A DNA stretch of 64,000 nt from Deltaproteobacteria bacterium (lineage in GTDB: Bacteria > Myxococcota > Myxococcia > Myxococcales > SZAS-1): positions 1 through 64,000 of the forward strand of contig JAFEBB010000001.1 in assembly GCA_018266075.1 (NCBI GenBank). The letters run 5' to 3'. A model generated the notes under the pieces. The model did not search any database and was not told the origin of the DNA. It saw only the letters and a list, made by a program, of their open reading frames with translations. The position numbers and the translations under genes are program-made. Of the stretch, positions 1 through 64,000 are shown piece after piece; within the stretch, counting starts at the first letter, position 1, and the number at the start of each line of letters is the position of its first letter.

Positions 1-82
1 GCCGAGGTTGGCTGCATCGCGTTGATTACAGTTGCTCCTACATCCACCACGCTCTGTAACAACTTGGTTATAGACGAGGTGC

Positions 83-1189
83 CTAGATCCCGCGCATCGT
101 CTCCGCCATAAGCCAGTCGCACACCGCGCGGATGTCGTTGTTCGACTTCTCGTACACCTCGATCTGCCGGTGCGCGCTGGTGCCCCCGCGGGCAATCTCG
201 CGGATGACCTCCATGTGCTTGCCGGTGCCGAAGATGTCGGTGGCTTCCTTCACGAAGTCGATGAGCTCGTCGATCAGCCCGGCAAATGGCTTCTCTTCCT
301 GGATGCCGAAGTCGATCATCTTCGCTTCGGTGCCGTAGCGGATCGCGCGCCACTTGTTCTCGTCGATCAGCGCGCGCGCATACGTCCGCCAAGCGGTGTT
401 GCGCCGGTACATCAGGTAGAGCTTGGCCATCAGCGCCTGGATCAACGCGACGACCGCGATCGTGTGATCCATGTTGGTGGGCATGTCGCAGATGCGCACT
501 TCCACGGTGTCGAAGAGGTAGTGCGGCCGCACGTCCCACCAGAGCTTCTTGCCGTTGTCCATGCAGCCGGTCTTGATGAGCGTGTTCACGAAGCGCTCGA
601 GCTGCTCCACGCTCTCGAACTCGTCGGGGATGCCCGTGCGCGGGAAGCGCTTGAAGATCTGGCAGCGCATGCTCTTGAGGCCGGTGTTTCGGCCCATCCA
701 GAACGGCGAGCTGCACGTCAGCGCGAGCAGGTGCGGCAGGAAGTAGCGGATCTGGTTGGCCATGGCCAACGCCACCTGCTTCTCCTTGATGCCTACGTGC
801 ACGTGCAGACCGAAGATGAGGTTCGCGCGCGCCATGTCCTGCATGTCGTGGACGATGTTGTGGTACCGCGCGTGGTCGGTGATGTCCTGCTGCTTCCAGT
901 CGGCGAAGGGGTGCGTGGAAGCGGCCATGATGCGCAGGCCGCCCTTGCGCGCGAGCTTGTCGAGCTCGCCGCGCATCTCGCAGAGCTCGCTGCGCACCGC
1001 GCCCACGTCCTTACAAATCGTGGTCCCCACTTCGACCATGGACTGGTGCATCTCCGGGCGCACGCGCTCGCGGAGCACGCTCTTGCCGTCCTCGATGAGC
1101 CGCGACACGTAGCTGCGCAGGTCGCGGCTCTCGGGGTGGACGATCTGGTACTCCTCCTCGACGCCGAGCGTGAACTGTCCGTCGATCAT
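83..1189 (-). CDS. GCS2-family carboxylate-amine ligase (YbdK-like)
   Basis: The 368-residue product belongs to the glutamate-cysteine ligase type 2 family, whose members form an amide bond between a glutamate-type carboxylate and an amine using ATP. The N-terminus has the family signature GVEEEYQIV (residues 9-17), the metal/ATP-binding acidic cluster, followed by HVHVG near residue 128 and a basic RPHYLFDTVEVRICD stretch near 221-235. Length matches YbdK-like enzymes. It is the last gene of a minus-strand operon behind an ATP-grasp gene (15-bp gap) and a class I amidotransferase. That company suggests a peptide-like or amidated small-molecule pathway rather than glutathione synthesis. The true substrate cannot be read from sequence. 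Confidence 0.9.
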   Translation of the reverse strand: MIDGQFTLGVEEEYQIVHPESRDLRSYVSRLIEDGKSVLRERVRPEMHQSMVEVGTTICKDVGAVRSELCEMRGELDKLARKGGLRIMAASTHPFADWKQQDITDHARYHNIVHDMQDMARANLIFGLHVHVGIKEKQVALAMANQIRYFLPHLLALTCSSPFWMGRNTGLKSMRCQIFKRFPRTGIPDEFESVEQLERFVNTLIKTGCMDNGKKLWWDVRPHYLFDTVEVRICDMPTNMDHTIAVVALIQALMAKLYLMYRRNTAWRTYARALIDENKWRAIRYGTEAKMIDFGIQEEKPFAGLIDELIDFVKEATDIFGTGKHMEVIREIARGGTSAHRQIEVYEKSNNDIRAVCDWLMAETMRGI

Positions 1190-1204
1190 GATGGTCCCCT
1201 TGGC

Positions 1205-2191
1205 CTAGCCGGCCTTGGCCACGCCGCCGTTGGTGATCTCGCACCAACCCGCGGGGCGCGCCTTGGGCTTATCGAGGTAGTTGCGGAACGGGTAGCCGCC
1301 GTACGGCTTGCGGCCCTCGCGCGCGATCTTGATGGCGAACTTGGCCATCTGGTCGACGACGATGTGGAAGTGCTTGGGCAGGATGGAGTTGATGTCCATG
1401 TCCGGCGCCGGGTTGGTGAAGTCGATGGCGTAGGGCACGCCGTCCTTGCAGGCGAACTCCACCGAGTTCATGTCGTAGCCCAGCGCGTGGTTGAGCGCCC
1501 AGGCGCCGTCGAGGATCTGCTGCTCGAGCTTCTTGGGCAGCCACTGGCCGTCGGTCTCGACGTAGCAGCGGCGCTTGGGGTCGTACTTGATAGGATAAAT
1601 GAACTCTTTACCGATGCAGATGCAGCGCACGTACTCATCGAAGTCGATGAACTGCTGCAGCGTCATCACCAGCGTGGCGCTCTTGTTGTACTCGCGGAAG
1701 AGCTCCTGCATGTTGTTCACGCGGGAGACGTTCTTCCAGCCGCCGCCGTCCGCGGGCTTCAAGATCGCGGGGAAGCCCACGTAGTTGGTGATGCCCTCCC
1801 AGTCGAGCGGGTACTCGAGGTTCCGCAGCGAGCGGTTCGGGTCGATCGACGGGATGTAGCTGTGGCTGGGCAGCATCACCGTCCTCGGCACCTTGACGCC
1901 GAGCTTCGTCGCCAGCGAGTAGCCGAAGAACTTCTCATCGGCGCTCCACCAGAACGGGTCGTTGATGACGTAGGTGCCGGCGAGCGCCGCGGCCTTCATG
2001 TGGAACCGGTAGAACGGCACCTCGTGGCTGAGGCGGTCGACGAGGACGCGATACGGCGACTCGTAGACCTCGCGGGTGCCGCCGAACTTGGCGAGCTCGG
2101 CCTTGAAGCCCGGCGTCTCGTTCACCTTGGCCATGAAGGCCTGGGGGAAGCTCTCCTCCATTCCCACCACGATTCCGATGCGCTCGCTCAC
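1205..2191 (-). CDS. ATP-grasp ligase of an amidoligase operon
   Basis: This 328-residue protein has an ATP-grasp layout. The nucleotide-binding strand and glycine-rich loop are at FPAILKPADGGGWKNV (about residues 139-154), the acidic hinge at DEYVRC (about 187-192), and the C-terminal metal-binding segment at NSVEFACKDG...IDFTNPAPD (about 241-264). ATP-grasp enzymes activate a carboxylate as acyl-phosphate for attack by an amine. The gene sits between a class I glutamine amidotransferase (66 bp upstream) and a GCS2 ligase (15 bp downstream). The three probably act on one metabolite, but the substrate is not inferable. It is not a typical D-Ala-D-Ala or glutathione synthetase by length or motif. 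Confidence 0.85.
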   Translation of the reverse strand: MSERIGIVVGMEESFPQAFMAKVNETPGFKAELAKFGGTREVYESPYRVLVDRLSHEVPFYRFHMKAAALAGTYVINDPFWWSADEKFFGYSLATKLGVKVPRTVMLPSHSYIPSIDPNRSLRNLEYPLDWEGITNYVGFPAILKPADGGGWKNVSRVNNMQELFREYNKSATLVMTLQQFIDFDEYVRCICIGKEFIYPIKYDPKRRCYVETDGQWLPKKLEQQILDGAWALNHALGYDMNSVEFACKDGVPYAIDFTNPAPDMDINSILPKHFHIVVDQMAKFAIKIAREGRKPYGGYPFRNYLDKPKARPAGWCEITNGGVAKAG

Positions 2192-2257
2192 GATGCCTCC
2201 AAAATCCAGGGTGCGTTGCTGTGTCTGGCGGTTCTACGCGGGAATGGCCTTGTGCGC

Positions 2258-3196
2258 CTAGCCGGTGGCTCCCGCGGTGCTGGTTGCCGGGCGTTCGTTG
2301 ATGGCCTCGAACGCCTCCATGCTCTCCTCGGGCATGGCAATGGGCTTGTACCCCCGCACCTCGGCGATCTTGTTGAAGCGCCGGGTGAGCCAGCCGGGAA
2401 TCATGATGGCGAAGGTGCGCGCCAGGCGCGTCGGATCGCCGAGCGACTTCATCATGCGCTCGTACAGCTCGTCGCCGTACGCCATCTTGAAGGCCAGGGC
2501 CTTCTCGGGTCGGCTGATCCAGGCCACCACGCCGGGCTTGTCGGCCTCGGGGTGGAACTGCGTGCCCACGACGCCCGGCGCGAACTGGAACGCGAGCAGC
2601 GCCTCGCCCTTGTCGGTGCGGCCCTCGCGGCTCTCCCGCGCGAGCAGCGAGCCGCCCAGCTTCTGGAGCTTCTTCTCGTCGAGATCCACGGCCTCCCAGC
2701 CGCGGTGCTCGAAGGCGAAGAGCCGATCGCCGAAGGGCTGGAAGACATCGCTCTTCATGCCTTCGGCGGTGACGTACGCCGGCATCAGCCCGAACTTGGT
2801 GGCCACGCGCTCGCGCATGGTGGCCACGCCGAAGTGCAGCACGCAGAGCTCGAAGGAGTGGCACACCGCGAAGACGCTTGGCGCCGTCTGCGGAGACTTC
2901 ACGTTCTTCTCCACGACGGTGTCGAGGAAGGCGCGGTAGTTGTCGGCCCAGGGCTGGTCGTAGCCGTCGTGCGGCGAGCCCGGGCCACCCGAGGAGAGCA
3001 CGAGGTCGGTGTCGCTGGGCGCCACCTCGTCCAGGTTGCGCGGCTGCACGTGGAGGAGCGGCGTCTCCAGGCCGGGATTGGCCTCGCGCGCTTTGGTGGC
3101 GAACGCCTCGAAGAGCCGGCGGAAGCAGCGGACCGCCTCGTTGGGCACCCCGTTGTTCATGTCGACGAGGAGCAAGCGGAGGGGTGCTGGAGCCAT
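2258..3196 (-). CDS. class I glutamine amidotransferase-like protein
   Basis: Counting from the ATG at 3196 the product has 312 residues. It shows the class I GATase triad: nucleophile Cys112 in FAVCHSFELC, and His215/Glu217 in GTQFHPEAD, with the oxyanion SSGGPGSP loop at about 68-75. Such domains hydrolyse glutamine and hand ammonia to a partner synthetase. No synthetase domain is fused, so the ATP-grasp or GCS2 protein encoded next in the operon is the likely partner. An upstream in-frame extension to about 3340 is possible but encodes low-complexity residues and would cross the divergent promoter region, so the internal start was preferred. Confidence 0.85.
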   Translation of the reverse strand: MAPAPLRLLLVDMNNGVPNEAVRCFRRLFEAFATKAREANPGLETPLLHVQPRNLDEVAPSDTDLVLSSGGPGSPHDGYDQPWADNYRAFLDTVVEKNVKSPQTAPSVFAVCHSFELCVLHFGVATMRERVATKFGLMPAYVTAEGMKSDVFQPFGDRLFAFEHRGWEAVDLDEKKLQKLGGSLLARESREGRTDKGEALLAFQFAPGVVGTQFHPEADKPGVVAWISRPEKALAFKMAYGDELYERMMKSLGDPTRLARTFAIMIPGWLTRRFNKIAEVRGYKPIAMPEESMEAFEAINERPATSTAGATG

Positions 3197-3357
3197 GGCG
3201 AGCAGATTGTAGTAGAAGCGGGCCAATACCGCGTAGGCGCGTTTGGGGGCAAGCGCACGCGGCGCCAGGCGGTTCCAGGCCCTGCAGGCAGCTGCCGGCA
3301 ACGCCGGCCTGCTCGGGATGTAGGTCCTGGAACGGTTCAACAGTTCGAAGGAAGCCG

Positions 3358-4527
3358 ATGAGCCAGAATCCCCCGCACCACGTCGATCCCCGCGGCAAGG
3401 AGCCCTTGCCCATCGCCGAGCGCCTCGGCGCCGACGAGCGCTTCACCGGCCGGGGCATCCAGGCCGCCTTCCTCGACTCCGGCTTCTACGCCCACCCGGA
3501 TCTCACCACGCCGCACACGCGCATCCACGCGTACTACGACCTGGTGGGCAACCACAGCGGCGTGGAGCTGCTCAACGAGCACGACGCCTCCAGCTGGCAC
3601 GGGATGATGTCCAGCGTGGTGGCCGCGGGGAACGGCGCGCTCTCGGGCGGCCGGTTCCGCTCGCTGGCGCCGGACCTCGGGCTGGTTCTGGTCAAGGTCG
3701 GCACGCTGCAGCGCGTGCACCACGACGACATCGCCCGCGGCATCGAGTGGGTGCTCCTGAACCGCGCGCGCTACGACATCCGCGTGCTCAACATCTCCTG
3801 CGGCGGCGACTACGAAGCCAGCTACCTCGACGACGTGATGAGCCGCTTCGCCGAGGCCGCCATCCGCGCGGGCATCGTGGTCATCGCCGCGGTGGGAAAC
3901 AACGGCGCGCGGCCGGGCTACATCGTCCCGCCGGCGAGCGTGCCGGCGGTGATCAGCGTGGGCGGCCTCGACGACGCGGGCGATCCGCGCCTGGGCCGCG
4001 TCACCGGCTACCGCAGCTCATACGGCCCCACCATCGACGGCCTGCAGAAGCCCGAGGTGATCACCCTCGCCGACTGGCTGCCGGCGCCGATGCTGCCCGA
4101 CACGCCGACGCAGAAGCAGGCGCGCTTCCTCAAGCGGCTCGACAAGGCCCGCGACAACGAGCTCGCGCAGATCATCGCCGACCACCCGGGCTTGTACCCG
4201 CCCCTCGACGAGGCCCGCGAGCGGCCCGTCTATCTCTTGCGGCAGATCATCGGCGCGGCCCTGCGCGACGGCATGGTCATCGACCAGCACTACAAGATGG
4301 TCGACGGCACCAGCTTCGCCGCGCCCATCGTGACCTCGGTGGTGGCCCAGATGCTCGAGGCGAACCCCGCGCTCACGCCGCGCGAGGTGAAGCGCGTGCT
4401 CATCCAGACCGCAAAGCGCCTGCCCAACCTCGACGTCGACCGCCAGGGCTGGGGCGCCGTTCAGCCCGGCCCCGCCGTGGCCAAGGCGCTCGAGCTCCGT
4501 GAGAAGGCCCTGCCGGCGCGCGGGTAG
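3358..4527 (+). CDS. cytoplasmic subtilisin-like serine protease (S8)
   Basis: The 389-residue product starts at an ATG preceded by GAAGGAAG. It carries the subtilase triad: Asp40 in FLDSGFYAHPDL, His81 in SSWHGMM, Ser319 in DGTSFAAPIV, with oxyanion Asn181 in AAVGNNGA. There is no signal peptide or propeptide, so the enzyme should stay in the cytoplasm. About 70 residues (roughly 240-315), rich in charged helices, are inserted between the oxyanion Asn and the catalytic Ser. The gene is divergent from the amidotransferase/ATP-grasp/GCS2 operon, about 160 bp away. A processing role for that pathway is possible but unproven. Confidence 0.9.
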   Translation: MSQNPPHHVDPRGKEPLPIAERLGADERFTGRGIQAAFLDSGFYAHPDLTTPHTRIHAYYDLVGNHSGVELLNEHDASSWHGMMSSVVAAGNGALSGGRFRSLAPDLGLVLVKVGTLQRVHHDDIARGIEWVLLNRARYDIRVLNISCGGDYEASYLDDVMSRFAEAAIRAGIVVIAAVGNNGARPGYIVPPASVPAVISVGGLDDAGDPRLGRVTGYRSSYGPTIDGLQKPEVITLADWLPAPMLPDTPTQKQARFLKRLDKARDNELAQIIADHPGLYPPLDEARERPVYLLRQIIGAALRDGMVIDQHYKMVDGTSFAAPIVTSVVAQMLEANPALTPREVKRVLIQTAKRLPNLDVDRQGWGAVQPGPAVAKALELREKALPARG

Positions 4528-4544
4528 TCCCAGCGGCCAAGGCG

Positions 4545-5108
4545 CTACTGGCAGAGGCAGCTGTCGTGCGATTCGGCGTAGCTGCAGGAAACGCCCACGC
4601 AGGCCCCGGACACGCAGGCCGACGCCGCGAAAGCGTTGCTGCTGCTGGTACAGGGGCAACAAGTCTGGGCACAGTCGTCGGCGGTGGTGCAGGGCGCGCC
4701 CTGGCCACCCGCTCCGAACGGGTGGTTGGGATCGGTGGTGCAGTCGCCGCCCGCTTGCGCCACGTTGAGGGTATCCGAGCCAAACGAGAGCTGCGCCAGA
4801 TTGTCGTGCGTGGCACTGCAGCCCGTCGAGCCGCTGCTACCGCTCGAGCCTGCCGCTCCCGTGGTCGACGTGCTGGTGCTCGAGCCGCTCGTCGTCGAGG
4901 TCGTCGATGCGGAGGCAGACGCGCCCGTTGTCCCAGTCGCGCCTGTGCTTCCCTGTCCCCCGCCCGTCGGCCCGCCGGAGGTGGCACCCGCGGCCGCGCC
5001 GGTGTCGTTGGGATCGAAGCTCGGCGAGGGCGAGCTGCTACACCCGGCTGCGCCGAGGAACATCGCGACAGAGACAAGCGTCGCAGCCGTGTGGTGTCGC
5101 GGGATCAC
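4545..5108 (-). CDS. lipoprotein with Ser/Thr/Gly-rich stalk and Cys-rich C-terminus
   Basis: With a GTG start at 5108 the product has 187 residues. A signal peptide ends in the lipobox LGAAGC. A low-complexity Gly/Ser/Thr stretch of about 60 residues follows, then a Cys-rich domain of about 80 residues containing pairs such as CTTADDC, CCPC and CLCQ. It lies 50 bp behind the pilX-like gene and is the last gene of pilus cluster 1, so it may be an outer-membrane-anchored partner of the pilus tip or an adhesin. It ends 17 bp from the convergent subtilase. It matches no family I can name. Confidence 0.75.
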   Translation of the reverse strand: MIPRHHTAATLVSVAMFLGAAGCSSSPSPSFDPNDTGAAAGATSGGPTGGGQGSTGATGTTGASASASTTSTTSGSSTSTSTTGAAGSSGSSGSTGCSATHDNLAQLSFGSDTLNVAQAGGDCTTDPNHPFGAGGQGAPCTTADDCAQTCCPCTSSSNAFAASACVSGACVGVSCSYAESHDSCLCQ

Positions 5109-5158
5109 GGACGCCCCTGCAGCACCGAGCGAGGCGCCGCCATGCGGGTGGAGGGTGG

Positions 5159-5770
5159 CTAGTTCACGTTGCCGTTGTTGCTCGCGCCGCCCGTCGACTG
5201 CCCGGAGTACTGGTTTCCAGGCGTGTTGAGGCTGAGGAGCGACTCGGCCGTCATCTTCGAGGTATCGACGAGGCCATTCTCCAGGCGCGGCGTGAGCGTG
5301 CCCGAGATGCACGCCGCCCCCACGATGACGTTCTGATCATTGTCGTGGGCCCAGTTGTTGGCCGCGGGCGGGAGCTCGTCCTGGTTGTCTCGCACGTAGA
5401 TGTACACGTCGAGCTTTCCATCGCCATCGAGGTCGAAGAAGAGCTGGCTGTACGGCGACGTGGTCTGAAGCGCTGTGCTCGTCGGATTTGCGGGCGCCGT
5501 ATTCCAGGTCGAGGGGACCGGGTTGTAGTGAGAAGGGTCGGCCAGATAGGTGTTCCAGCTCGCCACGTTGTTCGCGAAGAATGCGCGCGCGAGCTGAAGG
5601 CCTGCCTCCGCGCAGTCGACCCGGGCGAGCTCGCGCGTTTGGCGAGAGGCCCGCTCGCGCTGTCCCGAGGCGTAGAGGTACAGCGAGCTCACCGCCAGGA
5701 GCAACACGGCGGAAACGCCAATGGCCACCAGGAGGGCCGAGCCCCGCTCTGCCTTTCTCACCTTCATCAC
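5159..5770 (-). CDS. PilX-like minor pilin, pilus cluster 1
   Basis: The 203-residue product has a short basic leader, the sequence ERGSALLVAIG and a single N-terminal hydrophobic helix (about residues 10-33). That is the PilX arrangement, which replaces the GFTLIE cleavage motif of ordinary prepilins. The C-terminal part is polar and Asn/Ser/Thr-rich with an acidic DLDGDGKLD stretch (about 113-121) that could bind calcium. Its start overlaps the stop of the pilW-like gene by 4 bp. In type IV pilus systems PilX forms part of the tip-priming complex with PilV, PilW, FimU and PilY1. Confidence 0.8.
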   Translation of the reverse strand: MMKVRKAERGSALLVAIGVSAVLLLAVSSLYLYASGQRERASRQTRELARVDCAEAGLQLARAFFANNVASWNTYLADPSHYNPVPSTWNTAPANPTSTALQTTSPYSQLFFDLDGDGKLDVYIYVRDNQDELPPAANNWAHDNDQNVIVGAACISGTLTPRLENGLVDTSKMTAESLLSLNTPGNQYSGQSTGGASNNGNVN

Positions 5771-6891
5771 AGGCTCCCGGGGTTCACGTTCGGCAGCTCA
5801 ATGGTGCGCGTGTACATGACGTGGCGGTAGCCGTCGGGGGCGGGCTGGGTGGCGTAATGGTTCTCAATCATGATCGGCTGGGTGACCGTGCTCAGCACCG
5901 GGTGGCTGTGCTCGTCGAGGATGGGGCCCGCGCTGCGAACGCCCACGCTCACCCGGACCGCTCTCAGGGGCACGGGAACGCCGCTCGCGGCCGTGACCTG
6001 AGGGCTCAAGCCGTCCACCCAGGTGAAGTTCGCGGGATTGCCGGTCCCCGAAGTATCGAGCGCGTACTTGACCTGAAGATCTTCGACGAACTGCTGAACC
6101 AGGGTTCCCGTGTCCGCATCCTGAAAGGGACGCCCGACCGTTGGGTACGGCCCGTTGGGATAGGTCCCCGCCGGCGCGGTTCCGCTCAGCACGCCTCGCG
6201 ACTTGTACAGGCCGGGCACGCCGCTCGCGTCGTTCTTGACGAAGTAGTGCCAGACCTGCGCCCCGTACACCATGTCGCCCACCTGGAAGCCGCCGTGCTC
6301 GGGTGAATCGGAGATGCCGCTGGACGACTCGGCGTACCCGATGGTCGTTCCGGAGATTGTGATGTTCGAGAGCAGCGCCGCCTTGTCCATGTTGCTCAGG
6401 AGCAAGGTGTCGCCGGCGGTGAAGCTCCCGGTGCAGATGACGTTGATTGCGCCGGTGCCGAAGTTGGTCACGGTTGCGGCCGCTCCGGGGTCCTTGCAGC
6501 TCTCCCGCAGTGTATTCGGGTGGGCGCCAATGACCCACAGGTCATCGGTGGCCTGGGCTGCCGACAGGGGAGAGGCCGAGCCATGAAGGCCGTAGCCTGC
6601 TCCGGTGGTTCCGTCCATGCCGAAGACAGGCATGTACAGCTGTGGCGAGCTGTCGGCGAGCCCGAGGATGTAGACCCCCTGCCCTGCGCCGTGCCCGGCG
6701 CCCAGCAGGGCCTTCACGATGTCGCTCATGGCCAGGCGGGCATCGTCGGAGGTTTCGATTCGCTGATCGGCGTTTCTCGTCAACGTCGCACCGGTCACCA
6801 TCAGCGACGAGGCGATGACCACCGCCACGATCATGATGGTGGCCGCAATCATCAGCTCGATGAGCGTGAAGCCTCGCTGGCGGCGGCTCAT
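5767..6891 (-). CDS. PilW-like minor prepilin, pilus cluster 1
   Basis: The 374-residue product begins with a leader ending in the prepilin peptidase site RG|FTLIE (Gly7/Phe8), followed by a hydrophobic helix to about residue 31. Size and the long polar C-terminal domain fit PilW minor pilins, which help prime pilus assembly and present PilY1 at the tip. The start overlaps the preceding pilV-like stop by 4 bp (ATGA) and the stop overlaps the pilX-like start by 4 bp, so translation is probably coupled along the operon. Confidence 0.85.
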   Translation of the reverse strand: MSRRQRGFTLIELMIAATIMIVAVVIASSLMVTGATLTRNADQRIETSDDARLAMSDIVKALLGAGHGAGQGVYILGLADSSPQLYMPVFGMDGTTGAGYGLHGSASPLSAAQATDDLWVIGAHPNTLRESCKDPGAAATVTNFGTGAINVICTGSFTAGDTLLLSNMDKAALLSNITISGTTIGYAESSSGISDSPEHGGFQVGDMVYGAQVWHYFVKNDASGVPGLYKSRGVLSGTAPAGTYPNGPYPTVGRPFQDADTGTLVQQFVEDLQVKYALDTSGTGNPANFTWVDGLSPQVTAASGVPVPLRAVRVSVGVRSAGPILDEHSHPVLSTVTQPIMIENHYATQPAPDGYRHVMYTRTIELPNVNPGSL

Positions 6892-7454
6892 TGCACCACC
6901 ACCATGCGCTCGACCACGGCATACAGCGAGGGATTGCTCGGCGGCGACGGGTCGCCGCCGCGGATCACGCGGGTCCAGAGGGTGTACGGCGTCCCGGAGG
7001 GCGGCGTGGAGCCGTCGGGGAGCGTGGTGATGAGCGCAATCTCCCGGCAGAACGTCCCATTGGGGAGCGACGAGGAGCCGCAGTTGGTCGCGCCATTTCC
7101 GCTCGCAGGAACGATGATGCCGTCCTCGCTGACGGAGAAGAACGCCCCCTGGGGATCGAGCTGCCAGGGGGAGGCGCCCAGCGCCTTGCTCGCGGGCCCA
7201 CCCGCGGGGAAGCCTTGCGGCGTTCCAAAGATCGTCGGGGTGGTGGTGAGGGTGGTCTTGTCGGTCATCATGAGGAGCTGCGTGCGCTGCTCCGCCAGGG
7301 CGGCCTTGAACTGCCTGAGCTGGCCGTCATGAAGATCGTGCGAGGCGGCCATCAGGCCCGAGAGGGCTGCCAGACCTCCAACGGCCAGGATGACCATTGC
7401 GATCATCACCTCGATCAGCGTGAAGCCTCGGTCCTGAGAGATGGGCGAGCTCAC
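6888..7454 (-). CDS. PilV-like minor prepilin, pilus cluster 1
   Basis: The 188-residue product has the prepilin cleavage motif RG|FTLIEVMIAM near its N-terminus and one hydrophobic helix (about 10-31) followed by a compact polar domain. This matches PilV/GspI-type minor pseudopilins. It overlaps the pilY1-like stop by 4 bp upstream and the pilW-like start by 4 bp downstream. Unlike cluster 2, this cluster has no FimT/GspH-type gene. Confidence 0.85.
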   Translation of the reverse strand: MSSPISQDRGFTLIEVMIAMVILAVGGLAALSGLMAASHDLHDGQLRQFKAALAEQRTQLLMMTDKTTLTTTPTIFGTPQGFPAGGPASKALGASPWQLDPQGAFFSVSEDGIIVPASGNGATNCGSSSLPNGTFCREIALITTLPDGSTPPSGTPYTLWTRVIRGGDPSPPSNPSLYAVVERMVVVQ

Positions 7455-10400
7455 TTGAGGAACCTCAGGATCCAGTCGCGCAGGCGATAGGTGAGGGACT
7501 TCTTCGACGGGCTGAGCGCAGAGTTGGGGGCGAAGTCCGACGAGCCGCCCAGTGTCACCGACGTGGACTTCACGTAATCGAAGCCACCGGGGTGATCGAC
7601 CAGGACGCCCGAGCCACCGCTGCCGTTGTACACGGCCGCACCGCCGAAGGTGGCCAGCGGCGAGGCGCCGATGTCCGTGAACGGCGAGGCCGTCGAGGAC
7701 TTGCCCAGGTTCATGTAGTAGGTGTGGCCGCCGGTGTTGGTGGCGAGCTGCATGATGTCGCCCACCGTTCCCGAGGCGGTGGAGACGACCGCATCGGAGC
7801 CAGAGATGGTGATGTTGCCGTACACGCGCTCTCCGGGCGCGAACACCACCGGGAAGCCAGTGGGCTCCTGGAGCACGCCCGTGGTGGACGCCGCCGCGTA
7901 GGTGTTGGCGGCGGTCCAGGGGGTGACGCCGTCGAGCTTCAGGCCCGTGGGGCCGTTCACCGGCACCCGCTTCTGGTCATAGAGCACCACGTGGAGCTTG
8001 CCGGAGTCGCTGCTCGGAGTGGCCACCCAGTCCGCGCCGGCGGTGCCGAAGATGAGCACCGTGGCCGAGGGGTAGGGCTTCAGCACCGTGCCCGCCGCGG
8101 GGTTGGTGGGCACCTTGGCCACCGCAATGTTGGTGGTGATGGGCTGGTTGCTCCCCGCCGTAGATTGCACGTCGAAGGCCGGGAAGTCGCAGCCGGCGGA
8201 GCACGAGGCGAGCACGGTGTTGTAGTTGGCGTTGGCGCCGTTGCGCGCGCTCAGCTCCCAGAGCTGGCCCTCGAGGTCGCCCACCAGCACCGAGGACACG
8301 CCGTCGGCGGCGAAGGTGACGGTGGCCGGCGGGGGCAGCGCGTCGGTGGAGTAGCTGGGGTGGGTGTACGGCTTCTCCCACTGCCAGAGCTTCTGGCCCG
8401 TGGCCACGTCGATGGCGAAGACCTCGATGCCCGAGTTGCCGTTGTTCATGTTGGAGGTGACGAACGCCGCGTACTCGGGCTCCAGGCCCACGCGCATCTC
8501 GCCCAGGCTCACGCCGGTGGAGCCGCCGAGGTCCTGGTAGTCGTAGACCTTGGTGTCCACGCGGCCCGTGTCGGTGGCGGGGTACGGCAGGTACTTGGTC
8601 TGCCCGTACTTCCACTTTGGCACCAGGTCGGCGGCGGTGGGGGCCGTGGGCGGCAGGTGGCCCAGCGAGTCGTTCAGGATCTCGGTGGGCGAGTACGAGG
8701 GGCTGGAGCCCGTCTGGAAGAGGTTGCCCACGATGTCCCAGAGCAGCCGCGGGTGCAGCGGGTTGGTGACGTCCATGGCGAAGATCTCGTTGCCGTTGGG
8801 CCCCACCGAGGCCACCAGCACGGTGTGCCACTCGCGAAGGCCGCTGCCCGAGAAGTCGGCGAAGACATCCATGACCGCCGGCGAGGAGTCCACCTGAGCC
8901 GAGTTGTTGCTCAGGTGCGGCAGCTGGCTCGCGGGGAGGTACGACCAGAGCTCGGTGCCCACCGCGGGCGGCGTGAACGCGGTGGTGGAGGTGCCGCCCC
9001 AGTGGGTCTTGAACTTGCTGCCCGAGGTGGGGTCGGGGTCGGTGTCGGAGAAGAAGTGCACCGGGCTCGCGGCCGCGTCCGGGCCCTTGTAGCCCGAGCC
9101 GCCGCCGACGTAGATGGCGTGGAGCTGGCCATCGAGCGTGCCGGTGTACGCCACCGTGGGCCGCTTCGCCCCCAGGTCGGTGATGTTGGGGCTGGGGGGC
9201 ACCACCGCGGGCGTGGAGTGCACGTCGCCGCCGAGGTGCGCGCGGTTGTCGTTGCCGTCGGTGCACTGCGCGTCGGTGGGCGTGAGGTTGGAGGTGCTGC
9301 CCGCGTAGCAGTAGCCGCGCACGCGCTGCAGCATCTCCGCCACGTTCGGCGCGTCGGCCAGGTAGGTGCTGACGTCGTGGGCGTCGCAGTCGTTGCCGCC
9401 CCAGTCGGAGCCGGAGTTGAGCTTGGAGAAGTTGATGTTCTGCTGCAGGTCGCAGAAGCCGTCGGCGCCCACCACCATGTGCAGGTTGTTCGTCTCGCCG
9501 TCATCGAAGGTGGGCGAGCTCACCGCGGGCGCGTAGCCCATCACGTCCACGCAGCCCGTGGCCGGTGTGCCGCCGAACGAGCAGGAGCTGGTGAGGAGCG
9601 TGCCGTCCACCGCCTCGGGCGTCCAGCCCACCTGGAGGATGTTGTGCGGCGCCTTCCCGCCTCCAGACGTGCTGGGGTTCACCTTCGGGTAGCCGCCGAA
9701 GTAGGTGAAGATGTTCCGCATGGCCGGGTTGGGCGCGATTCCCTCGGGGTTGTTCACGTTGGCCGCGTCCCAGATGTTGTCGGTGGTGTAGGTGTAGTCG
9801 TTGCCCGCGGTGAGCGTGGTGAGGTCGTGCGCGCGAAAGTTGCCGGGGTAGTACGGCCACACCCAGAGGTTGATGTTGGTGGGTGCGTACTGAACCACCG
9901 CGGGGTTGGTGCCGTAGCCCGTCACCGCCTCGTAGGTGGGGGTGATGAGCTCGTCGTTGTAGTTGGTCGCGGAGTCGGTGCGGCCGTAGGCCACCACCGG
10001 CGCCGCGATGCCGCGCTCGCTGGCGATGGGCGCCGCGCTCAGGTTCAGCATGGTGTTGAGCACCACGCGGGCGCCGTTGGCGTCGCCGGAGACGTCGTGG
10101 CCCGAGACGTACACGATGGCCGCGTGCTTGGCGTCCTGCTGGCCGAAGTCGAAGGCGTCGGAGCCGCTGCTGGTGGTCACCATCTGGGCCGTCCAGCTCT
10201 GCAGCGCGGAGCCGTTGCTGGTGAGCGGCTCGTAGCCGTCGTTCGACCCGCTCTGGGTCACGTACTTCCAGTCGCCCACCTGCGCGAAGATGTTGCTGGG
10301 GTTGGGGTAGCAGGCCCACGTGGTGTTGCCGCTCGGCCAGTCGGGGTCGGTGCAGTTGGGGCCGCTGTCCGTTTTCTTGACGTAGATGCCCTTGGTGAAG

Positions 10401-11713
10401 AGGAAGTTGGCGCTGTTGGCCGGGCCGCCGTAGGTGTTGTTGATGGAGGTCTTGGAGTTGCCCGAGCCGTTCTCGTAGAGGGTGATGCTCGCGCACTCGG
10501 TCATCACGCCCGTGTTGGGCTGGTTGGTGTAGTAGACGAGGTTCTGCACCGACGTGGCGTCGCCGCTCGAGCCGTCCCAGTGCGGCGCCCAGTACAGGTG
10601 GTAGCCGTTCGCCTTGGCGTTGAGGATGCCGTGCGGGTAGTTGCTGCTCTGGTATCGGTTCGCGGTGTCGCCGATCGAGTCGAAGATGGTGCCGTGGTAG
10701 ACGTTCGCCGCCGGGCACTCCGTGCCCGAGGTGCAGGTCGAGCCGTTGAAGGTGCAGCCGTCCGTGGTGCCCACAGGGCAGCCGTAGGTGTCGGCGTGGT
10801 TGGTCGAGCCCGAGACCATCAAGCCCGAGATCTGGATGTACTTGGCGAGCACGCCGCCGCCGCCGCTTCCCTGGGTGCCAGGCTCGTACTCCAGGAAGGC
10901 CGGCGGCGAGACGTTGATGCGGCGATCGACGTTGGCGGTGAAGCCCGTGGTGGCCTGGTGCATGGCCACGTAGTGGCAGCCGCTGGAGAGGGTCACGCCG
11001 CTCACCGTCTGGGTGGTGGTGACCAGCGAGGTGGCGTTGCACGCCGCGGTGGGCGACTTTTGGGTGTCGCTGAAGATGTCGTAGGCGGCCTTGGGCGGCG
11101 AGTTCGGGCCGTTGTCGCCGTTCTGCATGAGGTTGATGACGTACGGCGCGTCGGGCGCGTCGATCACGAAGGGCGCGCCGAGGTAGCTCACCGTCTTGAA
11201 CCCGTTGCCGTGGCTCAGCGCTGCGGAAAAGGTCCAGCGCGGCCAAGCTCCGGTATCGTCATAGGTCGGGACAGCCACGGTGTCGTCGTAGAAGCCCGAG
11301 GTCGGAAAAGGCTTCGAGTAGTCGACGGCAACGACGGGCTGCATCGAGTTGTTGGTGATGGTGAAGTCACAGCCGTCGTTCCAGGTGCCTGTGCCCTTGC
11401 CCGCGGTGTTGGTCGCGTTGCTGCTCGAGTAGCGGGTGGCGAGGTTGTTGGGCGTGCATCGGTTGGGCGAGGCCTTGCTGTCGTTGTTGACGATGTAGAC
11501 GGTCACCGGGTGCGAGGCGTTGAGGTGCCCCGGCGCGTTGGCCTGAAGGATGCGGTAGACGAGGCCGAACGCCGAGATCGCGCCGCCCTTGAGCTGGTAG
11601 CTCGACTGCATGGGGATGATCAGCGCGCCGGGTTGGAAGTTCATCGTGTCCGCGGAAGCGCGCCCGCCCACGAGAATCAGTGCGGCGCCCAGCACACCAA
11701 GAAGCTTTCGCAT
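7451..11713 (-). CDS. pilY1: PilY1-like pilus tip adhesin, pilus cluster 1
   Basis: The 1420-residue product starts at an ATG with GGAGGAG upstream, which decides against longer frames. It has a signal peptide cleaved near SA|DT. The C-terminal third is a PilC/PilY1 beta-propeller, recognisable by TELWSYLPASQLPHL and by repeated blade segments such as VLVASVGPNGNEIFAMDV. The N-terminal 800 or so residues differ from the cluster 2 paralogue: no von Willebrand A MIDAS sequence is visible, and the region is Asn/Ser/Thr/Gly-rich with scattered Cys pairs. PilY1 proteins sit at the pilus tip and act in adhesion and assembly. It is the first gene of the operon. Confidence 0.87.
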   Translation of the reverse strand: MRKLLGVLGAALILVGGRASADTMNFQPGALIIPMQSSYQLKGGAISAFGLVYRILQANAPGHLNASHPVTVYIVNNDSKASPNRCTPNNLATRYSSSNATNTAGKGTGTWNDGCDFTITNNSMQPVVAVDYSKPFPTSGFYDDTVAVPTYDDTGAWPRWTFSAALSHGNGFKTVSYLGAPFVIDAPDAPYVINLMQNGDNGPNSPPKAAYDIFSDTQKSPTAACNATSLVTTTQTVSGVTLSSGCHYVAMHQATTGFTANVDRRINVSPPAFLEYEPGTQGSGGGGVLAKYIQISGLMVSGSTNHADTYGCPVGTTDGCTFNGSTCTSGTECPAANVYHGTIFDSIGDTANRYQSSNYPHGILNAKANGYHLYWAPHWDGSSGDATSVQNLVYYTNQPNTGVMTECASITLYENGSGNSKTSINNTYGGPANSANFLFTKGIYVKKTDSGPNCTDPDWPSGNTTWACYPNPSNIFAQVGDWKYVTQSGSNDGYEPLTSNGSALQSWTAQMVTTSSGSDAFDFGQQDAKHAAIVYVSGHDVSGDANGARVVLNTMLNLSAAPIASERGIAAPVVAYGRTDSATNYNDELITPTYEAVTGYGTNPAVVQYAPTNINLWVWPYYPGNFRAHDLTTLTAGNDYTYTTDNIWDAANVNNPEGIAPNPAMRNIFTYFGGYPKVNPSTSGGGKAPHNILQVGWTPEAVDGTLLTSSCSFGGTPATGCVDVMGYAPAVSSPTFDDGETNNLHMVVGADGFCDLQQNINFSKLNSGSDWGGNDCDAHDVSTYLADAPNVAEMLQRVRGYCYAGSTSNLTPTDAQCTDGNDNRAHLGGDVHSTPAVVPPSPNITDLGAKRPTVAYTGTLDGQLHAIYVGGGSGYKGPDAAASPVHFFSDTDPDPTSGSKFKTHWGGTSTTAFTPPAVGTELWSYLPASQLPHLSNNSAQVDSSPAVMDVFADFSGSGLREWHTVLVASVGPNGNEIFAMDVTNPLHPRLLWDIVGNLFQTGSSPSYSPTEILNDSLGHLPPTAPTAADLVPKWKYGQTKYLPYPATDTGRVDTKVYDYQDLGGSTGVSLGEMRVGLEPEYAAFVTSNMNNGNSGIEVFAIDVATGQKLWQWEKPYTHPSYSTDALPPPATVTFAADGVSSVLVGDLEGQLWELSARNGANANYNTVLASCSAGCDFPAFDVQSTAGSNQPITTNIAVAKVPTNPAAGTVLKPYPSATVLIFGTAGADWVATPSSDSGKLHVVLYDQKRVPVNGPTGLKLDGVTPWTAANTYAAASTTGVLQEPTGFPVVFAPGERVYGNITISGSDAVVSTASGTVGDIMQLATNTGGHTYYMNLGKSSTASPFTDIGASPLATFGGAAVYNGSGGSGVLVDHPGGFDYVKSTSVTLGGSSDFAPNSALSPSKKSLTYRLRDWILRFLK

Positions 11714-11746
11714 GCGCTCCTCCACTCCTGCCCTGTGCGCCACAAA

Positions 11747-11761
11747 GCAACAGACATGCCG
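11747..11761 (-). promoter_or_regulatory. candidate sigma-54 (-24/-12) promoter for pilus cluster 1
   Basis: Read on the minus strand the site is CGGCAT-N5-TTGC, with the GG and GC pairs exactly 10 bp apart, close to the consensus TGGCAC-N5-TTGC. A start about 12 bp downstream would fall near 11735, leaving a leader of about 22 nt that contains the GGAGGAG ribosome-binding site of the pilY1-like gene. Pilin genes of myxobacteria and pseudomonads are commonly sigma-54/PilR-dependent. Supported only by motif and position. Confidence 0.45.
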
Positions 11762-11971
11762 AATGGAGCGTCGGTCACAAGCAGCGGGAGGAATTGCGAA
11801 GGCGCGACAAGCGCTCCGCAATCGTTGCTATGCAAACGATGCGATGGCCTCCACCGGCTGCGCACGGTGACACGGTAAGATTCTGCAACGCAGGATCCGC
11901 AAGGTTTCGACCGCGGCGAACTGTGCTTCAATCCTTTGCGAAGGATGTTCGACACCTCGCGCCGAGGCGTG

Positions 11972-13012
11972 ATGACTCCCAAACCGCCGACCCCATCCGC
12001 GACGCCGGCGGTGTGGATGGTCGGTCCCGGCTACGACCTGGCGGTCTATTCGGGCGTCGCGCTGTACGGCGCGGGCCTGGTTCTGGGGCTCGGCCACTTC
12101 TTCGATCCGCGTCGGCTCTTCGTGTTCTTCAACGTGGCCTTCACGCTGGGTCACTACGGGCCCACGTGGCTGCGCGCCTTCGGCGACACCGCGGAGCTCC
12201 GCGCGCGGCCGCTCCAGATCCTGGGCTTTCCGCTCGCGGCAGCAGCGTTCGTCTTCGGGACGGCGGCGAATCCCGAGGTGCTGGCCTGCGTGCTCTACCT
12301 CTGGGATCGATGGCACGCGGTGATGCAGAGCTTCGGCTTCGCGCGCATCTACGACGCGAAGCTGGGACGCACCGAGCCGCACTGGGCGTGGTTGGATCGC
12401 GCGCTGCTCTTCGCGTGCGCGTTCTTTTTCATGTCACTCAACGTGGCGCTGCTCACGCCGCTCATCGAGCGTGCAGCGTCCGTGGGCCTCGACCTCTCCC
12501 CTTCCCCCGCGGCGCTGCACGCCATCCGCTGGACACTGGGACTCATCACCGCGGGCATCGTGGGCGCGTACGCGGTGGCGCTGGCTCGCGCGCATCGCCG
12601 CGACGGCCGCTGGCCGGCGCCCAAGCTCGCCTACCTGGGCTTGCTCGTGGGCGGACACGCGCTGATGAACACCACCAGCAACGTGTTCCTGCTCAGCTGC
12701 CACGAGAAGGTCTACCACTGCGTGCAGTACTACTCGATCACCTGGCACTACGAGCGGAAGCGCCGCGCGGCGACGTCGCGACGGTGGCTGGATCGCGCGC
12801 TCGCGTCGCGCGCGAGCGTGCCCGCCTTCGGGGCGATGGTGCTGCTCTGGATTGCGGGCGCCGTGGCGATCTCACGCGCGCTCTCCACCGGCAGCTCCGA
12901 GCTGTACCTGGCCGGCTTCACCCGCGCGTTCGGCGGCCTGGCGCTGGTGCACTACTACTTCGACTCGTTCCTCTGGAAGGTGCGGCGGGTCGAGGTGAGG
13001 GCCAACCTGTGA
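11972..13012 (+). CDS. polytopic membrane protein with conserved His motifs
   Basis: The product (346 residues from the ATG at 11972; an ATG at 11945 has AAGG directly abutting it and is less likely) has about eight hydrophobic segments. Histidine-containing motifs recur at segment borders: TLGHYGPTWLRAF, LWDRWHAVMQSFG, SCHEKVYHCVQYY and LVHYYFDSFLWK. The last motif recurs in the protein encoded at 22131-23342. A ferric-haem or metal site is conceivable from the His pattern, but the family is unknown to me. The gene overlaps the next, a TPR gene, by 4 bp, so the two are probably made together. Confidence 0.7.
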   Translation: MTPKPPTPSATPAVWMVGPGYDLAVYSGVALYGAGLVLGLGHFFDPRRLFVFFNVAFTLGHYGPTWLRAFGDTAELRARPLQILGFPLAAAAFVFGTAANPEVLACVLYLWDRWHAVMQSFGFARIYDAKLGRTEPHWAWLDRALLFACAFFFMSLNVALLTPLIERAASVGLDLSPSPAALHAIRWTLGLITAGIVGAYAVALARAHRRDGRWPAPKLAYLGLLVGGHALMNTTSNVFLLSCHEKVYHCVQYYSITWHYERKRRAATSRRWLDRALASRASVPAFGAMVLLWIAGAVAISRALSTGSSELYLAGFTRAFGGLALVHYYFDSFLWKVRRVEVRANL

Positions 13013-13806
13013 GCTGGATCGGCCGCCACAACCTCCAGTTCTGGGCCTTCGCCGCCGGGGCGTTGCTGCTCTCGTTGAACGCGCGACTTCGGCCAGGCTC
13101 TGGGCATCCGGCAGAGGCCTGGTACCGCACCGCGGTGAGCGTCGACCCGGGCTACGCCGTGGGCTGGTACGACCTGGGCGCGCTCGCGGAGCAGTCGAAC
13201 CGCCTGGCCGAAGCCCGCGACGACTTCAAGCGCGCAGCGGATCTCGAGCCGCACGATCCCGCGCCGCTGCGCGAGTGGGCCGAGCTCTCCCGCCAGCTCG
13301 GCGACACCGACGGCGCCATCGCCGCGCTTCAGCGGCTCACCGCAGAGCACCCCCGCGACGCCGAGAGCCACCACCGCTTGGGCGTTGCGCTCCACGCTGG
13401 AGGCCGCGATTCGGAGGCCATCGTCGAGCTGGAGCGCACGCAGGCGCTCGAGCCGGACGCGACCGACGTCCTGCTCCAACTGGGCGCGCTGTATGGCAGC
13501 GCGCAGAAGTACGAGCTCGCGGCGCAGACGCTGGAGCGCGCGGTGTCGCAAGATCCGGGCAGCGCGCCCGCGTGGTTCGACCTGGGCATCGCGCGAAAGA
13601 ACCTGGGCAAGCGCGCGTCCGCAATCGACGCGTTGACGCGCGCCATCGCCGCGCAGCCCGATTACCTTCGCGCGTATTCGCCGCTCATCGAGCTCGAGCT
13701 TCAGGACGGCCAGCGCGATCGCGCACGTGCCCACGCCCAGCGGCTGCTCGAGCTCGACCCTGACAACGCGACCGCGTCGGCGCTCTTGTCTCAGACCGGC
13801 CCCTGA
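13009..13806 (+). CDS. TPR-repeat protein with N-terminal membrane anchor
   Basis: Translation starts at GTG 13009, overlapping the previous stop (GTGA). The 265-residue product has a short hydrophobic N-terminal segment (about 9-23) and then about six tetratricopeptide repeats. These are recognisable from the recurring W-x-x-LG-x2-Y/A...A-x3-F/Y-x2-A...P pattern (for example YDLGALAEQSNRLAEA and FDLGIARKNLGKRASA). TPR domains mediate protein-protein contacts; the coupled membrane protein is the obvious candidate partner. Confidence 0.85.
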   Translation: MSWIGRHNLQFWAFAAGALLLSLNARLRPGSGHPAEAWYRTAVSVDPGYAVGWYDLGALAEQSNRLAEARDDFKRAADLEPHDPAPLREWAELSRQLGDTDGAIAALQRLTAEHPRDAESHHRLGVALHAGGRDSEAIVELERTQALEPDATDVLLQLGALYGSAQKYELAAQTLERAVSQDPGSAPAWFDLGIARKNLGKRASAIDALTRAIAAQPDYLRAYSPLIELELQDGQRDRARAHAQRLLELDPDNATASALLSQTGP

Positions 13807-14025
13807 CCTCGCGCTTCGCTGGCCGCGCGACGTGCGGGCAACTGGGATGCTTGGGTCGCGCTCGAATTCTCGCTCTGCGCCACCCGTTCAACCGCAACGC
13901 ACGTCGCACCTACATCCCCAACAGGGTGAGCCGTTCACCTTGCATCGATTGCAGGGCTTGACCGCTCTGCATTGCAGAACTTGCGAAGCGCCGCGGAACC
14001 TACTGACAATTCAGGAGGATATTCT

Positions 14026-14041
14026 GGGCACGCAATGTGCG
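14026..14041 (+). promoter_or_regulatory. candidate sigma-54 (-24/-12) promoter for pilus cluster 2
   Basis: The sequence GGGCAC-N5-GTGC has GG (14027-14028) and GC (14039-14040) exactly 10 bp apart and matches most of the consensus TGGCAC-N5-TTGC. A transcript starting about 12 bp downstream would have a leader of about 50 nt before the fimT-like ATG at 14101. A comparable element precedes cluster 1. The rest of the 13807-14100 gap shows no other clear feature. Confidence 0.45.
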
Positions 14042-14100
14042 AGGAGTGCTCCAGGTCCAGCCGTGTCTGCACCGGGGTCCCGCGCCAAGGAGTGAGCGTC

Positions 14101-14853
14101 ATGAGGTCGAGCCAGCCCGTCAGCCAGCGCGGGTTCACGCTCATCGAGTTGATGGTGGTGATCGCACTGGTGGCCATTCTCGCGGGGATGTCGATCGTCG
14201 GCATCCAGAAGCTGAACGCGAACAGCCACAAGAGCACCATCGCAGAGGGCATCGTGAGCGTCATCTCCGAGGCGCGCGAGGTGGCGTTGAGCCACGCCTC
14301 GCAGGTGGTGGTCATCGTCGACACCGACAACACGGATCACGGCGGTGTCTACGTGATCCTCGACCCCACCCACGACTTCGCGCCGGCGAACGCGGGCTCG
14401 TGGTCGCGGACCTACGCTCCGCCGCTCAACCCGGTGGGCGCCAACGCTGCCGTCTTCACCAGCAACCAGGCGAGCGTCCGGGACATGTACCGGTTCACCA
14501 GTTCGGACGTGGCGTACCACATTGCCATGCCGACCGCCGCGCAGATCAACAAGTACGCCACCTTGGCAGCCCCGGCGCTGGCGAACTCGCCCTGGGTTGC
14601 GCCCTCGTCGACGGCGGTCGCGAGCCACTACTCGGGCACCGGCTGCAGCTTCTGCTCGAGCGCGGGCTGGGGCTACATCCTGGTGAGCGCCGACGGCAAG
14701 GTCCGCCTCTCCAACCCCGACGACCTCACCCAGCTCCAAACGGTCGGCTCCCAGGGCTACTTGATGCTCGCCGACCCGCAAACGCCGAACGTGGGCCGAA
14801 CCACGTTCATCGCCACGCCCACCGGGCTCGTCTACTCCATCTCCGCGAGCTGA
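14101..14853 (+). CDS. FimT/GspH-like minor prepilin, pilus cluster 2
   Basis: The ATG at 14101 follows AAGGAG at good spacing. The 250-residue product has the prepilin motif RG|FTLIELMVVIALVAILAG with the conserved Glu at +5, then a polar domain that includes a Cys pair (CSFC). The organisation fits FimT/FimU/GspH minor pseudopilins, which start pilus assembly. It is the first gene of a five-gene operon ending in a pilY1 homologue. Confidence 0.85.
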   Translation: MRSSQPVSQRGFTLIELMVVIALVAILAGMSIVGIQKLNANSHKSTIAEGIVSVISEAREVALSHASQVVVIVDTDNTDHGGVYVILDPTHDFAPANAGSWSRTYAPPLNPVGANAAVFTSNQASVRDMYRFTSSDVAYHIAMPTAAQINKYATLAAPALANSPWVAPSSTAVASHYSGTGCSFCSSAGWGYILVSADGKVRLSNPDDLTQLQTVGSQGYLMLADPQTPNVGRTTFIATPTGLVYSISAS

Positions 14854-14855
14854 CC

Positions 14856-15464
14856 ATGAACCGCCAACGTGGCTTCACCCTGATCGAAGTGATGATGGCT
14901 ATGGCGATCTTCGCCGTCGGTTTCATCGGCCTGGCGTCGATCGAGGCCGTCGCGTACCAGAGCGGCGTGGCCGCCGAGCACGAGAACGAGGCGTCGGCGC
15001 TCGCGCAGGAGCTCGCCAACCAGCTCTCGCTGCTGCCGTACACCGACTCCCGCCTGCAGGACACCACCACCGCCAACGACAGCGCCTACATCGTGCCTGG
15101 CTACAAGCTGAACGCGCTCGGCGCCGCTGCGGATCACTGTGGCGCGGCGGTCTCCCCGTTCCCCACCGGCTGGGTGACCTGCTCGAGCACGGACACGCTC
15201 CCGGCCATTACCTCCAGCGCAGACTTGTGCGATCCCGGGATGGGCGTCACGCGCTACTACCTGGTTTGGGACGTGGAAGACGCGGCCCTGCGTCGCGTCG
15301 GCGGCGTGCCTGATCTCCCACCCAACCCCGACGGCGGCGCGCCGCTCACCTCGGACGGCAAGATCATCGTGGCCCGCGTGCTCTACCGCGACGAGATCTT
15401 CAGCACGATGAAGTCGGCCTCCGCGGTCGTCATCAACAACAACCCCGCCATCTACGGGCTCTAA
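14856..15464 (+). CDS. PilV-like minor prepilin, pilus cluster 2
   Basis: The 202-residue product starts MNRQRG|FTLIEVMMAM, giving a very short leader and a canonical prepilin peptidase site, then one hydrophobic helix to about residue 27. It follows the fimT-like stop after 2 bp. Family placement as PilV/GspI rests on size, the VMMAMAIFAVG helix and gene order. The C-terminal domain has three cysteines. Confidence 0.85.
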   Translation: MNRQRGFTLIEVMMAMAIFAVGFIGLASIEAVAYQSGVAAEHENEASALAQELANQLSLLPYTDSRLQDTTTANDSAYIVPGYKLNALGAAADHCGAAVSPFPTGWVTCSSTDTLPAITSSADLCDPGMGVTRYYLVWDVEDAALRRVGGVPDLPPNPDGGAPLTSDGKIIVARVLYRDEIFSTMKSASAVVINNNPAIYGL

Positions 15465-15468
15465 GCGC

Positions 15469-16713
15469 ATGATGCGACCCTCCTCCGCCCGCGGCTTCAC
15501 GCTCATCGAAGTGATGATGTCGGTGGCGCTCGTGTCCGTGGTGATCCTGGCGGCCATCCTGGTGTTGCTCGATCAGGAGCGGCTCTTCCGCGTGAACGCG
15601 GACCAGCGCGACATCGACGAGAGCGCGCGCGCGGCGACCGACGCGCTGAACTTTGCCATCGGGAACGCCGGCTACGGCATGGACCCGAACCTGGCCTTCG
15701 ACTTCCAGTACTACAAGTGCCAGGACAACGCCGACGGAACGGGCAAGATCAAGACGGCGGCGTGCGTGGCGGGCACGCGTGAGTCCACCACCAAGCCCGA
15801 CGAGCTGGTGGTCTATTCCCGCGACCCCTCGTACCGCGTGTGGCTCGACTCGTCGGGCGCGTACACCGGCCACGTGTGGCGCACGGCCGGCGCGACCGCG
15901 AGCACGCTCACCCTGGCCAACAACACCGTGAACTACGCGTTCGCGCAGGGGCAGATCCTGCTGGTCTCCTGCCCAGGCGGCCAGACTTACACGTACGTCA
16001 CCGTGGGCACGAGCGTGGCAGCGGGCACCACCACGCTGACGCTCGAGACCACGCCGTCGGATCCGTTCCACCAGCAGTCGGCGCTCCCGACCAACGGCTG
16101 CTTCGGCTCCGGCGCGTACGTGTTCCTCATCAACCGGCAGCGCTTCTTCATCGCCGCGTACCCCGACCACCCGTACCTGATGATGGATCCGGGTATCGAC
16201 CTCAACGGCGACGGCACCATCGACGCCAAGGACGTGGTGCCGGTGGCTCCCAACGTGGAGGACATCCAGTTCGGGTACCAGATGAACACCACGGTGGAGC
16301 CCCAGGACGGTGTGCTCTTCGACGGCTCGGCCGAGAGCGTGACCACGCCCCCCGCGGACGGCAACCAGGCCACGCCTTGCGCGGACATCACGGTGCCCTA
16401 CTACGCGGCCCGTTGCTTCTTCGAGCGCCCCAGCAATGACCCGGCCCGGCTCACGAACAACCCGGCGAACATCACCAACGTGCGCATCGCGATGTCGATT
16501 CGCTCCGACCGCGCCGACCCGAACCTCCGCAACAGCCAAAAAAACAAGACCATCCCCGCCCTCTTCGATCGCGCTCAGGTCGACATCACGACCACCGCCT
16601 TCAACGGCGAGTACAGCTCCGTGAGCAGGTGGAACGCGGGCTACCGCAGGTCGATCGTCCGCCTCGCCGTCGGCACGCCCAACCTCGCCTCCCGCGGTCT
16701 CTTCCTCTGGTGA
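15469..16713 (+). CDS. PilW-like minor prepilin, pilus cluster 2
   Basis: The 414-residue product carries RG|FTLIEVMMSVALVSVV near the N-terminus and a long C-terminal domain typical of PilW. An acidic DLNGDGTIDAKD stretch (about 244-255) is EF-hand-like and may bind calcium. The gene lies 4 bp behind the pilV-like gene. It is the counterpart of the gene at 5767-6891, but the two differ in length and C-terminal sequence. Confidence 0.85.
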   Translation: MMRPSSARGFTLIEVMMSVALVSVVILAAILVLLDQERLFRVNADQRDIDESARAATDALNFAIGNAGYGMDPNLAFDFQYYKCQDNADGTGKIKTAACVAGTRESTTKPDELVVYSRDPSYRVWLDSSGAYTGHVWRTAGATASTLTLANNTVNYAFAQGQILLVSCPGGQTYTYVTVGTSVAAGTTTLTLETTPSDPFHQQSALPTNGCFGSGAYVFLINRQRFFIAAYPDHPYLMMDPGIDLNGDGTIDAKDVVPVAPNVEDIQFGYQMNTTVEPQDGVLFDGSAESVTTPPADGNQATPCADITVPYYAARCFFERPSNDPARLTNNPANITNVRIAMSIRSDRADPNLRNSQKNKTIPALFDRAQVDITTTAFNGEYSSVSRWNAGYRRSIVRLAVGTPNLASRGLFLW

Positions 16714-16724
16714 CCCCCTTGTCC

Positions 16725-17213
16725 ATGCGAATTCCAAAGTACGAGCGCGGCAGCGTGGTGCTCTTCGTGGTGATCGTGCTCGCCGTGCTGCTGGTGATCG
16801 GCGTGGCGGCGCTCGAGTTCACCCGGCGTGACCTGGGCACGGCGCGCGTGTTCGAGCAGGAGTCGAACGTGCAGCGGTGCGGCAACGCGGCCCGCAACTG
16901 GATCGTGGCGCAGTACCGCATCAACAGCGGCCAGGGCGTGCCCCCGGGCTCCGTGCTGTCGGTCTCGCTCGACGGCGACGGCGGCCCCGACTCGGTGGTG
17001 CTGGTGGCCGGCGGCCACTACTCGGGCACCGTCGACGCCAACCCGCAGCTCCCGCCCGGCAACCTCGGCGGCGTGGCGGTGGGCGCGCAGAACATCACCA
17101 ACCGGATCCAGAGCGGGCAGGGTCTGGGCGGCGGCGTCTTCACTGCGGTGTGCAAGGACGGCATCGCGCAGCGCCAGTACGAAATCGAATTTGCCTTCCA
17201 GGCGAAGAACTAA
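16725..17213 (+). CDS. PilX-like minor pilin, pilus cluster 2
   Basis: The 162-residue product starts at ATG 16725 with the leader MRIPKYERGSVVLFVVIVLAV written as ERGS followed by a hydrophobic helix. As in other PilX proteins there is no GFTLIE motif. The remaining domain is small and contains DGDGGPD, an acidic turn, and two Cys. It lies between the pilW-like and pilY1-like genes with gaps of 11 and 15 bp. Confidence 0.75.
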   Translation: MRIPKYERGSVVLFVVIVLAVLLVIGVAALEFTRRDLGTARVFEQESNVQRCGNAARNWIVAQYRINSGQGVPPGSVLSVSLDGDGGPDSVVLVAGGHYSGTVDANPQLPPGNLGGVAVGAQNITNRIQSGQGLGGGVFTAVCKDGIAQRQYEIEFAFQAKN

Positions 17214-17228
17214 GGAACGGGGCAAGCC

Positions 17229-20200
17229 ATGCGACTGACCACCTATCGCCGTCCGCTGGGCCTGTTGCTCCTCCTGGGGTTGCTCGTGACCGCCGCGAGC
17301 GCGAGCGACGCCGCCTCACCGGCCGCATGCCGCACCATCGCGAGCTCGTACGCGAGCGACATCCTCGCGCCCAACTTCGGCGGTGACGAGTCGTTCTTCA
17401 CCAGGCCGAAGATGGCGCCGAACATCATTTTCCTCATCGGCAACAACACCACGATGCAGAACTACCCCGTCAACATCCCCGACGGCGATGGCACCGTCGG
17501 CTGCAGCGATCCGGCCATCAACGGCATCTTCAACGCGGCCACCGACGGGCTCACCAACTACGACGGCAACTTCCCTCACGAGTTCGACCCCAACAAGTTC
17601 TACCTGACCTGGGCCGACCGCACCCCCTGGGACGGCAACGGCGGCGAGAGCGGCAAGGGCCTGCACAACGACTTCCAGGACTGGAACAGCTGGGACGTCC
17701 ACGGCGTCTGCGGCGACACCGACGATGGCAACGGCAGCCAGCTCAACAGCTGGGCGAGCATCGGCGGCTACAACGGCGCCACTGCTACCAACTGCACCAA
17801 CTGCCTCAACAGCGTGGGCTGGTACCGCGCCAAGTCGGCGGGCGGCGGCCACCACTACTACTACGTGGTCGACGGCCAGTTCCTGAACAAGTTCCCGCCC
17901 AAGTTCGCCATCGCCCGCAAGGTCGGAGAGGACGTGGTCACCGCGGCCACGGGCGTGCGCATCGGCATCGCCACCCTCACCACCAACCCCGAGTACTTCG
18001 ACCCCGCGCACTTCGAGTACGACCAGGGCGGCTCCAAGCTCGCCCCCACCTGCGACAAGACCCTCTCCGGCACCGACCTGAGCAACGGCGAGCGCCACGA
18101 CCTCACCGACAAGCTCAAGCACATCAACTTCGACCAGGGCCAGCACGGCCTCGGCGAGGCGCTCTTCAGCATCGGCGGCTACTTCTCGAAGCAGTCCGAC
18201 TGGAAGGGCTGGTTCGACAACATCAGCTCGGGGAGCTTCCCGTCGCACTACCCGGGCAGCAGCAGCTGGAATGACGGCACGCACATGTGGGGCAACGGCC
18301 CTGCCGCCAACCCTCAAGTCTACGAGGACACCCACGCTGGCAAGGGCTCGGTCTGCGCGCCCTGCCAGGAAAGCTCGGTCATCGTCATCTCCGACTCCAC
18401 GCCGGATGCCGACAACTCGGTGCCCGTGACCATCATGGACCACATGGCGGGCGTGGACGTCCAGGCGGGCAGCAACCCGCCAGGCGGCGTGAACACCTGC
18501 GTGGACTACTGCGGCGGCATCGGCAACGCGGGCTGTGTGAGCACCTGCGACACCGGCCTGGCGCCCCAGGGTCCGGACTCCAAGAACAAGAACTTCATGG
18601 ACGACGTGGCCTACTTCCTGGCGCACCAGGACCTGCGCTCGGACATGACCGGCCAGCAGAACGTGCACACCTACACCATCGGCTTCGGCACTGGCCTCGA
18701 CCCGATGATGCAGGGCATGGCCGAGGCCGGCCAGGGCAAGTTCTACAGCTCCAACAGCACCGCCTCGCTCGAGGCGGCCATCTTCCAGGCCATCGCCGAC
18801 ATCAGCAACCGGTCGACCTCGGGCTCCACGGCGTCCATCAACAACATCGAGGCGGGCGGCGCGGCCACGGCGTACGTGCCGCGCTTCCACCCGGTGAACG
18901 GCACGGCGTTCTGGCCGGGCACCATCGAGGCGTACCTGCTCTACAACGAGCTCACCGTGCACTGCACCCCGCACGGCACCGGCGACATCGACAACGACGG
19001 CACGTGCACGGGCGTCTACCTCATCGACAAGAACAACATTCGCATCGCCGCCGACGTGGCGGGCGTGATCAACCCCATGGAGCCTGGCCTCTACTACGAG
19101 GTCAACAGCTCGGGCGCGCTCACCTCGACACTTGCCGTTCCGATGTGGGACGCGGCCAAGAAGCTCGGCGCGCGCGATCCCGCCAAGCGCCAGATCTTCA
19201 CGGTGACCGACTCCGACGGGAACGGCAACATCACCTCGGCCGACGCCCTGATCCAGTTCAAGCCGTCGAACGCGGCCACGCTGCTCCCGTACCTGAACAT
19301 CACCGGCGACGCGACGTTCTGCGCCCAGTTCGCGATCACCTCGAACATCCCCGCCATCGCCACGGACACCTCGTTCGTGACGTGCGCCCAGGAGCTCATC
19401 AAGTACGTGATGGGCTACGACGTGCTCAACGTGGAGCACCTCGGCTCGAACTGGGACACGAAGGCGCGCGGCTCGTTCTCGGCCAGCTGGACGGGTGAGG
19501 ACATGATCCTGGGCGACGTCTTCCACTCCTCGCCCATCAAGGTGAGCCTGCCCACCAACGAGGGCCTGTGCCGCTCGGGAGCGAGCTCGCAGTGCGTGAG
19601 CACCCTCTTCGCCGGCCCCACCCCGCTCTCCTTCAGCGCCGGCAAGGACGCCTACCAGCAGTGGCAGAACGCGGCGATCGCCAACCAGCAGTCCGACGTG
19701 ATCGTGGTGGGCGCCAACGACGGCATGGTGCACGTCTTCAAGGCCGACTGCTGGGTGAACGGCTCCGACCCCAACTCGGTGATCCAGACCTCGAGCTACA
19801 TGTCGCCCCTCACCGGCGTCGGCGGCGAGGTCAACTGCACCAACAGCTCCACCGTCTTCCAGCAGCCCGGCGACGAGCTCTTCGCCTTCATCCCGCCGGA
19901 CATGCTCCCCAAGCTCAAGTACCTGGTGGGCAGCACCCACTACCCGTTCGTCGACGGTAACCCCATGGTGCGAGACATCTGGGTGAACGGCGTGCAGACG
20001 GACAACAGCGTCAACACCGGCAGCCGCACCGCCACCAAGCAGCCCGGCCAGTACCGCACGGTGGCCATCATCGGCGAGCGCGGCGGCGGCACCCACTACT
20101 TCGCCCTCGACCTCACCGATCCGCTCGCCGGCGCCGAGAACCGTGGCTCCTCGGGCGGCGTGGGAATGAAGACCGCATCGGGTGCGAGCCGCTTCCTGTG

Positions 20201-21977
20201 GATGTACCCGCCCATTGGCAGCACCCAGGAGATCGCCTTCGGCCAGACCTGGAACGACTACCTCCCGGATCCGCCGCCCATCGGGCCCATCCGCCTGAAG
20301 ACCACCGACGCGGTGGGCCAGGGTGCGGTGAGCTACGCCGGCGGCCGCTTCCGCGAGGACTGGGTGGCGTTCCTCACCGGCGGCTATGACCCCACGGGCA
20401 TCCGCGGCCGCGGCATCTTCATGGTCGACGCCTGGACGGGCCAGGAGCTCTTCGAGGCCTCGGAGTCGCCGGTGGCCACCAACGGCACCGCGGTGACCCA
20501 GTCGAACAGCAACCTGGACTACCCGTTCCCGGCCATGGCCAGCGTGTTCAACTGGGGCAACCAGGCCATCCAGGCCACCGTCCCGGACAACGTGGACTTC
20601 TTCGACACGGCCACCGCCGGCGACCTCGGCGGCCAGCTCTGGACCCTGCGCTTCTACGACCCCGACCCGAACAACTGGGCGGTGGCGCGCGCCTTCCAGC
20701 AGTCGAAGGACGACGGCAGCACCGAGTACAACCGCTACCCGATCTTCAACATGCCGCAGAACGTGAAGACGCCCGGTGGCTACCTGCGCACGGTCTTCGG
20801 CAGCGGCGACCGCCAGCACCTCCGCGACCAGAGCGTGGGCAACTGCGGCTTCGGCAACCTCAAGGCCTGCGTGCAGTCGCAGTGCGACGTGGTCGTGAAC
20901 CAGTCGCTCACGTTGGGCAGCGACACCCTCAACGCCAGCTACTCGTACCACAACGGCGTGCGCACCTCGGACTCGTACACCCTCGCCGGCACCAACGCCG
21001 ACGACTGCTCGGCGCTCAATGAGGACGCGCCCATCGTCAACATCGCCAACTGCCCGGGCAGCGGCCCCTACCAGGACGCCGGCCCGTACTCGGGCCTCGA
21101 CTGCTCCAGCGACAGCGCCAACGGCTTCGGCTGGATCACCGACGGCGGCGGCTGCACCGTGAACCCGGGCTACGGCTCGGACTTCAGCAACACCTACAAC
21201 CCGCCGAGCCTCACCGCGAGCACCTACCCCCTGCGCAACCGCTTCGTCTCGCTGCGCACCTTCGACAGCTCGCGGCCCGCCTTCGTGAACTCCGCCCAGG
21301 CGACCACGTACGACAACAACCGCCTCGAGGACTACGGCTCCAACCCGCTCGCGGTGATCGACGTGAACTCCTACCTCTACGGTGACGGCGGCGGCGTGCT
21401 CGAGTCGAGCCCGGGGTGGGTGTTGCCGTACCCGGTGTACGACGAGCGCGGCAGCGGCAACCCGGTGGTGGTCGACGACTGCGTGTTCTGGAACACGGTG
21501 CAGGGCGGCGTGTACTGCGTGCACGACTCCGACTGCTGCCCCAACCTCCCGGACGGCGGCGCCGACGGCACCTGCGCCTCGGCGACGTGCAACACGACCA
21601 CCAACGAGTGCAACAGCACCAGCGTGTGCTCGGCGATCGGCAGCTCGTCGCAGTTCAGCTACACCGCCAACATCGTCTCGGGCTCGGCGGGTTGCGGCCT
21701 GGCGTTCAACACGTCGCTGTCGGACGGTGGCACCTCGCAGATCCGCCGCGTGGCCTGCACCCAGAACTGCGGCGACATCCCGCCGCCGCCGCCCACGCCG
21801 GTGGTGGTGATCGACGCCAACGGCATGGTGCGCAACATCCTGGTGAGCCCCACGGGCGCCACCGTGTCGACCATGCAGGTGGACCAGCCGGACGATCCGG
21901 TCAAGCGCCTCTACCAGGTGCTCACGCCGGAGAACGGCCACGAGTGCCGTCACCTGGACGGCGGCGTCTGCTACTAG
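17229..21977 (+). CDS. pilY1: PilY1-like pilus tip adhesin, pilus cluster 2
   Basis: The 1582-residue product has a signal peptide (cleavage near ASA|SDA). It has a von Willebrand A-like domain (about 60-540) and a C-terminal PilC/PilY1 beta-propeller marked by DELFAFIPPDMLPKLKYL and DIWVNG. Residues 661-672 (DSDGNGNITSAD) form a classic EF-hand-type calcium loop. The C-terminal 150 residues are Cys-rich (for example HDSDCCPN...DGTC). The MIDAS position that normally reads DxSxS is GNNTT at residues 71-75, so the metal-site Asp and first Ser are absent. PilY1 acts at the pilus tip in adhesion and surface sensing. Confidence 0.9.
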   Translation: MRLTTYRRPLGLLLLLGLLVTAASASDAASPAACRTIASSYASDILAPNFGGDESFFTRPKMAPNIIFLIGNNTTMQNYPVNIPDGDGTVGCSDPAINGIFNAATDGLTNYDGNFPHEFDPNKFYLTWADRTPWDGNGGESGKGLHNDFQDWNSWDVHGVCGDTDDGNGSQLNSWASIGGYNGATATNCTNCLNSVGWYRAKSAGGGHHYYYVVDGQFLNKFPPKFAIARKVGEDVVTAATGVRIGIATLTTNPEYFDPAHFEYDQGGSKLAPTCDKTLSGTDLSNGERHDLTDKLKHINFDQGQHGLGEALFSIGGYFSKQSDWKGWFDNISSGSFPSHYPGSSSWNDGTHMWGNGPAANPQVYEDTHAGKGSVCAPCQESSVIVISDSTPDADNSVPVTIMDHMAGVDVQAGSNPPGGVNTCVDYCGGIGNAGCVSTCDTGLAPQGPDSKNKNFMDDVAYFLAHQDLRSDMTGQQNVHTYTIGFGTGLDPMMQGMAEAGQGKFYSSNSTASLEAAIFQAIADISNRSTSGSTASINNIEAGGAATAYVPRFHPVNGTAFWPGTIEAYLLYNELTVHCTPHGTGDIDNDGTCTGVYLIDKNNIRIAADVAGVINPMEPGLYYEVNSSGALTSTLAVPMWDAAKKLGARDPAKRQIFTVTDSDGNGNITSADALIQFKPSNAATLLPYLNITGDATFCAQFAITSNIPAIATDTSFVTCAQELIKYVMGYDVLNVEHLGSNWDTKARGSFSASWTGEDMILGDVFHSSPIKVSLPTNEGLCRSGASSQCVSTLFAGPTPLSFSAGKDAYQQWQNAAIANQQSDVIVVGANDGMVHVFKADCWVNGSDPNSVIQTSSYMSPLTGVGGEVNCTNSSTVFQQPGDELFAFIPPDMLPKLKYLVGSTHYPFVDGNPMVRDIWVNGVQTDNSVNTGSRTATKQPGQYRTVAIIGERGGGTHYFALDLTDPLAGAENRGSSGGVGMKTASGASRFLWMYPPIGSTQEIAFGQTWNDYLPDPPPIGPIRLKTTDAVGQGAVSYAGGRFREDWVAFLTGGYDPTGIRGRGIFMVDAWTGQELFEASESPVATNGTAVTQSNSNLDYPFPAMASVFNWGNQAIQATVPDNVDFFDTATAGDLGGQLWTLRFYDPDPNNWAVARAFQQSKDDGSTEYNRYPIFNMPQNVKTPGGYLRTVFGSGDRQHLRDQSVGNCGFGNLKACVQSQCDVVVNQSLTLGSDTLNASYSYHNGVRTSDSYTLAGTNADDCSALNEDAPIVNIANCPGSGPYQDAGPYSGLDCSSDSANGFGWITDGGGCTVNPGYGSDFSNTYNPPSLTASTYPLRNRFVSLRTFDSSRPAFVNSAQATTYDNNRLEDYGSNPLAVIDVNSYLYGDGGGVLESSPGWVLPYPVYDERGSGNPVVVDDCVFWNTVQGGVYCVHDSDCCPNLPDGGADGTCASATCNTTTNECNSTSVCSAIGSSSQFSYTANIVSGSAGCGLAFNTSLSDGGTSQIRRVACTQNCGDIPPPPPTPVVVIDANGMVRNILVSPTGATVSTMQVDQPDDPVKRLYQVLTPENGHECRHLDGGVCY

Positions 21978-21995
21978 CCCAGGTCTGAAAGCACG

Positions 21996-22038
21996 CGACG
22001 CGCGGCGCCCGCGGGGGCTCGCCGCGCGTCGTCTTCTT
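21996..22038 (+). terminator. rho-independent terminator after pilus cluster 2
   Basis: A 12-bp perfect GC-rich stem (21996-22007 paired with 22020-22031) with a 12-nt loop is followed by TCTTCTT. It lies 18 bp after the pilY1 stop, as expected for the end of this operon. Confidence 0.7.
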
Positions 22039-22130
22039 GGGGCCCCTCCAGACGCTGCCCGCGGAGGCGCGACTGAAGGCCGCCCCGGCCCTTGGACGCC
22101 GGTCACGAAGAGGGTCTCGGGCGCGCCACC

Positions 22131-23342
22131 TCAGGACAGCAGGTACTTGCGAACTTCCGGGTTGTTGAATCGCCAGAGCACATTGTCGATGAAGTAGTGG
22201 TGCACGTTGATGAAGACTTGAGCGCAGACGAAGAAGAACGCGACACCCACGGTTTCCTTCGCGTGAGAGAACCGGTCCACAGCGTTCGGAATGAAGGTGA
22301 AGAACGCGTACCCGGCGATCAACAGGCCAGCGATCATCGCGCCGCCCTTCAGGGCTGCGCCGCGAGGCGCGAGGTCTCGGCTCCGCGATCTCTCGAGCTT
22401 GAGGACGAATGGCAGGTACTGCAAAGAGTGAAACATCGGGACCAGATAAACGTAGAACTCCTGCTGCTTGAATACCGGGAACCACCACAGGTACATCGCC
22501 ACGTAGGGCACAAGGAAGTTGAGCCCCGGCCGTCGCTTCCCCTGCCTATAGATCGGCCACAACACGCGGACCCCAACCCCCAGCAGCGAGATCAACAGCA
22601 GGCCGAGGGTCGCGATGAAGATCACGGGCGGCAAGCCGAGGTGAAAGTAGGGCAGCCCGAAGAAGCTGGCGGCATCGATGTCGGCGTTGGTCCAGGAAAA
22701 GGTGAGCCACCAAAGCAGGAAGAGGTTCGCCTTCAGCCAACGACGCTGGCCGCTATCGACCTTGATCTCGTCGAACGCCGCATAGACCATCATGCAGCCG
22801 TAGACCTGCTTCGTGTAGTGCCAGCCCACGGTCAGCAACATGAAATTGATGAGTAGGCTGAGCAACTCGGTTGCCATGTTGAACGTGAGGCCGAAGTGGG
22901 TGTGAAGCCCGACGACTTCGAAGAATGAATTGCACGCGCTGATGAACGTGCTGGAGCTGGTCGGTCGTGCGCCCAGGAACCACGCCCAGGTCATGACGGC
23001 CAGCAGCAGGCATGGCACCGCGAGCAGTTGGAACCAATGGCCGAAGATGAACGCCCAGCCCTTGCGGTACGCCAACGCATACGACGCCATGAAGTGCGGG
23101 GAATTGATGAAGAGCGCCAGGATCGCCGCGAGTGCCGCGACGGTCTCGAACCGGACTTCGTAGCCGTTCCCGTGCGAGCGCGTCAGCGCGAACATCAACG
23201 CCCAGACCACGATGCTCGCGCCGCCCAAGAGCCAGAAGTCGAGGGCCCGGGAGGTGAGCCCCCTCGTGGAAGGCGCAGCGGACGCTACTTTCGACTTCGA
23301 CTTCACGTCACTCTCGGAGCAGCGCTCTGGCTCAGCGAACAA
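22131..23342 (-). CDS. polytopic membrane protein, relative of the 11972-13012 product
   Basis: The product is up to 403 residues. The start is uncertain: TTG at 23342 has GGAAG upstream, while GTG at 23306 is also possible. It has about nine hydrophobic segments. Motifs parallel those of the protein at 11972-13012: NSPHFMASYALAY, GWHYTKQVYG, MFHSLQYLP and NVHHYFIDNVLWR, with histidines at the same relative places. No characterised family is recognised. It faces cluster 2 tail-to-tail and is not obviously in an operon with the genes behind it. Confidence 0.75.
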   Translation of the reverse strand: MFAEPERCSESDVKSKSKVASAAPSTRGLTSRALDFWLLGGASIVVWALMFALTRSHGNGYEVRFETVAALAAILALFINSPHFMASYALAYRKGWAFIFGHWFQLLAVPCLLLAVMTWAWFLGARPTSSSTFISACNSFFEVVGLHTHFGLTFNMATELLSLLINFMLLTVGWHYTKQVYGCMMVYAAFDEIKVDSGQRRWLKANLFLLWWLTFSWTNADIDAASFFGLPYFHLGLPPVIFIATLGLLLISLLGVGVRVLWPIYRQGKRRPGLNFLVPYVAMYLWWFPVFKQQEFYVYLVPMFHSLQYLPFVLKLERSRSRDLAPRGAALKGGAMIAGLLIAGYAFFTFIPNAVDRFSHAKETVGVAFFFVCAQVFINVHHYFIDNVLWRFNNPEVRKYLLS

Positions 23343-23469
23343 AGCTTCCGGGGGGGCACTCGTCCCTCCCCCGAGCCATGCGGGATGCGGTGACCCTATC
23401 GCGGGGAGGAAGCTCGTCCAAGCCGGAGGCGGAGCTCCGAATCCAACCCGAAGAGGTGGAACCCGCCGG

Positions 23470-23859
23470 TCATGCCGCGTGCTTGAGCCCCAGCGCGCGC
23501 AGCTCCCGGCTCGCCGCGCCGTGCGCCACCGCCACCTCGGGCGAGCCCTGGAGCGCCTGGGTGTAGAGCGGCCCGAACGCAGGGTCTTGGCCCCAGAGGA
23601 GCCGCGTCACCGCCTGGAGCGCAGCCTCGAGCCGCGCAGGCTCCTCCACGTGATCGAGCGCGTCGTCGAGCTCGGCCACGGCGCCGGTGAGCGGCTTGAG
23701 CCACGCGAAGAGCGGATCGTCCTGGTACAGCGCCAACCGCTCATAGGGCGACCGCTTCGCGCCGAAGAGCTTGGCGTGGCCCCGCTCGGTGGAGGCCAGG
23801 AGCTCCCGGTGCAGCTCGCGGAGGGCGTGCGTCAGGCGGTTGGCGGTCGTGGTGTTCAT
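23470..23859 (-). CDS. hypothetical protein, 129 residues
   Basis: The product is soluble, mostly helical by composition, with several Leu/Ala/Glu heptad-like stretches and no signal peptide, cysteines or membrane segment. It starts at ATG 23859 and lies 45 bp behind the DUF488 gene on the same strand, so the two may be cotranscribed. I do not recognise a family; confidence that it is a gene comes from codon bias and the clean start. Confidence 0.6.
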   Translation of the reverse strand: MNTTTANRLTHALRELHRELLASTERGHAKLFGAKRSPYERLALYQDDPLFAWLKPLTGAVAELDDALDHVEEPARLEAALQAVTRLLWGQDPAFGPLYTQALQGSPEVAVAHGAASRELRALGLKHAA

Positions 23860-23904
23860 GGCAGGCTCCGAAGAGCGCCCAACGTAGCCACGCGACGCGA
23901 CCCG

Positions 23905-24282
23905 TCAATGACGGCCGCGGGCCCCTTCGACCAGCTCCGCCAGCAGGGTGCGGTGGCAGGCCTGCGGGAGGATGCAGTCCTTGCTGCAGAGCAGGGTCAC
24001 GCTCTCGCCGCGGTCGAGCCGCGCGGCGAGCTCGGCGATGCGCGACCGCTGGCCCGCCATCTCGGCGAGGTAGCGCTCGCGGTAGGCGTCGAGGGTGATG
24101 GGCCCCTCGCCCTTTCCGTGGAAGGCCGCGAGGAGCTCCGGGCTCGGCCCCAGCTCCTTCATCCACACGTCCCAGGTCTCCTTCGACTTCGGGAGCGCGC
24201 GCGGACGGAAGCGGCACACGAGCACGCGCAGCCCGTCGTCGGGCTGGGCCGGATCGCACCAGCGGCGGGTTCGCAGCGGCAT
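23905..24282 (-). CDS. DUF488 family protein
   Basis: From ATG 24282 the product has 125 residues. The DUF488 signatures are clear: VCRFRPRALPKS at the N-terminus, WDVWMKELGPSPEL, AFHGKG, RYLAEM, and a C-terminal LLCSKDCILPQACHRTLL with conserved Cys and His. The family (YeaO-like) is uncharacterised biochemically. The gene is divergent from a cytochrome-like gene, with about 90 bp between the two preferred starts. Confidence 0.85.
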   Translation of the reverse strand: MPLRTRRWCDPAQPDDGLRVLVCRFRPRALPKSKETWDVWMKELGPSPELLAAFHGKGEGPITLDAYRERYLAEMAGQRSRIAELAARLDRGESVTLLCSKDCILPQACHRTLLAELVEGARGRH

Positions 24283-24370
24283 GGCAGAAGTATGCCGGCC
24301 TGTGGACGATGCCGCTCGATGCGGGCCGGTCGGCTGGCCGCTCCGCGGGCGCGTGCCTACCTTCGGCCGC

Positions 24371-24952
24371 GTGGGCCCTCGCGCGTCCAGAGGCGGACTC
24401 CGCGCGCGCATCGGCGCGGACCTGCGGGCCACGGCGATCGTGGGCACGCTCGGCGTGGCTGCGGCCATCGTCCTGGCGCGCGCCAGCAACGCGCCCCTGG
24501 TGCCCCGCACCGACGGCGAGTTCGTGGCCACCGAGGCCGACTTCCGGGACTACCCGAGCTGGCCGCGCGTCGAGCTCCGCGGCGGCGGAAACTGGGACCG
24601 AACCCTCTACGCGCGCGTGCCCGCGGGCGCGCGCGCGCCCTACCCGCCCGGAACCGTCTTCGTGAAGGAGCTCCGCGATCCTCGCGCGCCAGGCGGCCGG
24701 GACATCGACGCCATGGTCAAGCGCGGCGGCGCCTTCGGCCAGGGCCCGACCGACGCGCCGGGCTGGGAGTGGTTCGGCCTGCGCCGCGACGGCGAGAAGG
24801 TCTCCATCGTCTGGCGCGGCGTGCGGGCGCCGACCGGCTCGAGCGGCTACTCGGGCAGCAGCGGCGTGACCTGCACAGGCTGCCACGCGGCCGCGCGCGA
24901 TGCGGACTTCGTCCGCGGAAGCGTTCCGCCCGGACTCCAGGCCGCGCACTGA
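24371..24952 (+). CDS. membrane-anchored cytochrome P460-like haem protein
   Basis: From GTG 24371 the product has 193 residues: an N-terminal hydrophobic segment (about 19-37), then a domain with FRDYPSW, the GTVFVKEL strand and a C-terminal CTGCH haem-c motif (about 172-176). That domain order is typical of cytochrome P460-type proteins, periplasmic mono-haem proteins of varied function. An in-frame ATG at 24281 would add a Pro/Arg-rich leader and run into the divergent DUF488 start, so it was not chosen. The substrate is unknown. Confidence 0.65.
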   Translation: MGPRASRGGLRARIGADLRATAIVGTLGVAAAIVLARASNAPLVPRTDGEFVATEADFRDYPSWPRVELRGGGNWDRTLYARVPAGARAPYPPGTVFVKELRDPRAPGGRDIDAMVKRGGAFGQGPTDAPGWEWFGLRRDGEKVSIVWRGVRAPTGSSGYSGSSGVTCTGCHAAARDADFVRGSVPPGLQAAH

Positions 24953-25085
24953 GCGAGCTTCAAACCCCGCCGGTCCCCAGCCGGCGCAGCGGGCGGGCTC
25001 GGAAGCAGGGTCTTGAAACGGGTTCTACGGCCTCTCATGAGATGGCCCTCACGCAAGCGATTCACCAGCGCAGTACATTCCGCGC

Positions 25086-25688
25086 ATGGCTGACTCCTCG
25101 ACGCTGGTTGGCGTGCTGGCTCTCGCGATCGTGTCCGCGTCGCCGGCCCCTGCTCTCGAGCGTCTCGACTCGCTCGCTGAAGATCTCTTCGACCAGGCGC
25201 GCGCCGGAGATTGGACGCGCGCGCAGAAGAGCTTCGAGCGGCTGCAGCAGGAGTGCGCCCAGCCGTCCTCGTCGCCGATGTGCAGGGAGGCTGCGGGCAC
25301 GAAAGCGCTCGCGGACCTCGAGGCCTCGCTTCGGGCCCGCCAGCCCCAGCAGGTCATGCGGAGCGCGAACCGCTTCACCGAGCTGCTGGTCCCGGCCATC
25401 GACAAGGCGAGCGGCAGCAACGGCGTGGCCGCGCTCGACCCGGCCGTGCGCCAGCTGATCATCGATGCGCACGACGCCGCCGCGACCCACCAGGACATCC
25501 AGAACCTGAGCACCTTGACCGATCAGCTCCGCTGCACGCCCAAGTCGGTCGAGCGCTTCCGAAAGCGCCTCGCCGAGGTGCAGCGCGCTGCGGCGGCAGG
25601 CGACGTCGCGCCCGATCGTCTCCGAGCGCTCGACGAGGGTGTGGACGAGCTCGAAGCCGCTTGCGCACCCAAGACCGGCGTCCGTTAA
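25086..25688 (+). CDS. secreted hypothetical protein, helical
   Basis: The 200-residue product has a short signal peptide (cleavage near APA|LE at about 23). The mature region is predicted helical, with two Cys near 56 and 65 and two more towards the C-terminus. No family is recognised. It is 12 bp upstream of the DUF347 membrane protein gene, so the two probably form an operon. Confidence 0.65.
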   Translation: MADSSTLVGVLALAIVSASPAPALERLDSLAEDLFDQARAGDWTRAQKSFERLQQECAQPSSSPMCREAAGTKALADLEASLRARQPQQVMRSANRFTELLVPAIDKASGSNGVAALDPAVRQLIIDAHDAAATHQDIQNLSTLTDQLRCTPKSVERFRKRLAEVQRAAAAGDVAPDRLRALDEGVDELEAACAPKTGVR

Positions 25689-25700
25689 GGGTCCCTTCGC

Positions 25701-26465
25701 ATGAGCCCCGAAGTCAGTCGCATCCCGAGCAAGGTCGCGCCCGTCACGCTGGCGTTCTGGGTGGCGAAGATCTGCGCCACCACCGTGGGCGAGACCGGCG
25801 GCGACGCGCTCTCCATGAGCCTCGGACTCGGCTACGCCGCGAGCACACTGCTGCTCCTCGCCGTCTTCGCCGTCGCCCTCGGTGCCCAGGTGGCCACGAA
25901 GCGCTACCACCCGGCCGCGTACTGGCTGCTCGTGGTCGCCACCACCACCGTGGGCACCACGACCTCCGACTACTTCGATCGCACGCTCGAGCTCGGCTAC
26001 GTGGCCTCGTCGGCGATCCTGCTCGCGACGGTCGTCGGCGTGCTCCTGGCCTGGCGCTTCACCACCGGGCACATCGCCGTGGATCAGGTGACCGCCCGCA
26101 AGGACGAGATCTTCTACTGGGTCACCATCCTCGTCGCGAACACGCTCGGCACCGCGCTCGGCGACTTCGTGGCCAGCACCACCGGGCTCGGCTTCGAGAA
26201 GGGCGCGCTCGTGTTCGCCGGCCTCATCGGCCTGGTGGCCGTGGCCTACAAGACCAAGCGGCTCCCCGAGAGCGTGCTCTTCTGGGCTGCGTACATCCTC
26301 ACCCGGCCGCTGGGCGCCACGCTCGGAGACACGCTCACCAAGAGCCACGAAGAAGGCGGATTGGAGATCGGCCGCGTGGCCTCGTCGCTGGGGATCGCGC
26401 TGGTGATGGCGGCGGTCATCGCGGCGACGTCGCTCCGCACCCGGGAGCCCGCTCGGGTTGCGTGA
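25701..26465 (+). CDS. DUF347-repeat membrane protein (COG4705-like)
   Basis: The 254-residue product has eight hydrophobic segments arranged as four internal repeats. Each carries a Gly-x-Gly-Asp-type core: TTVGETGGDALS, TTVGTTTSDYFD, NTLGTALGDFV and RPLGATLGDTL. This is the DUF347 repeat pattern of COG4705 membrane proteins. Transport has been suggested for the family, but nothing in the sequence fixes a substrate. It ends 9 bp from a convergent small gene. Confidence 0.85.
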   Translation: MSPEVSRIPSKVAPVTLAFWVAKICATTVGETGGDALSMSLGLGYAASTLLLLAVFAVALGAQVATKRYHPAAYWLLVVATTTVGTTTSDYFDRTLELGYVASSAILLATVVGVLLAWRFTTGHIAVDQVTARKDEIFYWVTILVANTLGTALGDFVASTTGLGFEKGALVFAGLIGLVAVAYKTKRLPESVLFWAAYILTRPLGATLGDTLTKSHEEGGLEIGRVASSLGIALVMAAVIAATSLRTREPARVA

Positions 26466-26474
26466 GCCCTTCGC

Positions 26475-26750
26475 TCAGCGCCGCAGCAGCACGCTCAGCA
26501 CGGTGAGCGCCAGCCCCAAGCCGCTCGAGACCAGCCAGCCCGGCCGCAGCAGCGCCGCGCGCCAGGGGGCGGGATGCGCGTCGTGGAGCTCGTCGGGATC
26601 GCACTCGGCGGTGAAGGTCGGCGAGTCGGCCAGGAGCGCAAGAACGAAGGCCGTGGCCACGCCCAGGACGGTCACGGTCCACAAGGCGATGCCCGCAACC
26701 CCAGTGAGAGTAACAACCACCTGCCGAAGCTCGTCGAGGTGCGAAACCAT
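26475..26750 (-). CDS. small two-helix membrane protein
   Basis: From ATG 26750 the product has 91 residues. Two hydrophobic segments (about 13-37 and 69-87) are separated by an acidic loop that contains a Cys. An in-frame ATG four codons upstream is also possible. No family is recognised. It is convergent with the DUF347 gene and divergent from the lipoprotein gene at 26877. Confidence 0.55.
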   Translation of the reverse strand: MVSHLDELRQVVVTLTGVAGIALWTVTVLGVATAFVLALLADSPTFTAECDPDELHDAHPAPWRAALLRPGWLVSSGLGLALTVLSVLLRR

Positions 26751-26876
26751 CACGCCGCCCAAGATCGCCCACGTGTTGACATGGACCTGTCACGGCCGCG
26801 CAATTGCCCGCCCTCATTCCCTGCCGGTCCCGGGTGCTACGCTTCCTGTGCGGGCCATCGGAAGTCGACGTTCCAC

Positions 26877-27665
26877 ATGAGTCTCGAGCACATTGAGTTC
26901 AGGCCCTGGCGCGTGGCTTTGCTGCTGACGCTGAGCGCGTGCGCCCCCACCACTGCCTCAAAGTCGACCTCTGGGACGGGACGCGTCACCGCTACCAGCT
27001 CCACGGGCAGCACCACCGTGCACATCACCTCTGGCAGCAGCTCCTCGTCCACGACCGGCACGGGCTCCACGCACGGTGCGAGCACCAGCACCTCCGGCAG
27101 CGCGACGCTCGGGGGCCAGACCGTCGGCACCACGGGCACGGGAACCACGACCACGGGCGCGACCCACAGCACAGCGTCGACCGGAACGACCACCGGCACC
27201 ACGTCGGCCGCCGGGACCACGACGGGCGGATCGCTCGCCATCTGCAGCGACTGCGCCTCGGACAGCGACTGCGCCAGCGGCTACTGCGACATCTACGACC
27301 TCGCCGGCGACGGGTATTGCGACTCCACCAACCCGTGCACGAGCAACAGCGACTGTCAGGGCCAGGCGTCGTGCGACACCTCGGCCGGCGCGTGCGCGTG
27401 CCCCCAGGTCGGAAGCACCGGAACCACGACCGCGACCACCGGCACGACGACCGGGACCACCACCGGCAGCAGCGGCACGTGCACCGCGTGCACCTCGACC
27501 AGCCAGTGCGGCACGGGCCACTGCCTCAAGGAGACCGGCAGCAGCAACTACTACTGCGGCGCGGACTGCACCTCGAGTCCTTCGGTGTGTCCGTCCGGCT
27601 GGACCTGCAGCGCGCTCTCCTCAGGAAAGAGCGGCTGCCGCGCGACGTCTCCCACGTGCCCATGA
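26877..27665 (+). CDS. lipoprotein with Thr/Ser/Gly stalk and Cys-rich modules
   Basis: The 262-residue product has a signal peptide ending in the lipobox LSAC. About 95 residues of Thr/Ser/Gly low-complexity sequence follow, then a Cys-rich module (CSDCASDSDCASGYC...CTSNSDCQGQASC), a second Thr/Gly stalk and a second Cys module (CTACTSTSQCGTGHC). The module pattern C-x2-D-x-DC-x-S/G-G-x-C resembles the disulphide repeats common in myxobacterial surface proteins. The layout parallels the protein at 4545-5108. Likely outer-membrane or surface anchored; function unknown. Confidence 0.75.
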   Translation: MSLEHIEFRPWRVALLLTLSACAPTTASKSTSGTGRVTATSSTGSTTVHITSGSSSSSTTGTGSTHGASTSTSGSATLGGQTVGTTGTGTTTTGATHSTASTGTTTGTTSAAGTTTGGSLAICSDCASDSDCASGYCDIYDLAGDGYCDSTNPCTSNSDCQGQASCDTSAGACACPQVGSTGTTTATTGTTTGTTTGSSGTCTACTSTSQCGTGHCLKETGSSNYYCGADCTSSPSVCPSGWTCSALSSGKSGCRATSPTCP

Positions 27666-27682
27666 GCTGAGGTCCGACGTCG

Positions 27683-28497
27683 ATGCGAATCGTCTCCAAT
27701 CCTGGCTCGAACCTGGATGAGGACCTGGCCAACCGGCTCAAGATCGACCTGATGCCGCAGCGAATCGTGGTCGACGGCATTCCCCACGACACGCGCGGCG
27801 AGATCCCGCTGAGCAAGGTCGACGCGTGGATCCAGCGCTCGTCCTCGCACCCGCACGTGCAAGGCACCACCGCCGCCGACTTCGTGGAGTTCCCGGGCGG
27901 CGCAAGATCATCGGCTCGCACGACGCGGCCGTCGCTGCGGTTCGCCAGCTCACGTCGAGGGCGCCGCCCGAGAGCTTGAAGATCGAGGTGTCGACTCGTG
28001 CGCGACCGACGTCGGCGCCGGGCTGATCACTCCCGCCACAGCCGCCGCGCTCCGCAAAGCCGCAGCGGGGATGGTGGGCATCGTCGGCGTGGCGACCCTG
28101 CAGAACCTCATCCGCGGCGGGCGCGCGAGCTGGCTCAGCGGCTGGGTGGCCAACTTCCTGGCGGTCCGCCCGCTGATCTCGTTCGTGGACGGGGAGCTCA
28201 AGTCCGTCGGCCGCATGAAGGCCAAGGCCGACCTGGCCGCGAAGATGAAGGAGTTCGTCCTCGAGAGTTCCGGCCGGCACGCCGTGCTGGCTGGGCCTCT
28301 CGCACGGTGACGATCCAGCGCGCGCCGACGCGGTTCAGAGAGAGCTCGCCGACACCTACAAGCCACGCTTCGTGTTCCGGCGACCCCTCGCGCCCAGCAT
28401 CTACTTGCACCTGGGCAAGGGCGCGGTCTACGCGGTGCTGATGCCCATCACGGATTTGGGCTTCGAGCCAGGCACTCCGGACGTGGGGACCCGATAG
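27683..28497 (+). pseudogene. broken DegV-family (fatty-acid-binding) gene
   Basis: Pieces of a DegV-type protein occur in order in three reading frames. Frame from 27683: MRIVSNPGSNLDEDLANRL...LMPQRIVVDG...HVQGTTAADFVE. Frame through 27900-27990: IIGSHDAAVAAV...LKIEV. Frame from 27993: DSCATDVGAGLI then VATLQNLIRGGRAS...VRPLISFVDGEL. A last shift near 28293 gives LGLSHGDDPARADAV...APSIYLHLGKGAVYAVLM, ending at TAG 28495-28497. About 60 bp seem missing near 27890, where the core strand and the fatty-acid-binding Ser segment should be. DegV proteins bind fatty acids for phosphorylation by FakA; this copy should be non-functional unless the breaks are assembly errors. Confidence 0.8.
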
Positions 28498-28518
28498 CCC
28501 CGGTGATACCGTCGCTGG

Positions 28519-29364
28519 GTGCATCGAAACGCCGCAAGGGTCGCTCGCTCTCAGCTCTCGCTCTGGATTGGCCTCGCTCTCGCGACGGTCGTCGGTTGCA
28601 ACAGCAGCAAGTCCGACGCGTGCGCCGACGCCGGCCTCGGATCCTTCGAAACCATTCGCCGAGCAAACGCGTCCTGCGCGAGCAGTCAGGATTGCGCGAT
28701 GGTCGATGCGCCGACGGCGTCGTGCGTGGAGCTCCCGCAGATCGCCATCAACGCGCAGCAAGCCAGCTCATTCGCGGAGCAGGTGAAGCCGGTCCTCGAC
28801 GCGTACTGCGCGTGTCGACCCAACGTGCGCGAGATCGTCGACGGTGCTGCCAGCAACGCGATCTGCATTCAGAGCATCTGCGAGCCGGCCGCGACGTGGA
28901 CGTGCGCGGACGCGGGCTCGTTCAGCGGCGCGGTGGACATGCCGTTCAACACCTGCAGCGACGGCGTCGCGTACTCCTTCATCGACGGCTCGCCCCAGTA
29001 CAACCTCTTTGTGTTCGGCGTGGCTGCCCTCACGGATCCGGTGTTCGCGCTCTCGGCAAAGTGGAACGGCCCGCCGACCATGCTCCTCAGCCCCGATGGC
29101 GGTTACCTGGGCATGATCATCCCCGACGGTGGATCACGCACCCTGGGCCTCGACGATTTCTCCGAGGCCTCGTCCGTGGTCACGCTCGTCAACGGCGGAA
29201 CCTTCGCGATGGAGAAGAACGCCAGCTCGCGCCGAGGCGACCTGAAGCTTCGCCTCGCATTTGAAGCAAACGCTGCTGTCCCATCGGAGAGCGTCGACGC
29301 GCGGCTCGATCCCGTGGACGCGGGCCCTGATGCCGGGCCCATCTTCGTGCACCTGGCGATTTGA
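28519..29364 (+). CDS. lipoprotein of unknown function
   Basis: From GTG 28519 the product has 281 residues. A basic leader and hydrophobic stretch end in the lipobox VVGC (Cys27). The mature part has at least nine cysteines in its first 130 residues, then a Cys-free domain with several Gly-Gly turns. No family is recognised. The gene starts 21 bp after the end of the degV remnant. Confidence 0.7.
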   Translation: MHRNAARVARSQLSLWIGLALATVVGCNSSKSDACADAGLGSFETIRRANASCASSQDCAMVDAPTASCVELPQIAINAQQASSFAEQVKPVLDAYCACRPNVREIVDGAASNAICIQSICEPAATWTCADAGSFSGAVDMPFNTCSDGVAYSFIDGSPQYNLFVFGVAALTDPVFALSAKWNGPPTMLLSPDGGYLGMIIPDGGSRTLGLDDFSEASSVVTLVNGGTFAMEKNASSRRGDLKLRLAFEANAAVPSESVDARLDPVDAGPDAGPIFVHLAI

Positions 29365-29439
29365 AAGCCCGTCGACGCTCGCGGCGCGCGCGGAATCGGC
29401 GCCGACGCCATTCGAGTAGCCTGCATCCGGGAGTGACGG

Positions 29440-29826
29440 ATGCGTCGATTTGTCATCGCGCTTGGAACGACCACCGCGTGCGTGCTCGTCGGCTGCGGCT
29501 CGACGTGCACCCAGCCGTCCGGCGACTACACGGTGTCGCTCGCGCAGGACAACAACGGCAGTTGCGGCGCGGCAACCCTGATTGTGGTCGATGGCGGAAG
29601 CTCGCTCTCGGTGGGCGCGCTGGGCAAGCTGTGCACCGCCGCGACGACGGTCACGATTCAAAACCCGACCGCGCTGGCGACGGCCACCGGCCCGATCGTG
29701 TGGTCCCTCGATGGCTCGAGCGGGACTGGCCCGATGGACTATTCCTTATGCCAGCGCGGACCCAGCGGCGAAGACGCCGGCTGCTGCCACAGCCCCAACG
29801 CCCAAGCGACGTTCGAACGTCTCTAG
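29440..29826 (+). CDS. small lipoprotein of unknown function
   Basis: The 128-residue product begins at an ATG with GGGAG upstream, has a signal peptide ending in the lipobox LVGC (Cys19) and a mature domain of about 110 residues with six further cysteines. No family is recognised. A strong hairpin lies just after its stop. Confidence 0.7.
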   Translation: MRRFVIALGTTTACVLVGCGSTCTQPSGDYTVSLAQDNNGSCGAATLIVVDGGSSLSVGALGKLCTAATTVTIQNPTALATATGPIVWSLDGSSGTGPMDYSLCQRGPSGEDAGCCHSPNAQATFERL

Positions 29827-29836
29827 GAAAAATGAA

Positions 29837-29868
29837 AAGGCGCCGCGATCACGAGATCGGGGCGCCTT
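29837..29868 (+). terminator. hairpin after the small lipoprotein gene
   Basis: AAGGCGCC-G-CGATC pairs with GATCG-G-GGCGCCTT around an ACGA loop, with a single G/G mismatch. It starts 10 bp after the stop at 29826. A-rich sequence lies on the left flank and only a short T run on the right, so it may work in either direction or simply stabilise the 3' end. Confidence 0.55.
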
Positions 29869-30019
29869 CCATTCCGGGCGATCGCAGCTCGTCTTTGGAA
29901 CTCGAGAACCGTCGCGTACTCGTTGAATGATGCCGGCTGCGCTGGGGACGCTGCGGGTTCTGGCTGCGTCCATCGCTCGCGCGAGACGCGGCAGGAGGCG
30001 GCCCGTGTATCTTTGGCGG

Positions 30020-30940
30020 ATGCGCAACGCACCCGGGTACGCCGAAGGTTTCCTCAAGCGCGTCGTCTGCCACGAGTGTGGAGCCACCAAGGCGAAGCGC
30101 AGCGCAACCGCGTTCGTCTATTGCGACTACTGCGCATCACTCACGGATTGGGATTTTCAGATCGCAATCAGCGATTCGAAATCGAAGCTCCCGGGTCCGG
30201 CGTACGAAGCTGCCATCGCGCGTGTTTCAGGCGCGCTCGCAGAGGCCTTGGCGAGAGGGGACCGCGCGCAATACCTGGAGCTCCAGCGCGAGATCTTCGC
30301 GGCGTACGTGGAGGCGTGCCCGGCGTCCGTTCCACCGCGATGTGGCAACCCGACCTATCGCGCGGCGTTCATTGAATACAGCGCGGAAGGTGCGACGCGG
30401 ACGGCCTTCAATCCGAAGGCGCGGGCAAGTGCCGAGGCCCTGGACGCTGCCGTGAAGAAGCTGAAGTGGGAGCAGACGAGCACGGGCACCAAGGTCGAGT
30501 CGAAGAGCTTCTGGTTCATGTTCGAGGCGCTGGTGGCCACCATGGAAAGCGGCAAGGACGAACCTGAGCTCAAGCATCCCGACGGCGCGCCGCTCACCTT
30601 ATTGCGCAAGATGTCGATGTCGATGCTCGCGCAGGGTTGGATTCCGTATCTCACAGAGCACGACACGAATCTTCTCCTCAGCACGACGGGCCTCGCTTCT
30701 CAATACATCCAGGCGCCGCAAGTCACGCTTCACGCGACGAAGTGCGGACAATGCGGCGGCGCGCTCAGCATCCCCGAGGGCGCGAAACGGTGCCTCTGCG
30801 AGTCCTGCGGCTACGTCGTGACGCACGCGGGCGGACCCGTCAAATGCAGCACCTGCGCCGCAGCGATCAGCGTCCCCGAAGGGACGTCCACGTTCGCCTG
30901 CTTGTTCTGCAAGACGGAGCTGCGCGCAATCCGCTGGTGA
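30020..30940 (+). CDS. multi-zinc-ribbon protein of unknown function
   Basis: From ATG 30020 the product has 306 residues. An N-terminal CHEC...CDYC ribbon (about 17-39) is followed by a helical, Cys-poor middle domain (about 45-230). Two more ribbons come at the C-terminus, CGQCGG...CESC and CSTC...CLFC. Six CxxC knuckles make three putative zinc sites. Such proteins often bind nucleic acid or act as adaptors, but no specific family is recognised. GTG 30005 is an alternative start. Confidence 0.7.
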   Translation: MRNAPGYAEGFLKRVVCHECGATKAKRSATAFVYCDYCASLTDWDFQIAISDSKSKLPGPAYEAAIARVSGALAEALARGDRAQYLELQREIFAAYVEACPASVPPRCGNPTYRAAFIEYSAEGATRTAFNPKARASAEALDAAVKKLKWEQTSTGTKVESKSFWFMFEALVATMESGKDEPELKHPDGAPLTLLRKMSMSMLAQGWIPYLTEHDTNLLLSTTGLASQYIQAPQVTLHATKCGQCGGALSIPEGAKRCLCESCGYVVTHAGGPVKCSTCAAAISVPEGTSTFACLFCKTELRAIRW

Positions 30941-30995
30941 CGGTCTGGCGAACGGCTCTGGAGTTTGGGCGGTAGGGGTTCGCCGCGCCGGTGAC

Positions 30996-31016
30996 CGCCG
31001 TGAACACGCCACGGCG
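30996..31016. terminator. possible bidirectional hairpin between convergent genes
   Basis: A perfect 7-bp stem, CGCCGTG / CACGGCG, with a 7-nt loop lies between the convergent zinc-ribbon and phospholipase D genes. There is no T tract, so its role is uncertain. Confidence 0.25.
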
Positions 31017-31068
31017 TGCGCGCCGGTGATGCTGGACGCCGGCTGCCAAGCCGATCTGGTCAGACGAC

Positions 31069-32496
31069 TTACTCGTACGAGTCCGGCCAGAGCTTCGCGA
31101 GCACCGCGTCGCTGAGCTTCTGCCAGAGCGAGTCGTTCAGCGGGTACTTGAGCTCCACGCTCTTCTTCCCATCCGCCGTGCCGACGACGTCCTTGTCGAA
31201 GAGCTGCTGATCGAAAGCCTGGGTGTACGCGGGATCCTGCGCCAGCGAGATGATCTCCTGGTTCCGGTTCAACGCGACGTTGTCCACGTTCGACGAGCCC
31301 ACGGTCGCGTACGTGCCATCGACGGAGAGGCTCTTGGTGTGGATGGGCGTCGGGTAGATGTAGATGTGCACGCCTGCCTGGAGCAGCTTGTCGAACTGGG
31401 TGCGCGCGTCCATGCCCAGCGCGCCCTCGTTGGAGCCGTACACGTAGCGCACGTTCACGCCCCGCTTGGCCGCGGCGCAGAGCGCGTTCACGATGTCGTC
31501 TGCTGGCGGGTAGGCGTTCTCGAGGTTCACGTTCGTCGTGGCGTGGTTGATGAGCGCCAGGTACGCCGCGCGGATGTTCTCGTCCTGGCCCGGCGTGTGC
31601 TCGATGATCCGCATCGACACGTTGGTCTGGTTGGTGCTGATCGCCTTCGCCGGCGGACCCATGAGCGAGCTCGGATCGATCGCGCTGCCGCCCTCGGTCT
31701 TCCAGGTGTTGATGAAGTCGTTGAGTACCGGCGCGACCGCCGGCCCTTGAATCTGCGTGGCCACATCGTGGAAACGATTGGGCACGCTCGGGTCGCCGAG
31801 GTAGCGATCGCCGGTGTTCATGCCCAGCACCCACGCGGTCTGGCCGTCCACGATGATGGATTTGCGGTGATCCCGGTGGACGTCGAGGTCCTGGAGTGAG
31901 TTGACCGGGTTGTACAGTTGAACCGGGATGCCGGCGGCCTGGATCCGAGCCAGCTCGGGATTGTGGCTAAAGAGAAAGTCGCGCCCACCGATCGCGTCGG
32001 AGGACACCCGCACATCCACGCCGCGCTGCTTGGCGGCGATGAGGTGGCTCACCACTTCGTCCACCGTGGTGCCGCTCTTGTCGAATTCATAAGTCTCATA
32101 ACAAATACTCTTCTGCGCCGAGTCGATGCTCGAGAGGATCTGCGGCAGCGCATTCTGCCCGTCGACGTACACGCCCACGCGATTGCCGGTGGTGAGCGTC
32201 GATTGCGTGTGCTGATCCAGGAGCTGGGAGAGCTGCGCGTCGGTGGTGTTCAGGCCGAGCGTCGGCGGCGGCACCAGGTTCTTGGGCCCCTCCGGCTGCG
32301 TGAGATCGACATAGGTCTGCTTCAGCGAGCCGACGTTGGACGCCACAGTCTCGAAGACATCTCCGGCCGTCTGCGCTGCCTTCTGACCCAGCTTGACGAC
32401 GTTCTGCTCCGCCTTCGTCGCGGTGTTCTCGACCTGCTTCTCCGCGCCCTTGAGGACGTTGAGCAGGCCCGAACCCAAACCAGAGACCTTGGACAT
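31069..32496 (-). CDS. phospholipase D / cardiolipin synthase-like protein
   Basis: From ATG 32496 the product has 475 residues with two HKD catalytic motifs: His210-Arg-Lys212 with Asp217 (HRKSIIVD) and His386-Thr-Lys388 with Asp393 (HTKSLSVD), followed by GSSNVD. That is the duplicated phospholipase D fold of cardiolipin synthases and related transferases. The first 60 residues are a helical, Lys/Gln/Ala-rich extension and there is no membrane segment, unlike typical ClsA. It may therefore be a soluble PLD-type enzyme; substrate not inferable. Confidence 0.85.
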   Translation of the reverse strand: MSKVSGLGSGLLNVLKGAEKQVENTATKAEQNVVKLGQKAAQTAGDVFETVASNVGSLKQTYVDLTQPEGPKNLVPPPTLGLNTTDAQLSQLLDQHTQSTLTTGNRVGVYVDGQNALPQILSSIDSAQKSICYETYEFDKSGTTVDEVVSHLIAAKQRGVDVRVSSDAIGGRDFLFSHNPELARIQAAGIPVQLYNPVNSLQDLDVHRDHRKSIIVDGQTAWVLGMNTGDRYLGDPSVPNRFHDVATQIQGPAVAPVLNDFINTWKTEGGSAIDPSSLMGPPAKAISTNQTNVSMRIIEHTPGQDENIRAAYLALINHATTNVNLENAYPPADDIVNALCAAAKRGVNVRYVYGSNEGALGMDARTQFDKLLQAGVHIYIYPTPIHTKSLSVDGTYATVGSSNVDNVALNRNQEIISLAQDPAYTQAFDQQLFDKDVVGTADGKKSVELKYPLNDSLWQKLSDAVLAKLWPDSYE

Positions 32497-32825
32497 GGCC
32501 ACCTCGTGCCGCGGGTCGACGACCCATTGTCGCCCAAGATGGCCGTTCGTTGTGCGTTGCTTCCACCCGCGCGTCGGGTCGAAAGAAAGCTCTACCTTGC
32601 ACCCGCCCGATGAGGGCTTCTTCAGAAAACGTCAGGGGTTGGAACGTCGTCGCTTTCCGCATCGGCGGGGGTTGTCGATGCTTGGAAAGCAAGCCTTCGC
32701 TGAGGGAGCGCGCGTCCTTCCCGAGGCGGCATGCAAAATAGAGAAGGCCAGAGGCCCTGGCCTCGCTCGCTGACTGTTCGCGACGAGCGGGGTCGGTTTT
32801 GAAGCACGGCGAGGCTCACGAATCC

Positions 32826-34829
32826 CTAGGAATTGCTCGCGCGCGGCGGCTGCCTCGGCAAAACGATCGTGAAGCGCGTGCCCTCCACCGCCGTCGAGCG
32901 CACGTCGATGTGCCCGCCGTGTCCGCGCACCACCTGGTTCACGATGTAGAGCCCGAGCCCGAAGCCTTCGTGCTCGGCGCCGCCGTGGCCGCCCGCCTTC
33001 GCCCGCGCGAACGGCTCGAAGAGCACCGCCATCACCTGCGCCGGGATGGGCATGCCCTCGTTCGCCACCTCGAGCCGAACCGTGCCGTCCTCCCCGGACG
33101 CCGTCAGCCGAACCGGCCGTCCCTGCGCGCCATGGGTCAGCGCGTTGCGGAGCAAGTTGGAGATCACCTGCTCCAGCCGCGCGGGGTCCCACGATCCCTT
33201 CAGGTCGCCCTCGAAGTGGGTCGAGATGTCCACGCCACCGTGGGCCGCGCGCGTCTCCTCCACGATGCGCGCGCTCAGCTCGCGCAGGTCGCACGGCTCG
33301 AAGTCGAGCGGCAACGCGCCACCAAAGCGCGCCCGCGTGAAGTCCAGCAGCCCCGAGAGCATCTGCCCGATGCGGTCGGCCGCGCGGTCGATGTTGGCGA
33401 TGATCCGTCCCGAGCCGGCGTCGGCCAGGGCGCGCGCCAGCACGCCGGTGGAGACGCGGATGGCGGCGAGCGGGTTGCGCATGTCGTGCGAGAGGATGCC
33501 CACCAGCCGGTCGCGAAACTCGATGCCGCGGCGGAGCTGCTCACGGTCGCGCGAGGCCTGGGTGACGTCGCGCACCAGCACCAGGCGCATATCGTCTTGG
33601 AAGCGCTTCGTCGCCACCTCGATGTCGACGAGCTCGCCGTTCTTCCTGCGGATGGTGGTGGTGATGTGTGCGGGCCTGCCGTCGAGCACCGCCCACTCGG
33701 GTACGGGCTGGGCGCCGGGCGCCAGGAGCGCGCGGCCGTCGGGCAGCGCCAGCAACTCCTCCCGCGAGTAACCGGTGATTCGAAGAAAGGCGTCGTTCAC
33801 GAAGACGTACTTGTACCGGCGGGCGATGAGCAGCCCCTGCCCGAGCTCGTCTGCCGCGCGGATGATGGCCTGGTAGCGATCGCGCTCCAGCCGCAGCGCT
33901 GCATCGAGCTGGGCCTCGCCCACCAGCTGCCCCGCGCGCGAGACCATGACGCGGAAGAGCAGCTTGTCTTCATTCGAGAAGTCGTAGACCCGCGTCGAGC
34001 CCATGTGCGCCACGCCGATGAGCTTCCCGTCGCCGTCGAAGAGCGGCACGCCGTACAGCGCGTGGATCTGGCGCTCCCGCATGAACTGGCTCGCCACCAG
34101 CGGGTCGGTGGCGGCATCGCGCAGCATGACCGGCCTGCGCGTGGCGGCGATTCTGCCGGCGAAACCCTCGCCCACCGCCAGCGAGAAGCCCGCGTCACGT
34201 TCGGCGATGAGGCCCACCGCTGCCTTCACCTGGAGCCGTCCGTCTTCGAGGAGCAGGATGGCGGTCGAGTCCACCTCGTCCACGCCCTTCACGAAGGCTG
34301 CCAGCAGGCGCGGGAGCAGCACGGCCATGTCGGGGCCGCCGAGCGCCGCCGCCGAGAGCTCCTCGAGCGCGCCCAGGATGCGATCGCGCATCCGCGAGTA
34401 GCCGTGGATCGAGGCCTTGAGCGCCTCGTCGATGCCCGCGTTGAACCTCAGGAGCTCGTCGGTGGGCACGCCGTGCTTCACGAAGCCGGTGTAGCGCGTG
34501 ACCACCACGCTGCGCAGGAGGGCGTACTCCTCGGCGATGGCTTCGAGATCCACGCCTTGCGTCAGCCGGAGCAGCGCGTGACCGCGAACTTCGGGCGCAT
34601 GATCGACGTCGCGGTGCGTTGCGACGCCGCGCGTGCGCTCGGCGATCTCCATCAGCACCTCGGGGAGCTCGTCGCGCAGGAGCGGCTCGCGCAGGGTGCG
34701 GGCACGCTCGTTCACCGCGCGAACCGCGTCCAACCACTGCGCCAGGATGCTGCTGCGGTGGCGCTCGATGAACGCGGAGAGCGTGAGGTCCGACTGCTCG
34801 GTCGACGAGCCTGAGTGAACCTCTGACAC
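32826..34829 (-). CDS. sensor histidine kinase with RsbRD-like, GAF and PAS domains
   Basis: The product has about 667 residues from GTG 34829 (TTG 34835 also possible; no strong ribosome-binding site). The order is a helical N-terminal domain resembling RsbR-type non-haem globin domains (about 15-155), GAF (about 170-320), PAS (about 325-430; YVFVNDAFLRITGYS), HisKA with phospho-acceptor His448 in GILSHDMRNPLAAI, and HATPase with the N box NLLRNALTHG and G box GFGLGLYIV. No membrane segment, so it is probably cytosolic. No response regulator is adjacent, so the partner is encoded elsewhere. Confidence 0.88.
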   Translation of the reverse strand: MSEVHSGSSTEQSDLTLSAFIERHRSSILAQWLDAVRAVNERARTLREPLLRDELPEVLMEIAERTRGVATHRDVDHAPEVRGHALLRLTQGVDLEAIAEEYALLRSVVVTRYTGFVKHGVPTDELLRFNAGIDEALKASIHGYSRMRDRILGALEELSAAALGGPDMAVLLPRLLAAFVKGVDEVDSTAILLLEDGRLQVKAAVGLIAERDAGFSLAVGEGFAGRIAATRRPVMLRDAATDPLVASQFMRERQIHALYGVPLFDGDGKLIGVAHMGSTRVYDFSNEDKLLFRVMVSRAGQLVGEAQLDAALRLERDRYQAIIRAADELGQGLLIARRYKYVFVNDAFLRITGYSREELLALPDGRALLAPGAQPVPEWAVLDGRPAHITTTIRRKNGELVDIEVATKRFQDDMRLVLVRDVTQASRDREQLRRGIEFRDRLVGILSHDMRNPLAAIRVSTGVLARALADAGSGRIIANIDRAADRIGQMLSGLLDFTRARFGGALPLDFEPCDLRELSARIVEETRAAHGGVDISTHFEGDLKGSWDPARLEQVISNLLRNALTHGAQGRPVRLTASGEDGTVRLEVANEGMPIPAQVMAVLFEPFARAKAGGHGGAEHEGFGLGLYIVNQVVRGHGGHIDVRSTAVEGTRFTIVLPRQPPRASNS

Positions 34830-34905
34830 GGCCAAAAAATGGTGATCTGCCCTGCGCGCGTCGAGCCCGAGCGTCCGGGCAACCGCTCCCGCGCCCGCTC
34901 GAGGT

Positions 34906-35076
34906 TCAGCGTCCGCGGCGCTGGCGCTTCACCTTGTTGGCCTGCTCGCCGAGCGCCGTGCGCGTCTTCTTCGGCAAGCGGGAGATGGTCCTCGAGCGCT
35001 TCGCGGCCGTGGCGGCCTTGCGGATGTTCTTGCGCGCAGCGCGCTTCTGCCGGAGCGAGGTCTTCTTCGGTGCCAT
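34906..35076 (-). CDS. small highly basic protein, 56 residues
   Basis: An ATG at 35076 with AAGGAGG at ideal spacing opens a 56-codon frame ending at TGA 34906. The product starts MAPKKTSLRQKRAARKN, has about 20 Lys/Arg and almost no acidic residues, and ends QRRGR. It may bind nucleic acid or the ribosome. The strong ribosome-binding site is the main evidence that it is real. An inverted repeat lies just upstream. Confidence 0.65.
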   Translation of the reverse strand: MAPKKTSLRQKRAARKNIRKAATAAKRSRTISRLPKKTRTALGEQANKVKRQRRGR

Positions 35077-35090
35077 GCGTCCTCCTTGTG

Positions 35091-35111
35091 TCGAGCGGGA
35101 ATTGCGCTCGA
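35091..35111. promoter_or_regulatory. inverted repeat upstream of the small basic protein gene
   Basis: TCGAGCG and CGCTCGA form a perfect 7-bp inverted repeat around a 7-nt spacer, about 15 bp upstream of the gene's start. It could be an operator or a leader hairpin. Confidence 0.3.
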
Positions 35112-35278
35112 GGGAGTCCCGTCATGGCACGCCGAATCGACGCGCAGCCATCGCGCCTGCGCGCGTGAATCTCGTTCCGCACACGCAAGGGCCTCGGGTT
35201 GTTGAGCGCGCGACCGCTGCCTTGCGCGCAGGGACCTCGCGTCACCACCCTCACCCCTGGGACCGTGGGAGGTGGCTC

Positions 35279-35536
35279 GTGCGTTGGCTCCTGCTGAGCT
35301 TCGCCGTCGCCGGCGCTGGGCTGGGCTGCACGTGCTTCAACAGCAACACCGAGAAGGTCACGCCCCCGGCGCCGACCACCGTCGACCCGCAGTGCTACAA
35401 GAACGGCACGGCCTGGGAAGAGAGCTGCATCAAGGAATGCAACGGTCGAGCAGACGAGCGCAACTGCGACCAGAGCTGTCGGGCCACGGCGCAGCAGCTC
35501 TACGCCAAGTGCCCCGTGGTCCACGCGACCGAATAG
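35279..35536 (+). CDS. small Cys-rich lipoprotein
   Basis: GTG 35279 is preceded by GGGAGGTGG. The 85-residue product has a signal peptide ending in the lipobox GLGC (Cys18). The mature part has seven more cysteines, five of them in a helical-looking C-x4-C-x3-C type pattern (about residues 46-76). No family is recognised. Confidence 0.6.
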   Translation: MRWLLLSFAVAGAGLGCTCFNSNTEKVTPPAPTTVDPQCYKNGTAWEESCIKECNGRADERNCDQSCRATAQQLYAKCPVVHATE

Positions 35537-35642
35537 CCCCTCGCTTGCTCGCAGACCGGGCAAGCATGCAGGCGCGCTCACGCCAGCGTGCCCAACGTAA
35601 AAGTGGACCACCGCCGCGCGTCGGGCGTGCCGAGGACACCGC

Positions 35643-36845
35643 TTGGGCTCACGACATTCGCTGAGCGGGAAGCTGCTTCGAGGCGTTGGCCTGACGCTGC
35701 TCGTGTTGATCGGTCTGCTCGCGCTGCTCCAGCTCGCCGCCACGCCGATCGCGCAGTGGTACACCCGCCGCGCGCTCCGGAACCTGACCAGCTTCGACGG
35801 CACCGTGGGCGAGGTGCGCGCGAGCGTGTTTCCGCCCACGTACGCGCTCGAGAACCTGCGGCTCACCGAGCGCGAAGGCCCCCAGTCGCGAGAGCCGCTG
35901 CTGCAGATCCAGCACGTGATGCTGCGCATCGCCTGGAGGCAGCTCCTCCATGGCGCGCTGGTTGCCAACGTGGAGCTCGACGCGCCGCACCTGCACGTGG
36001 TCACCCGCGCGGAGCAGGCGCGGCCCGGCGAGAGCCCGAAGTCGCGCGAGGATCAGCTGGCCAAGCTCGAGCAAGAGCTGGAGCTGCAGACGCCGCTCAA
36101 GGTGAACCTCGTCGAGATCCACCGCGGGGCGGTGACCGTCATCGAGACGAGCGGCAAGCCCATGCCCAAGCTGGAGCTCACCCACCTCGAGCTCTCCATC
36201 TCCAACCTCGCCACGCGCGCGGCGGAGAAGGAGCACCAGCCCACCGTCCTCGACGGCCACGGAGTCCTGCAGCGCACCGGCGTGGTGACCGCGAAGATCA
36301 CCGCCGATCCCTGGGCCAAGGGCCTCAACTTCGACGGCCGCGTGAGCCTGCGCAACCTGCAGATCTCAGATCTTCGAACGCTGGTGGAAGCGGCGACCCA
36401 GCTCAAGCCCACCCAGGGAACCATCGATCTCTTCGCCGACTTCAAGGCCAAGAACGGCCACATCACCGGCGGCGTGAAGCCCGTGCTCCACGACGTCGAG
36501 CTCGCGCCCGCGAATCCGTCGCCCTGGACGAGCCTCAAGGCCTGGGTCGCGGACCTCGGGCTCGATCTCTTCTCGAGTCACAGGGGAAGCGACCAGAAGA
36601 AGCTCGCGACGGTGGTTCCCATCCGCGGCACCGTCGACGATCCCCAGGCCCAGCTCTGGCCCACGATCATGGGCGTGGTGCGCAACGCCTTCGTGGAAGG
36701 CGTGACCGAGGGCTTCGCGAACGTGCCGCCGCAGACCGCGGAGAAGAAGCAGAACCCGGTGGAGCAGCTCGGCAACGCGCTCAACAAGCAGAAGGGGCCG
36801 CCGAAAGCGCAGCCCCCTGCCCCGACGCGCCAAGGACGACACTGA
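35643..36845 (+). CDS. AsmA/DUF748-like membrane-anchored protein
   Basis: The product has up to 400 residues from a TTG at 35643. One N-terminal membrane helix (about 11-33) is followed by a long beta-rich periplasmic domain with segments such as VRASVFPPTYALENLRL and VELDAPHLHVV, typical of DUF748/AsmA-like proteins linked to outer-membrane lipid homeostasis. The C-terminal tail is Gln/Pro/Lys-rich. The start codon is uncertain because no strong ribosome-binding site is visible. Confidence 0.65.
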   Translation: MGSRHSLSGKLLRGVGLTLLVLIGLLALLQLAATPIAQWYTRRALRNLTSFDGTVGEVRASVFPPTYALENLRLTEREGPQSREPLLQIQHVMLRIAWRQLLHGALVANVELDAPHLHVVTRAEQARPGESPKSREDQLAKLEQELELQTPLKVNLVEIHRGAVTVIETSGKPMPKLELTHLELSISNLATRAAEKEHQPTVLDGHGVLQRTGVVTAKITADPWAKGLNFDGRVSLRNLQISDLRTLVEAATQLKPTQGTIDLFADFKAKNGHITGGVKPVLHDVELAPANPSPWTSLKAWVADLGLDLFSSHRGSDQKKLATVVPIRGTVDDPQAQLWPTIMGVVRNAFVEGVTEGFANVPPQTAEKKQNPVEQLGNALNKQKGPPKAQPPAPTRQGRH

Positions 36846-36884
36846 CCCGCGCCGCCGCGCGTAACGCCGTCGCGAACGCGTGGC

Positions 36885-37034
36885 CTACATCCGCTCGATG
36901 CGCATGTAGCGAATGATGTTGGGCATCTCGCGGAGCGCCAGCGCAATCCCCGCGAATGCGAGGGCCACGCCGAAGACCTTCGCCGCGGCCTGCACCGCCT
37001 GCGAGCCCTGAGAACGAATGACGATGTGCTTCAT
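36885..37034 (-). CDS. tiny DUF6893-like protein of the hydrogenase-associated operon
   Basis: An ATG at 37034 with GGAGG upstream opens a 49-residue frame. The product has one hydrophobic segment (VFGVALAFAGIALAL) and ends PNIIRYMRIERM, resembling the C-terminus of DUF6893 miniproteins. Its start overlaps the stop of the maturation protease gene by 4 bp. Similar tiny proteins accompany group 1h hydrogenase genes in other bacteria as far as I know; a function has not been assigned. Confidence 0.6.
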   Translation of the reverse strand: MKHIVIRSQGSQAVQAAAKVFGVALAFAGIALALREMPNIIRYMRIERM

Positions 37035-37528
37035 GGGTGCACCTCCGGTTGCTTCCCTACGGGCTTGATCTCGCGATCGAGCAGCTCGAGCACGATCGTC
37101 ACCGCGTCGTCGACGACGGCCTCGACCTGGGGGCTCAACGCCATGCGCTCCTCGACGCTCTTCGGCACGCAGCCCACGATTCGCACCGGCGGCATCGCTG
37201 CGCCGAGCGCGCGCGCCTGCGCGAAGACCGCGGGCAGATCCATGCCGTGCGGGCTCTGGTCGCCGCCCGGGAGACTGGCGAGGTCCGGCTCGAGCGCGAA
37301 GAGCGTCCCCGGCGCGTGCCCCGGCCGCATCAGCGCATCGACGATGATCAGCAGCTCCAGCGGCTGCATCAGGTCATAGGCGAGGTGCAGCCCGCGAATG
37401 CCGTAGTCGATGGCGGTGATGCCCGGCGGCAGCGGGTGCGCACGAATGCGGCGAATCACCTCGGGACCAAAGCCGTCGTCGCCGAGGAAGATGTTCCCGA
37501 CGCCGGCAATCAAGGCGCTCGTGCTCAT
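37031..37528 (-). CDS. [NiFe]-hydrogenase maturation protease (HyaD family)
   Basis: The 165-residue product starts at ATG 37528 with GGAGG upstream. It has the family signatures GVGNIFLGDDGFGPEV (Asp/Glu nickel-sensing residues) at about 9-24, DYGIRGLHLAY at about 41-51, and IIVDALMRPGHAPGTL at about 60-75. These endopeptidases remove the C-terminal tail of the hydrogenase large subunit after nickel insertion. No large-subunit gene lies in the window, and the opposing genes are hydrogenase remnants, so the substrate is either elsewhere in the genome or lost. Confidence 0.88.
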   Translation of the reverse strand: MSTSALIAGVGNIFLGDDGFGPEVIRRIRAHPLPPGITAIDYGIRGLHLAYDLMQPLELLIIVDALMRPGHAPGTLFALEPDLASLPGGDQSPHGMDLPAVFAQARALGAAMPPVRIVGCVPKSVEERMALSPQVEAVVDDAVTIVLELLDREIKPVGKQPEVHP

Positions 37529-37977
37529 GGTGCAGCCTCCGCGGCTTCGACGAGCGGCTCCACCTCGTCCAGGGCGTAGTACTGGTAGCGGCCGTACCAG
37601 CGGTGCAGCTCGGCAGCCGGGTCCTGGTCGAGCGTGACCGCGACGTACGCGCGGCCATCGACGTCGGTCATCACTGCCTCCACCGTCGCCACGCAGCCGA
37701 CGAACAGACAATCCTGCGCATCCGTGCGGCGCGAGCTGGCGCGCAGGCGCACGCGGCTGCCGCGCGTCAGTCCTCCGGGCGATGCGCGCGGGATCATCTC
37801 TTCGCGGTGCACGTCGCGGAACGCGCCGTGGAGCCGCTCCCAATCCTCGGGCTGCAGCTTCTCCGATTGGTCGATGATGGCCGCCGAGCGCGGATCGGTC
37901 GCGCGCGCCTCGTCTTCTTCAATGGCGCGACGCACGAACTGCTCCACCAAGACCGAGTCCGAAGACGCGCCCGACAT
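37525..37977 (-). CDS. hydrogenase-operon-associated protein
   Basis: The 150-residue product begins at ATG 37977 after AGGAG. Its C-terminal half (GSRVRLRASSRRTDAQD, then FVGCVATVEAV, VAVTLDQDPAAEL and YYALDEVEPL) resembles an uncharacterised protein commonly encoded beside group 1h [NiFe]-hydrogenase and HyaD-type protease genes. It overlaps the protease gene by 4 bp. Its role is unknown; assembly or maturation is inferred only from gene neighbourhood. Confidence 0.65.
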   Translation of the reverse strand: MSGASSDSVLVEQFVRRAIEEDEARATDPRSAAIIDQSEKLQPEDWERLHGAFRDVHREEMIPRASPGGLTRGSRVRLRASSRRTDAQDCLFVGCVATVEAVMTDVDGRAYVAVTLDQDPAAELHRWYGRYQYYALDEVEPLVEAAEAAP

Positions 37978-38166
37978 GTACTCTCCTCGGGAGAACAGAT
38001 GATCCGCTCCCAAGGTGGCCATGCACCCGATCGGCTGCACGGGCGGAGTCGAGGTTCCGAGGTCCCGAAGAACCCTCGACAAGGATCCCACTCGTCCTCT
38101 GGTTCGATGCGGCCGCTCGCCTGCGTGGCCAAGCTCGACGGGCACACCTGGACGCGGAGTGAAGTC

Positions 38167-38806
38167 ATGCCCCAGACACCTTCAGGCGTCGATGAGGTTC
38201 ACATGTTCACATCCTCTGGATTTCGGAGGGCATGAGCTGCGACGGCGACACCGTGTCCATCACAGCGGCCCAGCGGCCAAGCCTGGAGGACGTTCTGCTC
38301 GGGCTCATACCGGGACTGCCCAAGGCGCACCTGCACAACAAGTGCTCGACTTCTCGCTCGGCGTGCGAACCGACTTGCTTCGACTTCGCAGCGCCGGCGC
38401 CGACGTGCGCATCGCCTACTCACCGCTCGACGCCGTTCAGCTCGCTCGCGAGAACCCACGACGCGAGGTGGTGTTCTTTGGAATCAGCTTCGCGACGCGA
38501 CAGAAGCTCGGCGTGGAGATCGATGAGCACTTGGTGCCCGTGGCCGATGCGGTGCGCGGCGCGTGCGAGCTCCTGGGAATGGACCCTATGCTCATCGCCA
38601 ACGAAGGAAAGCTCGTCGCGTTCGTGCCGCCGGAGGGCGCAGGGGCCGTGCTCGAGGCCATGCGCGCACATCCGCTGGGTCGCGCGGCCGCGCGGCTTGG
38701 TGTCGTGACTGCGGAGCATCCGTGGACGGTCGCGGTGCGAACGCTCGTCGGCGGACGACGCGTCCTCGACCTGCCGTTTGGCGAGGTTCTCCCGCGCATC
38801 TGTTGA
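38167..38806 (+). pseudogene. collapsed hydrogenase locus: hhyS-hypD-hypE fragments
   Basis: Three hydrogenase genes are fused by deletions. Part 1 (38167 to about 38345) is the N-terminus of a group 1h small subunit. It reads MPQTPSGVDEVH, then, after an 8-bp tandem duplication (GTTCACAT at 38197-38204 and 38205-38212) shifts the frame, ILWISEGMSCDGDTVS and LGLIPGLPKAHLHN. Part 2 (about 38370-38497), after a 1-bp loss near 38342, matches HypD (GADVRIAYSPLDAV, REVVFFGISFAT). Part 3 (about 38506-38806) is the last 100 residues of HypE (GACELLGMDPMLIANEGKL, FGEVLPRIC end). CDGD in place of CxxC is the Asp-ligated proximal cluster motif of group 1h enzymes. Not functional as it stands. Confidence 0.85.
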
Positions 38807-38940
38807 GCGCGCCTTGCACGGTGGTTGCCGACCCGCTGCAACCGACGCCACCCGCGTTCCAGCAGGTGGCGTCGATGGGTCGCCTCACCGGTGCACGGTG
38901 CGAGGCGACTTGGCGCTCGGCGACGAGCTGGAGCAAGACG

Positions 38941-39135
38941 ATGGCTGAGTTGCCCCTGGCGCGGATTGGCGAGCGCACTTCCGAAGAGCTCGGGCAGCTC
39001 TTCCGCGCGGCCAACCACCCCAAGGAGCTCGTGACCGTGGAGCTGATGCTCAAGCCCTACGACTTGTCCGTGCTTCTGGAGCGCGTGAGCGAGGGCGTCA
39101 CGAAGCGCAGGCCACACACCGACGCCCATCCTTGA
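38941..39135 (+). pseudogene. possible remnant of a receiver-like protein
   Basis: A 64-residue frame starts at ATG 38941. Its last half, ELMLKPYDLSVLLERV, resembles the C-terminal Lys-Pro helix of CheY-type receiver domains, while the first half fits no part of that fold. It lies in the decayed stretch next to the hydrogenase remnants and has no convincing ribosome-binding site. It may be the joined ends of a deleted gene, or a small gene of its own. Confidence 0.3.
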
Positions 39136-39147
39136 ATCACTCGGCCC

Positions 39148-39741
39148 TCAGCGCTGGTACGTACCCACCAGCTCGCCGTAGCCGAGGACGTGCGCGCCCG
39201 TCCCCTCGAGGATTCGCGAGCGGCCCGCGCCTGGCTCGATGGCCAGCACGCGATCCAGCGCGAAGAGTTGGAAGTGATAGTGGTGCGCGTCGTCACCCTT
39301 CGGTGGCGCACACCCGGCCCAGCCCTCCTTGAGGAACGAGTTCCTTCCCACGTGGCCCCCGCAGAGCTCGTCGGGCGCGCCGCCGTGGAGCGCGGCGGGC
39401 ACGCCTTGCAGCTCGGGCGGAAGGTCGTAGAGCAGCCAGTGAACGAAGGGCAGCAGCAACGGCGCATCCGGGTCTTCGCAGATGAGGACCAACGAGCGCG
39501 TCGCGGCCGGCGTTGACGACCAGCGCAAGGGCGGGCTCACCGCGGCGCCGTCGGCAGAGTGCACGACGGGGATGCGCTCGCCTTGCAGGAACTCGGACGA
39601 GCTCAGCTCCATGCGAGGCGTGTAGCCCGCGCCGAGCCGCGCCGCGGCCAGCCGAGAGGAGCCCGCGCGCTCGCTCGGCTTCCCACCCACGAACATGTGC
39701 GGCATCGAGTAGATCGACTTCACCACGTGGAGTGCATCCAT
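39148..39741 (-). CDS. YbhB/YbcL-type PEBP family protein
   Basis: ATG 39741 follows AGGAGG. The 197-residue product has the phosphatidylethanolamine-binding fold signatures: LVLICEDPDAP (about 93-103), HWLLYDLP (about 110-117) and HHYHFQLFALD (about 155-165). Bacterial members (Raf kinase inhibitor-like) are of unknown ligand. The first 45 residues form an extension before the conserved core. Confidence 0.85.
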   Translation of the reverse strand: MDALHVVKSIYSMPHMFVGGKPSERAGSSRLAAARLGAGYTPRMELSSSEFLQGERIPVVHSADGAAVSPPLRWSSTPAATRSLVLICEDPDAPLLLPFVHWLLYDLPPELQGVPAALHGGAPDELCGGHVGRNSFLKEGWAGCAPPKGDDAHHYHFQLFALDRVLAIEPGAGRSRILEGTGAHVLGYGELVGTYQR

Positions 39742-39998
39742 CGCGACCTCCTGTCGCGAACGTAGTGCTGGCGCCGGCGGCTCGTGCGTTGCGCCTCGCA
39801 TGCCTGCACGGCGACGCCTGGGCCGCTCGGCCAGGGCCGCTCTGGGCAAGCTTCCGAGCGAGAGCGCGACACCGGGTCCCGCATCGTCGGACATCGCCGC
39901 GCGGAGCGGAGGCCTGGTGGACCGGCGCTCCAGGCAGAGCTCGTCAGCGGGGCCGTTCTCGCAGGTGAAGACACGGGCCAGGCTCTCACCACGCAACC

Positions 39999-40169
39999 TT
40001 GCCCGAGCCCTCGGGCGAAGTGGGCCTCGCGGACGTGAAGCTGGTGGAGGCCATCCACGAATCGATCCGCACGCACGCGCCGGTGGTGATTCACGCGCCG
40101 ATTCGAAAGCGTCGACCGAGTGAGAAGGTGCACGCGCCCGCACGCGTGCACGCGGCGCCGCCGCACTGA
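39999..40169 (+). pseudogene. C-terminal fragment of a Gfo/Idh/MocA oxidoreductase
   Basis: A short open stretch reads GEVGLADVKLVEAIHESIRT...PVVI, which closely matches the last helix of Gfo/Idh/MocA dehydrogenases, and continues to a stop at 40167-40169 with a basic tail. The NAD-binding domain and catalytic Lys are absent. Sequence 39742-39998, between this fragment and the PEBP gene start, shows no recognisable gene. The fragment is 5 bp from the convergent SDR stop. Confidence 0.5.
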
Positions 40170-40174
40170 GCGGC

Positions 40175-41170
40175 TCAGCGTCGAAGCGCAGCTGCGGTGC
40201 CACCGACGACCGCAGCCACGCCAAGCGCTGCGATTGCCGGGTGGATGCGCAACCAGATGGAGGGACTCCACGCCTTCGACCTCGCGTCGAACCGGCCATG
40301 CGCGCCGCGATCGCCGGGCACGGGCTCGTCGAGGTTGTCGGGCTGGTACGCAGGCTGCGGGCTCGGCGTCTGCTGCGACTGGTAGCCGGTTCGCGCGAGG
40401 TACCACTCGGTGAGCCCCGGCGCGAAGAACCTGCCGAGCACCGCCTTCCACACCGGCAGCCCGAGCCAGAGCTCGCGAGGCCGCTTGCGCGCGGCGTAGA
40501 TCACCGCCCGCGCGATCACCTCGGGCTGGAAGATGGGCGGCACCGGCTGCGGCCGACGGGGCATCTTGCTGCGCGCGGTGTCGAACTGCGGCGTGTTCAC
40601 CGCGGGCAGCTGCACCATGCAGATCTTCACCGCGCTGCCATCGTGTCGGAGCTCGATGCGCACCGAGTCCGAGTAGGCGCGGATGGCGGCCTTGCTTGCG
40701 CAGTAGGCGCTCTGCAGAGGGATGGAGCAGTAGGCCAGCGCCGAGCCGATCTGGATGATCGTGCCCGAGTTGCGCTGGCGCATGCGCTTCAGTGCGGCCT
40801 TCGTTCCGTACACGGTGCCCAGGTAGTTCACCGCGGTGACGCGCGCGAATTCGCCTGGCTCCACCTCGTGCGCCGGCGCGAAGACGGATGCCATCGCGTC
40901 GTTGACCCAGATGTCGATGGGCCCGAGCCGCGCCTCGATCTCCGCCGCGGCCTCCTCCACCGACACGGCGCTCGAGACGTCGGTGGGCACGACCAGCGCT
41001 CGCCCGCCTGCCTCCTCGATCTCCCGCGCAGCGTGCAGCAGGGCCCCTTCGTTCCGGGCGAGCAGCGCCACCTTGGCGTGCTTGGCGCCGAAGGCCCGCG
41101 CGACCGCTCGCCCCACGCCGCTCGACGCGCCCGTCACCACCACCACCCGACCTGCAAGCCTCGTCGTCAC
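40175..41170 (-). CDS. short-chain dehydrogenase/reductase
   Basis: The 331-residue product starts at GTG 41170. It has the classical SDR cofactor motif TGASSGVG (about 14-21), an NAD(P)-pocket Asp in PTDVSS (about 62-67), and catalytic Ser (IQIGSALAY) with YCASK (Tyr and Lys). The usual NNAG is NDAM. The C-terminal 100 residues extend beyond the SDR core and finish with a hydrophobic helix (about 308-327), so it may be membrane-associated. Substrate unknown. Confidence 0.85.
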   Translation of the reverse strand: MTTRLAGRVVVVTGASSGVGRAVARAFGAKHAKVALLARNEGALLHAAREIEEAGGRALVVPTDVSSAVSVEEAAAEIEARLGPIDIWVNDAMASVFAPAHEVEPGEFARVTAVNYLGTVYGTKAALKRMRQRNSGTIIQIGSALAYCSIPLQSAYCASKAAIRAYSDSVRIELRHDGSAVKICMVQLPAVNTPQFDTARSKMPRRPQPVPPIFQPEVIARAVIYAARKRPRELWLGLPVWKAVLGRFFAPGLTEWYLARTGYQSQQTPSPQPAYQPDNLDEPVPGDRGAHGRFDARSKAWSPSIWLRIHPAIAALGVAAVVGGTAAALRR

Positions 41171-41293
41171 CCACGAACACTAGCCACTTGCGCGCAGCCG
41201 CGATCGACGGCCCGCGTATCGGCGGTCGCCTGCCCGCTGATGCGCGAGCGCGGGTGCCTAGATTTCGCGCGACCTCGCACGGGCGGTGAACCC

Positions 41294-43081
41294 ATGGCCA
41301 TGACAGTGGGCGACAAGATCCTCGAGCGGCTCGCCGAGTGGGGCGTGCACCGCGTCTTCGGCTTCCCGGGAGACGGCATCAACGGCCTGATGAGCGCCTT
41401 CAACCACGGCGACCACGGCATCCGCTACGTGCAGGTCCGTCACGAGGAGATGGCCGCCTTCATGGCCTGCGCGCACGCCAAGTTCACGGGCGAGGTCGGC
41501 GTGTGCATCGCCACCTCGGGCCCGGGTGCCATCCACCTGCTCAACGGCCTCTACGACGCGCGCATGGATCACGCGCCCGTGGTGGCGCTCGTGGGCCAGA
41601 GCGCGCGCGCCTCGATGGGCGCCGACTACCAGCAAGAGGTCGACCTCACCTCGCTCTTCAAAGACGTGGCCCGCGAGTACTGCCAGGTAGCCATGAGCCC
41701 CATGCAGACCCGACAGCTCATCGATCGCGCGGTGCGCATCGCCAAGGCGGAGCGCACCGTCACGTGCGTCATCTTCCCCAAGGACGTGCAGGAGCTCGAT
41801 GCCGAGAAGCCGCCGCACCAGCACGGCGCTTCGTTCACGGGCGTGGGCTTCACCAGCCCGCGCGTGGTGCCCATCGCCGAGGACCTGGGCCGCGCTGCCG
41901 AGGTACTCAACGCGGGAAAGAAGGTGGCGATGCTCGTGGGCGCGGGCTGCAAGGGCGCGACCGACGAGGTGCTCGAGATCGCCGACCTGCTCGGCGCCGG
42001 CGTCGCGAAGGCGCTGCTGGGCAAGGACGTGCTCCCGGATGACTTGCCGTTCGTCACCGGGCCCATCGGCCTGCTCGGGACGAAGCCCTCGTGGAACCTG
42101 ATGCAGGACTGCGACACGTTGCTGATGGTGGGCACGAGCTTTCCCTACTCGGAGTTCTTGCCCAGGGAAGGCAAGGCACGCGGCGTCCAGATCGATCTCG
42201 ACGGACGGATGCTGAGCCTGCGCTTTCCCATGGAGGTCAACCTCTGCGGCGACGCGAAGGAGACGCTGCGCGCCCTCGCGCCGCTCTTGCGCAAGAAGCC
42301 GGATCGCAGCTGGCGCGAGAAGATCGCCGACGACAACCGCGCCTGGTGGGAGCTCATGCAGTCGCGCGCGATGGGCGAGGCCAAGCCGCTCAATCCGCAG
42401 CGCGTGTTCTGGGAGCTCTCGCCGCTGCTGCCCGACCGCTGCATCCTCACCGCGGACTCGGGCTCGTCGGCCGGCTGGTACGCGCGCGATCTCAAGATTC
42501 GCCGCGGCATGCAGGGCTCGCTCTCGGGCACGCTCGCGACGATGGGCCCCGCCGTGCCCTACGCCATCGCCGCGAAGTTCGCGTACCCGGATCGCGTGGT
42601 GTTCGCGCTCGCAGGCGACGGCGCCATGCAGATGAACGGCATCAACGAGCTCATCACCATCTCCAAGTACTGGAAGGAGTGGGCCGACCCGCGGCTCATC
42701 GTGCTCGTACTCAACAATCGCGATCTCAACTACGTGACCTGGGAGATGCGGGCGATGGCGGGTGAGCCCAAGCTCGAGACGTCGCAGGACATCCCCGACT
42801 TTCCCTACGCGCGCTACGCCGAATCGCTGGGCCTGCTCGGCGTGAAGATGGAGACGCCCGACTCGGTGCAAGCGGGCTGGGCCAAGGCGCTCGCCGCAGA
42901 CAGGCCGTGTGTCGTGGAGGCGCGCGTCGACCCGGATGTTCCGCCGCTGCCACCGCACCTCACGCTGAAGGAAGCCAAGGCCTTCGCGAGCGCGCTGCTC
43001 AAGGGCGATCCGGACACGCCCGGCGTGATCAAGCAGACGCTCCGCGAACAGTTCTCCAACCTCATCGGCCGCAAGGACTGA
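41294..43081 (+). CDS. thiamine pyrophosphate-dependent enzyme (pyruvate oxidase/acetolactate synthase-like)
   Basis: The 595-residue product has the three-domain POX/AHAS layout. The N-terminal pyrimidine-binding domain carries catalytic Glu in VRHEEMAAFMA (about 51-61). A central domain follows, then a C-terminal TPP-binding domain with GDGAMQMNG and NNRDLN about 30 residues later. It is closest in outline to PoxB/YdaP-type 2-oxo acid oxidases; FAD binding is possible but not provable here. It is the first gene of a three-gene operon, with gaps of 3 and 8 bp. Confidence 0.85.
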   Translation: MAMTVGDKILERLAEWGVHRVFGFPGDGINGLMSAFNHGDHGIRYVQVRHEEMAAFMACAHAKFTGEVGVCIATSGPGAIHLLNGLYDARMDHAPVVALVGQSARASMGADYQQEVDLTSLFKDVAREYCQVAMSPMQTRQLIDRAVRIAKAERTVTCVIFPKDVQELDAEKPPHQHGASFTGVGFTSPRVVPIAEDLGRAAEVLNAGKKVAMLVGAGCKGATDEVLEIADLLGAGVAKALLGKDVLPDDLPFVTGPIGLLGTKPSWNLMQDCDTLLMVGTSFPYSEFLPREGKARGVQIDLDGRMLSLRFPMEVNLCGDAKETLRALAPLLRKKPDRSWREKIADDNRAWWELMQSRAMGEAKPLNPQRVFWELSPLLPDRCILTADSGSSAGWYARDLKIRRGMQGSLSGTLATMGPAVPYAIAAKFAYPDRVVFALAGDGAMQMNGINELITISKYWKEWADPRLIVLVLNNRDLNYVTWEMRAMAGEPKLETSQDIPDFPYARYAESLGLLGVKMETPDSVQAGWAKALAADRPCVVEARVDPDVPPLPPHLTLKEAKAFASALLKGDPDTPGVIKQTLREQFSNLIGRKD

Positions 43082-43084
43082 GCC

Positions 43085-44179
43085 GTGGCACGGCGCGAAC
43101 GACTGGAGCGCATCGAGGTCCGCGCGTATCGAATCCCCACCGATGCGCCCGAAGGCGACGGCACGCTCCGGTGGGATTCGACGACGCTCGTGGTGGTGCA
43201 CGCACACGGCGGCGGCGCGACCGGGCTCGGCTACACGTACGCCAGCAAGGCGGCTGCCGGGCTCATCGAGGATCCGCTCACGTCGGCAGTGCTGCAACGC
43301 GATGTCTTCGACGTGCCGGGCGCACACGCCGCGATGCGCAGGGCGCTGCGCAACGTGGGCATCCCGGGGGCGGGGATGATGGCGCTGTCGGCCGTGGACG
43401 TCGCGCTGTGGGACTTGAAGGCGCGGATCCTGGACGTGCCCCTCGCGTCGCTGCTCGGTCGCGCGCAGGAGCGCGTGCTCGCGTATGGCTCGGGCGGCTT
43501 CACCACCTACGACAACGCCGGGCTCGAGAAGCAGCTGCGTGGCTGGGTGGAGCAAGGGTTCTCGCGCGTGAAGATGAAGGTCGGCGCGTCACCGGACGAA
43601 GACCTGGGCCGCGTCCGTGTGGCACGCGCAGCCGTGGGACAGAAGCCCGCGCTGATGGTCGACGCCAACGGCGCGTACACCGCGACCCAAGCGCGCGCGT
43701 CCGCAGAGCGCTACGCCGAGTTCGGTGTGGACTGGCTCGAGGAGCCCGTCTCCTCCGACGACCTTCGCGGCCTCGGCGCCATTCGTGCACATGCGCCCGC
43801 TGGACTTCGAATCACGGCCGGCGAGTACGGCGACACCCCGCTCTACTTCCGGCGAATGCTCGAGGCAGGCGCCGTCGACGTGCTCCAGGCCGATGCGACG
43901 CGCTGCGGTGGTGTCACGGGCTTCCTCGAATGCGCCGCACAAGCTCGCGCGCAGCAGACGCCGCTCTCCGCGCACTGCGCACCCGCGCTCCACACGACGC
44001 TCGGCTGCGCGGGGTTGGGCTGCGAGAGCGTCGAGTATTTCCACGATCACGTTCGCATCGAAGCGCTCCTCTTCGACGGCGCACCGAGCCCCCGCGAGGG
44101 CTGGCTCGCGCCCGATCTCTCGCGCTCCGGCCTGGGGCTCGAGCTCAAGCAGCGCGATGCGGAGCGCTTCAGGTTTTGA
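43085..44179 (+). CDS. enolase-superfamily enzyme (mandelate racemase/muconate lactonising subgroup)
   Basis: The 364-residue product (GTG start) has the full catalytic set: Lys163-x-Lys165 in VKMKVG, metal ligands Asp193 (VDANGAY), Glu219 (WLEEP) and Glu247 (AGEYG), and an Asp270/His297 dyad (QADATRCGG, SAHCAP). This pattern belongs to the mandelate racemase-type subgroup, which abstracts the proton alpha to a carboxylate, often in acid-sugar dehydration. The substrate is not defined. Operon position between a TPP enzyme and a glycolate/lactate-type dehydrogenase fits hydroxy-acid or sugar-acid breakdown. Confidence 0.88.
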   Translation: MARRERLERIEVRAYRIPTDAPEGDGTLRWDSTTLVVVHAHGGGATGLGYTYASKAAAGLIEDPLTSAVLQRDVFDVPGAHAAMRRALRNVGIPGAGMMALSAVDVALWDLKARILDVPLASLLGRAQERVLAYGSGGFTTYDNAGLEKQLRGWVEQGFSRVKMKVGASPDEDLGRVRVARAAVGQKPALMVDANGAYTATQARASAERYAEFGVDWLEEPVSSDDLRGLGAIRAHAPAGLRITAGEYGDTPLYFRRMLEAGAVDVLQADATRCGGVTGFLECAAQARAQQTPLSAHCAPALHTTLGCAGLGCESVEYFHDHVRIEALLFDGAPSPREGWLAPDLSRSGLGLELKQRDAERFRF

Positions 44180-44187
44180 GGTGAGCG

Positions 44188-47100
44188 ATGGGCATCGACA
44201 CGCGCGAGTCCGTTGTCCCTGGCGTACGCGAAGGCAAGCTCTCCACCCGGATCGTCGAATCAACCGGTGTTCCGCCGCCCCTCGCGCGCGCGTTGGAGCA
44301 GGAGCTGCGACGTCGCATCCAGGGCGAGGTTCACTTCGACCCTGGCTATCGCGCGCTCTACGCCACCGACGGCTCCAACTACCGCATGCCGCCCATCGGC
44401 GTGGCATTGCCGAAGACGCCCGATGACGTGACCGAGATCGTGGCGGCGTGCCGGCGCTTCGGGGTGCCCATTCTCTCTCGTGGAGGCGGCACCAGCCTCT
44501 CGGGCGAGACGTGCAACGCCGCGGTGATCATCGATCACTCCAAGTGGCTCCGGACGATCGTCGAGCTGGATCCGGTCCACAGGCGCGCGCGGGTGCAGCC
44601 GGGTGTGGTGCTCGACGACCTGCGCAGCGCGGCCAACGCGCACGGGCTCACCTTCGCCCCAGATCCCTCGACGCATCGCTACTGCACGCTCGGCGGAATG
44701 CTCGGCAACAACTCCTGCGGCCGGCACTCGCTCATGGCCGGACGAACGGCCGACAACGTCGAAACCCTCGAGGTGCTCACCTACGACGGCCAGCGCCTTC
44801 GCGTCGGCGCGACCTCGCTCGAGGATCTGAAGCGCATTCAAGAGGCGGGCGGTCGCCGCGCAGAGATCTACGATCGCCTCGGTCACATCGCAGATCGCTA
44901 CGGCGCACAAATTCGAGCGCGCTTTCCAAAGATCCCGCGGCTCGTGTCGGGCTACGCGCTGGATCAACTCCTGCCTGAGCACGGCTTCCACGTGGCGCGG
45001 TCGCTGGTGGGAACGGAGGGCACCTGCGTCACCGTGCTCGAGGCGACGCTCCGGCTCGTACCCTGGCCGAAGAGCCGCGTGCTGCTCGTGCTCGGCTTCG
45101 ACGACATTTTCCGGGCAGGCGATCGCGTCCCCGAGCTGCTCGGCTTTGGCGCCATCGCACTCGAGGGCTTCGACGATGTGCTCGCGCAAGACATCCGCGA
45201 ACACCACTTGCATCCGAAGTACTTGAAGCTGCTCCCCAAGGGACACAGCTGGCTCTTCCTCGAGTTCGGCGGAGACAACCGCGACGAGGCAATCGCCCAC
45301 GCGCGGCGCCTCGAGGCACACCTCAAAGCGAACCCGGGAGCCCCGAGCGTCGTGCTCTATCCCGACCGCGAGGAGCAGCAGCACCTGTGGAACGCGCGCG
45401 AGGCCGGCCTGGGCGCGACGTCGCGTGTCCAAGGCCAGCACGATGCGTGGCCCGGCTGGGAGGACTCGGCGGTCCACCCGGATCGACTCGGTGAGTACCT
45501 GCGCGGGCTGCGCAAGCTCTACGACAAGTACGGCTACCACGCTGCGCTCTACGGGCACTTCGGCCAGGGCTGCGTGCACACGCGCATCGACTTCGAGCTG
45601 GAGACCCCGCGCGGCGTGGCGCGGCACCACGCGTTCATCGACGAAGCGTCTTCACTCTGCGTGAAGCTCGGCGGCTCACTCTCGGGCGAGCACGGCGACG
45701 GCCAGGCGCGCGCCGAATTCCTCGAGAAGATGTTCGGCCGCGAGCTGATGGAGGCGTTTCGCGAGTTCAAGGCGGTCTGGGATCCCGGCGACAAGCTGAA
45801 CCCCAACAAGCTCATCACCGCTCGCGGGGCGCGACCGTACAGCACCACCGAGAACCTGCGCATGGGTCCGCACTGGAACCCCGCGCATCCCTCGACGCAC
45901 TTTCACTACCCGGACGATGAAGGCGACCTCACGCGCGCATCGACCCGTTGCGTGGGCGTGGGCAAGTGCCGTTCGGAGCACGTCCAGGAGGGCTCGGTGA
46001 TGTGTCCGAGCTACATGGCCACGCGCGACGAGCGCGACTCCACCCGCGGCCGCGCGCACGCCCTCTTCGAGATGCTCACCGGCACGATCGACGAGGCCGG
46101 TTGGAAGAGCGAGGGCGTGAAGCGCGCGCTCGACCTGTGCCTCTCCTGCAAGGGCTGCAAGCAGGACTGCCCCATGCGCGTGGACATGGCGACGTACAAG
46201 GCCGAATTCCTCAGCCACCACTACGCAGGCCGCGTCCGTCCGCGCGAGGCGTATGCCATGGGCCTCATCGCGTGGTGGGCGCGCGCCGCCGAGCTCTCGC
46301 CCCGGCTCGCGAACGCGTTCACGCAGACGCCCGGAGTGCGGCGCGTCTTCAAGTGGCTGGGCGGCGTTGCGCCCGAGCGCGAGGTGCCGCCCTTCGCGCC
46401 GCGCACGTTCCAGGAGCTCTTCGCTGCTCGCCCAGAAGCGCCGCGAATGGGACGTCAGGTGATCCTCTGGCCAGACACGTTCAGCGATCACTTCCATCCC
46501 GAGGTGCCGATGGCCGCAGTGGACGTTCTGGAGGCCGCAGGCTTCTCGGTGCGCTTGCCCTCGCTGCGGCTCTGCTGCGGCCGCCCGCTCTACGACTACG
46601 GCATGCTCGACACGGCGAAGCGCTGGCTGCGTCGAACCCTGGACGGCCTCGGCGATGCGATCGACGCGGGTGTGCCCATCGTCGGCGTGGAGCCCTCGTG
46701 CATCGCGGTCTTCCGCGACGAGGTGCGAAACCTGTTCCCTGAAGACGCGCGCGCGAAGCGGCTCGCCGAGCAGAGCTGGCTGCTCTCCGAGTTTCTCAAG
46801 GCTCAAGCGCCAGACTTCGAATTGCCTTCGGTGCCGCGCGACGCGCTCGTTCAAAAGCACTGCCACCACCACGCCGTCCTCCGCTTCGGCGATGAACAGG
46901 AGACGATGAAGAAGATGGGCCTGCGCGCGCACGTGCTCGACTCGGGGTGCTGTGGGCTCGCAGGCTCGTTCGGCTTCGAGCGGCGGCACCACGCGCTCTC
47001 CATGCAGATCGGCGAGCGCGGACTGTTTCCGGGCTTGAGACAATCGCCGGATGCGCTGGTCATCGCCGACGGCTTCTCGTGTCGAACGCAGATCGCCCAG

Positions 47101-47280
47101 GGCACGAGGCGAGAAGCGCATCACCTCGCGGAAGTGCTGCGCGACGGCCTCGCGGATGCGGGGCGGCTGCGGACAGGCGCGTGGACGCAGCTACCACCAC
47201 GCCCCCTCGTGCCCCGATGGGCTTGGGGGCTGGCTGCGGCGCTGGCGCTCGTCGCCGTCGCTCGCCAGGCTCTGGCCTGA
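44188..47280 (+). CDS. fused FAD-linked oxidase / Fe-S / CCG-domain oxidoreductase
   Basis: The 1030-residue product joins several domains. First is an FAD_binding_4 domain (about 70-250; SRGGGTSLSGET and GGMLGNNSCGRHS), then an FAD-oxidase C domain (about 270-540). A ferredoxin-like region follows with CRSEH...CPSY and CLSCKGCKQDCP. Two CCG-type domains (LCCGRPLYDYG, SGCCGLAGSFG) and a C-terminal hydrophobic helix (about 1011-1028) complete it. It resembles D-lactate/glycolate or D-2-hydroxyglutarate dehydrogenases that feed electrons to the respiratory chain. Its last 90 bp overlap the opposite-strand GH15 gene. Confidence 0.88.
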   Translation: MGIDTRESVVPGVREGKLSTRIVESTGVPPPLARALEQELRRRIQGEVHFDPGYRALYATDGSNYRMPPIGVALPKTPDDVTEIVAACRRFGVPILSRGGGTSLSGETCNAAVIIDHSKWLRTIVELDPVHRRARVQPGVVLDDLRSAANAHGLTFAPDPSTHRYCTLGGMLGNNSCGRHSLMAGRTADNVETLEVLTYDGQRLRVGATSLEDLKRIQEAGGRRAEIYDRLGHIADRYGAQIRARFPKIPRLVSGYALDQLLPEHGFHVARSLVGTEGTCVTVLEATLRLVPWPKSRVLLVLGFDDIFRAGDRVPELLGFGAIALEGFDDVLAQDIREHHLHPKYLKLLPKGHSWLFLEFGGDNRDEAIAHARRLEAHLKANPGAPSVVLYPDREEQQHLWNAREAGLGATSRVQGQHDAWPGWEDSAVHPDRLGEYLRGLRKLYDKYGYHAALYGHFGQGCVHTRIDFELETPRGVARHHAFIDEASSLCVKLGGSLSGEHGDGQARAEFLEKMFGRELMEAFREFKAVWDPGDKLNPNKLITARGARPYSTTENLRMGPHWNPAHPSTHFHYPDDEGDLTRASTRCVGVGKCRSEHVQEGSVMCPSYMATRDERDSTRGRAHALFEMLTGTIDEAGWKSEGVKRALDLCLSCKGCKQDCPMRVDMATYKAEFLSHHYAGRVRPREAYAMGLIAWWARAAELSPRLANAFTQTPGVRRVFKWLGGVAPEREVPPFAPRTFQELFAARPEAPRMGRQVILWPDTFSDHFHPEVPMAAVDVLEAAGFSVRLPSLRLCCGRPLYDYGMLDTAKRWLRRTLDGLGDAIDAGVPIVGVEPSCIAVFRDEVRNLFPEDARAKRLAEQSWLLSEFLKAQAPDFELPSVPRDALVQKHCHHHAVLRFGDEQETMKKMGLRAHVLDSGCCGLAGSFGFERRHHALSMQIGERGLFPGLRQSPDALVIADGFSCRTQIAQGTRREAHHLAEVLRDGLADAGRLRTGAWTQLPPRPLVPRWAWGLAAALALVAVARQALA

Positions 47281-49047
47281 GTGCTCGCCGAGGGCGGCGG
47301 CCACCTCGAGCAGCGTCGCGTGCACGAATGCTTGCGGGAGGTTTCCGCGGCTCTGCCGCTGCTCCACGTCGAACTCCTCGGTGTAGAGCCCGGGCCCGCC
47401 GACCGCGCTCCGGCCCCGCTCGAAGGTGCGAACCGCGTCGATCAGCCGGCCGTGCTCGAGATACGCCAGCGCCAGCCAGAACTGACAGAGCAGGAACGCG
47501 CCCTCCGCGGAGCCGAGCGGCCGCGCGTCGTGGCGAAAACGGAAGACGAAGCCTTCCTGCATCAACTCGCGCTCGACCGCGCGAACCGTGGCCGCGGTCC
47601 TCGGCTCGGGGCCGGCGAAGGCGCCCCGCACCTCGGGGATCACGAGCGACGCGTCCATGCGCGCGTCGTCGGTCGTTCGCATCCAGGCTCCGTCTGCACG
47701 CGTGGCGCGGGCGCGCGCATGGCGGACCAGGTGGTCGGCGAGCATCAGCTCGCGGTGTCGCGCCGCGCCAGCCTGCCTCGCCGAGGCGAGCTGACGCAGC
47801 CCCGCGCTGCACATCAGCAGGCTGTGCGTGTAGTGCGCCGGCGCGAGCTCCCAGACGCCAGCCTCCGGGTCGCTCCATCGCTGCTCGATCGCACGCGCAG
47901 CGAGCGAGGCCGCGCGCCAACCGAAGGCGTCGAGCCGCTCGTGCCGTGCGGCGGTCGCAAGGAACACGAGCGCCTCCCCGAACACATCGAGCTGGAACTG
48001 GCGCCCCGCGCGATTGCCGCGCCGCACCTCGCCCGAGCCCGGATAGCCGGGCAAGTTCAAGCGGTGCTCGGCGGGAACGCCCTGGCCGTGCGGCGTATAC
48101 ACCGGACGCAGCTCGGGGCCGTCCTCGAGGATTCGCTCGGTGACGAAGCGCACCGCCTGGTCGAAGAGCTCCACGAGCCCGGCGCGCTCCGCCGCGAGGC
48201 CCGCGTAGCACTGGTCGCGAATCCAGGTGTAACGGTAGTCGTAGCTTCGTCCCGTCTCGGCGCGCTCGGGAAGGGAGGTGGTCGCAGCCGCGACGAGCCC
48301 CCCACCCTCGCAGGTCAAGCCGCGGAGGATCGCGGCCGCGAGCTGCGCTTCCCCCGGCGCCTCCATCGAGATCCTCTCGACTCCCGCGCCCGACCATCCC
48401 GCGCGCGTGCGCGCCCAGAGCGCCGCGGCAACGGGAGGGGGCTCCGTGAACGGGTGCGTGGAGAGCTCCAGGACGAGATCCTGGCTCTGCCCTGCGGGGA
48501 TCACGACGTCGAGCTCGAGACCTCCGCGGAGGGCGCGCGCGTCGCGTGCGCCACTCCAGCGCAGGTGCACGCCCCCGCTGCTCGCTTCGTAGATTCCCTC
48601 TCCGACGCGCTCGAAGGGATGGCCGAGCGCGCGGAGCTGCGGACATGGCACGAGTCGGACGTGGAAGCCGGCATCGTGGTCGAGCGCCCGGAGCTGCCGC
48701 AGCAGGATCGCGCCATGCTTGGGTGGCGGGCGGACGAGCGCTTCGTGGCTCTCGGCAATCCCGTGGAGCGTCGCCCAGCGGCTGCGCCAGATGAGCGTAC
48801 CCGCTTCGTAATGCCCGCCCGTGACCGCAGGCTCGCGCGGGCAGGCCACGTACTCGCCGGGCCCGAGGTGCAGGCCGGAGAAGACGGGCGCGTCGGCCCA
48901 GCTCGGGAAGCACATCCACGCGAGCTCACCACCCGGGCCAACGAGCGCTCCGCGCTCACCATCCGCCACGAGCGCGTAGTCGTGCAGCGGTGAAGGGCGT
49001 GCAGTCATCACGCACGAAAGCTGCTGCGCCCTCGAACTGTCGGCCAT
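47191..49047 (-). CDS. glycoside hydrolase family 15 (glucoamylase/trehalase-like)
   Basis: The start is fixed by AGGGGAG at 7 bp. The 618-residue product has an N-terminal trehalase/GH15-associated beta domain (about 20-250; YALVADGERGALVGPGGELAWMCFPS) and an (alpha/alpha)6 barrel. The barrel carries YTWIRDQCYAG, DPEAGVWEL (first catalytic Glu) and GGPGLYTEEFD (second catalytic Glu). No signal peptide, so it is probably intracellular, acting on trehalose or maltodextrin-type glucans. The 3' end overlaps the preceding plus-strand gene by 90 bp. Confidence 0.87.
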   Translation of the reverse strand: MADSSRAQQLSCVMTARPSPLHDYALVADGERGALVGPGGELAWMCFPSWADAPVFSGLHLGPGEYVACPREPAVTGGHYEAGTLIWRSRWATLHGIAESHEALVRPPPKHGAILLRQLRALDHDAGFHVRLVPCPQLRALGHPFERVGEGIYEASSGGVHLRWSGARDARALRGGLELDVVIPAGQSQDLVLELSTHPFTEPPPVAAALWARTRAGWSGAGVERISMEAPGEAQLAAAILRGLTCEGGGLVAAATTSLPERAETGRSYDYRYTWIRDQCYAGLAAERAGLVELFDQAVRFVTERILEDGPELRPVYTPHGQGVPAEHRLNLPGYPGSGEVRRGNRAGRQFQLDVFGEALVFLATAARHERLDAFGWRAASLAARAIEQRWSDPEAGVWELAPAHYTHSLLMCSAGLRQLASARQAGAARHRELMLADHLVRHARARATRADGAWMRTTDDARMDASLVIPEVRGAFAGPEPRTAATVRAVERELMQEGFVFRFRHDARPLGSAEGAFLLCQFWLALAYLEHGRLIDAVRTFERGRSAVGGPGLYTEEFDVEQRQSRGNLPQAFVHATLLEVAAALGEHSGQSLASDGDERQRRSQPPSPSGHEGAWW

Positions 49048-49312
49048 GCGCCGCTCCCCTGCTCGCGCGGCGGGCCCCGTCTAGCCATGCAGCCGAGGCA
49101 GCCGCTGACCCCCGCGGCGCACGGGCTCGAAGAGATCGCCCACGGCAGCCCAGGCGATGGGCAGCGGCGCTGTGGTCAATGGCCCGGACAACCGGCGCGG
49201 GCACCACCGCGGGCGCTGGCCGCCATTCGTGCCGCGCGCGTCGAGCACCGGCCGCTGCCCTTGCCGCAAGCCACCCGTGTGCCTACCTCCCCGTGACACG
49301 AGGAGGTGGCGC

Positions 49313-49465
49313 ATGCCCGGACGCAAGCACGGAAACGTGAAGAAGCCGCGCAAGTACGAAGCGCTGCGACGCAAGGGGCTCCCGAAGGCCCGCGCGGCGA
49401 AGATCGCGAACAGCCCCAAGTCGTCGAGTCGCAAGGGCGGCAAGAGAAGCCACCGCGGCAAGTAG
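49313..49465 (+). CDS. small basic DUF7218-like protein, 50 residues
   Basis: An ATG at 49313 with GAGGAGG at good spacing opens a 50-codon frame. The product is Lys/Arg-rich, with LRRKGLPKARAAKIANS in the middle and a GGKRSHRGK end. That pattern is seen in a family of small actinobacterial and proteobacterial proteins of unknown function (DUF7218). Possibly nucleic-acid binding. Confidence 0.7.
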   Translation: MPGRKHGNVKKPRKYEALRRKGLPKARAAKIANSPKSSSRKGGKRSHRGK

Positions 49466-49472
49466 CAGCTGT

Positions 49473-49676
49473 GCGACCCAGGACTTTCGCGTGACGCGCC
49501 TGCGAGGGAAGGTGCTCCGCGACACCGGCCTCGCGCCCGTCGTGATGGCGACGGTTCATCCGTCCAGCGTGCTGCGCGCCATCGACGCGGAACAGCGCGA
49601 GCGCGAGCGCGCCCAGTTCTTCGACGACCTGCAGGTGCTCGCCGCGGAGCTTGGATTTTCTGCGCGAGGCGGATGA
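49473..49676 (+). pseudogene. C-terminal fragment of a uracil-DNA glycosylase (UdgX-like)
   Basis: The frame reads TQDFRVTRLRG, then VVMATVHPSSVLRAID and FFDDLQVLAAEL, which match the last 60 residues of UdgX/UdgB-type glycosylases including the active-site HPS motif. The N-terminal domain with the Fe-S ligands is missing, and nothing similar lies upstream. It is squeezed between the small DUF7218-like gene and actA. A GTG at 49491 could start translation of a fragment, but it would not be an active enzyme. Confidence 0.65.
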
Positions 49677-49754
49677 CGGCGCGCGGACGTTTGCGGACCT
49701 TGCCGGGGCAACCCGTCGATGCCTACCTGATGGCCTCCGCGAAGGAGGGCATCC

Positions 49755-50401
49755 GTGCCGGTGGAGTTTCCACCGTGGAGCACATTGCTCGCTCGAGGCC
49801 TCGTCTTTGGGGGGCCCGTGCTGGGCCTGGGCCTCGTCATTTCTCCAATGGTCTACGTGCGAACGCAGTTCTTCCAAGAGCGGCTCGACCCCGTCCTGCA
49901 GCCACTGCAGTTCGATCATCGCCACCACGTGCAGGACGATCACATCGACTGCCTCTTCTGCCACCAGACCGCGGAGAAGGCACCGAGCGCTGGCTACCCC
50001 TCCAGCGACATCTGCCTGGGCTGCCACGCGCAGGTCTGGAACCAGGCGCCGCTCCTCAGCCAGGTTCGCGCCAGCGGCCTCGACGGCGGAGTCGTTCCCT
50101 GGCGGCGCGTCCATCGGCTGCCGGACTTCGTCTACTTCAACCACTCGATCCACGTCGGCAAGGGCGTGGGCTGCGTGGAGTGCCACGGCCACGTGGAGCA
50201 GATGGCGGTGGTGGAGAAGGTGGAGCCCATGACCATGGGCTGGTGCCTCGATTGTCACCGCCAGCCGGAGGGCCATTTGCGGCCTGCCTCGGAGATCACC
50301 AACCCAAACTGGCATCCGGGTGGCGATGCCGCCGCCGAGCAGAAGGCGCTCGCGGCGCTCAACGACGTCGAAACCCGAACCAGCTGCACCGCGTGCCACC
50401 G

Positions 50402-50405
<4 letters not shown>
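49755..50405 (+). CDS. actA: alternative complex III pentahaem cytochrome subunit ActA
   Basis: GTG 49755 follows AAGGAGG. The 216-residue product has an N-terminal membrane helix (about 14-33) and five CxxCH haem-c motifs (66-70, 87-91, 140-144, 164-168, 211-215), the signature of ActA. It opens a long operon and overlaps actB by 4 bp. Alternative complex III replaces cytochrome bc1 as quinol oxidoreductase; ActA takes electrons from the Fe-S subunit to the oxidase or a soluble carrier. Confidence 0.92.
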
Positions 50406-53241
<2,836 letters not shown>

Positions 53242-53245
<4 letters not shown>

Positions 53246-54618
53246 TCGCCGAGCGCAAACCCGAAGGCGAAGAGCCGCTCCTGGAGGGCGCGCCGAGCAT
53301 CGATCGCCTCCACGACACGCTGCTCCGGCCGGTGTGGGAGCCACCGGGCCGGGGCTGGTGGGCGCTCTTCCTCCCGGCAGTCGCGGGCACGGGCTTGTTC
53401 GCGTACAGCGTCTTCCTCACGGTCACGCGCGGCATCGGCGAGTGGGGCAACCACATCCCCGTCGCCTGGGCCTTCGGGATCGTGAACTTCGTCTGGTGGA
53501 TCGGCATTGGGCACGCCGGCACGCTCATCTCCGCGATCCTTCACCTGTTCGAGCAGGGCTGGCGCACGTCGATCAACCGGGTCGCCGAGGCGATGACCAT
53601 CTTCGCGGTGATCTGCGCGGGCATGTTCCCCGTGCTGCACCTCGGCCGGCCGTGGTTTGCGTACTGGCTCATCCCCTACCCGGACACGATGCAAGTCTGG
53701 CCGCAGTTCAAGAGCCCGCTCACCTGGGATGTGTTCGCGGTGAGCACGTACCTCACCGTCTCCGTCATCTTCTGGTACGTGGGGATGATTCCCGACATGG
53801 CCGCGCTTCGCGACTCTTCGCCGGGCCGCTTCGCGCGCTACGCGTATGGCGCACTCTCGCTGGGATGGCGCGGCAGCTCGAAGGCGTGGCGCCACTACGA
53901 GATGACCTACCTGCTGCTCGCGGGCCTCGCGACGCCGCTGGTGCTCAGCGTGCACACCATCGTGAGCTACGACTTCGCGGTGTCGCTCTTGCCCGGCTGG
54001 CACGAGACGATCTTTCCGCCCTACTTCGTGGCTGGCGCGCTGCACTCCGGCATCGCCATGGTGTTCACGCTGCTGTTGCCGGTGCGCTGGGCGCTCAAGC
54101 TGGAGACGGTGATCACCCCCCGGCACCTCGACGCGCTGGCCAAGCTCTCCATCTGCATGAGCTGGCTCGTGGGCTACGGCTATGCCACCGAGCACTTCAT
54201 CAACCGCTACGGCGGCGATCAGTATGACGTGCACGTGTACGCCGCGCGCGTGACCGGCCACTACGCGTGGATCTGGGCCTGCATGGTGGGCTTCAACGTG
54301 CTCGTGCCGCAGCTGCTCTGGTGGCCGCGCATGCGCAAGAACGTGTTCGTGCTCTGGTTCATCGCGCTCGTCGTGAACCTGGGCATGTGGTCCGAGCGGT
54401 TCATCATCATCGTCACCTCGCTGTACCAGGACTTCGTGCCCTCGCGCTGGCGGGACTACTCGCCACGGCCGGTCGACATCGGCCTGCTGGTGGGGAGCGT
54501 GTGCTTCTTCACCGCGTGCTTCTTGCTGTTCCTTCGCTTCCTGCCGCCGGTGCCGGTGAGCGAGGTGAAGAAGCTGCATCACCAGCTCGAGGCCGAACAC
54601 GACAAGGCGGCGGCCTGA
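53242..54618 (+). CDS. actC: alternative complex III membrane subunit ActC (NrfD-like)
   Basis: The 458-residue product (GTG start overlapping the actB stop) has ten hydrophobic helices and NrfD/PsrC-type features such as IGHAGTLISAILHLFEQGWRT split around a conserved His, and LGRPWFAYWL. ActC is the quinol-binding membrane subunit next to the Fe-S protein. The C-terminal tail is charged and cytoplasmic. Confidence 0.92.
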
Positions 54619-55140
54619 ATGGGCGCCTGGGTCCTCGCCGGCTTCTCGGAGGAGGAGCGCCTCGCGAACGCCGCGCGCGGCATGCGGCGCGCGGGCTTCG
54701 AGCGGGTGGAGGCCTACACGCCCTACCAATCCGAGGCGGTGATGGAGTCGCTGCCGGGCTCCACGCAGGTGGCCACGGTAGTGCTGCTCGCGGGGTTCGT
54801 GGGGATCGGCACGGGCCTGCTCATCCAGTGGTGGTGCAATGCGTTCAACTTCCCCATCAACGTCGGCGGCCGACCGCCACTCAGCCTGCCCACCTACTTG
54901 CCGATCTGCTTCGAGTGCATGGTGCTCTTCGGCTCGCTCTCCGGGCTCTATGCGTTCTTCATCTCCTGCCGGCTGCCGAAGCTTGACCACGCGCTGCAGC
55001 GCTCCGAGCTCTTCGCGCGCCACACGGTCGATCGCTTCGTGCTCGCGGTTCGCTGGGAGTCGGCGTCGTCGTCCCGGCCGCTGGAGAAGCGCTTGCGGGA
55101 GCTGGGCGCGAGCGAGATCGAGGAGGTCGGTGATTCATGA
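54619..55140 (+). CDS. actD: alternative complex III subunit ActD (DUF3341)
   Basis: The 173-residue product starts directly after the actC stop. Its N-terminal soluble domain (WVLAGF...GFERVEAYTPY) and two membrane helices around GGRPPLSLPTYLPICFE are the DUF3341/ActD signature. The subunit is structural. It overlaps actE by 4 bp. Confidence 0.9.
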   Translation: MGAWVLAGFSEEERLANAARGMRRAGFERVEAYTPYQSEAVMESLPGSTQVATVVLLAGFVGIGTGLLIQWWCNAFNFPINVGGRPPLSLPTYLPICFECMVLFGSLSGLYAFFISCRLPKLDHALQRSELFARHTVDRFVLAVRWESASSSRPLEKRLRELGASEIEEVGDS

Positions 55141-55712
55141 GGCGCCTCGCCGCGACGCTCCTGCTCCTCGGCGCGTGCACGCCCTGGCAGTGGGACCCCA
55201 TGAAGAAGCAGGGCCGGCCGAGCGCGTATGAGCCGAGCTCGCTCTTTCCCGATGGCCGGGCGATGCGCACGCCGCCTGCAGGTTCGGTGGCGCGCGAAGA
55301 CCCTGTGGGGCCGGTGCACTTCCTCGAGGATGAGCCGGATGGCGGCGGCTTCGTGGAGGGCCCCCGGCCGCCGCTCACCGCCGCTTCACTCGATCGTGGC
55401 GAGCAGGTCTTCGACCGCATCTGCGCAGCCTGCCATGGCCTGAGGGGCGACGGCGTGAGCCGGGTGGCGCAGAAGATGTCACTGCGGCCGCCGCCCTCGC
55501 TCCTCGCCCCGCCCATCACCCAGCTCGGGGATCACCAGCTCTTCGCCATCCTCACCGAGGGCTACGGCCTGATGCCCGCGATGCGCGGCTGGCTCACGCC
55601 CGAGGACCGCTGGAACGTCATCTCCTACGTGCACGTGCTCCAGCTCGCCTCCGCGGTGCCGGCGGGCGAGCTCTCCTCCGCCGATCGCGCGGAGCTCGGA
55701 GGTGCGAAGTGA
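55137..55712 (+). CDS. actE: alternative complex III monohaem cytochrome c subunit ActE
   Basis: The 191-residue product has a lipoprotein signal (LLLGAC, Cys14) and one haem-c motif CAACH at 96-100 with a distal Met region near LMPAMRGWL. ActE is the terminal cytochrome of the complex and may pass electrons on to the caa3 oxidase encoded downstream. It overlaps actD and actF. Confidence 0.9.
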   Translation: MRRLAATLLLLGACTPWQWDPMKKQGRPSAYEPSSLFPDGRAMRTPPAGSVAREDPVGPVHFLEDEPDGGGFVEGPRPPLTAASLDRGEQVFDRICAACHGLRGDGVSRVAQKMSLRPPPSLLAPPITQLGDHQLFAILTEGYGLMPAMRGWLTPEDRWNVISYVHVLQLASAVPAGELSSADRAELGGAK

Positions 55713-56857
55713 GCCCTGTTCCCTGGAGACCTCCGCCGCGCGCGCTTCGCATTTCGCTGGGTGTGGGCGGGGCAGGCATCCTGCTCACCGGGCTCGGCGT
55801 GTGGCTGGATCCCGGTCGTGCGCTCGTCTCGTACTGCTTCGCGTTCGCGGTGTGGTTCAGCTTCGGCGCGGGCGCGCTGCTCGCGCTGCTCGCCTTCCAC
55901 GCGACGGGCACGCAGTGGATCTCGCCCCTGCGCCGGATCGTGGAGCTGCTCGCGCTGAGCTCCATCCTCACGGTGATCGCGGTGCTGCCACTGCTCATCT
56001 TCATGCGCCGGCTGTACCCCTGGTCGGTGCCGGGCTTCTTCGACAGCGAGCCGGAGAAGGTGCTCACCTTCCGCGCCTTCTACTTGCAGCCGTGGTTCTT
56101 CCTGCTTCGCTCTGCGGTCTACATGGTGCTGCTCGCGGTTGGACCGTGGCTTCTCTTCCGGCGCTCGCTCGCCAACCGCGAGGGCCGCGTACTCGGCTCG
56201 GCGCTCATGCCAGCCACGTTCTTCGCGGCGACCTTCGCCTGCTACGACTGGCTGATGTCGCTGACCCCCGCCTGGTGGTCGGAGATCTACGGGCTGTACG
56301 TGCTCACCGGCGGGTTCGTGGCGGCGTTCGCCACCCTGGTGGTCCTCTCGATCGGCGCGCACCAGCGGAAGCTCGTGGCGGACGTGGAGGTGCGCCCCCA
56401 CTTCTTCAACCTGGGAAAGCTGCTCTTCGGGTTCGTCTGCTTCTGGGGCTACATCGCCTATGACCAGTACCTGCTCATCTGGATCGCCGACAAGCCGCAC
56501 GAGTCGAGCTTCTATTTGATTCGGAGCCAGCACGGCTGGCGCGCGGTCTTCATCGCGCTGCTGCTCGCGCGCTTCCTGGTCCCGTTCTTTGCGCTGCTCT
56601 CGCGCCCGGCCAAGCTGCACCTGGGATTTCTGCGCGCGGTCTGCTTCGAGCTCATCGCTGCGCACGTGTTCGACATGTACTGGTTGGTCATCCCCGTGAG
56701 CGGCGAGCGCGTTCCGCGCTGGACCGATGCCGCGGCCCTCGTGGGCGTGAGCGGCTTCTACCTGGCGTTCCTGTTCTGGATGTTCGCGCGGACGCCGCTC
56801 GCCACGAAGCCCGCGCTCGGCGTGGTCGCGACCGAAGCCGTCCCGGTGGAGGCCTGA
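55709..56857 (+). CDS. actF: alternative complex III membrane subunit ActF (NrfD-like)
   Basis: The 382-residue product (GTG start overlapping the actE stop) has ten predicted helices. Motifs typical of ActF include YPWSVPGFF, FYLQPWFFLLRSAVY, CYDWLMSLTPAWWSEIYG and FVCFWGYIAYDQYLLIW. ActF is the second polytopic subunit, proposed to form part of a proton path. Confidence 0.9.
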   Translation: MSPVPWRPPPRALRISLGVGGAGILLTGLGVWLDPGRALVSYCFAFAVWFSFGAGALLALLAFHATGTQWISPLRRIVELLALSSILTVIAVLPLLIFMRRLYPWSVPGFFDSEPEKVLTFRAFYLQPWFFLLRSAVYMVLLAVGPWLLFRRSLANREGRVLGSALMPATFFAATFACYDWLMSLTPAWWSEIYGLYVLTGGFVAAFATLVVLSIGAHQRKLVADVEVRPHFFNLGKLLFGFVCFWGYIAYDQYLLIWIADKPHESSFYLIRSQHGWRAVFIALLLARFLVPFFALLSRPAKLHLGFLRAVCFELIAAHVFDMYWLVIPVSGERVPRWTDAAALVGVSGFYLAFLFWMFARTPLATKPALGVVATEAVPVEA

Positions 56858-56860
56858 GCC

Positions 56861-57202
56861 ATGTCCGGACGACAGCAACAACCGGAGGTGAATCGAAAGA
56901 TCGTGGTGGGCTGGGCCGCGGGCATCGTGCTGTCGATGGTGATCACCTGGCGAATCAGCGTGGCGCTCTTCCCCAGCGCCAACAGACACCTCGCGGCGCC
57001 TGAATTCGCGCCCGCCGGGATGATCTCCTGGCAGCCGTACGTCTCGGCGCCGCCGGATCCGCTCCTGGTGAGCTCGGAGCACGCGCTGCGTTCGTACGCG
57101 TGGCTCGACGCCGCCCACTCGCTGGCGCGCGTGCCGCTCGCACGGGCCAAGGCGATCTACCTCGAGCGTGCGGAGGCGCCGGATGTCCACGAGCACCGGT
57201 GA
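56861..57202 (+). CDS. small membrane protein of the ACIII-oxidase operon (ActG-like)
   Basis: The 113-residue product has one N-terminal helix (about 13-33) and a soluble tail with SLARVPLARAKAIYLE, resembling the RIPI-rAM segment of small proteins encoded between act and cox genes elsewhere. It ends 20 bp inside coxB. ActG-type assignment rests on position and this short motif. Confidence 0.6.
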   Translation: MSGRQQQPEVNRKIVVGWAAGIVLSMVITWRISVALFPSANRHLAAPEFAPAGMISWQPYVSAPPDPLLVSSEHALRSYAWLDAAHSLARVPLARAKAIYLERAEAPDVHEHR

Positions 57203-58253
57203 GTTCTTCGACGATTACATGCGGCACGCGCTGTTCCTGCCGGACCAGGCGTCCTCGTTCGCGAAGTCCGTGGACCACCTCCACTACTTCGTCATCCTCA
57301 CCACCTTCGCCGGCGGCACGGGCGTGGGCCTCGCCGCGCTCTACTTCTTCGTGCGCTACAAGCGGCGCAAGGGCGCCAAGCCACGGAGCCCGCATCCTCT
57401 GCCGGCCGCGCTCGAGCTGATGTTCATTGGGGTGCCGCTCGCGCTCTTCCTGCTCTGGTTCGCGATGGGGATTTCACTGTTCAAGCAGATCACCACCGCA
57501 CCCGACGACGCGATGGAGGTCTACGTCACGGCGAAGCAGTGGATGTGGGAGTTCAGCTATCCCGAAGGGCCGGTCTCGCAGGGTGTGCTGCACGTCCCGG
57601 TGGGGCGCCCGGTCAAGCTGCTTATGACCTCGCGCGACGTGATCCACTCCTTCTACGTGCCCGCCTTCCGCACCAAGCGCGACGTGCTGCCGGGCCGCTA
57701 CACCGATGTCTGGTTCGCGGCCGTTTCGCCCGGCACCTACGACGTGTACTGCACGCAGTACTGCGGAACGAACCACTCGTTCATGCGCGCGCAGGTCATC
57801 GCGATGCCGCAGGCCGAGTACGACACCTGGTTCCGCAACCAGCTCCGTGGCCTCGCGCGGCGCGACGACGCGAGTGCGCCGGGCGCCGATGGCATCGGCC
57901 ACGTCTCCTCGCCCCTCCGCGAGCAGGGCGAGGCGGTGGCCGCGGCGCACGGGTGTTTCAAGTGCCACACCATCGACGGCACGCCGCACATCGGGCCGAC
58001 CTGGCTCGGTATGTATGGGCGCCAGGAAGTGATGAGCGACGGCACGCATCTCACGGTGGACGACCCGTACATGACGGAGTCGATGATGGATCCGGAGGCG
58101 AAGATCGTCGCGGGCTTTCAGCCGGTGATGCCTTCCTTCCAGGGCAAGCTCACGCCGCTCGAGGTGGCGGCGATCCTCGAGTACATCAAGTCACTCGATG
58201 CGCCGGGCCTCACGGCGCGCGCCTCCGCGGGGCCTCGCTATGAGCTCCGCTGA
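57183..58253 (+). CDS. coxB: cytochrome c oxidase subunit II with fused cytochrome c (caa3-type)
   Basis: From ATG 57183 the product has 356 residues. Two membrane helices (about 35-57 and 79-100) are followed by a CuA domain with ligands His155, Cys190, Cys194, His198 and Met201. A C-terminal cytochrome c domain has CFKCH at 258-262 and a distal Met near PVMPSF. The usual Glu of the C-x-E-x-C CuA loop is Gln192; that ligand acts through its backbone, so the site should still form. It overlaps coxA by 14 bp. Confidence 0.92.
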   Translation: MSTSTGEFFDDYMRHALFLPDQASSFAKSVDHLHYFVILTTFAGGTGVGLAALYFFVRYKRRKGAKPRSPHPLPAALELMFIGVPLALFLLWFAMGISLFKQITTAPDDAMEVYVTAKQWMWEFSYPEGPVSQGVLHVPVGRPVKLLMTSRDVIHSFYVPAFRTKRDVLPGRYTDVWFAAVSPGTYDVYCTQYCGTNHSFMRAQVIAMPQAEYDTWFRNQLRGLARRDDASAPGADGIGHVSSPLREQGEAVAAAHGCFKCHTIDGTPHIGPTWLGMYGRQEVMSDGTHLTVDDPYMTESMMDPEAKIVAGFQPVMPSFQGKLTPLEVAAILEYIKSLDAPGLTARASAGPRYELR

Positions 58254-59847
58254 GGAGGTCAGCTATTTGTTCGCGCAGCGCGGGTGGCGCTCGTGGTTCT
58301 TCACCCACGACCACAAGCGCATCGCCCTGCTCTACCTCGCCGTCGTCTCGCTGATGCTCATGCTCGCGGGGACGTTCGCGCTGCTCTTGCGGCTGGAGTT
58401 GCTCACCCCCGAGAAGACGCTCTTCGAGGCTGTTACTTATAACCGTTTGTTTACACTTCACGGCGTGGGGATGGTGTGGCTGTTCATGATCCCCGCGATA
58501 CCGTCGGTATTTGGCAATTTCCTCCTGCCGCTGATGATTGGCGCGCACGACGTGGCGTTTCCCCGCCTCAATCTCGCGAGCTGGTACGTCTACGTCGTGG
58601 GCGCGCTCATCGTGCTCGGCGCGATGGTCGCGGGCGGCACGGACACCGGCTGGACGTTCTACACGCCCTACAGCACCACCACGCCGCGCGAGGTGATCCC
58701 CGTGCTCTTCGGCGTGTTCGTGATCGGCTTCTCGTCGATCATGACCAGCCTCAACTTCATCGTCACCACGCACACCCTGCGCGCCGAGGGCATGGGCTGG
58801 ATGCGCATGCCGCTCTTCGTCTGGGCGATCTACGGCACCAGCGTGATCCAGGTGATCGCCACGCCCATCCTGGGCATCACCCTCTCGCTCGTGGCGCTGG
58901 AGAGCTTTCTGGGAACGGGCATCTTCGATCCCGCGCGCGGCGGCGACCCGGTGCTCTTTCAGCACCTCTTCTGGTTCTACTCGCACCCGGCCGTCTACAT
59001 CATGGTGCTGCCCGGCATGGGCGTGGTGAGCGAGCTCTTGCCCACGCTGTGCCACCGGCCGCCCTCGAGCTACCGCAGCATCGTCTACTCCACCTTCGGC
59101 ATCTCGTTCGTGGGGTTCCTCGCCTGGGGCCACCACATGTTCGTCTCGGGGATGTCGGTGGTGAACGCGGCGTTCTTCGGGCTGGCGTCGATGCTCGTGG
59201 CCATCTTCACGGCCATCAAGATCTTCAGCTGGGTGAGCACGATGTACGAGGGAGAGATCGTCTTCAACGCGCCGCTGGTGTACCTGCTCGGCTTCATCTT
59301 CTTGATGGTGTTCGGCGGCATGACCGGCGTGGCGCTTGCGACCGTGGGGCTCGATCCGCACTGGCACGACACCTACTTCGTGGTCGCGCACTTCCACTTC
59401 ATCATGGCCGGGCCGGTGCTCCTGGCGTTCCTCGCCGCGCTGCACTTCTGGTTCCCGAAGATGTTCGGGAAGAAGTACAGCGAGCGGCTGAGCTTGATGG
59501 GCGCCACGATCACGTTCTTCGGGTTCTTCGCCACGTTCACGCCGCAGTTCCTGCTCGGGAACATGGGGATGCCACGGCGCTACTACTCCTATCCGCCGAA
59601 GTTCCAGTGGCTGCACGTAGCCTCCACGATGGGCGCGACCGTGCTCGCCGCGGGTCTGGTGCTCACGCTGGGCACGTTGCTCCACGCGCTGATCTGGGGC
59701 GAGCGTGCCGCGCAGAACCCGTGGGACTCGCGCGGCTACGAGTGGGACACGGCCACGCCGCCGCCCGAGCACAACTACGAGATCATCCCCCAGATCACGC
59801 GCGGCCCCTACGAGCCGGCAGAGCCCGGGAGCGCCCGTGTCGGCTGA
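58240..59847 (+). CDS. coxA: cytochrome c oxidase subunit I (A2-type)
   Basis: The 535-residue product has 12 helices and all haem-copper ligands: His74 (haem a), His249, His298 and His299 (CuB), and the VVAHFHFIM pair (haem a3 and a). The helix VI motif is YSHPAVY (247-253), with Tyr253 the His-crosslinked tyrosine. The D-channel Glu of A1 enzymes is replaced by the Tyr-Ser pair of A2-type oxidases, known from Thermus and Rhodothermus caa3. It reduces O2 to water with proton pumping. Confidence 0.94.
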   Translation: MSSAEEVSYLFAQRGWRSWFFTHDHKRIALLYLAVVSLMLMLAGTFALLLRLELLTPEKTLFEAVTYNRLFTLHGVGMVWLFMIPAIPSVFGNFLLPLMIGAHDVAFPRLNLASWYVYVVGALIVLGAMVAGGTDTGWTFYTPYSTTTPREVIPVLFGVFVIGFSSIMTSLNFIVTTHTLRAEGMGWMRMPLFVWAIYGTSVIQVIATPILGITLSLVALESFLGTGIFDPARGGDPVLFQHLFWFYSHPAVYIMVLPGMGVVSELLPTLCHRPPSSYRSIVYSTFGISFVGFLAWGHHMFVSGMSVVNAAFFGLASMLVAIFTAIKIFSWVSTMYEGEIVFNAPLVYLLGFIFLMVFGGMTGVALATVGLDPHWHDTYFVVAHFHFIMAGPVLLAFLAALHFWFPKMFGKKYSERLSLMGATITFFGFFATFTPQFLLGNMGMPRRYYSYPPKFQWLHVASTMGATVLAAGLVLTLGTLLHALIWGERAAQNPWDSRGYEWDTATPPPEHNYEIIPQITRGPYEPAEPGSARVG

Positions 59848-60472
59848 GTCACCTGCCGAGCTCCAGTTCGAGAACCTCGAACGTCAGCGCTACGCGGCGA
59901 CGCTGGGCGTGTGGGTCTTCCTGGGCACGGAGGTGATGTTCTTCGCCGCGCTGATCACCGCATACACCGCGTACCGCATCTACTTCCCTGAGGCGTTCAG
60001 CCAATGCAGCCACCACATGGAGCGGTGGGTGGCGACATTCGAGACGGCCTCGCTGCTCACGAGCAGCCTGTTCATGGTGCTCGCCGTCCACGCCACGAAG
60101 CTCGGGCGGCGCCCCGCTGCGGCGCTCTTTCTCCTCCTCACCGTGCTGGGCGGGCTCGCGTTCCTGGTGATGCACGGCCACGAGTACTGGACCGACTGGC
60201 GCGAGGGCGGCCTGCCCGGCCGCTACTACCACCTCGAGGAGATCAGGGCTGCCGGCGCGCCCATGTTCTATGCGTCGTACTTCTTCACCACGGGCTTGCA
60301 CTCGCTGCACGTGCTGGTCGGCATTGGGCTCATCTGCTCGATGATCAAGCGCACCATCCAGGGCACGCTCACGCCCGAGAAGCACAACCTCCTCGAGGGC
60401 GTGGGCCTCTACTGGCACTTCGTGGACATGGTCTGGGTGTTTCTCTATCCGCTCTTCTACCTGGTCCCCTGA
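59837..60472 (+). CDS. coxC: cytochrome c oxidase subunit III
   Basis: From GTG 59837 the product has 211 residues and five hydrophobic helices with subunit III features: WVFLGTEVMFFAALITAY, TTGLHSLHVLVG and YWHFVDMVWVFLYPLFYL. The N-terminal two helices of long forms are absent, as is usual for bacterial 5-helix versions. It overlaps coxA by 11 bp. Confidence 0.92.
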   Translation: MSAESPAELQFENLERQRYAATLGVWVFLGTEVMFFAALITAYTAYRIYFPEAFSQCSHHMERWVATFETASLLTSSLFMVLAVHATKLGRRPAAALFLLLTVLGGLAFLVMHGHEYWTDWREGGLPGRYYHLEEIRAAGAPMFYASYFFTTGLHSLHVLVGIGLICSMIKRTIQGTLTPEKHNLLEGVGLYWHFVDMVWVFLYPLFYLVP

Positions 60473-60475
60473 GCC

Positions 60476-60853
60476 ATGGAAAAACCGCTCGAAGCGCGGA
60501 CATACCTGTGGACGTGGGCAGCGTTGATCGTGCTCACGGCGGCCACCTTCGGGCTCTCGCACGTCGAGCTCGGCGGGATCTCCACGGCGATCGGGCTCAT
60601 CATCGCAGTGGCCAAGGCTGCGCTGATCGGGCTGGTGTTCATGGGCCTGCTTCGCGCCGACTTCACCATGCGCTTCGTACCCGCTGCAGCGCTCATGACG
60701 TTGCTGCTGCTCCTGCTGGTGGTGACGCTCGACGTGACCACGCGCTCGCCGCTCGCGCGTCCGCTCGGCAGCGGCTACCAGAGCGAGAAGTCCATGCCGA
60801 GCTTGCCGCGGAAGCCGCCGAGCGCGTCGAGCTCGCGGCCGGGCAGCAAGTAG
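60476..60853 (+). CDS. cytochrome c oxidase subunit IV
   Basis: The 125-residue product has three hydrophobic helices (about 11-31, 35-57, 67-88) with AVAKAALIGLVFMGLLRAD, typical of prokaryotic COX4. Its C-terminal tail is Ser/Pro/Lys-rich and encoded in a 79-bp overlap with the convergent gene at 60775-61638. It is the last gene of the act-cox operon. Confidence 0.88.
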   Translation: MEKPLEARTYLWTWAALIVLTAATFGLSHVELGGISTAIGLIIAVAKAALIGLVFMGLLRADFTMRFVPAAALMTLLLLLLVVTLDVTTRSPLARPLGSGYQSEKSMPSLPRKPPSASSSRPGSK

Positions 60854-61638
60854 CCCGCCGACGCGTTGATCCAGATGTTGCGGCTCTCCCAGAGGTGCAC
60901 GCCCGCGAAGGGAACGACCTGGAGCACCTGGCCATACTGCGCCTGGTACAAGCCGCCGGCCTCCACGCCGTAGTACGGGATCAGGTAGCGCCGCTTGGGG
61001 TTGCGCTCGATCGAAAGATCACAACCGAGCGTGTAACTGTAGAGGTTGCCGTGAACTGTTGAATTGACGGGCACCAGCAAGTCGAGGTCGGCGTAGATGC
61101 GCACGTGGCTTGGGCCGTGGTTCTCGTTCCGGTGCACCCACGAGTCGAGCAGGAACTCCGCCGACGCGCCCTGAAACCCGCCCGTCCCCGTCATCGCCTT
61201 GGGCAGGTAGACGCTGTACTGCAGGCCCGGCATCATGAAGCTGCGGAACTCCTCGACGACCTCCGCCACCTGCACCACCTCGACCTTGTCGCGATCGGTC
61301 GTCGCGGTGAACCGCACCGTGTGCTTGCCGAGATCGTCGTAGGTCGGCGTCCACTGGATGGTGCCGCGCACCGTGGTCTCGCAGCCCTCCTTCTGCGGCG
61401 GGTCGAGCTCGAGCGTCGCGTCCGACGGGAGGTCGGTCGCAGTCACCGTGAGGTGCGTGCCCGCGGGATCACGCGCGGTCAGGCTGATTCGCTCGGGCTC
61501 GCCGACCTCGAGCCGATCGCCCAGGTACACCTCGAGCGTCGGCTTGTCGGGCGAGACCTGGCAGCGCGGCTCGGCATGCGTGATCGCAGCCACACTCGCG
61601 AGGGAGACCACGACCCCAACCTGAAGCAACCGGTGCAT
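60775..61638 (-). CDS. secreted Ig-like/beta-barrel hypothetical protein
   Basis: The 287-residue product has a signal peptide (cleavage near THA|EP). An Ig-like domain (about 30-130) has the LTVTATDLPSDATLEL and IQWTPTYDDLGKHTV pattern of cadherin/PIG folds. The C-terminal region (about 150-287) is rich in alternating aromatic and polar residues ending in DFSLW, as in outer-membrane beta-barrels. Probably an outer-membrane or surface protein. The 3' end overlaps subunit IV by 79 bp. Confidence 0.7.
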   Translation of the reverse strand: MHRLLQVGVVVSLASVAAITHAEPRCQVSPDKPTLEVYLGDRLEVGEPERISLTARDPAGTHLTVTATDLPSDATLELDPPQKEGCETTVRGTIQWTPTYDDLGKHTVRFTATTDRDKVEVVQVAEVVEEFRSFMMPGLQYSVYLPKAMTGTGGFQGASAEFLLDSWVHRNENHGPSHVRIYADLDLLVPVNSTVHGNLYSYTLGCDLSIERNPKRRYLIPYYGVEAGGLYQAQYGQVLQVVPFAGVHLWESRNIWINASAGYLLPGRELDALGGFRGKLGMDFSLW

Positions 61639-61810
61639 GGCGGCCTCCTGAAAGGACCGCAGCCGGGGTTGTGCAAGGCGTGTGTCGCGCAGCGTCGGGG
61701 CCGCTTTTCGCGGACTTCGCGCGTGTCGCCGTCAGACGTTGGTCGCCGCGAGCCGAGGCTTCACCGCTGCGAAGCCCACTTCGCAGGCGCGCAATCTCTT
61801 AACCACCTGG

Positions 61811-64000
<2,190 letters not shown>

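Follow-up and report, generated by a model that had tools for sequence, protein, structure and literature searches.

A myxobacterial DNA stretch that is probably the vestige of a recently lost group 1h [NiFe]-hydrogenase locus

The window analysed here, a stretch of 64,000 nucleotides, comes from a draft myxobacterial genome (7.84 Mb in 166 contigs, 96.6% complete, 0.7% contamination) and carries the following features:

36888..37034, minus strand: intact open reading frame for a DUF6893 protein of 49 aa (Pfam PF21833, E 1.2e-6, above cut-off; 54% over 35 aa to the Labilithrix locus L057)
37031..37528, minus strand: intact gene for a HycI/HupD-type [NiFe]-hydrogenase maturation protease of 165 aa (TIGR00072, E 1.1e-35, above cut-off)
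37552..37989, minus strand: truncated accessory gene ('acc'), residues ~271-421 of ~425 aa (the last ~150), 58% identical (E 1e-44) to the intact copy in genome G117
37993..38198, no strand: spacer of ~206 bp between the acc and hhyS remnants, of no recognisable origin
38199..38363, plus strand: hhyS remnant, the N-terminal ~55 residues of a group 1h small subunit with CDGD kept and a 1-bp frameshift near 38343
38363..38488, plus strand: hypD remnant, residues ~104-146 (TIGR00075, profile positions 104-149, E 2.8e-12)
38495..38806, plus strand: hypE remnant, spanning residues ~230-332 and ending in the native C-terminal PRIC and stop (TIGR02124, positions 227-332, E 7.3e-30)

The three plus-strand pieces lie head to tail (HhyS N-terminus, HypD middle, HypE C-terminus), and the HypD and HypE matches both fall within one open reading frame of 263 aa (38015-38806). 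The initial annotation had proposed fragments of these three proteins at 38167-38806, together with a small-subunit CDGD motif of the group 1h type, and our comparisons bear out both proposals, with matches far above chance. For the HhyS piece, 47 residues (translation from 38196) matched PDB 5aa5_A, the small subunit of a group 1h-like enzyme of the actinobacterial type, with an E-value of 1.4e-19, whereas conventional small subunits reached only E 0.05 or worse; the HypE part also matched PDB HypE structures (E 1e-21). Many group 1h loci match the HhyS piece with 74-87% identity. The piece has both marks of a group 1h origin, as its proximal-cluster motif contains an Asp and the known sequences nearest to it are those of group 1h enzymes. 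This Asp ligates the proximal cluster in group 1h enzymes, and CDGD in place of CxxC is an already known feature of them (PMC7174314). Alignment with intact loci recovered the same three pieces at the DNA level, the identities to the locus of Anaeromyxobacter oryzae being 81% over 169 bp, 73% over 301 bp and 73% over 102 bp. Right after the hypE remnant, an open stretch of 104 codons (38821-39132, plus strand) ends in ELVTVELMLKPYDLSVLLERVSEGVTKRRPHTDAHP; it has no Pfam match and is either a small gene or noise, and neither DNA comparison with intact loci nor Pfam gave a convincing match for the origin of 38807-39147.

Alignment with the intact loci placed the hhyS-hypD join at ~38363 and the hypD-hypE join within 38486-38500, with the HypD and HypE pieces in frame. 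The hhyS frame is lost after HNK by the frameshift near 38343: HNKVLDYSLGG of A. oryzae is encoded by AACAAGGTGCTGGACTACTCGCTCGGCGGC, and the corresponding AACAAGTGCTCGACTTCTCGCTCGGCG of the window is one base shorter, which shifts the final hhyS codons into the next frame (HNK, then (V)LDFSLG). With this one exception, the codons are still readable, as the initial annotation had stated. The DNA match to the relatives runs on past the frameshift, to 38368-38372. At each join, the two genes of the relatives share 2-3 bases (GGC; TCG), which would suit deletion at short homologies, and we infer that the joins are deletions at this 2-3 bp shared sequence and that the loss took place in the organism, not in the assembly. 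Long direct repeats, which could explain either a deletion or a misassembly, were not found at the joins, and GC content is even across them. An assembler might have joined three pieces of a locus that the organism keeps in full, and both the draft state of the assembly (166 contigs) and the little decay in the fragments would fit such an error; low decay would also be seen if the assembly had dropped sequence that the organism still carries. However, the two exact joins are ~130 bp apart with no long repeats to mislead an assembler, GC is even over them, a frameshift in the hhyS piece is unexpected for a working copy, and the missing genes are in no contig, which makes misassembly, although the foremost rival reading, improbable.

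The in-frame HypD-HypE join, which runs without a stop for 155 residues inside the 263-aa open reading frame, would also fit a fragment put to new use, as would the intact hycI and DUF6893 genes and the lack of excess substitutions. Yet the HypD piece is without almost all of the protein, the HypE piece is without its N-terminal two thirds, a join is in frame by chance in one case in three, and recency explains the lack of decay equally well. That the joined piece, or the orphan hycI-DUF6893 pair, has been retained for a new use is thus barely credible.

A collapse into 640 bp, as originally described, is too narrow for the relic as a whole, which continues to the left from 38167 to about 36888. 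In intact loci, hhySL regularly has the genes for the protease and the accessory protein close by, and in the group 1h locus of Labilithrix the DUF6893 small protein adjoins them, next to hycI. The protease is 48-56% identical to those of group 1h-bearing genomes of the same taxonomic order. The accessory gene is also cut, since its N-terminal ~270 residues are missing. The ~206 bp between it and the hhyS remnant matched none of the intact loci compared significantly, either as DNA or in six-frame translation, and this unexplained spacer, like the incomplete draft of 166 contigs, counts against reading the stretch as a vestige. Group 1h small-subunit matches are patchy in the phylum, occurring in 9 of 195 Myxococcota genomes with the relic counted, and such patchiness would be in keeping with foreign hydrogenase-locus fragments captured by recombination instead of resident remains. 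This origin is nonetheless very unlikely, as the intact hycI, the DUF6893 gene and the truncated accessory gene on the flank are arranged as in an intact relative, and a respiratory gene cluster 11 kb away has its match directly beside the Labilithrix group 1h locus. The hycI and DUF6893 genes are orphans, the protease having no known substrate in the genome. There is a small chance that this pair, without any hydrogenase, has been retained for a different role in the lineage, in which case a hydrogenase maturation protease can gain a new use.

The genome-wide search for hyp genes took in HypB, HypD, HypE and HypF. The piece at 38363-38488 was the sole HypD match in the 7.84-Mb assembly, no HypE above cut-off was present outside the relic, all HypB matches in the assembly were below the family cut-off, and for HypF only an acylphosphatase-like match was returned. 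Across the contigs of the assembly, there was likewise no further copy of HhyS and no second copy of the accessory protein. HhyL was absent from all contigs in a protein-query search that had no positive control of its own, the same query readily finding homologues in the loci of relatives. The searches for HhyS, HypD, HypE, HhyL, HypF and the accessory protein revealed no intact locus hidden elsewhere in the assembly. A working group 1h enzyme requires complete small and large subunits with Ni-binding cysteines as well as HypABCDEF; here, HhyS is cut after ~55 residues and frameshifted, HhyL and HypF are absent, HypD and HypE are present only as pieces, and HypB stays below cut-off. Because HypD, an intact HypE, HhyS, HhyL, HypF and an above-cut-off HypB are absent elsewhere, a mature [NiFe]-hydrogenase would not be expected in this myxobacterium. 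From the sequence comparisons, a relic of a group 1h locus, as proposed in the initial annotation, is the best reading of the HhyS, HypD and HypE pieces, the flanking HycI, DUF6893 and accessory genes placed as in intact loci, and the lack of a working copy elsewhere in the assembly.

The retained pieces show little sequence decay. Over the retained residues, identity between fragment and intact homologues was close to that of the intact homologues among themselves for HhyS (80.4 vs 79.8%), for HypE (65.2 vs 66.4%) and for HypD (70.3 vs 69.9%), the HypD sample in this and the following comparison being small (8 sequences). Only 1 of 47 invariant columns was broken by the window (HhyS 0/17, HypD 1/15, HypE 0/15). 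One break in 47 codons sets an upper bound of roughly 4-5% per site for unconstrained change since the loss (Poisson 95%), assuming that about three quarters of random substitutions alter the residue. The few changes and the single 1-bp indel support a loss that would be young relative to the divergence of these families, and the recent loss suggested at the outset is supported, since change at invariant positions is not in excess.

Intact loci differ in gene order, and many orders were found among those compared. In the intact myxobacterial loci seen whole, hypD-hypE lie upstream of hhyS or hhyS is directed away from them, and because of this order and orientation, simple deletion from such loci cannot yield hhyS-hypD-hypE on one strand. 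Within the same taxonomic order, genome G117 gave the closest or nearly the closest match to the protease and to the accessory gene. One of its contigs carries hycI(-) acc(-) hhyS(+) hhyL(+), the left part arranged as in the window, and ends inside hhyL; on a second contig, which ends inside hypB, hypF-hypD-hypE diverge from hypA-hypB. A natural reconstruction for G117, across the contig gap, would be hhyS-hhyL-hypB/A-hypF-hypD-hypE. If joined at those ends, the two contigs give the order of the window, and deletion alone would therefore suffice. In the hypB of G117 (L147 14100-14852, end of contig C213), a very long histidine-rich repeat region extends beyond the contig end and is the probable cause of the assembly break at this point. 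Furthermore, hhyS...hypF-hypD-hypE occurs gap-free on one strand in seven Frankia- and Geodermatophilus-type loci. The relic order hence fits G117 only if its contigs join as proposed, and fits the Frankia-type loci for hhyS...hypD-hypE. An ancestral order with hhyS upstream of hypD-hypE, without which deletions alone would not account for the relic, is drawn from other families and across a contig gap and appears plausible; the claim that the fragments stand in genomic order through internal deletions is likewise no more than plausible, as intact loci vary in order.

Taken together, the stretch is very probably what remains of a resident group 1h [NiFe]-hydrogenase locus that this myxobacterial lineage has recently lost by two or three large deletions. 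One internal deletion would have led from hhyS into hypD, a second from hypD into hypE, and a third break, on the left, from the accessory gene into the region before hhyS. These breaks would have removed hhyL, hypF and other hyp genes completely, together with the greater part of hhyS, and would have shortened hypD, hypE and the accessory gene, with the 1-bp frameshift additionally breaking the hhyS piece; none of the products of the scraps would be expected to function. Intact group 1h loci with hhySL and hyp genes, as in A. oryzae (L053), Minicystis rosea (L050), a Labilithrix MAG (L057) and genome G005 (L127), share with the vestige the same genes, a CDGD-type small subunit, hycI and the accessory protein, with DUF6893 adjoining in L057. 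In contrast to them, the vestige retains only minor parts of hhyS, hypD and hypE and nothing of hhyL or hypF, and its hhyS is frameshifted. As in pseudogenised gene clusters in general, what is left is a set of short pieces from several genes of a single locus, probably produced by deletion, and the genome has no functional copy; the vestige differs from such clusters in its unusually little decay and in its intact orphan accessory genes.

Group 1h enzymes oxidise atmospheric H2, and this myxobacterium has very probably lost a gene cluster that would have allowed the use of trace H2 in air. In biological terms the case would be one of ordinary gene loss, the trait being patchily distributed, and the vestigial locus belongs to a known type and is not a new system. 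A literature search for lost group 1h loci or hyp relics found no described example, which does not show that none exists. A relic so little decayed indicates that the patchiness of group 1h in Myxococcota is partly due to recent loss and not only to late gain, and it cautions against inferring a hydrogenase from a hyp-like match or from hycI, even where hycI is intact.

Two further clusters were noted in this genome. On contig C2 (189000-197000; L001 / L148), a Hyf-type, complex I-related cluster has a single weak NiFe large-subunit match, which was not taken for a hydrogenase because the Ni-binding cysteine motif is missing by eye; the cluster probably encodes a complex that is related to hydrogenases but lacks a Ni-Fe site. 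Within the window, the cluster at 49848-55673 matches L057 14202-20091 in order and comprises a multihaem cytochrome c7-type protein, a Fer4-domain iron-sulfur protein and further subunits, and it looks like an alternative complex III. Its counterpart in the Labilithrix MAG lies just downstream of hhySL, so that the relic may in the past have had its electron acceptor next to it.
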